A stretch of 38,669 bases of DNA, taken from NCBI GenBank assembly GCA_030614705.1, contig JAUWTN010000003.1, positions 1 through 38,669 of the forward strand, written 5' to 3'. The translations under genes were made by a program, and so were the position numbers. Origin of the DNA: Candidatus Aenigmatarchaeota archaeon. Lineage in GTDB: Archaea > Aenigmatarchaeota > Aenigmatarchaeia > QMZS01. The notes under the pieces were generated by a model that searched no databases, was not told where the DNA came from, and saw only the letters and a program-made list of their open reading frames with translations. Numbering within the stretch: the first letter of the stretch is position 1; the number at the start of each line of letters is the position of its first letter. Positions 1 to 38,669 of this stretch are shown piece after piece.

Positions 1-249
1 GCAGATCCAACAAAAGATGAAAAAGCTGAATTCGTGGAAGAAATAAACAGAGATAACTGGGAAGAAATTAAGAAATATCTCGGATGTTCAGACGGGACGG
101 ATGTAACCGGGGGTATGATTCATAAAATTGAACAGGGAATTGAACTTGCAAAAGAAGGAGTTGAGATTGAAATCATTAATGGGCTGAAAGAAAGAAATCT
201 CAAAAAATGCTTGCTTGGTGAAAGAATTGGGACTTTGATTAAATGGTGA
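1..249 (+). CDS. Isopentenyl phosphate kinase, C-terminal fragment (5' end outside window)
   Basis: Frame 1 is open from base 1 to the TGA at 247-249; the ORF-track GTG start at 34 is internal. 'DVTGGMIHKIEQGIELAKEGVEIEIINGLKERNLKKCLLGERIGTLI' resembles the C-terminus of amino-acid-kinase-family IPK. Adjacent to other alternative mevalonate pathway genes. Confidence 0.78.
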   Translation, partial: ADPTKDEKAEFVEEINRDNWEEIKKYLGCSDGTDVTGGMIHKIEQGIELAKEGVEIEIINGLKERNLKKCLLGERIGTLIKW

Positions 250-364
250 ATTATAGATCTATTGAATATAAAATATTATAATCCATGAAATTACTAAAAT
301 AAGTTACTCGGCAAATGACGAAGTGCATTTCGACATATTTAAAAAGTTTTTTTGAAATATTTCA

Positions 365-583
365 ATGGTGGATTTAAATGAATATAAAGCTCAAAAAATA
401 GATGAACTGCTTGGGGTCAATCCAAGATATCTAAACGAAGTGCCTATATTGAGTCAATGGGGTCTGGATGCAATAAAAACAGCGGAAGGGATTTTAGGAA
501 CTTCTTATAAATCTATGGAAGAATTAACTAAAGACCTAAAAAAATTAAAGTCTGATGTGGAAGACTATCTTCTTTGGGATTAA
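365..583 (+). CDS. Small hypothetical protein (72 aa)
   Basis: ATG ORF with plausible composition between IPK and the UbiD homolog; no family recognised. Confidence 0.45.
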   Translation: MVDLNEYKAQKIDELLGVNPRYLNEVPILSQWGLDAIKTAEGILGTSYKSMEELTKDLKKLKSDVEDYLLWD

Positions 584-603
584 TTTTAAAAATAAGATAT
601 AAT

Positions 604-1893
604 ATGAGGAATTATTTAGAAACTGAAAAAATAAGGGAAATAAAAAAAGAAGTTTCTATTGACTATGAACTTTCTTCCCTTTGCGCCAAAATTGAAGATA
701 AACCAACAATAATCAAACTGAAAGAATATCCAAATGTAAAAGCAGTTGTTGGTCTCTGCGGAAACAGGGATTCCCTTGCAAAAGGAGTTGGAACCACAAA
801 AGAAGAATTAATTTTTAAGATTTCAAAATCAATGGATAAACAGGGGGAACTTTCTGTTTTGGATAACGCACCTTTTCTTGAAAATAAAATAGAAAAACCT
901 GATATTATAAAACACATTCCTGTACCAATTTTTTACAGGGAAAAAGAAAGAAAATATTTTTCATCATCTATGGTAATTGCGAAAAACAAAGAAACCGGAA
1001 AACAGAATATGTCATTTCACAGAATGATGTATCTTGGAGAAAACAGGTTTTCAATTAGGATTACTCCGCGACATCTATATGAATTATTCAACAAAGAATC
1101 CGGTGATTTGGAAGTTGCTGTTGTTATTGGAGTTCATCCCGCTATTGAAATCGCAGCAGCAACATCTTACACCTCGGATTTTGAAGAACTTAAATTTGCA
1201 TCAACTTTATTGGGCGGACTTAAAGTAACCAAAGTCGGCAATTTATTTGTGCCTTCGGAATCTGAAATTGTTTTGCACGGAAGAATAACAAAAAAACTTG
1301 CTGAAGAAGGACCTTTTGTTGATTTAACCGGAACAACAGATATTGAAAGAGAGCAAAATGTTTTTGAATGCGATACTCTATATCATCGGAATGAACCTTA
1401 TTTCAGGGTTATTATTCCCGGGGGACTGGAACACAGAATATTAATGGGTGTGCCTCAGGAACCAAGAATGTATAAAATTATATCAAACACAGTTCCCACA
1501 ATTAAAAATGTTTGTTTAACCGAAGGAGGCTGCTGCTGGCTTCATGGTGTTGTCTCAATCAAGAAGAGAAAAGAAGGTGATGGCAAAAATGCTATTCTTG
1601 CGGCTCTTGCGGCCCACCCCTCAATGAAAAGAGTTGTTGTTGTTGATGAAGATATTGATATTTTTAATCCTCTTGATGTTGAGTGGGCAATTACCACAAG
1701 ATTTCAGCCAGACAGGGATTTAGTTATTGTTCCGGGAGCAAGAGGCTCAAGTCTTGACCCATCCTCTGATTTGGAAAAACACACAACTTCAAAGTGGGGT
1801 TTAGATGCAACAAAACCTCTTGATAAAGATGGAAAATTATTTGAGAAAACTGAACTGCCTTTGGAGTTAAAGAAAGAGGATTATTTGGAATAA
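604..1893 (+). CDS. UbiD-family decarboxylase, probable anhydromevalonate phosphate decarboxylase
   Basis: UbiD-like motifs ('GGCCWLHGVVSIKKRKEGDGKNAILAALAAHPSMKRVVVVDEDIDIFNPLDVEWAITTRFQPDRDLVIVPGARGSSLDPS'). ATG at 604 preferred over the track's 574 start. Function inferred from the neighbouring AcnX/UbiX/MVK genes. Confidence 0.9.
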   Translation: MRNYLETEKIREIKKEVSIDYELSSLCAKIEDKPTIIKLKEYPNVKAVVGLCGNRDSLAKGVGTTKEELIFKISKSMDKQGELSVLDNAPFLENKIEKPDIIKHIPVPIFYREKERKYFSSSMVIAKNKETGKQNMSFHRMMYLGENRFSIRITPRHLYELFNKESGDLEVAVVIGVHPAIEIAAATSYTSDFEELKFASTLLGGLKVTKVGNLFVPSESEIVLHGRITKKLAEEGPFVDLTGTTDIEREQNVFECDTLYHRNEPYFRVIIPGGLEHRILMGVPQEPRMYKIISNTVPTIKNVCLTEGGCCWLHGVVSIKKRKEGDGKNAILAALAAHPSMKRVVVVDEDIDIFNPLDVEWAITTRFQPDRDLVIVPGARGSSLDPSSDLEKHTTSKWGLDATKPLDKDGKLFEKTELPLELKKEDYLE

Positions 1894-1895
1894 AC

Positions 1896-2477
1896 TTATT
1901 TCTCAAGAAATATTATTTTATAATTTTTGCCATAGAATTTTTCAGTAAATAATTTTAAAATATTTTTATTTTTTACATAAATAACTGGTGGAAATAGATC
2001 TCTTGAATTTCGGTTATTTATAGAAGCAGATTCTGGTAAAATAAGAATGAAATCGAGATTATTTTCAAATATTTTGGATTTTGTAATGAAACCTTTGTCC
2101 CCAACCAAATTTCCTATTTTTGAAAGAAAATTAAACAATAGGGTATAAAAAATAACACCACCGAGGTAATAATTTTGATAATCTATTTCATCTTTCTCAA
2201 TGATATGATTAACCGCTTTTAGTAATTTTGATAATATTTTGTTTTCTGTTATAATGGTATGGCTGTCTATTCCAGAATCCAAACTTGTAACTTCGATTAA
2301 TATTTTCTCATCATCTATTCTAAAATCAAATGTTTTCTTATCCTTTCTTTCGGGTATTTTTACCGCCTGACCTATTGGTTTAAAAATTTCAATAATTTCA
2401 TCTTCATTTGAAGGTGATAATATTTTAGTTTTCTGGAAATCTTCATATTTTTTAAGTTTCTCTAAATCAACTTTCAT
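1896..2477 (-). CDS. Hypothetical protein (193 aa), possible degenerate PD-(D/E)XK-like fold
   Basis: Intact ATG ORF. 'KTFDFRIDDEKILIEVTS' resembles a D...ExK core with K replaced by T; weak family assignment. Confidence 0.6.
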   Translation of the reverse strand: MKVDLEKLKKYEDFQKTKILSPSNEDEIIEIFKPIGQAVKIPERKDKKTFDFRIDDEKILIEVTSLDSGIDSHTIITENKILSKLLKAVNHIIEKDEIDYQNYYLGGVIFYTLLFNFLSKIGNLVGDKGFITKSKIFENNLDFILILPESASINNRNSRDLFPPVIYVKNKNILKLFTEKFYGKNYKIIFLEK

Positions 2478-2500
2478 AAAATACTAAAATACAATTAATT

Positions 2501-3697
2501 ATGTACCTGACAAATGAAGAAGAATTAATGCTTAAAGGAAGACAGGGGGCTGTTGTGGGGAAATGCATGAAACTGCTTGTTCGGCTTGGCGAGATTTACG
2601 GGGCAGATAAAATGATAAATATTTCATCCTCGCAGGCATCAGGGGTTTCCTATAAATCAATCGGTGATCCGGGTCTTGAGTTTCTTAATGGATTTGCTGA
2701 TGAAGGGGCGAAAGTTAGAGTGCCCACATTTCTTAATCCCGCGGGAATGGATCTTGAAAACTGGAAAGAACTTGGAATCTCCGAAACATTTGCGAAAAAG
2801 CAAATGGAAATAATTTCAGCATTCAGGAAAATGAATGTTGTAACAACCTGTTCATGTACGCCTTATTTATTTGGCAATCTTCCTGGATTTGGAGAACACC
2901 TTGCGTGGAGCGAGTCTTCTGCAGTGTCATTTGCGAATTCTGTAATAGGGGCGAGGACAAACAGGGAAGGAGGTCCCTCAGCACTGGCTGCAGGAATCAC
3001 AGGAAGAACTGCAAATTATGGGCTTCATCTTGAAGAAAACAGGAAGCCGGATTTCTTGATAAATTTAAGTGTTGATTTGAAAACAAGTTCTGATTTTGGG
3101 GCTCTTGGGTATTTTATCGGGAAAATTGTGAAAAACAAAATTCCTTTTTTTGAAGGAATCAAAGAATGCAACACAGATAATTTAAAATTCCTTGGGGCTG
3201 CAATGGCTGCGTCAGGGGCTGTTGCTTTATATCACGTTAAAGATAAAACTCCGGAAGCAAAAAATTATGAATCAATTGCTAACACACTTGAAAAAATTGA
3301 ATACTCAGCAGAAGATTTGAAAAAAAGTTATGAAGAACTTACAGACAGTTCTGAACCTGATTTAATTGTTATTGGTTGTCCACACGCATCAATTTCCGAG
3401 ATAGAACTTCTTGCGGAAAAGTTGAAAAATAAAAAACTTGAAAAAGAATTCTGGGTATGCACCTCAAAGTCCATAAAAACCTGGGCGGACAGGATGGGTT
3501 ACACAAAGATAATTAATGATGCTGGGGCAAAGATTGTGTGCGATACCTGCATGGTTGTTTCCCCTCTTGAAGAAACTGATTATAAATGCATTGGAACAAA
3601 TTCAGGGAAAGCCGCAAAATACATTCCGGGATTTTGCAAAAAGAAAGTATTTTTTGGGGATTTAAACACTTTGATTGAAAAAGGTTTAGGAAAATGA
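2501..3697 (+). CDS. Aconitase X large subunit, probable phosphomevalonate dehydratase large subunit
   Basis: AcnX/DUF521 sequence features (MYLTNEEELMLKGRQGAVVGKCMKLLVRLGEIYGADKMINISSSQASGVSYKSIGDPGLEF...; CSCTPY; conserved Cys in GCPHAS and CDTCMV). Overlaps the small-subunit gene. Confidence 0.92.
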   Translation: MYLTNEEELMLKGRQGAVVGKCMKLLVRLGEIYGADKMINISSSQASGVSYKSIGDPGLEFLNGFADEGAKVRVPTFLNPAGMDLENWKELGISETFAKKQMEIISAFRKMNVVTTCSCTPYLFGNLPGFGEHLAWSESSAVSFANSVIGARTNREGGPSALAAGITGRTANYGLHLEENRKPDFLINLSVDLKTSSDFGALGYFIGKIVKNKIPFFEGIKECNTDNLKFLGAAMAASGAVALYHVKDKTPEAKNYESIANTLEKIEYSAEDLKKSYEELTDSSEPDLIVIGCPHASISEIELLAEKLKNKKLEKEFWVCTSKSIKTWADRMGYTKIINDAGAKIVCDTCMVVSPLEETDYKCIGTNSGKAAKYIPGFCKKKVFFGDLNTLIEKGLGK

Positions 3698-4095
3698 GAG
3701 CAATAAAAACGAGGGGGATTTCAGAAGGAACTGGAAAAGGGGAGCTTATAATTTTGAAAGAACCTTTTGGGTTCTACGGGAACATTGACCCGAAAACAGG
3801 AATCATAATTGAAAAAGGAAATCCTCTTGAAGGGGTCTGCATAAAAGACAAGATTTTTGTTTTTCCAAATGGGAAAGGAAGCACAGTTGGGTCTTATGTG
3901 ATTTACGGACTGAAAAAGAATGGGGTTGCTCCATCCGCAATAATCAATCTTGAAACAGAAACCATTGTTGCAACCGGGGTAATTTTAGCGGGGATTCCCT
4001 GCGTTGATAAACCAGATGAAAACATTATTGAAACACTGAAAGATGGTGATGTTGTTGAAGTTGACGGGGATAAAGGAGAGATTAGAATATTATAA
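3694..4095 (+). CDS. Aconitase X small (swivel) subunit, probable phosphomevalonate dehydratase small subunit
   Basis: DUF126-like 'GKGSTVGSYVIYGLKKNGVAPSAIINLETETIVATGVILAGIPCVD'; ATGA overlap with the upstream large subunit. Confidence 0.92.
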   Translation: MRAIKTRGISEGTGKGELIILKEPFGFYGNIDPKTGIIIEKGNPLEGVCIKDKIFVFPNGKGSTVGSYVIYGLKKNGVAPSAIINLETETIVATGVILAGIPCVDKPDENIIETLKDGDVVEVDGDKGEIRIL

Positions 4096-4154
4096 ACAAA
4101 ATAGTAAAAAATAGAAACTTTATTTCAGTAAATATTTAACAATTAACTTAAAAA

Positions 4155-4883
4155 TTATCTGTTTCTAAGTTTAGCCAACAATCTTAAGATTTCAAGATAC
4201 AGCCAGATTAAAGTAACCATCAATCCAAAAGCTCCGTACCATTCCATATATTTTGGGGCTTTGGCTTTTGCCCCGCTTTCAATAAAATCAAAATCCAGAA
4301 CCAAATTTAATGAAGCAATAACTATTACAACCAGACTAAATCCAATTCCTATCAAACCGCTTCCATGTATATAAGGCACACTCATTCCAAAAATACCCAG
4401 CACAAAAGTAAGAATGTATATTAAAAAAACAGCTCCTGTGGCTGCGACAACCCCCAGTCTGAAATTCTCAGTTACTTTTATCAATCTTGATTTATAAGCT
4501 GTAAGCAGACAAAAAAGCGTGCCAAATGTCAACAATACCGCTTGAATTACTATTCCCGGATAGGCTTGCTCCATTATGGCTGAAATTGCCCCGAGAAACA
4601 ATCCTTCAAAAAGCGCATAAACAGGGGCAGTATAACCAGACAAATGTTTTTTGAAAATTGTTATTATCGCAGTTATGAGACCTCCAATTAACCCCACGAT
4701 TAAAAGAATTGAAAATAATTCTGGATGATTCCAGCTCCATATAGAAGTTGCTACTGTAAGCAATAATAAAAAATAGGTTTTGTTCACAGTTCCATTAATT
4801 GTCATTGCTCGTTTTGAAGAAGAAAAACCTTCTCTTGAAAATACCTTATCATTCTTTAAAACTGGATTTCCGGAACGCATCAT
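4155..4883 (-). CDS. Bax inhibitor-1/YccA family membrane protein
   Basis: Multi-TM protein starting MMRSGNPVLKNDKVF...MTINGTVNKTYFLLLLTVATSIWSW, typical of BI-1/YccA homologs. Confidence 0.85.
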   Translation of the reverse strand: MMRSGNPVLKNDKVFSREGFSSSKRAMTINGTVNKTYFLLLLTVATSIWSWNHPELFSILLIVGLIGGLITAIITIFKKHLSGYTAPVYALFEGLFLGAISAIMEQAYPGIVIQAVLLTFGTLFCLLTAYKSRLIKVTENFRLGVVAATGAVFLIYILTFVLGIFGMSVPYIHGSGLIGIGFSLVVIVIASLNLVLDFDFIESGAKAKAPKYMEWYGAFGLMVTLIWLYLEILRLLAKLRNR

Positions 4884-4948
4884 TATTATATAAGGTAAAA
4901 CTAAAAGATTGTAAGGAATTTATTATAAATTCGTTTCCAGTTCATATT

Positions 4949-5506
4949 ATGACAAAAACCTATATTGTTGGGATTACAGGAGCAAGCGGAGTAATTATCG
5001 GGAAACGATTAGTTGAACTATTGTCAAAAGAAAATAAAGTTTATGTCATTATTTCAGATGCGGCAAAGCTGGTTGCAAAATATGAACTTAAGGAAGAAAT
5101 TAAATTTGAGAACTCAGAGAATATTATTGTTTACGGAGAAAAAGAATTTGACGCCAACATAGCATCAGGAAGTTTCAAAACCGAAGGCATGATAATTGCG
5201 CCCTGCACAATGAAAACCGTATCCGCAATTGCAAACGGATTCTCGCACAATTTAATTGCAAGGGCTGCGGATGTTTGCATAAAGGAAAAAAGAAAACTTG
5301 TTATTGTTCCCCGGGAAAATCCATTAAGCGAAATCCATCTTGAAAATTTATTAAAACTTGCAAGACTTAATGCTTATATTGTTCCACCATTAGTTCAGTT
5401 TTATTCCTCTGAAACAAAAGAAGAATTAATTGATTATATTTGCGGGAAAGTTTTTGATTGTTTTGGAATTGAACATGAATTGTATAAAGAATGGTCTGGA
5501 AATTGA
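4949..5506 (+). CDS. ubiX: UbiX flavin prenyltransferase
   Basis: 'YIVGITGASGVIIGKRLVELL', 'MIIAPCTMKTVSAIANGFSHNLIARAADVCIKEKRKLVIVPRENPLSEIHLENLLKLARLNAYIVPP' are diagnostic UbiX motifs. ATG at 4949; the track's 4799 start overlaps the divergent YccA gene and is not needed. Confidence 0.93.
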   Translation: MTKTYIVGITGASGVIIGKRLVELLSKENKVYVIISDAAKLVAKYELKEEIKFENSENIIVYGEKEFDANIASGSFKTEGMIIAPCTMKTVSAIANGFSHNLIARAADVCIKEKRKLVIVPRENPLSEIHLENLLKLARLNAYIVPPLVQFYSSETKEELIDYICGKVFDCFGIEHELYKEWSGN

Positions 5507-5552
5507 TTGTAAATATGCAAAAAGAATCCCTTAGAAAGAAAATTAATTAATT

Positions 5553-6506
5553 ATGATACAAACATCTGCCCCGGGAAATATTTTCCTTTTTGGAGAACAC
5601 GCTGTGGTTTATAACAGACCCGGAATTATCTCCGCAATAGGTTTAAGAACTTACTGCGAAATTGAAAAAAATGAAGATTCTCTTGTAAATATTTATTCTG
5701 ATGGTTACGGGGAATTCAGCGCAAAAATAGAAGACTTAAAACAAGTTGGCAATTACGCGGAAAGAATTGATTTAATCTGCGATTTGATTTCAACTTATTA
5801 CCGAAAATTTAAAATCAATGATGGTGTGACTTTAAAAATCACATCTGAGATTCCAAAAGATTCCGGGGGGATGAGTTCATCAACAGCGGTTTTGTGTTCG
5901 GTCTTTGAGGGTTTAAATAAAATATTTCAGAAAGTTGATAAAAAAGATTATTATGAATTTCTGCTTCCTTTCCAGAAAAAAATTCACGGTGGAAGTGCTT
6001 CAGGGGTTGAACTTTTCTCATCAACTTTCGGGGGTTATAATAAAGTAAGAATTGATCCGGTCAGATGCGAAAATCTTGGAGAACTTAAATTACCAATATT
6101 GATTGCGGATACTGAAATTGAAGCAAAAACTTCTGAGACAGTTCCTTATGTAAGGGCGGGATGGGAAAAAGACAAAAACAGTTATGAAGATATTTTTTAT
6201 CGCATCAGGCAACTTGTTGAAGAAGGAGAAAAAGCAATTAAAAATCATGACCTTGTTGTGCTTGGAAACCTGATGACAAAAAATCATGAAATTCTTGCAA
6301 AAGACCTCGGAGTATCTCATCCTAAACTGAACAAAATAGTAAAGATTGCCCTTGAAAACGGAGCTTATGGGGCAAAACTCTCCGGTGGGGGGAAAGGCGG
6401 GGCTGCGATTATTCTGGTCAGCAAAGATAAAGAAGATAAAATAATCGAAAAACTTGATTTCTGTAAAATCTATAAAACAGAGATTGGGGTTAATGGGTGC
6501 AAATAA
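5553..6506 (+). CDS. mvk: Mevalonate kinase (GHMP kinase)
   Basis: 'SAPGNIFLFGEHAVVYNRPGIISAI', 'PKDSGGMSSSTAVLCSVFEGLN', C-terminal 'GAYGAKLSGGGKGGAAIILV'. Confidence 0.92.
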   Translation: MIQTSAPGNIFLFGEHAVVYNRPGIISAIGLRTYCEIEKNEDSLVNIYSDGYGEFSAKIEDLKQVGNYAERIDLICDLISTYYRKFKINDGVTLKITSEIPKDSGGMSSSTAVLCSVFEGLNKIFQKVDKKDYYEFLLPFQKKIHGGSASGVELFSSTFGGYNKVRIDPVRCENLGELKLPILIADTEIEAKTSETVPYVRAGWEKDKNSYEDIFYRIRQLVEEGEKAIKNHDLVVLGNLMTKNHEILAKDLGVSHPKLNKIVKIALENGAYGAKLSGGGKGGAAIILVSKDKEDKIIEKLDFCKIYKTEIGVNGCK

Positions 6507-6579
6507 TTCATCACAAAATACCTATTAATGCAATAAATCAGAATTACTGAAAAATTAAAGATTGATTCCTTTATAGATT

Positions 6580-7197
6580 ATGTCCTACTCTTTTGACTAT
6601 GATTTGGGGAAACTTCCAAGAGAATTTTTTAGAGAAATCGCTAAAATCGTTGATAATCAAAAACTGCACAGAAAAATGGGCGGGGTCTCAAAATTAATTG
6701 TTAAGAGATTTGGGGTTGATAATCTTCTTGGAATTCAGGTTGAAGATGCAATTTCAATTGTTGAAGATTTGATAGAAGTAAACCTCAACACTGCAATTAT
6801 CCGGGAAAAATTCAAAGGTGAAAAAGAAAAAGTTTTACTGTTGCCTCACTGCTGCAGGAAATATATGGACTCAAGATGCAAAGCAAAAGTTGAAGAAGAA
6901 GTTTCTTCTTATTTATGCGCGCACTGTTCAGAAGATTGTCTTGCAAATAAAGCAACAAAACTTGGGGAATCAAAAGGATACAAAGTATTCATCCTTCCAG
7001 GCGGGAGTTGCATTAAAAAAATTCTGGATAAAAGAAATTGTGAAGTGGTTTTTGCAATTGCATGTCCCGAAGAAATAACTATGTGCGTTGAACTTGTAGA
7101 AAGTAAAGGGAAATCCTGCATCGGAGTGCCCCTTACAAAAAACGGGTGCTCAAATACAAAATTCAGCTTGACAACCCTAAAAAAGGCTTTGGTATAG
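6580..7197 (+). CDS. DUF116-like protein, copy 1 (205 aa)
   Basis: Cys-rich motif 'LLPHCCRKYMDSRCKAK...YLCAHCSEDC' and 'PGGSCIKKILD', as in DUF116 proteins; collinear with the next gene. Confidence 0.75.
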   Translation: MSYSFDYDLGKLPREFFREIAKIVDNQKLHRKMGGVSKLIVKRFGVDNLLGIQVEDAISIVEDLIEVNLNTAIIREKFKGEKEKVLLLPHCCRKYMDSRCKAKVEEEVSSYLCAHCSEDCLANKATKLGESKGYKVFILPGGSCIKKILDKRNCEVVFAIACPEEITMCVELVESKGKSCIGVPLTKNGCSNTKFSLTTLKKALV

Positions 7198-7225
7198 AAA
7201 CAATAAAAATGAATACTACCTAATT

Positions 7226-7843
7226 ATGTCATACTCTTTCAATTATGATTTAGGGAAACTTCCAAGAGAATTTTTCAGGGATGTTGCTAAATTAGTGGAT
7301 AAACGGGATTTACACAAAAAAGCCGGGGGTTTATCTAAATTCCTTGTTAAAAAATTTAAGGTTGATGAAACCCTGGGAATAAACTCAAAAGACGCAATTT
7401 CAATTGTTGAAGATTTGACAAAAGTTTATGTAAAAAATATGATTTATGCGGAAGATTTCAAAAAAGCAAAAGTGAAAATCCTGCTGTTGCCTCACTGCTG
7501 CAGGAAATATATAGATTTTAGATGTAAAGCAAAATTTGACCCAAAATATTCCTCTTATTCCTGCGCTCACTGTTCCAAAGACTGCCCTGCAAATAAAGCA
7601 ACAATACTTGGTGAATCCAAAGGTTATCGGGTGTTTATTCTTGCCGGGGGAAGTTGCATTAAAAAAATTCTGGATAAAGTAAAATGTGATGCTGTTCTTG
7701 GGATTGCCTGTCCTGAAGAATTAAAACTTGGGATAAAATTTGTTGAAAGTAAAAATAAAATTGTAAAAATTGTAGTACTTACAAAAAACGGATGTTTAAA
7801 CACAGAATTTAATATTGATAGCCTGAAAAAGGAACTTGTTTGA
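7226..7843 (+). CDS. DUF116-like protein, copy 2 (205 aa)
   Basis: Same length and motifs as 6580-7197 ('LLPHCCRKYIDFRCKAK...YSCAHCSKDCPANKAT', 'AGGSCIKKILD'). Confidence 0.75.
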   Translation: MSYSFNYDLGKLPREFFRDVAKLVDKRDLHKKAGGLSKFLVKKFKVDETLGINSKDAISIVEDLTKVYVKNMIYAEDFKKAKVKILLLPHCCRKYIDFRCKAKFDPKYSSYSCAHCSKDCPANKATILGESKGYRVFILAGGSCIKKILDKVKCDAVLGIACPEELKLGIKFVESKNKIVKIVVLTKNGCLNTEFNIDSLKKELV

Positions 7844-7873
7844 ACTATTTAAAATTTAAGATTGCATTACTTT

Positions 7874-8296
7874 ATGGTATATAAACCCGATTGTACGCAT
7901 GCTTTTCATGAACTAAACCGATTAAATTTTATTGCAAGAGTGTATTTAGCAAGTAAATCTTCTTTAGAAGAATTTAAAGAATCTGTTGAAGAAATTGATT
8001 CAAACAGATATATTAGCGATATACTTAAGTACCTTGATGACAATAATTCTGAACTTGCTAAAATGGAGAAAAGTCTAAGAGACCGCATAGCAAGTGAATA
8101 TGAACCCTTTCAATATCCTGAAAATTTTGAAGAAAATCTTAGGGATATTTTCGGAAAGATAACCAAACTAAGTGAAGGAAAACTTCCTGAGGCTGTAAAA
8201 ATATCATATAATGATTTACTAAACTTGCAGAAGATTATACAACCCGTTTACGATGATATTTACAAAAACCCGGATTATTGCTCTACTTTTCTCTAA
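7874..8296 (+). CDS. Hypothetical protein
   Basis: ORF with plausible amino-acid composition; ATG at 7874 preferred over the 7862 TTG; no family recognised. Confidence 0.5.
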   Translation: MVYKPDCTHAFHELNRLNFIARVYLASKSSLEEFKESVEEIDSNRYISDILKYLDDNNSELAKMEKSLRDRIASEYEPFQYPENFEENLRDIFGKITKLSEGKLPEAVKISYNDLLNLQKIIQPVYDDIYKNPDYCSTFL

Positions 8297-8360
8297 AATA
8301 TCCTCTTAACTGATAATTAAACTCCAAATAAGATTCTTAAACTTAATTAATAATTGAATA

Positions 8361-9728
8361 ATGGTTAAAGATGTGCTAATGCATAAATTTGGCGGGGAAA
8401 TCGTTAGTACCCCTAAATATCTTGAAAAAAGCGCTGAGATTATCAAAGATAATCACGAATATGCAAATGTCGCAGTGGTATCTGCTCTAAGAGGGGTTAC
8501 TGAAAGTTTAGCGGAAAAAGGCGGTTATTTTTCAGGAAATGGTTCTGAAGAAGAAATTAACTCTTATATTCAAGAACTCAGGCAAATGCATTATGATATA
8601 ATTAATCCTCTTGGAGAACGAATAATTATTGAAGAAAATCTGGAAAGAAAATTGGAATCTCTTAAATCACATTTTAACAGCATTTATGATTTTGAACATA
8701 TTGACCCTCTAATGAAAGACAAAGTTCTTGTATATGGAGAAGGTCTTTCTTCAGAAATATTCCAAGGCTACTTTTTAGAAAAAGGGTTAAATCCAGAAGT
8801 CCTCACCGGAAAGAAAATTGGAATTATTACAAATAATATTCATGGTGATGCTGATATTGATTGGGAACTCACAAAGAACAATATTGCAAATTATCTAAAA
8901 CCTCTGCTTGAAGAAGGGATTACTCCAATTGTGACGGGATTTGATGGAAAAACCACTGAAGGAAAAATAACAACTCTTGGACGGGGCGGATCAGATACCA
9001 CTGCCTGTGCAATCGGACGCGACCTGAAGGCAAAGGAAATCAATTTATACAAAACAACAAAAGGGGTTACAACCGCAGATCCAAAAATAGTTGGAGAAAA
9101 AGTGAGAACAATCCCTTTTTTAAATTATTACGAAGCAATGGAAGCCGGAAAAATAATTCACAGGAAAGGCGTAAAGCATGCTAGAAAAGGAGAAATCCCC
9201 ATAACCGTCAGATATATCTCAGACCCTGAAATAAAAACTGTAATTAATGGAAACAAAAATGTTGAGAAAGGCGTAAAATTAATTACCCGCGAAGATGGTT
9301 GTTATATTATTGAAATCTACGATCCAGAAATGGCTGAAAAAAAAGGTCAGCTTGGATATCTAAGTGATATGATGGCTGACAATGGGATTAACCTTAAACT
9401 AGCAAGGGATGGTTTCAACAGCTTGACTTTCGTGCCGGATAGCAATACAACTAAAGAATCCATCAAAGCGGTAAAAAAAACACTTGAAGAAGAATATGAT
9501 TCTGTAATTATAATCCCTGAGGTGTCCATACTCAGAGCCATTGGAAACCTGGGTTATGCCTGGCGTCAAAGCGCTCAGTTCAATGAAATTATAGATGAAA
9601 ACACAAATCAAAAAGAAACCTGCCTTGGATCTTATCCTTATGAATATACCTGGGGTCTTGATGGGGTGGTGCCGGATTCAAAATCAGAAGATATAGTCCG
9701 TAGATTACATAAAAATCTAATAGAATAA
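8361..9728 (+). CDS. Aspartate kinase-like protein with C-terminal ACT-like region
   Basis: 'HKFGGEIVSTPKYL', 'TTLGRGGSDTTACAIGRDLKAKEINLYKTTKGVTTADPKIV', 'EAMEAGKIIHRKGVKHA'. The canonical KFGGTSV is altered to KFGGEIV. Confidence 0.83.
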   Translation: MVKDVLMHKFGGEIVSTPKYLEKSAEIIKDNHEYANVAVVSALRGVTESLAEKGGYFSGNGSEEEINSYIQELRQMHYDIINPLGERIIIEENLERKLESLKSHFNSIYDFEHIDPLMKDKVLVYGEGLSSEIFQGYFLEKGLNPEVLTGKKIGIITNNIHGDADIDWELTKNNIANYLKPLLEEGITPIVTGFDGKTTEGKITTLGRGGSDTTACAIGRDLKAKEINLYKTTKGVTTADPKIVGEKVRTIPFLNYYEAMEAGKIIHRKGVKHARKGEIPITVRYISDPEIKTVINGNKNVEKGVKLITREDGCYIIEIYDPEMAEKKGQLGYLSDMMADNGINLKLARDGFNSLTFVPDSNTTKESIKAVKKTLEEEYDSVIIIPEVSILRAIGNLGYAWRQSAQFNEIIDENTNQKETCLGSYPYEYTWGLDGVVPDSKSEDIVRRLHKNLIE

Positions 9729-10258
9729 TGGGAATCCAAACAAATTGGCATGTTTTAACAGGGGGTCCATGTTCTGGTAAATCAAAAGTCATTGAATACA
9801 TCAAATCCAAAGGACACAATACATCCAAAGAAGTTGCAAGAAATATAATAGATAATGGGATTGCAAATGGAAAAACTGTGGAAGAAATCAGAGAAAATAC
9901 AATAAAATTTCAAAATGACATCCTAAACCTTAAGATTAAACTTGAAAATAATCTAGATCCAAAACAGACAATTTTTCTTGACCGGGGAATTCCTGATTCA
10001 ATTGTTTATTTCAAAGAAGCTGGACTTGATATAAATATTGCAATTAAAGAGTCCAATAAAAGACAATACAAAAAAGTTTTCTTTCTTGAACAACCACCCA
10101 TCAAAAATGATTACGCAAGAACAGAAGATGTAAAAACCTCAAAAAGAATCAGCAAACTCCTGTTTAAAGCGTACCTTGATTTGGGGTATAATTTAATAAC
10201 CGTGCCGGTAACCAAAATAATTGAGGAAAAAGCCGAGATTATTTTAAATAATTTATGA
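9728..10258 (+). CDS. P-loop NTPase (AAA_28-like / nucleotide kinase-like)
   Basis: Walker A 'LTGGPCSGKSKVIEYI', 'FLDRGIPDSIVYFKEAGLD'. TAATG overlap with the upstream aspartate kinase gene. Confidence 0.8.
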   Translation: MGIQTNWHVLTGGPCSGKSKVIEYIKSKGHNTSKEVARNIIDNGIANGKTVEEIRENTIKFQNDILNLKIKLENNLDPKQTIFLDRGIPDSIVYFKEAGLDINIAIKESNKRQYKKVFFLEQPPIKNDYARTEDVKTSKRISKLLFKAYLDLGYNLITVPVTKIIEEKAEIILNNL

Positions 10259-10322
10259 ATTATAAGAAATTTATTAAGAATAAAATAATTTAAATATCTT
10301 TTATGGCCGGGATGGTGTAGCC

Positions 10323-10370
10323 AACTCTTTTCTCGCTTTAATCTAAAGAATAACAGAAAAGGGTCTATAA
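10323..10370 (+). other. tRNA-His D-loop intron (48 nt, between positions 17 and 18)
   Basis: BHB folded by hand: central GTAG (10317-10320)/CTAT (10365-10368), 5' bulge CC|A, 3' bulge AA|G, inner helix ACTCTTTTCT (10324-10333)/AGAAAAGGGT (10355-10364). Confidence 0.85.
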
Positions 10371-10390
10371 GGTAGCATGAGAGACTGTGG

Positions 10391-10452
10391 AGAACCTATC
10401 GAGCCATAGGCGAAGATAGGATAAATGATTGAACTGTTTGCAGTTCATAGAA
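10391..10452 (+). other. tRNA-His canonical-position intron (62 nt, 37/38)
   Basis: BHB: outer AGAGA/TCTCT, central CTGT (10385-10388)/ATAG (10447-10450), 5' bulge GG|A, 3' bulge AA|A, inner GAAC (10392-10395)/GTTC (10443-10446). Confidence 0.88.
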
Positions 10453-10550
10453 ATCTCTTAGGGGGGGTTCAAATCCCCCTCTCGGCCCTATTTTTTAAAT
10501 TGTTTCTTATAAATTCCAAAATATTTATCTAAAACTCTTTACAAAAATTG

Positions 10551-12104
10551 TTAATCTCGGTTTGATATCCTTTTTGTTTTCATGTGATTTACTATATCCC
10601 TGATTTTATCCTTTTTCAAATAGACCAACACACCTAATCCAACCATTAAAAGAATTAACAAATAAACCCCGTAATTTGATTCTCCTTGTTTCGATGAATT
10701 GCATATTAAAGAAGTTGAATTGCAACCATATTCGCAGGTTTGAATTGCTATCCATTTGTTATCTCCACATTCCTGCAATATCTCTCCTAAACATCTCTTA
10801 GCCCCTTCATCACATATTCTTTCAGATATTTCCAGTCCTTCATCTCCCTCAATAATAGAGTCTCCTAAACTCTCCGCATAGAACTCCACAAAAGTATCAT
10901 TTATTAACTCCACCTCTTTTTCTCCGAAAACTTCGTAAGTTATAATAACTTCATTTCCTTCGCTCAATTCTGAATAAATAAATAAATATTCCGGATCATT
11001 TTCAACAATTTCTATTGTTGCTCCTAAAGCTGTTACGGTAATTAAATCCGTTGAATTTGCAAATGCTTTTGGAATAGAATCATAAATAATAAAGTTCTTC
11101 GCTGTTTCATTTCCACTGTATTTTATTTTCATTGATAATCTGGATCTATTTTGCTCTGCCTTGAATTCTCTTGTTGCTTCCAAATCAGAAGTTATACTCG
11201 CAGACAATCTCAACATATTCTGCTTTGCCTGTTCGCTCATTTTTCCCTTTGCAAGAACCTTTTCTATTGCTGCCTGCAATCTTAAATTATTTCTTAAACC
11301 AACACCCGGGATTAATTCAAGTTTCTTTGTTGCATTTTTTAATACTTCTTTCTTTGGTAGAATGGAAATACCTCCAGGACTGCTTCCACCCCCATCATCA
11401 TTATTATCCTCATCTCCACCAGGAATATCCACAGAAATCTCCTCAGACACAGAATCCGCATTTGAAGACACAACCTGAACTGTTAAAGTTCCTGAAGCAC
11501 CTTCAGACAGGGTTATTTTCCATGATGCTGCTTTTGTTTCACCTGAACCACCCTCACCACCAGAGATATCACCTAAATTTATGGAGCTTGAACCCGTAAC
11601 AGTTACACCTGAAAGAGAAGAAATAGTGGCAACACAATTTTCTGCGTCAGTTTCTCCCCAATTCTGCACAGTTATCTGAACAGTCTCACTGCCAGAAGAC
11701 ATTATTGTGCTAATTGGGGTAACAGATAAACTCAATGAAGGTGGAGAAACAACATCAAAATAATCTGAATCTGAAGACTCTGATCCTGATTGTGTAGTTA
11801 CAGTAACACTTATCTGTTGCATATTCAATTTTTCGTTTGCTTTCACAGTTGTCCATGAAACTGATGTTGTTCCTGAAGAAAAAGATTTTTCCTCAGATTC
11901 TTCCACACTGAATCCCGAAGGTAAATTAATTTTTGCTGTTCCGCTTTCAGACAACCCATTGACAGTTACAGTAAAAGCAATACCCTGCATAACGGTTCCT
12001 TCATTTGAACCTGGTTGTGATACAGAAACCATATAAGAACCAGCAGAAACCAATTGTAGACTCAACAAACAAAGCATCATCCCAATCAACAGTTTTCTTA
12101 TCAT
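10551..12104 (-). CDS. Secreted/membrane-anchored surface protein (517 aa)
   Basis: N-terminal signal peptide (MIRKLLIGMMLCLLSLQLVSAGS), Ser/Thr-rich beta-type repeats, acidic Gly/Ser linker (GGDEDNNDDGGGSSPGG), Cys-rich CLGEILQECGDNKWIAIQTCEYGCNSTSLIC motif, C-terminal TM followed by a basic tail. Confidence 0.8.
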   Translation of the reverse strand: MIRKLLIGMMLCLLSLQLVSAGSYMVSVSQPGSNEGTVMQGIAFTVTVNGLSESGTAKINLPSGFSVEESEEKSFSSGTTSVSWTTVKANEKLNMQQISVTVTTQSGSESSDSDYFDVVSPPSLSLSVTPISTIMSSGSETVQITVQNWGETDAENCVATISSLSGVTVTGSSSINLGDISGGEGGSGETKAASWKITLSEGASGTLTVQVVSSNADSVSEEISVDIPGGDEDNNDDGGGSSPGGISILPKKEVLKNATKKLELIPGVGLRNNLRLQAAIEKVLAKGKMSEQAKQNMLRLSASITSDLEATREFKAEQNRSRLSMKIKYSGNETAKNFIIYDSIPKAFANSTDLITVTALGATIEIVENDPEYLFIYSELSEGNEVIITYEVFGEKEVELINDTFVEFYAESLGDSIIEGDEGLEISERICDEGAKRCLGEILQECGDNKWIAIQTCEYGCNSTSLICNSSKQGESNYGVYLLILLMVGLGVLVYLKKDKIRDIVNHMKTKRISNRD

Positions 12105-15100
12105 ATTTTATCCATATCGCAATTACCAACCCTAAAATGTTCTCTTATTTTTTCTGTTCCCTTATCACTTTCAAGGTTTATTACAACCATATATTCCCCA
12201 TCAACCCATGAAGAACCCGGCAAGATTTTAAGCAATCCATATCCCTTCTCATTTGTCTGATTTAATACATAAGTTACACTATAATCACTACCCTCCTCAA
12301 GGATACTAAATCCAAATCCAAACATATAAATTTTCTCCACAGAAATATTTGCTCCTGAAATAGATGTTCTATTGAATTCGTAGGTTTTTATAACTACACC
12401 AAAAGTATCATTTTCATCAAGGCACCATTTATGCTTTGCAATTATCATTGAAGCATTGTTATAATACATAATTTCCCAGGAAGGTTGTTTCTCCCAAGAT
12501 AAGTTTTCTTGCTCTTCACCAAACCTGATTGAATCTGTCCAAATATCTGTTGGAAGACGGTTATAATATTCTTTATTGCCGGTTTCATCCCCATAGAAAT
12601 CATAATGATTATCCCCATCGCTTATCTCCGCAACTTCAGTATCATCATCCACTGCAAATTCTGTCAATTCCTGCACTCCATTATTCTTCCCATCATAGAC
12701 AACAATTGTGAAATTCTTGTTTGTAGATTTATTTAGGTCCAAATCCTGATTGCTCTCATTTATCATAGTATAATAACTTATTGTAGTGTCTGATAACCAT
12801 AATTTTACTCCCAAAGAAGATACATTTGCGGTTGTGATTCCTTCCCCTGGCCAAGGTCCTATTCCTGCAAGATATAATCCAGAAGTGAAATTCTCCCCAA
12901 CTTTCACTCCAACAGAATCAGAGAAATTTAAGTCTGTATCAAAAAATGCTGCGAGTGAGCATTCATCATCTGAACACGCAGGACTGCTCAGGTTCTTACC
13001 TTCTATTCCGCATGCAAGAATTACATTGTAAAGAGTACTGCTTATATTCAGTTTCTGCATATATCTCAACCTGTACTCATCACCCAACAAAGATAATATT
13101 TCAGAAGAATTAATCCCAGCAATTCCAAAGTCGAGATACCATTCCATATCAGAACAATTTGTTATTTTCAAAGTAATTAAAGTGTAATTCCTGTCAAAGG
13201 TTAAATTAATTTCACTTCCTTCTGAATATTCAACACCCAAATTACTCATATTGAAATAACAGGATTCGTTCTGGCTTATATAGAATTTTCCTGATGATTT
13301 GTTTAACAGGAAATACTTGTCTCCCCCATCCAGTTCCAGTGTTGTTATATTTGTAGAATCATTTCCAGGTCCAACAATTTCACAGCCTCCCTAAGGATGT
13401 GCTCCTCTCATAACACCCAAGACAGCCACACTACCACCACACCTGGTTTCATTTCTTAATTCATGAATATCCCCATAATTTTCCCACCCAAATCTTTCAA
13501 GTTTCACAGGTTCAAAACCTGAAATCATATGGGCATAACCTGAATAAGTAGTCACAAGATATTTTCTTGTTGTTGCTCTAGGCCATTTCCAGTCTTTCAT
13601 TTTCTCCATTCCTTCGCTTGATTCCGCAATAATTCCAAACGCATATCTGCCCGAAGAAATATTATAATCCTGCAGGTTAATTTTAATCTCACATAAATCA
13701 GAATTGCAGGTTGTTACATTTGAATTTATCAGGATTATCTGACCTGTTTCATCATTCCTCGCCTTATCTATTGTAAGATTTATTTCCCCGCTTCCCCCTC
13801 CAGGTCTTTTAACTATAACCGGAATTGTTATATTATCACCATATCTATAATCTCCAAGTTCAGGCCAGTCTCCTGTATTATTCCTGTAAAACATTATCTC
13901 AGTTCCTCTCGGGTCTATACTTAACAGGTACATTCCTTCAAATATTTCCCTCTCCGACTGGTTTGAATGAACAGAAATTATATTTCCGTTCAGGAAATTT
14001 TCAGAATCATTTGAAATAATCAAGGTATCATAAACTCCTTGTAAATTGGTGTCTGCAACAAGTAAATAAACCATATCCTCTTTAGTTTCTACTTCTCCTT
14101 TCATGAAGATTCCTGATTTTGAAAGAGAGGTATTTACAAAAATATAACTGCCTGCACTTACATTTATTCCGGATAAAGTAACCTCATTCTTTTTTATTAA
14201 AGTAATATTCCACAAAGCACCATAAGTATCCATTATTACCCCTCCTGTTGTGTTGTGAGGTGCATTTGTCATATTTGTTTCATTGGTAATCCACACAGTT
14301 GTTCCATTGTTATAAAAATAGACAGGTCTGTCCTGTGTGCAACCCTCATCATCGCATATTTCCCTGAAATATCTTTTTCCAAAATAGAAATTGCCATCTA
14401 ATTGTGGTGGGATAATCTCTATCAGTTCCTCTCCTTCGTGTGTACAGAATTCCCCGCAAATTCCGTTTGCTCTTTTAACTCTGAATTGTTGTTCATCAAC
14501 AGATACAACCTTCCAGTTTGTACCATTCAATTCAAACTCGTCGTCAGTTGTTAATGCGGATGATTCGGTTAAGTCTGTTGAGGCGTTAATCCAGACATGG
14601 GTGGAATTAGAAACTACATAAACTGTTTGTCCTTCATCACAAGATTCACCACCCCAATAATCTTTCCATTCCTTTTCAGATTCTACACAAAATCTCATTC
14701 CACGATTATTATCGTATTTATCAGACACATTCAACTCTAAAAATGGACTGCATTCTTCGCCCAAACAGATTTTAATTCTGTCTGCGAGCATAACTCTGAA
14801 AATATAATCATATGGATCACCATCCTCATACTTACCAACATCTAAAATCTTCCATTCCCTGCCACCAATAGTAAAACTATCTCCATCACTTAATCCCTGT
14901 GTAGAAGCCAGATTAACAGATGCATTAATCCATACGTGTGTTGTGTTTGATACAACATACACCGTACTGCCATTCACACTGCCAGGACATTCTCCTGTTA
15001 CGCATCTATATTGTTTTGCTGTTTATTTATTCTGTGGGCCTTCATCACAATGACCTGCAACTCCATCTACGCTTTCATATAAAATGCATTGTACATTTAC

Positions 15101-18100
15101 GAAATTTTGCGGATATGTTAAACTTACATTAAATCTATAGTCCACATCATTACAATCAAAATTACTTACAATACCTCTCTCAACAAAATCCTCTGCAGAT
15201 ATTATCATCTTATTTGCATCATCAACCAAATAACAACCGCCCTCATCACACACATCCCTTTCTCCAATATTTCTTATGAACCATGTCCTGCCTCCCGCGG
15301 TGAAATTATCACCAATAGTTTTATTTATAGTGGAAGTCATATCCACAGGACTAACAGTTAAATTATTCTCTATTTTTATCCATAAATGAGTTGCGTTGGA
15401 GACAATATAGGTGGTATTGGAATCTACAGGACAACCATTAGGTTCTGGATTTGTCCAACTTCCATTTGGCAATATGCAATAAACTCTCGCAGTATTATTG
15501 TCATATTTCTGAGATACAGTAAAATTCCAACAATTCTTACAAGACCCATCACACCAGAGACTTATATTATTTGTGCCCCCAGAGCAGGATACATTGTCGC
15601 TCTCTAAGTGCCTCGTTCTTTCTATGTCTACATATACTGTTCGAGAATTATATGCATCATCGTGCAACCACCTCTCATTGTCGCATCTATCCTGATCATT
15701 ACCAACAGAAAAATCTTTATAAATTACTTCCTGCTCGTGTATATGGTAATTATTTATCTCAGGAACATTAAGAACCAAATCTTTTATCCTGAACATCATT
15801 TCCTCATCTACTATACTTCCGCCAATCTCCTCTATTTCAAAAACAACAAAGTATTTATCAGAAGTGAAGTTCTCCAAATAAAGAGTCAAATTGCAGATAT
15901 TGCCAATACAACTGACATCAAATGCATCTTCCAGACCCATATCCGGCATTTTTGCTTCTTCATCAAAAACTTCGAATATTGTTATATTCATCAGATTATG
16001 TGGCTGTGCACAGGAACCATCATCAGGAAGTTTGCATCCTTTAAAAATAATTGTAAGATTTTGGTTTCTTGAGAAAACGGGCCCTTCTTTATCATCTTCC
16101 TCATCCAAACCACCTTCAACAGACAGTTCAATATTATATTCTGAGAAAGAGAACCAGAAAGTTCCAAAGTCTTCCTTACCGTCATATTCTCCATTTATTA
16201 TAGCATAAATATCTGAGGTATCATTCTCATCTATATTTATTGATATATTATAGATTTTCATAGGCATACCAGGCCCTTCTCCAGGCCCTTCATCCAAACT
16301 GACATTAGCAATAAAAGTATCAACAACACTATAAGAGACCTTTTCCGTAGGAGACATAAAATCCTGCATTTTCATCATAGAATCTATGCTGAAATCCACA
16401 TCACCAAGGTTAATAGGCTGCCAATCTGAAACATCATTTGCAAAAATACCAAACAACACATTACAGACAACAGGATAAACTATTTACCGGTCAAAAGCCC
16501 ATATAGATTTTGTTCCATTGTAAATAACAGGCAGAACATTTATGAAGAAATTCCTTATCTCAAATCCACCCCATCCAAAATATTCATCCCCTGTATCATT
16601 ATTCCTCAAAATAATATCAACTCCATACCATCCAGTTGGAAGGTTTCCGGTTATTGTGAGATTTGCTCCTGAAGTAGTGCTCATTATTACAGTGGAACTT
16701 GAATTAAAATCACCTGAATCAAATTCTTTCATCAACTGGTCATTTCTTAAATGATTTACTTCAACTATCAACCCCTCGCATCCAGAACACATTGGAGAAG
16801 AACTGTCTGCAAACTCAGGATCAGCCACAGTTACTCTCAAAGTAACCGGTTCTCCTTCTTTTGTGAACCACATTCCTTCCTCTGCATTTACAGGTTCAGC
16901 AAATATAATATATTTCTTGACCATGAAAAAAGATTCTCCTGTACCATACTCATTACTACCTTCATAATCCGCCTTATACCTGAATTTAATAAAATAAAAT
17001 CCCTCACTGGAAGGAGAATTAAACGATAATGTTGAATTTGCAAAAGATTCATTTATATTGTTTCTATAAACCGAGTCTGAAAATACATTTTCATAATTAG
17101 GAAACTCCCTATGAATCTCCATTATGCTGATATCAAGCAAAGCAGAAGAATTCAATTTTTCTCTTGTCTTTAAATCAGTTAAGTCAATTTTTATTTTTGC
17201 AGTTGTATTTGGTTTTAAAAACCATATAGATTCACCATTTTCACCAATCAAAGAACCTTCTGCGATTAAATGCTGGATTCCAAAAAATGTTGAGCTAGTA
17301 AGTTCATCATCTAATTTTACCTTTACATTATAAACACCTGTCTTATTTAAATTATTAATTATTAAAATACATTGGTCCGCCATTTCTGCCGGGGTACCCT
17401 CCATAGGGACATTGGATAAATTCAGAGCCTCAGTGAAATTATAAAAATTATAATCAACCAAATCTTTATAAGAATTCCCAAGTTCATCAACGATATCAAT
17501 TAAACTGAGTCTTGAACAGTTGTGTGTTGAATTAATTATTGGTATTGTATCTGGTCCATTTGGACCAAAACCATTTTCTGATAATTGCATTATTGCAACA
17601 GTAACATTATCCTCAGGGGAAAATGCACTAACCGTGACACCAGATCCACCCTTATCCATTTTATCAATAAAATTCATATTTACAGCTACCAAAAAAAGTG
17701 ATGATGAAGAAATAGAAAAGCCCATAACAAAACTCTGCTCTTGGGTATTGTGCGTTCCTTTTAGCTCTAATTTATATATCCCCTCTTCTTCTGTATTATT
17801 ATAGGTCCCTTTATATACGCCATCACTCTCTTTTGTTAAACTAATTGTACTTTTAACCCCTTTCGGAGTTATTATCTCTGCAATTGGATAACTTGGATTA
17901 ATTAAATTGCCATTATTATCCTTCGCTATTGCAACAATTGATACAGTAGAATTTTTGGAAAACTGGGAAGTAACAATCCCAACTCTATTTGTTGCATACC
18001 CATACAACTTAAACGAATCTACGAAAATATCAATTAAATTCAGATTATTATTTAGAGAAATTGTATATTTTCCTGTATTGGAAATATTGAATATAAATCT

Positions 18101-18976
18101 TACATAACCTGCACTATTTGTTGTGTTTGAATTTGTTGATATTGAATTTCCTGAAGAATCCCTGAGAGAAAAATCTATGGTGCAATTTGTACAGAAACTT
18201 AGGTTTTCATAAATAGCAAGCACAAACATATTCGTTTCTACAGTGAAATCATATTCATCTTTTAACTCAATCAGTATAATCTTTTTACCGTCAGAGTTTA
18301 TACCCGCCACAAGATATTTCGTGCCATTTAAAACTACAATTTTATTTATCCCTGATTCCTGCTCCACTTCATTACCAACATCTTCAGAAGTATTATACAA
18401 TGCAAAATTAGGATCATCATCTATATATAAAGTATCAAAACCTCCTGCCTTGTTTCTGTCAAGAACCGCAAAATAATAAGTATCCAATCCAATAACATAG
18501 GTTCCATTATAAACAGCAGATTTGTTCAGGTTATGTAAATCAGAAAAATTACTTCCTGTTGCCAAAGTTGTTGTATTCACAACAATAACACTATTACTGC
18601 TGTTTCCTGTAAAAAAAGATATAAGATTAAACTTCTGTTCTAAGATTCTAAACTTTATTTTTACTTCTTCTGAACTTGTGGAAAGCAATGCATAATATTC
18701 TCCTTCAGTATAATTGGTCAAAGAAAATGATATATCAAAAGAGGTATTGACAGAATAATCTGTTGAATTTTTCAATGTATCTGAAGAATTATAAATTTTT
18801 AGAGTTAATATTGTTGAACTGCTTAAATCTCCACTTAGTATTAAATTTTCATCAGGCGTGTATATTATTTTTGATGAGGTTACCATCAAAGCATTTACAG
18901 GAGATAATAATAAAAATATTAACAATAAAGATAAAAATAATTTTGGTTTTGTAAATCTTATAGAATAAATAAACAT
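12101..18976 (-). pseudogene. Giant surface protein gene, one reading frame interrupted by three in-frame stops (disrupted gene or stop-readthrough gene)
   Basis: Four ORFs (18976-16484, 16459-15023, 14977-13391, 13249-12101) lie in the same frame. The only interruptions are TAA (16486-16484), TAA (15025-15023) and TAG (13393-13391). The translation between fragments is open and similar in composition. Signal peptide only at the 18976 end. Confidence 0.75.
14280..15560 (-). repeat. Imperfect Cys-containing protein repeats (CDEG...TVYVVSNxTHVWINAS...GxxW) in the giant surface protein
   Basis: Repeated cores: NTTYIVSNATHLWI (~15.40 kb), STVYVVSNTTHVWINAS (~14.95 kb), QTVYVVSNSTHVWINAS (~14.61 kb), PVYFYNNGTTVWIT (~14.30 kb), each followed by a GG/GTxW element. 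Confidence 0.7.
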
Positions 18977-19081
18977 AATATTAGTTTAATATATATTTAT
19001 AATTAAAAGTATATTTTAAAAGATATATAATTTATTAATAAAAAATAATTAAATTGGTCCTAGTTGAGTTTACCTGCACTC

Positions 19082-20602
19082 TTACAAATTCTCAAATCTA
19101 TCAATAACTTTATTTCTCCCAATTGCATCAACCAACATTGCAATCCTTGGTCCTTGTTTTTTTCCAATTAAAACCTGATAAATTATCTGGAAAAATTCCT
19201 TCCCTTTTGGTTTTACAATTCCAAAAATCTGCTGTTGCAATTCTTCAGTTGAGCTTTCTTTTTTTAGAAGTTCTGCAATTTCTTTTAATCCTTCTCTTTG
19301 GTCTTCTGTTATTTCCACCTTATTAGCTACAAGTTTAATCTTGACATTTTCAGGTGCGTATTTTTCAACCCAATATTTTACTTTTTCTGACCTTTCAATT
19401 GCCAGTTCCAGATCAGTTTCATCCATTTCAATTCCCCTTTCTTTCATCATCTTTGAAATATAATTTTTTAGTTCTGTTGGGGGGACTACCTGTACCAATA
19501 ACACAAGTTCTGAAAAAGAAACTCTTTTTGGGCAGGTCTTATGCTCTTTAATTTTAATTAATTCATATTTTCTTTTTAAATCTTCGTCCATATCTTCCAG
19601 ACCAAAATAAATTCTTTCGCATTTGTCAAACTCATTGTAAATATTGTAGACATCCATATCAAATGGTATGAATATTGTTTTGTTTAGTCTCTGCGCATAA
19701 ATAAATCTTACAACTTCAGGTTCATAAATCCCAAGCAACTGCGAAACTGTTGCAATATTTCCCTTTGAACTTGACATCTTTTCTTTCTGTCCTTTTAGAT
19801 GAATAAATTCATACATTGGACCCACAGGCGGATTATAACCAAAAATTTCTTTTGAAATCAAAACTCCTGTGTCCCACGAACCTCCCTTTGATTTATGGTC
19901 TTTTCCCGAACTCTCAAAATCAACTCCGTAATAAGCCCATCTTGCAGGCCAGTCCACCCTCCATTTGATATTCACAACATTAGTAATTTCCCTAAAATCA
20001 ATTTCATTCTCATTTCCGCATGAACAAATGTAAGAAATCTTATAATCTCCAAGATATTTTATCTTTGTAAAATCTTTCCCGCATTTTTCGCAGTAAGCTC
20101 CTATTGGAACCCAGTCATCAGCCAGAGGTTCTTTCCTGAATTTATTAAGAAGCTCTTTTATTTTCTCTGTTTTTTCCAAAGCGATTTTTATATTTTCAGC
20201 GAAAATTCCTTTTTGATATAACTCTGCTGCGCGAAGATAAACAGGTTCTATATCCAATTGTTTCATTTCCTGAATTATTAAAGACTCAAAATGCTCTGCG
20301 TAAGATTTATGGCATCCCCAAGGGTCGGGTACTGCGCTCAGAGGCATTCCCAGATATTTCTCAAATTCTTCAGGTACTCCTTTTGGCACCTTCCTAAATC
20401 TATCAAAATCATCCCAAATATACAAAAACTTTGCCTGTTTTCCTAATTTCAAAATTGACTGATAAACAAAATATTGAGTCATTATTTCCCTCGCATTCCC
20501 TATATGAACCACTCCTGAAGGGGTAATACCGCTCTCTACAATATACACTTCTTTATTCCCTCTTTCTAATACCTGTTTCGCAAAATTATCCGCCCAGTGC
20601 AT
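19082..20602 (-). CDS. lysS: Class I lysyl-tRNA synthetase
   Basis: 'MHWADNFAKQVLERGNKEVYIVESGITPSGVVHIGNAREIMTQYFVYQ', 'YIWDDFDRFRKVP', 'KMSSSKGN' class I motifs; Zn-binding CEKC...CSC. Confidence 0.95.
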   Translation of the reverse strand: MHWADNFAKQVLERGNKEVYIVESGITPSGVVHIGNAREIMTQYFVYQSILKLGKQAKFLYIWDDFDRFRKVPKGVPEEFEKYLGMPLSAVPDPWGCHKSYAEHFESLIIQEMKQLDIEPVYLRAAELYQKGIFAENIKIALEKTEKIKELLNKFRKEPLADDWVPIGAYCEKCGKDFTKIKYLGDYKISYICSCGNENEIDFREITNVVNIKWRVDWPARWAYYGVDFESSGKDHKSKGGSWDTGVLISKEIFGYNPPVGPMYEFIHLKGQKEKMSSSKGNIATVSQLLGIYEPEVVRFIYAQRLNKTIFIPFDMDVYNIYNEFDKCERIYFGLEDMDEDLKRKYELIKIKEHKTCPKRVSFSELVLLVQVVPPTELKNYISKMMKERGIEMDETDLELAIERSEKVKYWVEKYAPENVKIKLVANKVEITEDQREGLKEIAELLKKESSTEELQQQIFGIVKPKGKEFFQIIYQVLIGKKQGPRIAMLVDAIGRNKVIDRFENL

Positions 20603-20624
20603 AATTAAATCAATATTTAATTTA

Positions 20625-21503
20625 TCAACACAGTTTATTTAACAGATTATTTCTTGTTCCTTTGTATATTTTCGAATCTGTAACCCAAATTGAAAGTGGA
20701 TATAATTTATTTAATAAATTAATTTTATATTTTTCACCTATCACCTCAGAAATTGAATCTAATTCAAATTTATATTTAGTTAATAACTTAACTAAATCCG
20801 GCTCACTAATACCTTTATCTCCATCAGATATATCATCCTTTATCTGAGCCACTATACCCAGCAAAGAAACCAATCTTCTGACATCTTCGGACTTATTTTC
20901 CATAAAATCCGGAAAAGTTTCAATTAAATCCACCAAGGTTAAATGCATATAACTGCCAACAAATTTTAAATTTTTTTCATAATCCCCGGGGTTATTATAT
21001 CCCCCACCACCATATCCTCCTTTAGACAAACCAATAAAATCAGTTATAAATTGTTCTTTATCCACAGGATAAACCTCTAAATCATCCCTAAATATCTCAG
21101 CAATTTTTAAAGAACCCTCCAAACCTTCAATATAAGGCAATTCGTCCCTAATATTTTTTTCATTATCAACATAAGATATAAAATCAACCAGGGAATCCAA
21201 CATCTCTTTTGTTAATTTTCTATCCAAACCCTTACCCGTTATATGACCGTCTATCACATTATCCAGAACCCTTATCATAAAAAGATAATCACCGCATAAA
21301 GACAGAACTTCTTTGATATAATCCTTACCGCCGCCTAAATTATAATAATATTTTCCCGCATAACCTTTCTCAAAAGCACAAGTATTTTTTAAACTTTTTT
21401 CCAAAAAAAGTCTTTCTTTATCAGGTAAATCTGAATTTTCAATAATTCCACTCATGTTTTTATAATTTCTGAGTGTGTTGTAATAATCACTTACACTAAC
21501 CAT
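20625..21503 (-). CDS. Possible divergent isoprenoid synthase-fold protein (292 aa)
   Basis: All-helical composition; 'MIRVLDNVIDGHI' (D-x3-D) and, ~140 aa later, 'GIVAQIKDDISDGDKG', similar in order and spacing to the two Asp-rich motifs of class I prenyltransferases. Confidence 0.45.
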   Translation of the reverse strand: MVSVSDYYNTLRNYKNMSGIIENSDLPDKERLFLEKSLKNTCAFEKGYAGKYYYNLGGGKDYIKEVLSLCGDYLFMIRVLDNVIDGHITGKGLDRKLTKEMLDSLVDFISYVDNEKNIRDELPYIEGLEGSLKIAEIFRDDLEVYPVDKEQFITDFIGLSKGGYGGGGYNNPGDYEKNLKFVGSYMHLTLVDLIETFPDFMENKSEDVRRLVSLLGIVAQIKDDISDGDKGISEPDLVKLLTKYKFELDSISEVIGEKYKINLLNKLYPLSIWVTDSKIYKGTRNNLLNKLC

Positions 21504-21573
21504 AATAATTATAATTCAGTAATAAATATATATTTAAAGATATTATCAAATTAATCCTTAATTATCTTATTAT

Positions 21574-21701
21574 GGGCCTGTAGCTCAATTGGATAGAGCG
21601 CTGGACTTCGGATCCAGGTGTTGGGGGTTCAAGTGAACCTTTCTTTTTAGAAAAACATTTTAACTTCATAAAAAAGGGTTTTGAAAATCCTCCCAGGCTC
21701 A
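21574..21701 (+). tRNA. tRNA-Arg (UCG) with a T-loop intron (59/60)
   Basis: Acceptor GGGCCTG (21574-21580)/CAGGCTC (21694-21700)+A73, D-arm GCTC/GAGC, anticodon stem CTGGA/TCCAG with loop CTTCGGA (TCG at 21608-21610), T-stem GGGGG (21623-21627)/CCTCC (21689-21693) interrupted within its loop. Confidence 0.92.
21634..21687 (+). other. tRNA-Arg T-loop intron (54 nt, between positions 59 and 60)
   Basis: BHB: outer T-stem GGGGG/CCTCC, central TTCA (21628-21631)/TGAA (21682-21685), 5' bulge AG|T, 3' bulge AA|T, inner GAACCTTT (21635-21642)/AAGGGTTT (21674-21681). Removal restores the T-loop TTCAAGT. Confidence 0.87.
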
Positions 21702-21766
21702 TTTTAAATTAATTAATCCTATTTCTACATTCCTAATCTCAATATTAGTAAGAAGTTATATTAATT

Positions 21767-23155
21767 ATGAAAAAATTTACATACTCAATACTTTTGATGT
21801 TAGTGGCTTTATCGGCCGTAATTGGTCTAAGCATCACAAATACCTATGTGTTAAAAAATAATCCTGAAAATTTGGAAGTAACAGTATACAACTCGAATCT
21901 TGGAGTAATCAAAGAATTAAGAACGCAATATTTAAACACTGGAACAAACCACCTTCTTTATGAAGGAGTTGCTTCAAAGATAGATCCAACCTCGGTAAAA
22001 ATCAAATCAATTAACGGAAACGTAGAAATACTAGAACAAAATTACCGGTATGACCTGATAAGTAAAGCTAAGATTTTGCAAAGATATATTGGAAAAAATA
22101 TAACTGCATACCAGACCTACGGAGACAAAAAAGAAATTGTTGAAGGGACTTTATTAAGTCATAGCAATAATCAACTAGTGTTAAAAACCCGGGAAGGAAT
22201 AAAATTATTTTCTTCTGATGACCTTGACCTACAGGAATTGCCTGAAGGATTAATAACAGTTCCAACTCTTGACTGGCAAATTTACACTGAAGAAGAAAAG
22301 ACGCATAATCTGGAAATGTCTTACATGACTTCCGGGATGAATTGGAAAGCTGACTATGTTGCAACAATGAACAAAGATGACACAAAACTGGATTTCAATG
22401 GCTGGGTGACTGTAACAAATAATGCAGGAACAACATTTAAAAACACTTCATTGAAACTAGTTGCAGGAGATGTGAATAGAGTATCCACTCCAGAAAGGTA
22501 TTCGGATGAAATATATTATAATGCTGAAAAATCCGGCGGTGGAAGCAGTTTTGAAGAAGAAAGTTTGTTTGAATATCATATGTATACACTCCAGAGAAGA
22601 ACAACCCTAAACAATAATGAACAAAAACAAATTTCTTTCTTGACTTCAGAAAATATTGATGTTGAAAAAGAATTCGTCTACGAAAACAACCGATGGTATG
22701 GAAGCAACAACAAAATAAATGTAATGCTTAACTTCGATAACACCAAAACCAATAATCTTGGTATGCCATTACCAAAAGGAACAATAAAGATTTTCAAAAA
22801 GGACAGCGAAGGAAAACTCCAATTTATAGGAGAAGATGGGATTGACCACACCCCAAAAGATGAAACCCTTAGACTGCTTGTAGGGCAGGCATTTGATATT
22901 GTGGGTGAAAGAACTCAAATGGATTATAACAAATTGCCTGGGTGGTATGAATACAAATGGAAAGTAACTCTAAAAAACCACAAAGACGAAAATATTGAAG
23001 TCACCGTTCTTGAGAATACCGGAGGGGATTGGGAAATTGTTAGTGAAAATTACCCGCACACCAAAGAATCAAATTACAAAGTGAAATGGAAAATTCCGGT
23101 AACAGCAAATTCCGAGTCCAATTTGGAATACACAATCAGATACAAACGTTGGTAA
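21767..23155 (+). CDS. DUF4139-like secreted protein
   Basis: Signal peptide; 'VTVYNSNLGVIKELRTQYLNTGTNHLLYEGVASKIDPTSVKI', 'MSYMTSGMNWKADYVATMN', 'GWVTVTNNAGTTFKNTSLKLVAGDVNRV' as in DUF4139 proteins. Confidence 0.82.
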   Translation: MKKFTYSILLMLVALSAVIGLSITNTYVLKNNPENLEVTVYNSNLGVIKELRTQYLNTGTNHLLYEGVASKIDPTSVKIKSINGNVEILEQNYRYDLISKAKILQRYIGKNITAYQTYGDKKEIVEGTLLSHSNNQLVLKTREGIKLFSSDDLDLQELPEGLITVPTLDWQIYTEEEKTHNLEMSYMTSGMNWKADYVATMNKDDTKLDFNGWVTVTNNAGTTFKNTSLKLVAGDVNRVSTPERYSDEIYYNAEKSGGGSSFEEESLFEYHMYTLQRRTTLNNNEQKQISFLTSENIDVEKEFVYENNRWYGSNNKINVMLNFDNTKTNNLGMPLPKGTIKIFKKDSEGKLQFIGEDGIDHTPKDETLRLLVGQAFDIVGERTQMDYNKLPGWYEYKWKVTLKNHKDENIEVTVLENTGGDWEIVSENYPHTKESNYKVKWKIPVTANSESNLEYTIRYKRW

Positions 23156-23249
23156 ATGTTTTTTTAATTTTTTGTATATTTTAAATTATAAAATATTTTT
23201 AGATGTCAAAAATTGAGAATATTATTTAAAAATAATTTTAGATATCCAA

Positions 23250-23873
23250 CTATAAATCAAAAACTCCAACCCACGCTTTTTTCAGGTTTTCATCCCCGAG
23301 GAAAAAAGGGTAATTCAAGTTTTCAAGTTCTCTCAATAAATTATCCAAACCCTGCACTCTTACAAGTTCAAGAAGGGATTTTATTTCACCTTCTTCTCCT
23401 ATCTTTTTGAAAATTAAATAATAGGAATAAAACTCAAGATACTCTTCTTTTGAAACATTCTCGGTTTTGTAAATCTTCTTTGAAATTTTCTCAAGGAAAA
23501 ACCTGTGCATATCCTGTTTAAACCCATATTTTACCGCTTTCAAATCAGCAAAAAAATTCTGCACAAATTCAACAAGTTTTGGGACTTCGAGTTTCTCCTT
23601 AATCTCCTGATTAACTTTTTCTTTTTCATCAATCAACATAAAAACAAACCTTGCGAAATGCCCGTTGAATAAGAATTTGTGTTCAAGAATTCGGTTTTCA
23701 GGATTAATAATAATCTCCATATCTTCGTTTGCTTCACCTCCAAGAAAATCTGTCTTATAACTGGAAGATATTTTTATGTGATTAAATCTAAGAGGATAAT
23801 CAACTTTTGAAAAAAGATTTTTCACAGAATCCCTTAATTGTTCGTTTTCTATATCCAAAAGTAGTTTAGTCAT
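23250..23873 (-). CDS. Hypothetical protein (207 aa)
   Basis: Intact ATG ORF with protein-like composition; no family recognised. Confidence 0.65.
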   Translation of the reverse strand: MTKLLLDIENEQLRDSVKNLFSKVDYPLRFNHIKISSSYKTDFLGGEANEDMEIIINPENRILEHKFLFNGHFARFVFMLIDEKEKVNQEIKEKLEVPKLVEFVQNFFADLKAVKYGFKQDMHRFFLEKISKKIYKTENVSKEEYLEFYSYYLIFKKIGEEGEIKSLLELVRVQGLDNLLRELENLNYPFFLGDENLKKAWVGVFDL

Positions 23874-23932
23874 AATTATATATAATTATAGTGGTTATAT
23901 AATCCTTTGAACGAGGTTTAAAAATAGAATAT

Positions 23933-24784
23933 TTAACTAATAATTCTCTTCATTCTGTTTGTAGTTTGTCTCAATATACCGGGCTTCTCTATATTCATCT
24001 CTGCCTGTGGATTAATTTCAACATTCAGCACTTCCAGTAAATCACCAAGATAATCAGAACTCAACAAATCGGGTCCTTCCTGTGATCCACCCTTGGGTGC
24101 TGAAACATTAAGTTCAATATGGTCCCTTTCATTGTATTTGTTTATCTTCAACCACAACCTAGACTTGTCTGTTTCATTGGATATTGTATATAATTGTATA
24201 TCTCCATATTTTCCTATTTCATCGATTAATTCTGACTCATTTCTAACAAATTTAAGAGGTGTATGGTGCGGTAAAATACACTTATCATCCCTCTCACCTA
24301 TATAAAATCCCTGTTCCTCTGCTTCATCACAATATTCCTCTAATTTATCTCTTTGATTTTTATCAGGTGCAACTGCATAAAAAAGCCTTCTTTTATCTTC
24401 TGGTATGCAGAAAAAAACACCAAATAAATCACTGGAAGGAATATATTTTGTATGATTGTAATAAGATAAATCTGTATTATCTGCAGGTCTTGTCTGAATG
24501 AATGCATAATCGCATAAATCTCCTTCAAGTTTTTTTAAATATCCCGGTAATTTAGAATAAATATCTAGGGTCTGCAGTTTTGAAGTCTCTATCTTCAATT
24601 TAAGCCTTAAATCAGAACTGTATTCTCGTTCAACATCTAAAAAATAAGGAGGTTCAATACTTAATTGTTCAAAATATATCTTATAAACATCTCCGGATTT
24701 AATATCACCAATCATTTTTTCAATAGAATGCACTAGACTTCCATCATATCCAATTTCTCCGGCTGAAATCATTTTATCCTTCAT
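23933..24784 (-). CDS. Hypothetical protein (283 aa)
   Basis: Intact ATG ORF, 18 nt downstream of 24803-25276; no family recognised. Confidence 0.65.
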   Translation of the reverse strand: MKDKMISAGEIGYDGSLVHSIEKMIGDIKSGDVYKIYFEQLSIEPPYFLDVEREYSSDLRLKLKIETSKLQTLDIYSKLPGYLKKLEGDLCDYAFIQTRPADNTDLSYYNHTKYIPSSDLFGVFFCIPEDKRRLFYAVAPDKNQRDKLEEYCDEAEEQGFYIGERDDKCILPHHTPLKFVRNESELIDEIGKYGDIQLYTISNETDKSRLWLKINKYNERDHIELNVSAPKGGSQEGPDLLSSDYLGDLLEVLNVEINPQAEMNIEKPGILRQTTNRMKRIIS

Positions 24785-24802
24785 ATTCTACCACCTTATA
24801 TT

Positions 24803-25276
24803 TTAATCTTTACCATATACTTCAACAGTTCCCATCTTCAAAATTTCTTTCATGCCTCTATATTTATTGGTTTCTAATAAAGAATCATCTAAACAATTAG
24901 AAATCCCTAAATACTTATATTCCAAAACCCTTGAACCCCCATCAGATATATAATATTCTCCTTCCCCCACTTTTCTGGTGATTTCTACTGCTCTGACCGG
25001 TTCATCGCACCAAATTTTAATAAGATATTCAGAGCCCTCTTTTCTTTCATAATTTATTTCTCCTAACAAATTATACAAAAACCAACCAGTAGTATCATCC
25101 GTTTTACATTTACCTCCAACATGAACCGCATCAACAAAATAACCGTCTTTACTGGTTTTCGCCTGTTCGTCCATTAACATCTTAGCAATAGATTTATCTA
25201 ATTTCTGCCTTTTAATAGCATCATACACAGCGTCCCTTATGACCTTATCAGGAATTTCAATCTTCATATTTAACAA
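24803..25276 (-). CDS. Hypothetical protein (157 aa; start may be ATG at 25267)
   Basis: Intact ORF; 'EYLIKIWCDEPVRAVEITRKVGEGEYYISDGGSRVLEY' faintly recalls DUF1828-like '(L/I)(T/S)D(D/G)G' elements but is not assigned. Confidence 0.6.
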   Translation of the reverse strand: MLNMKIEIPDKVIRDAVYDAIKRQKLDKSIAKMLMDEQAKTSKDGYFVDAVHVGGKCKTDDTTGWFLYNLLGEINYERKEGSEYLIKIWCDEPVRAVEITRKVGEGEYYISDGGSRVLEYKYLGISNCLDDSLLETNKYRGMKEILKMGTVEVYGKD

Positions 25277-25313
25277 TGATAAAAAAATTTAAATACTTGA
25301 TAGTGATTAAAAA

Positions 25314-25589
25314 TTAGATAATTCCCAACTTAACCCCAATATCTCCAGCAGAGAATTCAGAGTTTAATTTCAATATTGCTCTCTTTGCTCCTTTTCTTGT
25401 AATCAGGATATTTATTTTATCTAGTTTTACTTTGAATTCTTCTTCAAAAGTTTCCTTAACATCTTCTCTCCAGATGTCCAAGCCTTTTAACTGAAATACC
25501 AATTTATTTTCGTCTTCGATTAATCTTACTGCTTTCTCTGAGACAACCGGGTAATCAACTAAATCCCAAAAATTAATTTCTCCCGTCAT
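25314..25589 (-). CDS. rpl23: Ribosomal protein uL23
   Basis: 'YPVVSEKAVRLIEDENKLVFQLKG', 'VKLDKINILITRKGAKRAILKL' matches uL23; 4-nt overlap with uL4. Confidence 0.88.
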   Translation of the reverse strand: MTGEINFWDLVDYPVVSEKAVRLIEDENKLVFQLKGLDIWREDVKETFEEEFKVKLDKINILITRKGAKRAILKLNSEFSAGDIGVKLGII

Positions 25590-26383
25590 ATTAATTTATT
25601 TGCCTGTTCAACAGCGGATTTAGTCCATAAAGTAAGTCTTCCAGGTACAGTTCCAGGAGCAAGTTTCTCAACATTTAATTCACTAACAAGAGATACCTCA
25701 ACACCTTCTATATTTCTTGCTGCTTTTTGCAATTCGCATTTATCAGACACGACTATCAAAGCGGATTTCTTCTTTTTGTACTTTCTTCCTCGGGTCTTTC
25801 CTCTTCCGGCTCTGACTTTCTTTTCTTTTGCTCTTTCAAGTTCTTTTTCAAGACCTAATAGAGTTAAAGCAGAAAACACTTCTTTGGTTTTCTGTATACC
25901 TGAAAAATCATCTGAAATTATCAAAGGAACTTCCTTTAAACTTTCAATTTTATGGCCCCTCTTTAAAATTAATTCCTTATTTACTGAAGCTGAAATAGCT
26001 GAATAAAGAGCGAGTTTTTTCTCCTTTTTATTCATATCTCTTCCAAAATTCCTTTCTGCTTTCGGAGGATGGGCCTTTCTACCCTTTATTACCTGAGGTG
26101 CTTCTCTTGCTCTAAATAACATAGGTCCCTGACCATGAATTCTTGGTAATCTGGCCATTTCCCTTCCGGCCATTCTTGCATGAGTATAAGCTGTAGAACT
26201 GCCATGGTAATGCGCGCTTGTCCTTAACCCAGCAAGCTTATCAGCTCCATACTTCTGCCTTCTGTTCGCCTGTGAGATAACAACCGCTTTTTTTATTAAA
26301 TCTTCTCTTAAAGGGTAACTAAACACTTTGCCTAATTGTACCGTTCCCTGTTTTTCCCCTTTCATGGAGTATACTTCTACCAT
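25586..26383 (-). CDS. rpl4: Ribosomal protein uL4 (archaeal type)
   Basis: 'RRQKYGADKLAGLRTSAHYHGSSTAYTHARMAGREMARLPRIHGQGPMLFRAREAPQVIKGRKAHPPK' is the conserved archaeal/eukaryotic uL4 core. Confidence 0.93.
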   Translation of the reverse strand: MVEVYSMKGEKQGTVQLGKVFSYPLREDLIKKAVVISQANRRQKYGADKLAGLRTSAHYHGSSTAYTHARMAGREMARLPRIHGQGPMLFRAREAPQVIKGRKAHPPKAERNFGRDMNKKEKKLALYSAISASVNKELILKRGHKIESLKEVPLIISDDFSGIQKTKEVFSALTLLGLEKELERAKEKKVRAGRGKTRGRKYKKKKSALIVVSDKCELQKAARNIEGVEVSLVSELNVEKLAPGTVPGRLTLWTKSAVEQANKLI

Positions 26384-26467
26384 AACTTTCTTAAATAAAT
26401 TTTAAAATAACAGGTTCTATCAGAATTTATTGAATGGAGTTCTATTTGTATAAACCTAGAGATTATT

Positions 26468-29400
26468 ATGGGTAATCAATCTTTTAAAGGGTTTTCTCCT
26501 CATTTCATAAATTCTCAGTATTATCTTAAGATTTCTATCATTTTGATGTTTTTGGTAATCTCACTCACCAGTTCGGTAATTATCGCTGATCCCGCAGCAT
26601 ATCTCACAGAAACAATTAATGTTGAATTTGACCATAATGGAACTATAATAAACCAGGAAAACAGGGGTTTTATTGAAGTGGAACTATTTAATACAGAAGA
26701 TGTGCTGCAAAATGTAGAAATTAGTCTATCTAACACACTTGGAACAAATTTAATCAGTAGTGAAACCTATGCAACAGTTGCTGCATCCCCTTCAAGCGGG
26801 GACAAGACCCGATTATATATGGATACAGGCGAAGGTGATGGAACTATCCGTTATCTTTTTAATGATGCCACACTTATAAATATAAGCATTAACTATTGGA
26901 ATGAAGCTGGTGGGAGAGACCTCACCCCCGAAAATAACACAATTTATTTTGAAGTTTTCCTAAACGCAAGTGAACCTTTAAATAACATACAATTCAATTT
27001 GAATATAGCCCGAGATACTTTAATCACCAGCGATTCTATGAATATTTTAGCTGTAGATTCAGACTCAGGAATTGCTTCTTTAATAAACAGCGATTTCGAT
27101 AGTTTTAATGATATCATTCAATGGACCGGCAACCTGAACACAAATACAAGAATAAACTTTACAAGCAAAATAATACCTGATATAAATTATCCAATAAATC
27201 AACTGAGGATTGATATTGATTCGCATGAAAGCTCCCTCAATTATTCGCAACCAGTAACCTTCACGGGAATAACTTTATCAAATAGATTTGCAAGAGGTGC
27301 TGTAAGACAGGGTTTGCGTATAATGGCAGAAGAAAAAAACTGGACTATAATGGGTTTTATGAAAAATATAGCGAGTGGTATTGTGTATGATATTTATAAC
27401 TGGAATTTATATAAAGTACTTGACAATGGTTCACTTAATAGTACTTCAGTATTATCCAGCTCAACAGGAAAAACCCTTCTACCCGGAAATCTTACAACAA
27501 CCCCTGTTTTTGATTGCGTGGATAATTATACTTTATGCACAGGAATTTATGATACAGGCATAACCGCAAATACCTCAGAAAAACCAACAGCCTCAAATAT
27601 ATACTATGCAGCTTCATTTAACTGGAGCATTGAATGGGGTATTTCAGAGTACTTGGGAATTATTAATGAAAAAGTAAATCTGCCTGTTTTTTATCAGATG
27701 GAAGTCGGACTTGATAAAAGAATAAATCTTCTTTACAACGATGGAACCGGAAGGCTTCTCAGTATTGAAGATGAAATAAGACATCTCGGACATGCAACCT
27801 TGCAACTCGCAAACATAAGCATCAACATCACAGGTTTAACGGGATGGGAAAATTCAACTTTAGAAATTTTTTATGTAAACAACATAAATGAAACAAAAAT
27901 ATCTGACTATACCTGTATTAAAACTGGCGACACTCTTACAATAGATATCTCTTCAATCACTTCAGAAAAAATTCATGTAAATGAATTCATTCTTATTAAA
28001 TATAATCTCTCCAGAGGTTCTGAAAACTCAGACATAACCTACCCGTTTGGTCTGAACACAATAGTCACGACAAAAAGCGGCACACCTGTTAAAAAAAGTT
28101 TAACTGACAGCATCAATATACCTGGGATTCAACAAGATGAAGAGGATGACGAAGGTGGTAGTGGTGGAAGCAGCGGCGGGATGCCAGAAACAAAAGATTT
28201 TATAGACATTTTAAAAATAAAATCCACCAGCAAATTCATAACAACCTCGCTGATTAAAAATGAAATTTCATTTAAAATACTTGATACAGGCGCTAAAGGA
28301 ATACGAGACCCGCTATTTTTTATATACCTGCCTGAAAAATCAAATATATATTCAGACGAAGTAAATATTTTTCTGTTAAGAAATAACAAAAAAGAAAAGC
28401 TAAATGTTGAAATCAAAAAAACAAGCAACAAAACAATAGGCTCTGGAATTTACACTGAATACCTGGTTCAAAAAATAACAGGGTCAACGGAAACATTCAT
28501 ATTGTATAACCAAGACATTATAACTATTGATTACAGGGCATACATTCCTTTAGGCACCAGTGAAATAATAACCCGATTATACGGACACAACTATTACGAT
28601 GATGTATATATGTTTGAAGATGCAATTACAAAAATAAGAAGGGAATACTGGAACCTGCAAAATTTAGATATAAAAAAAAGTAAATTTGAACCCAATAAAA
28701 TATTTGTTGGAAAACCCGTGGAATGGATTAAAACCCTGGAAATTTATAACCCAAATGAAAGAACTGTAAAAGAAATGTACACCGCAAAAATTCTAAGTGA
28801 TAGATTAAACAGCAAAGTGAAAGAATCAAAAGACGGGAGCACCTATGAAATTCCCTTAGAAAATGAAAAAAAAGAAACCATTGATTTTCTAATTAATATA
28901 AAACCAAAGGAAAGAGTCACTTATTTTGTTTTCGCAACAACATCACCCATACTTGAAACAAAAAGAGAAATAAATATTCTGGAAATAACAAACAATTCAG
29001 TAAAACTAAATTTGAAAATCCTGATAAAAAATTTAGGTAAATATGATTATCAGGAAATTTATCTTAGACTGCCAATACAAAATATATTGGAATGTAACTT
29101 TAATTATTCAAATGTTAATGGTCAGACCGAGATAAAAATACCAAATATGAGTTCACTTGAAGAAAAAATGATAGAAATTACCTATGAAGAAAAACCGCCG
29201 GTTCTTAAAATATATCTTGATAAATCAGAATATCTTAACAAAGAAAATATGAACCTTACAATCATTGTTGTGCAGGCAGATAAAAAAGGGTATCTTGAAC
29301 TTGAGATAACAGGTCCCGGGAATAACCCCAACACCCTTTATGCTGATTTAATTCACCTTGACAAAACAAATAAAAAAATAAACCTTGAACTTCCTCTGGA

Positions 29401-29626
29401 TAAATACCTTGATGGAGATTATATATTATCCGCATATTATAAATCAGACTTTCAACAAATTTTAATTGAAAAATTGGATATCTCGGTCTCTGGCGAAGAA
29501 TACAAAGAAATACATTGGATTTTATTTTTTATCTTAACTATCTTAATTGCAGTTTTTGCATACAATAAAAGATACAAGAGAAAAACACTCAGAGAAAAAT
29601 TAAGTGAATTAAAATCAAAATTATAA
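26468..29626 (+). CDS. Large membrane-anchored surface protein (1052 aa)
   Basis: N-terminal hydrophobic segment (YYLKISIILMFLVISLTSSVIIA), beta-rich sequon-rich ectodomain, acidic Gly/Ser linker (DEEDDEGGSGGSSGG), C-terminal TM (WILFFILTILIAVFAYN) and basic tail. Confidence 0.85.
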   Translation: MGNQSFKGFSPHFINSQYYLKISIILMFLVISLTSSVIIADPAAYLTETINVEFDHNGTIINQENRGFIEVELFNTEDVLQNVEISLSNTLGTNLISSETYATVAASPSSGDKTRLYMDTGEGDGTIRYLFNDATLINISINYWNEAGGRDLTPENNTIYFEVFLNASEPLNNIQFNLNIARDTLITSDSMNILAVDSDSGIASLINSDFDSFNDIIQWTGNLNTNTRINFTSKIIPDINYPINQLRIDIDSHESSLNYSQPVTFTGITLSNRFARGAVRQGLRIMAEEKNWTIMGFMKNIASGIVYDIYNWNLYKVLDNGSLNSTSVLSSSTGKTLLPGNLTTTPVFDCVDNYTLCTGIYDTGITANTSEKPTASNIYYAASFNWSIEWGISEYLGIINEKVNLPVFYQMEVGLDKRINLLYNDGTGRLLSIEDEIRHLGHATLQLANISINITGLTGWENSTLEIFYVNNINETKISDYTCIKTGDTLTIDISSITSEKIHVNEFILIKYNLSRGSENSDITYPFGLNTIVTTKSGTPVKKSLTDSINIPGIQQDEEDDEGGSGGSSGGMPETKDFIDILKIKSTSKFITTSLIKNEISFKILDTGAKGIRDPLFFIYLPEKSNIYSDEVNIFLLRNNKKEKLNVEIKKTSNKTIGSGIYTEYLVQKITGSTETFILYNQDIITIDYRAYIPLGTSEIITRLYGHNYYDDVYMFEDAITKIRREYWNLQNLDIKKSKFEPNKIFVGKPVEWIKTLEIYNPNERTVKEMYTAKILSDRLNSKVKESKDGSTYEIPLENEKKETIDFLINIKPKERVTYFVFATTSPILETKREINILEITNNSVKLNLKILIKNLGKYDYQEIYLRLPIQNILECNFNYSNVNGQTEIKIPNMSSLEEKMIEITYEEKPPVLKIYLDKSEYLNKENMNLTIIVVQADKKGYLELEITGPGNNPNTLYADLIHLDKTNKKINLELPLDKYLDGDYILSAYYKSDFQQILIEKLDISVSGEEYKEIHWILFFILTILIAVFAYNKRYKRKTLREKLSELKSKL

Positions 29627-29664
29627 AAATAATTGAATTTAATTAATCCTCCAATATTTTAATT

Positions 29665-29688
29665 TTATTTGGTGATATTACCAAATAA
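29665..29688. terminator. 9-bp perfect hairpin between convergent genes, candidate bidirectional terminator
   Basis: TTATTTGGT-gatatt-ACCAAATAA (29665-29673/29680-29688), in the gap between convergent 26468-29626(+) and 29730-31934(-), T-rich flank. Confidence 0.4.
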
Positions 29689-29729
29689 TTTTAACAAACA
29701 TAAAAATACAGAGAACTCATTGACAAAAA

Positions 29730-31934
29730 TTAATTCTTTAATTTATCATGGAACTGCGCTATCTTCACAAGTATGTGGGGATTGCCATCTTCATGCCGTT
29801 CATATTCCGATAAAAGTTTTATATAATATTCCTTAGCAGTTTCATAATTCCCTGAACTTATTAAGGTATCTATATAATTAATAAGTCGATTTATTTTTTC
29901 ATCTCTGGTTACTGGTTCTTCTTCCTGCGCTGGTTTAGTTATATTGAGTTTATTAATTGATAAATGGGATTTTCCTCTTCTACAATCAGATTTTATTTCT
30001 CTTGGTTCACTTCCAGTTGGTTCCAATTTATCTTCAATTTTATCATCCACGGATTTTGACAAGTCAACAAGCGCAACTTCAAAATCCAAAAACTTTTTCT
30101 CAATATATTCCTTGTCTAAATTTACCTTTTCATAAACTTCTTTTTGCTTCCGTTCTGTATCTCTTTCAAGTTTTTTATCAAGATATTCCTTAAATTCTGT
30201 TTTTAACAAATCCACTCTCGCAGTTAGTTCTTTATCCTTTTTGTCTTTATAGACATACAAATTATTTATTTTATTTGTAATCTCTTCCAGTTGATTTTTA
30301 TATGAATTTTTTAAAGCCTGTAGGTCTGCAGCATTATTATCCACCTTTGTATTTAATTCCAAACTAATGGTATTCAAATTATCAATCACTTTGAAATCCA
30401 CCATACCTTCGAGATTTTTAGTTAATCCTAAATTAACTGATTTTAATTCATTTATTTTGTTATTAATTTCTGATTGCTCTTCGGTTACAGAATTTAATTT
30501 GGACTTAAAATCATCAATATTCCCTCCTGAATTGCCTTCAAATTCATTCATTTTTTTGTCAAACTCCTGCAATTTAGAATTATACTCTGTAAGTTTATTC
30601 TCTAAATTTGATTTAACCAATTCAGGCAAACCATTTAAGTTATCTTCAAATTTTTTCTTTAATGATTCCACATCAGTGTTTGAAATTCCGCCCAATTTAT
30701 CTAATTTTACATTGGTCTCCGAATTAAGAGTTTTTAATTCTGAAGTAACTAATTTTAAATCTGTTAAATCATCTGCGACTTTGGAATGTTCTTTTTCCGC
30801 AAAAGATATCTTATTTTTAACATCTCTCAAATCCTCTTTATAACCATCAAGTTCTGCTACTGCTGAAGAAATGTCTGATAATTTTTCCTTGATTGTTTCT
30901 TCTGTTTTCTTATCTATCTTCGCATTAATATCAGACAAATGGCGATTATATTCCGCAAGCTTGTCATTTAAATCAGATTTAATTATCTTAGGTAAATCCT
31001 CTTTTAACTCGGGCAAATCCATCACCTTGTTTCTTATAAGCTCTTTAAGCACTTCCACGTCTGTTTTTGTGCCTCCGGCAATTTTCTTGTTAACATCCCC
31101 CACAATATCCGCAAGATCTCCTATTTTACTATTTGTATCAAACTTAAACTCCGCCATCTTACCCTCATATTCATTCTTTAATTTTTCCGCATTTTCTTTT
31201 GAAGAAGACTCTTCCACTTTAAGAGCTAACCGGTCAACAGTTCTTAACATCTCTTTAATTGAATCCTCATTCACTTCTATTTTTGAAAGATAGGTTCTCA
31301 TTTTGTTATAAGTTTCTTTCAATTCATAAAATAAAGAATCCACCTTCCCTGCATCTCTCTCTGTTTTTGTTTTTAATTCTTCGATTAAACTTATTTTCTT
31401 ATTTAATTCGTCTGTGATAGCCACCACATCTTTTAATCCCTCTATCTGTTCTACAGAAGAAGATATTGTTGCAAACTTTTTTGAAATTATTGAAACCTTA
31501 TCATTCAGGGATTCTACAACCGCAGTGTTCTTTTCAATTTTTGTATCTTTCTTTTCAAGGTTCTTAAAAATATCATCAAGCTCCAGTTCTTTTGCAACTT
31601 CAGAAATCTTATCAAAATTCTTTTCCAGTTTATTGTAACTCCTGTCACGCTCTATTAAAGAAGATCTTAATTCGCCTATTTTCTCAATTACACTGCTTAT
31701 CTTTTCATTTGTCTCGGGTCTCGTGCTTTCAAGTATCTCCACTCGACCGCCAAGTCTTTCAAGTTTTAATATTGCCTCCTGCAAAGGACCTTCAACATTC
31801 TGAGATTTTGGAATAAAAGAAACCACTTCTTTCTTTTTGAAAAAACCAAATTTCTTCTTTTTTACCTCATCCTCTTTCTTTTCAATATCCCGGAATTCCT
31901 CACCAGTCATCACATTTCCTTCATCTTCTACCAT
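29730..31934 (-). CDS. Long cytoplasmic coiled-coil protein (734 aa) with C-terminal helical (TPR-like) segment
   Basis: Continuous heptad-like Lys/Glu/Leu/Ile composition, no signal peptide or TM; C-terminus 'INYIDTLISSGNYETAKEYYIKLLSEYERHEDGNPHILVKIAQFHDKL'. Starts 2 nt after the giant ATPase gene. Confidence 0.85.
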   Translation of the reverse strand: MVEDEGNVMTGEEFRDIEKKEDEVKKKKFGFFKKKEVVSFIPKSQNVEGPLQEAILKLERLGGRVEILESTRPETNEKISSVIEKIGELRSSLIERDRSYNKLEKNFDKISEVAKELELDDIFKNLEKKDTKIEKNTAVVESLNDKVSIISKKFATISSSVEQIEGLKDVVAITDELNKKISLIEELKTKTERDAGKVDSLFYELKETYNKMRTYLSKIEVNEDSIKEMLRTVDRLALKVEESSSKENAEKLKNEYEGKMAEFKFDTNSKIGDLADIVGDVNKKIAGGTKTDVEVLKELIRNKVMDLPELKEDLPKIIKSDLNDKLAEYNRHLSDINAKIDKKTEETIKEKLSDISSAVAELDGYKEDLRDVKNKISFAEKEHSKVADDLTDLKLVTSELKTLNSETNVKLDKLGGISNTDVESLKKKFEDNLNGLPELVKSNLENKLTEYNSKLQEFDKKMNEFEGNSGGNIDDFKSKLNSVTEEQSEINNKINELKSVNLGLTKNLEGMVDFKVIDNLNTISLELNTKVDNNAADLQALKNSYKNQLEEITNKINNLYVYKDKKDKELTARVDLLKTEFKEYLDKKLERDTERKQKEVYEKVNLDKEYIEKKFLDFEVALVDLSKSVDDKIEDKLEPTGSEPREIKSDCRRGKSHLSINKLNITKPAQEEEPVTRDEKINRLINYIDTLISSGNYETAKEYYIKLLSEYERHEDGNPHILVKIAQFHDKLKN

Positions 31935-31936
31935 AA

Positions 31937-34900
31937 TCAGACTTTCTCAAGCGACTTCTCAAGCGAAGTTATATATATCTCAACCATTCTGAAATTTCCT
32001 GTCTTAAGTTTTTTCATAGCAAGTTTAAAGTCAAGTTCATAATCCTCAGTATATATCTTGCGTTCTTTCAAATCCTTTATCTTGGCTTCAATAACTTTTA
32101 ATTTTTCTATATTGGTTTTGTATAAACTCAACTCAGCTTCAGTAATTTTATGCGGGTCATGTTTTGTTGGTCTGAACTCAACAAAGAAAGGTTTACCATC
32201 ATTATATTTTGGATATTGCATTAACCCTGCGCCAACACCCATCCTAGTAATTCTCTGCGAATATTGCTCGCCATATTTTGTTTTTACTTTTTCTATATCC
32301 ACCAAAGATTTTGTATTTAACTGGATTTCTGTAAGAACATTACCCGATATCGCTGATTTAAAGTCCGCCAATACCTGAGAACACATTATAATTCCAATAC
32401 CCCACTTCCTGAATTCCCTCGCTGCTTTTTCAAGAGCAACATAACCTCCAGTCCCCCCATATTTTTCAAGCAACCTATGAACTTCATCAAAAACGAGCAA
32501 TAATTTTAAATCTGAAGATTCTTCCCAAGTCTCTCCAAAAATGGATTTAATTATGTGGTCAACGGCTTTATCATATTCCCCGGGTTTTAATTTATTCAAA
32601 CAAAAAATTGTTATTTCGCCAGAGTTTATGAATTCTTTTATTTTTAATTCAAAGTCTGGTTTTTCAACATCATAAATCAATCCTGGATATGATTTTATAT
32701 CAAAATCACTCATACCAAATTCCTTATATTTCCTTGTGAGATTTGAATCTTTGCACGCCTTCACAAAACCAGTCCATTGCGCTGTTGGGTCAAAAACAAT
32801 TACAGGAATATTTTTATCAAGAGCTTCTTCAGCAATTACAGAAGCGGATACAGATTTCCCGGCTCCTGTTGCCCCAGCGGATATAAGGTGTGTTGTTAAA
32901 TCTTTAGGGTCGAAATAACAATAATTATCAGTTCCTGCAAATTTTCCAATTTTAAATCCTTCCCTCGGAACTTTCTTGTAATCCAAAGGATATAAATATC
33001 TTTGTTCTTTTTCCTTTTCTTTTTTCCAGATAAGATAATAACGCCAGATATAAGTCCCTCCTACGATTATACCGGTTAATAATGCCATTAAAATCAATCC
33101 AACCATCCAGGGTGATTCAAACAATGGTCTGACTACTTCGAAGGTTTCTACATCCATAATCCCTCTATCATAATATATTGCCCAAACTTCTAAATTATAG
33201 AAGCCTTTTTCAGTAATATCCAGCGGTATGTCCTCTCTTACTATCTTTGTGGTCTCTAAAATTACTGAAGTATTCACCTCACTCACCACTTTTCCGGTTT
33301 TCTGCTCTTTAATTATATAAGTTAAATTTATTGGCAACAACTTCTTTTCTCCAAGATTGATTAACTTAACAAGGAATTCAAGATTATCCCCGGGATTTAT
33401 TTCTTTTGTTGCAAGTTCCAGTTCAACAGAGAACACTGCGGTTGCTTTTTCAAGAACCGTAATCGAAATTGGAACATTCTTCGTTTGATCTCTCGCCTTG
33501 ATTACAATATTCCCTGTATAAATCCCGGTGCTTTGGTTTAAAGGAACTGTAAGATAAAGGGGTATCTCTTCTGTTGAATCCGGGGTTATAACTTTTCTTG
33601 TAGAACCCAAACTCAAAATCTCTTTCAAAGTTCCTGTAATTTCAAGACCCGTATCAATATCAGAACTCATTCTGCTCTTTAAAGAAAGTTGATAATTTCT
33701 TGAATCTCCCTGAAATATTCTTACATTGGCGAGATTAGTATCCACAATTAAAGGGAAATCATCCAAAGGACAATCCTGAGGACAGTTCTGGTAATTTTCG
33801 CCAACTTCGCAAACCCCATCCCCGCAAGTTGAAATTTCTAAATCAATTGTAGTGGTTCCGCCTGACGAACTTCCGCTAGGTGAACTTGTACCTGGATCAA
33901 CAGGTGGAGTATAATAATATCCGCTGCAATCAATCAAAGACTCACCAGAATAACAAGATTCCGCAATAATAAATGCAGAAAGCTCTGAAGTATTAAATTC
34001 AAATACATTGCCTGAAGGATCAAAATTTCTATCTAGATAATCAGAACTGGAATTGCATTGTTGAGCCGCATAATTCCAATCATGGCACACAAGAACTTCA
34101 AGATTATTTACATTTTTTATGGTCTTACCTGCAATTATTGCTGATGCAAGTGCCTGCTCAAAATCAATAGTAAAATCCACATTCTCAGTTAAATTTGTCT
34201 CAATTACAATACCTAATAAAACCGTCCCTACAGTATTGGGTAATCCTGCATGCACTAAAGGAAGACTTGTATAATTTGGATAATAATCAAACTTAAAAGG
34301 ATTATTGGTGTTATTGGAATTATTGAAATCAGCATCGCGCAAAACTATTTCCTGGCCGAACAAATCAACCTTCACATCATATTTTCTTTTATGTAATGTC
34401 CAGTTATATATCTCGCTGGTCTTCGTGTTATTTTCATGTATTCTATAAAGCTCATCCAAATCACACCCTTCCCTGTAAAAAGTAAAGTTTGCATCTATAG
34501 GAATTCCATCAGGGTCTATCAAATTGCCTGAAACCTGCACAGGGATATAAATATCAAACCATCCTGTTTTATTGCTCTCAACATTTCCTGCAGTAGTATC
34601 ATTTGCGTAAACAATTATATCATAATCTCCTGTATATTCGGGTCTTGAAAAATTGAAAACAAAATTTCTCTTATCAAATTCATTTTCAGCTGAAAGATAA
34701 GTTTCAGTATAATTACTTAAACCTAAATTCCATGATTGTCCGCTGTTGGTGTGGGTTACCTTAGCGTTCACAGAACTTATATTTTTGTTATCGGTTATAT
34801 TTACTTCAAAAGTTATATAATCTTGAGTATAAGTGTTATTGTTAATGAAATCAGCAGTTATATTTGAAAACCATGGCGAAATAGAATCAACATAGATTAC

Positions 34901-37900
34901 TGCGTCTTCTTCCAAATCAGACAACACCACACCATTCACTTCATAGGTTCCAGTAACTTTCAAATCATTCTCAATTATATTATTAGTAACATTTGGGGCT
35001 GTGCAATTAATATGCCATAACTCATTGCCCGAATGATATGAATAATTAACAACATTGCAATTACTCCCTCCAACTAAAACTGCCCAACTCATATTTTCAG
35101 TAACAGAAGTGCTTCCAGACAAAGCTCTTACACTAAGCTCTAAAGTATCATTTACATTCACATCTGCAACCGGAGTTGTCCCGTTTGGACTGATAATATC
35201 CACAGTAAAATTAATTATTTCAAAGAAGATTGAAATATTTATAAAATCAGGAGCATCTGAATCCAGATTCTCAACTTTAAGAGTATAATTATAAGTCCCC
35301 ACTGCATCAGGACCAACACTTGTATTATAAAATATTTCAACAATTCTTTCCGTATTATTGGTCACAGTAATCGAAAGTTGAGTTGCCTTGTTGGTATCAT
35401 TTAAAGTAAGATATTCTGCAGTTGTTCCTGAATTTACAGTAATTGATAAATTAAAATCGAAGTTTTCATCTTTTATATTATCAATCCCAATTTCGCCTAA
35501 TTTATTTACCTCTGCTTTCAAACCAACGGTTTTATTTAATGTTAAAGGTGCTGCATCCCAATCCAAAGGAGTTATATTCAAAGTAAACGGCAATATCTTT
35601 AAACAATCCAGACAATTGCTGACATTTGCAGTAATATTTAAATTATAAACTCCTATCCAGGAAGTGCCTAAAGTTGAAGCATTTACAGTCATTAATATTG
35701 TTTCTTCCCCCCCGCGATCTAAATTAAAATTATTGTTGCTGAAAGTTATCAGGTTTATAAAAGTTGAAGAATTATCTCCTGTCAGGTTTATAACCGCATT
35801 TGTTAAATTTACATTACCGTAATTCTGTATTGTAAAATTTGTTGTTCTGTCTGAAGATATTGGCACAGAAAGAGAAAGACTGTTTTCAACAAATTCCAAT
35901 TGTTTGTTTGGCTCAACAAAAATTGTTATATTTTTATTAACTGTGTCATAAGTAGCATCTCCGTTTTGCCAGGTAACATTAAACCATATCGTCCTGTTTC
36001 CGGTATCCGCTTCCGAAGTTATTGTTATATTAAATAAGTTTGTGCAATTCTCTCCAGTCCGGATTGGATCGCAAACAAGTTCCTGGATATATATCCCCGC
36101 AATAGAAGAAATATTTATAACTGGACTGTACATGTCCCCAGTCCCATTATTTATTAAAACAAAAGTCATGTTTTGCGTAATATTGTAAACAATGGTGAGA
36201 TTTGATGCTTCAAGATATTCGGGGGTTAAATTTAATTCCGCGGTGGTGTTGCCTCCTTCCACAATAGCCTCAACCACCATACTATCAACTCCCGCAACAT
36301 TATAAAAAATATTTGATTGGTCAGTTATATTGCAGGAAAAAGGGTAAGTATCAGCTCCATATATCTGCGATTCCTTAACTGCGATTCCCTGCGAATTTGT
36401 TGTGTTATTTCCTATATACAAAGTGGTTAAATTATAAAAATCCACTGAATAATCAACAATTCCATCATAAGTATAATTATCCGCCACCATACACTGCAAA
36501 GATAAACTCGCGTTTACCATGCATCTGTATTGCCAGATGCCTGTTGTTGAATTAAGAGTGCAATAATCAGAATCAATTGTCAGATTCTTCACATAAGAGA
36601 ATCCTGTTAAATTAAAATATCTTATTTCTGAATCAGATTCATAAAACGGTTTTTCCGCGTCCGCAATTATTTTCCTTCTCCCAACATTTTCTGTTCCTCC
36701 CAATAAATAAGTATCATTAACAAGTCCGCTGATGCTTTTTCTATGGGTTAAATTTAATTGAGTTGGATTTCCTGAATGGAAATTTACGCAAGCCCCATCA
36801 TCATCCACAAAGCAGATATAATTTATCTGGGCATAAGTCATATCCATAGCATTTTGCTCATGCTCATATTCATTTAGAATAACAGAAATATTTTCAGCTG
36901 AAGAATAAGAACCCGAACAGGTGGCCACAGTCCAGGGTTCTTCAGAAGAATTATAACCCCCATAATTATTCACTAAAGGAGTCAAACCGCATAACACACC
37001 CCCTATTTTTAACTGAAAATCTCCATGATAAGTGCCATCAAAAAACTCACCCCATGCCTTATAACTTATATTTATCTTATCTGTTTTTGTGATATTTGAA
37101 AGATTTTGGAACAATTCCACACCCCCTCCATCCCCAGATAAATCCGCAAAAAAGGTTTCATTCTCAAAGGAAACATTTGATACGCAATCATCACATGAAG
37201 AAACAGTCCACAAAGAAAAATCAGTGGAATCAAAACCCGCATTTAAAATATTATATCCAACATCATTTGTTGACGGATTGCTGTCTTTTAAATTTATTTC
37301 CAAAGTTTTGCTGGCGCTCGCAGTCAGGTTTATTAAAAAAACTAATTCGGTTAGATTATCCAGATATACCCGACTATTATTCAATTCTGATTTTGCTGTT
37401 GAAGTCCAGGGATAAACTGAAAAAGGTATTGTCGCTCCATCCATCCTAAGCTGAGTATTATTTAATTTCCAGTCAATTAATTCAAAATCACCATCCGCAA
37501 AAAAACTTCCATTCAAAATTATTGGGTAATTTACTCTGTCCCTTCCTGAAGTATCTTCAATAGTTACATTAAGCCTATATTTATTTACAAGATACCAACT
37601 CACGTTTGCGCCGCCAACACTTTGCCCGCAATTATCTTTCACTGAAGAATTTATACTTAAATTTTGTCCTTTATAATAACTTCCGGTTTCTAAAGGCGAC
37701 AGGATTGTTAAATTTAATCTGCCCATCAGGAATACTGATTTATTGGTCTGATTATTGGAAATATTATAATAATTATCAGCGCCGGTTTTATTAATTATTA
37801 CTATTAATATACTTTGTCCAACATTAAAACTGCTTGAACTATTATATTCCAGAGAACATCCTCCTGAAGAATTTGTCGAACTGTTCCCAATTGGTGTGGA

Positions 37901-38669
37901 GGTATTATCCATATAGAAAGAACAATTGTAGCCTGATTCTTCTGCAGGCGACCCATACAAATTTAATAACCTTGCATGAAAAATAGTGGATTCATTTTTG
38001 TAAAAAGAAAAATTAATCGGGTTGGTTATTTCAGGATGAATACTCCCCCTGATGGTTATATTTAATTCTGTTGAATTTCCTTCATTGTAATAAGGGTCAT
38101 TAAATATACCTATCTTCCAATTTGAATGTCCTAAAGAAAAATTCTGATTTGGTGTGAAATTAAAATTACAGAATCCACTTGCGTTTGACTGCGTATAATT
38201 TGCAAAAACACCCCCAACCCATAAAGAACAATTTGCGCCTTCAACACAATCCGAAGAATTTGTATTATTAACAAAAACAGAAAGAAAGATTGACTCGTTC
38301 CTAAAAACAAGAGAATTATTTCCTGAACCTAAAGAGCCATTGTAGATTACAGAAATCTCATGCTCAAATATATTGAAATTTATAATTGTTGTGTTGCTTA
38401 CGCTATGGAACTTCTGGGAAAGATTGCTCTGATTGCAATCGAAATATTCGAACAAGAACCTGCTTGTCCCTGTCCAGTTTTTATCTGAAGTTAAATTAAA
38501 TTCCACAGACTCATTGCCTACGTTTTTTAGACCTTTATTCACCCAATTCCCTGTCTGATTTTCAAAAACCCAGAGTGTTAAATTAGTTATATCCCCATCA
38601 ATATCCGATACATTAAGTGAAAAAGTGAAATTAGTGCCCCAGATTCCTGAATAAGGAGTGAGATCAATA
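31937..38669 (-). CDS. Giant surface protein with C-terminal TM and cytoplasmic HerA/FtsK-like ATPase domain (5' end outside window)
   Basis: Frame remains open from 38542 to 38669 (IDLTPYSGIWGTNFTFSLNVSDIDGDITNLTLWVFENQTGNW...), so the GTG at 38542 is not the true start. Ectodomain of Ig/NEW3-like, sequon-rich repeats; 'CGDGVCEVGENYQNCPQDCP'; TM 'PWMVGLILMALLTGIIVGGTYIWRYYLIW'; Walker A 'ISAGATGAGKSVSASVI'; Walker B 'LKLLLVFDEVHRLL'; 'RKWGIGIIMCSQVLADF'. Confidence 0.92.
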   Translation of the reverse strand, partial: IDLTPYSGIWGTNFTFSLNVSDIDGDITNLTLWVFENQTGNWVNKGLKNVGNESVEFNLTSDKNWTGTSRFLFEYFDCNQSNLSQKFHSVSNTTIINFNIFEHEISVIYNGSLGSGNNSLVFRNESIFLSVFVNNTNSSDCVEGANCSLWVGGVFANYTQSNASGFCNFNFTPNQNFSLGHSNWKIGIFNDPYYNEGNSTELNITIRGSIHPEITNPINFSFYKNESTIFHARLLNLYGSPAEESGYNCSFYMDNTSTPIGNSSTNSSGGCSLEYNSSSSFNVGQSILIVIINKTGADNYYNISNNQTNKSVFLMGRLNLTILSPLETGSYYKGQNLSINSSVKDNCGQSVGGANVSWYLVNKYRLNVTIEDTSGRDRVNYPIILNGSFFADGDFELIDWKLNNTQLRMDGATIPFSVYPWTSTAKSELNNSRVYLDNLTELVFLINLTASASKTLEINLKDSNPSTNDVGYNILNAGFDSTDFSLWTVSSCDDCVSNVSFENETFFADLSGDGGGVELFQNLSNITKTDKINISYKAWGEFFDGTYHGDFQLKIGGVLCGLTPLVNNYGGYNSSEEPWTVATCSGSYSSAENISVILNEYEHEQNAMDMTYAQINYICFVDDDGACVNFHSGNPTQLNLTHRKSISGLVNDTYLLGGTENVGRRKIIADAEKPFYESDSEIRYFNLTGFSYVKNLTIDSDYCTLNSTTGIWQYRCMVNASLSLQCMVADNYTYDGIVDYSVDFYNLTTLYIGNNTTNSQGIAVKESQIYGADTYPFSCNITDQSNIFYNVAGVDSMVVEAIVEGGNTTAELNLTPEYLEASNLTIVYNITQNMTFVLINNGTGDMYSPVINISSIAGIYIQELVCDPIRTGENCTNLFNITITSEADTGNRTIWFNVTWQNGDATYDTVNKNITIFVEPNKQLEFVENSLSLSVPISSDRTTNFTIQNYGNVNLTNAVINLTGDNSSTFINLITFSNNNFNLDRGGEETILMTVNASTLGTSWIGVYNLNITANVSNCLDCLKILPFTLNITPLDWDAAPLTLNKTVGLKAEVNKLGEIGIDNIKDENFDFNLSITVNSGTTAEYLTLNDTNKATQLSITVTNNTERIVEIFYNTSVGPDAVGTYNYTLKVENLDSDAPDFINISIFFEIINFTVDIISPNGTTPVADVNVNDTLELSVRALSGSTSVTENMSWAVLVGGSNCNVVNYSYHSGNELWHINCTAPNVTNNIIENDLKVTGTYEVNGVVLSDLEEDAVIYVDSISPWFSNITADFINNNTYTQDYITFEVNITDNKNISSVNAKVTHTNSGQSWNLGLSNYTETYLSAENEFDKRNFVFNFSRPEYTGDYDIIVYANDTTAGNVESNKTGWFDIYIPVQVSGNLIDPDGIPIDANFTFYREGCDLDELYRIHENNTKTSEIYNWTLHKRKYDVKVDLFGQEIVLRDADFNNSNNTNNPFKFDYYPNYTSLPLVHAGLPNTVGTVLLGIVIETNLTENVDFTIDFEQALASAIIAGKTIKNVNNLEVLVCHDWNYAAQQCNSSSDYLDRNFDPSGNVFEFNTSELSAFIIAESCYSGESLIDCSGYYYTPPVDPGTSSPSGSSSGGTTTIDLEISTCGDGVCEVGENYQNCPQDCPLDDFPLIVDTNLANVRIFQGDSRNYQLSLKSRMSSDIDTGLEITGTLKEILSLGSTRKVITPDSTEEIPLYLTVPLNQSTGIYTGNIVIKARDQTKNVPISITVLEKATAVFSVELELATKEINPGDNLEFLVKLINLGEKKLLPINLTYIIKEQKTGKVVSEVNTSVILETTKIVREDIPLDITEKGFYNLEVWAIYYDRGIMDVETFEVVRPLFESPWMVGLILMALLTGIIVGGTYIWRYYLIWKKEKEKEQRYLYPLDYKKVPREGFKIGKFAGTDNYCYFDPKDLTTHLISAGATGAGKSVSASVIAEEALDKNIPVIVFDPTAQWTGFVKACKDSNLTRKYKEFGMSDFDIKSYPGLIYDVEKPDFELKIKEFINSGEITIFCLNKLKPGEYDKAVDHIIKSIFGETWEESSDLKLLLVFDEVHRLLEKYGGTGGYVALEKAAREFRKWGIGIIMCSQVLADFKSAISGNVLTEIQLNTKSLVDIEKVKTKYGEQYSQRITRMGVGAGLMQYPKYNDGKPFFVEFRPTKHDPHKITEAELSLYKTNIEKLKVIEAKIKDLKERKIYTEDYELDFKLAMKKLKTGNFRMVEIYITSLEKSLEKV

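Follow-up and report, generated by a model that had tools for sequence, protein, structure and literature searches.

A giant surface-protein gene with three in-frame stop codons at a variable locus in a Candidatus Aenigmatarchaeota archaeon

Results

One gene interrupted by three stop codons

The window, by which we mean the whole 38,669-nucleotide stretch of Candidatus Aenigmatarchaeota archaeon DNA that was analysed, carries on its minus strand a giant surface-protein gene that is a single gene (18976-12101) and not four, despite three premature stop codons within it. These stops probably mean that an accessory surface gene was inactivated by nonsense mutation very recently, or else cut back to its N-terminal module. 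The case is thus mainly one of ordinary gene decay, in a protein family that is itself uncharacterised.

Translation of 18976..12101 confirmed the coordinates and stop types (TAA, TAA, TAG) given in an initial annotation of this DNA, which had described four minus-strand ORFs sharing one frame with no frameshift between them. No Ns are present within 12101-18976 and the remaining two frames of this strand contain 194 and 272 stops over the same interval. The gene and its parts are as follows:

12101..18976, minus strand: giant surface-protein gene with three premature stops and a terminal TGA; 2,292 codons
16487..18976, minus strand: fragment 1, signal peptide and predicted macroglobulin/Ig-like beta-sandwich module; 830 aa
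16484..16486, minus strand: stop 1, a premature TAA at codon 831 within the linker that follows the N-terminal module
15026..16483, minus strand: fragment 2, without signal peptide; 486 codons
15023..15025, minus strand: stop 2, a premature TAA at codon 1318 within a repeat region that varies between lineages
13394..15022, minus strand: fragment 3, conserved with orthologs; 543 codons
13391..13393, minus strand: stop 3, a premature TAG at codon 1862 within a variable linker
12104..13390, minus strand: fragment 4; 429 codons
10551..12104, minus strand: intact partner gene, signal peptide and C-terminal transmembrane anchor; 517 aa

Read across the stops, the giant protein comprises 2,291 residues, and the terminal TGA of its gene (12101-12103) overlaps the partner start codon as ATGA. 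Eleven full-length orthologs were identified in Aenigmatarchaeota and neighbouring phyla, each encoded by one uninterrupted ORF (1,925-2,345 aa). Protein-like sequence had been reported to run on past each stop, and this is borne out by these orthologs, which align without a frame break over the full length and across every stop; the region is therefore one gene rather than four. Other interrupted genes were sought by inspecting same-frame neighbours, a codon-likelihood scan being too weak, in a genome sample made up of stretches totalling 162 kb. Neighbours of at least 100 codons in the same frame elsewhere in this sample consisted only of two antisense frames and two ordinary junctions between genes, and the multi-stop pattern of the giant gene is therefore not due to chance.

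When the residues at the stop codons were compared among orthologs, as the initial annotation had proposed, none of the 11 carried a stop at any of the three positions. The corresponding columns are unconserved, holding varied residues or gaps, and the orthologs themselves are approximately 30% identical. The closest shares approximately 37% identity in a search covering the class and the GTDB collection, the relatives in that collection being mostly Aenigmatarchaeota, and no closely similar copy was found in the congeners. Two further MAG orthologs are broken by frameshifts, one adjoining a run of N. L130, considered as a second broken ortholog, was discounted as it contains a run of N. All three stops fall in poorly conserved linkers, conservation near them being lower than the gene mean at borderline significance only (P about 0.04-0.06), and a structure model spanning the stops (mean pLDDT 61) places stop 1 in a loop and the other two in stretches of low confidence. 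This placement in linkers speaks to some extent against recent decay, hinting that parts of the protein might still matter.

Predicted product and its partner

Fragment 1 begins with a hydrophobic signal peptide, found in this fragment alone as originally noted, and continues as a chain of beta-sandwich modules. It matched Pfam MG2 with E=1e-7, just below the curated cut-off, and PDB sequence matches were alpha-2-macroglobulin-like. A fold model of fragment 1 (mean pLDDT 76) matched A2ML1 and complement C3/C5 locally and not globally, the best Foldseek matches (A2ML1/complement) having an overall TM of about 0.13. A search of the read-through protein for the thioester motif gave no match to GC[GA]EQ, G.GEQ, CGEQ or GCLEQ, and no CxEQ was present at any cysteine. 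All four fragments contain N-glycosylation sequons, at a density of 3.7-5.4 per 100 aa. The product is accordingly described here as a predicted secreted, macroglobulin/Ig-like and N-glycosylatable surface protein.

The giant proteins carry a signal peptide and have no C-terminal membrane segment; the partners combine a signal peptide with a C-terminal transmembrane helix. The giant and partner genes adjoin each other in at least 10 orthologous loci, and searches of Pfam and NCBIfam gave no S-layer family, returning macroglobulin-type matches only. The giant/partner family as a whole is conserved and widespread, and no description of it is present in the libraries that were searched. In the window the partner gene is intact, an observation that sits uneasily with recent decay of its neighbour. 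Nanohaloarchaeal homologs L141 and L143 are naturally approximately 800 aa in length and end at window residue 806, with the partner gene located directly after these short forms. Stop 1 lies 25 residues past residue 806; fragment 1 therefore holds the entire N-terminal module together with the secretion signal and, by analogy with these homologs, could remain a working short coat protein.

An optional gene at a variable site

The giant gene and its partner occupy a site bounded by the following features:

9728..10258, plus strand: AAA_28 domain protein, one flank of the site
10303..10490 (approximate limits), plus strand: intron-bearing tRNA-His-like gene at the edge of the site, identified by direct reading and present also at the empty site of congener G007
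19082..20602, minus strand: class I lysyl-tRNA synthetase (LysRS), the other flank, 89-92% identical in congeners G001, G005 and G007

In G007, whose LysRS is 89% identical, approximately 420 bp separate the same flanks; the tRNA-like sequence is present there, and both the giant gene and the partner are absent. The LysRS gene of G004 adjoins the AAA_28 gene, and a distant giant/partner pair is located elsewhere on the contig. G001 (LysRS 92% identical) carries at the site an unrelated giant gene, cut by one in-frame TAG, the C-terminus of whose product is 79% identical to the C-terminal part of the window partner. Since the site is empty in one congener and holds a different giant gene in another, and since a third has its own pair elsewhere, the giant gene is optional and exchangeable in this genus.

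Age and origin of the stops

A fixed tree was used for 12 orthologs, and the branch leading to the window protein made up 0.162, 0.181, 0.135 and 0.097 of its length for segments 1-4, respectively. The segments past the stops show no detectable acceleration relative to segment 1, and they are therefore unlikely to have been evolving freely for any large part of the history of the lineage. Approximately 4-5% of random substitutions in the giant gene create a stop, so that three stops imply approximately 60-85 neutral substitutions, or near 1% of sites. Archaeal mutation accumulation has yielded indel to substitution counts of 10/84 and 19/167, about 0.115 per substitution (PMC9997560), and using these ratios the probability of three nonsense mutations and zero frameshifts under plain neutral decay is approximately 0.02-0.06. 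The lack of indels had initially been held against neutral decay; the combination is indeed somewhat unusual and weighs a little against recent decay, but the argument is a mild one and weaker than claimed. Of the four options first put forward for the stops, which also included consensus error, C-to-T-type hypermutation and readthrough, very recent nonsense mutation has the strongest support, from the intact orthologs and from the absence of detectable acceleration past the stops.

A plausible course of events can be outlined on this basis. The giant protein would be the secreted outer component of a two-part, SlaA/SlaB-like coat, with the membrane-anchored partner as the second part, and would be dispensable, as suggested by congeners with nothing or a different giant gene at the site. 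Nonsense mutations would have inactivated the gene very recently. Translation would now end at codon 831 to give an 830-aa secreted N-terminal module, which could stay functional because the natural nanohaloarchaeal homologs consist of just that module. The remaining 1,460 codons would no longer be translated and their decay would be beginning. Internal re-initiation is unlikely, since signal peptides are absent from the later fragments and gene starts in this genome look leaderless.

Natural homologs of approximately 800 aa with the partner immediately behind them, and the position of the stops in linkers, would also fit selection for gene fission or for a shortened module, with fragment 1 a functional short protein and at least one later fragment made separately. 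Fragment 4 is moreover coupled to the partner start through the ATGA overlap, which is kept in several orthologs. However, fragments 2-4 lack signal peptides and their first starts (GTG, GTG and ATG) lie 9-48 codons past the stops without a ribosome-binding site; a GGGAGG is present right after stop 3, but no ordinary start codon follows it in frame at the expected spacing. We consider selected fission improbable.

The main rival to recent inactivation is a metagenome consensus artefact, in which mixed strains or thin coverage at the variable site wrote stops into a truly intact gene, and this we regard as possible though rather unlikely. The bin (729 kb, with the window as contig 31) consists of 55 contigs and is 78% complete, false internal stops arising from assembly errors are documented (PMC11017572) and strain mixing is worst in variable islands. 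The two frameshifted MAG orthologs noted above point in the same direction. Against this, no further in-frame stop was found in the 162 kb of the same bin, and a uniform error would place all three stops in the giant gene with a probability of approximately 3e-4 (2,288 of 34,844 long-frame codons). Consensus error, one of the options named at the outset, is thus disfavoured as a uniform process over the genome but could have arisen through local strain mixing.

Readthrough of the TAA, TAA and TAG codons, whether programmed or tRNA-suppressed, would give the full protein at a low level and would account for segments past the stops that conserve orthologous residues as well as segment 1 does. 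Bacterial in-frame stops under purifying selection have been reported (PMC7918605), and the G001 giant gene also contains an in-frame TAG. The release factor aRF1 is present and intact, with its NIKS motif reading NVKN, a variant common to all congeners in which the motif was read. This variant, however, occurs also in congeners without interrupted genes. The stops are conserved in no ortholog, two of the three are TAA, their contexts (TAA-A, TAA-A and TAG-G) share nothing and no enrichment of tandem stops was detected. All three codons act as normal terminators, ending 52 (TAA), 16 (TGA) and 9 (TAG) long frames in the 162 kb of genome, where no other gene runs past an in-frame stop; in about 377 kb from the congeners only the G001 giant gene does so. 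The suggested screen for suppressor tRNAs found no UUA or CUA anticodon among approximately 15 recognisable tRNA genes, in a catalogue that is incomplete because unusually placed introns interrupt many of these genes. Taken together these data disfavour programmed or suppressed readthrough, which had been among the initial options and is in our estimation highly unlikely. It is likewise very doubtful that the coat protein of the LysRS/tRNA-His site is deliberately kept low or truncated by partly read-through stops, with the NVKN aRF1 helping and the G001 TAG as a second case.

Three broader possibilities were considered and rejected. A global code change is at odds with the use of TAA, TAG and TGA as terminators and with the absence of other interrupted genes from the genome sample. 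Genome-wide leaky termination was dismissed as tandem stops are not enriched, and pyrrolysine was dismissed as a full explanation as two of the stops are TAA.

Discussion

With three stops in a frame that is open in 11 orthologs, the probable recent inactivation of the giant gene recalls the recent nonsense pseudogenes and transient stops described in prokaryotes (Belinky et al. 2021, PMC7918605), which likewise show in-frame stops in a well-kept frame and are short-lived when compared with relatives. It differs from those cases in that three stops are present in one 6.9-kb DPANN surface gene.

The arrangement of a large, secreted and glycosylatable protein, itself without an anchor, next to the gene for a smaller membrane-anchored protein is that of Sulfolobus SlaA/SlaB (PMC12175726). 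The giant/partner pair resembles SlaA/SlaB by arrangement, and membership is not claimed: family and structure searches revealed no sequence relation, and the giant protein has predicted macroglobulin/Ig-like modules. The partner anchor is C-terminal whereas that of SlaB is reported as N-terminal (PMC12175726), and the outer gene is interrupted here.

Comparison can also be made with the VARTIG loci of Thermococcales and with archaeal alpha-2-macroglobulin homologs (PMC8416519), where large secreted beta-sandwich proteins are encoded at loci where gene content is exchanged among close relatives and where pseudogene fragments have been reported too. Empty, different and broken alleles of a large Ig-like surface locus are similarly found at one site within one genus in the present case. 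The genes and the lineage are different, and the giant protein is without the CxEQ thioester motif. In the S-layer exchange islands of Haloquadratum walsbyi (PMC3119063), different surface proteins again occupy the same chromosomal site in close relatives; those replacements involve working genes, whereas here one allele is interrupted.

A note of caution follows for metagenomic surveys, as a striking giant gene with several stops, when met in a metagenome bin, can result from plain decay or from consensus error. For the organisms themselves, these data indicate that such tiny symbiont-like archaea can do without a coat protein that is very large and probably costly, its site being found empty, refilled or interrupted. 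The LysRS/tRNA-His site is thus a tractable place in which to study change at the DPANN surface, presumably towards hosts and viruses.

Release factor motif and aRF1 length

The NIKS motif of the release factor aRF1 is replaced by NVKN in the window genus and in G009, a member of the same family (L110:6642-7715; L167-L175, L189), and reads NVKS in another family member, G010. The G000 aRF1 leaves a gap against the profile of about 45 positions, around residue 316. In G011, G020, G021 and G026 the aRF1 frames are 864-924 aa long (L191 and others) and their matches to the window genome's aRF1 break next to the GGQ loop (residue 176/177), which points to a large insertion in frame, for example an intein.

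Apparently intron-bearing tRNA genes

Window 10303-10490 (approximate), + strand: tRNA-His-like gene at the variable site, pieces GCCGGGATGGTGTAGCC...ACTGTGG...GGGGGTTCAAATCCCCCTCTCGGCC
L113 about 4071-4490: likewise a tRNA-His-like gene of this kind
Window 21580-21643, + strand: tRNA gene with a UCG-like anticodon and an apparent intron

The tRNA-His-like gene, whose D-loop and anticodon loop both appear to be interrupted by introns, was detected by neither ARAGORN nor the Rfam tRNA model. In several tRNA genes of the window genome (window; L033, L036-L038, L040-L042) an intron seems to interrupt the T-loop or the anticodon region, and standard tRNA finders failed on most of these apparently intron-bearing genes.

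Giant genes

Window 31937-38542, - strand: 2,201-aa ORF whose only assigned part, a HerA/DUF87 ATPase region, is located near the C-terminus
L080:5789-13396: giant Fn3/Ig-like gene of the congener G001, at the variable site and different from the window giant gene

The JAPLVB010000006.1 ortholog of the window giant gene (L123:13227-14750) is split by two apparent frameshifts, neither in a homopolymer, representing either real decay or assembly error. The G001 gene contains one in-frame TAG (L080:8390-8392). Its product, encoded at the same site, has a C-terminus in common with the window partner protein, which is evidence that surface genes have recombined with one another.
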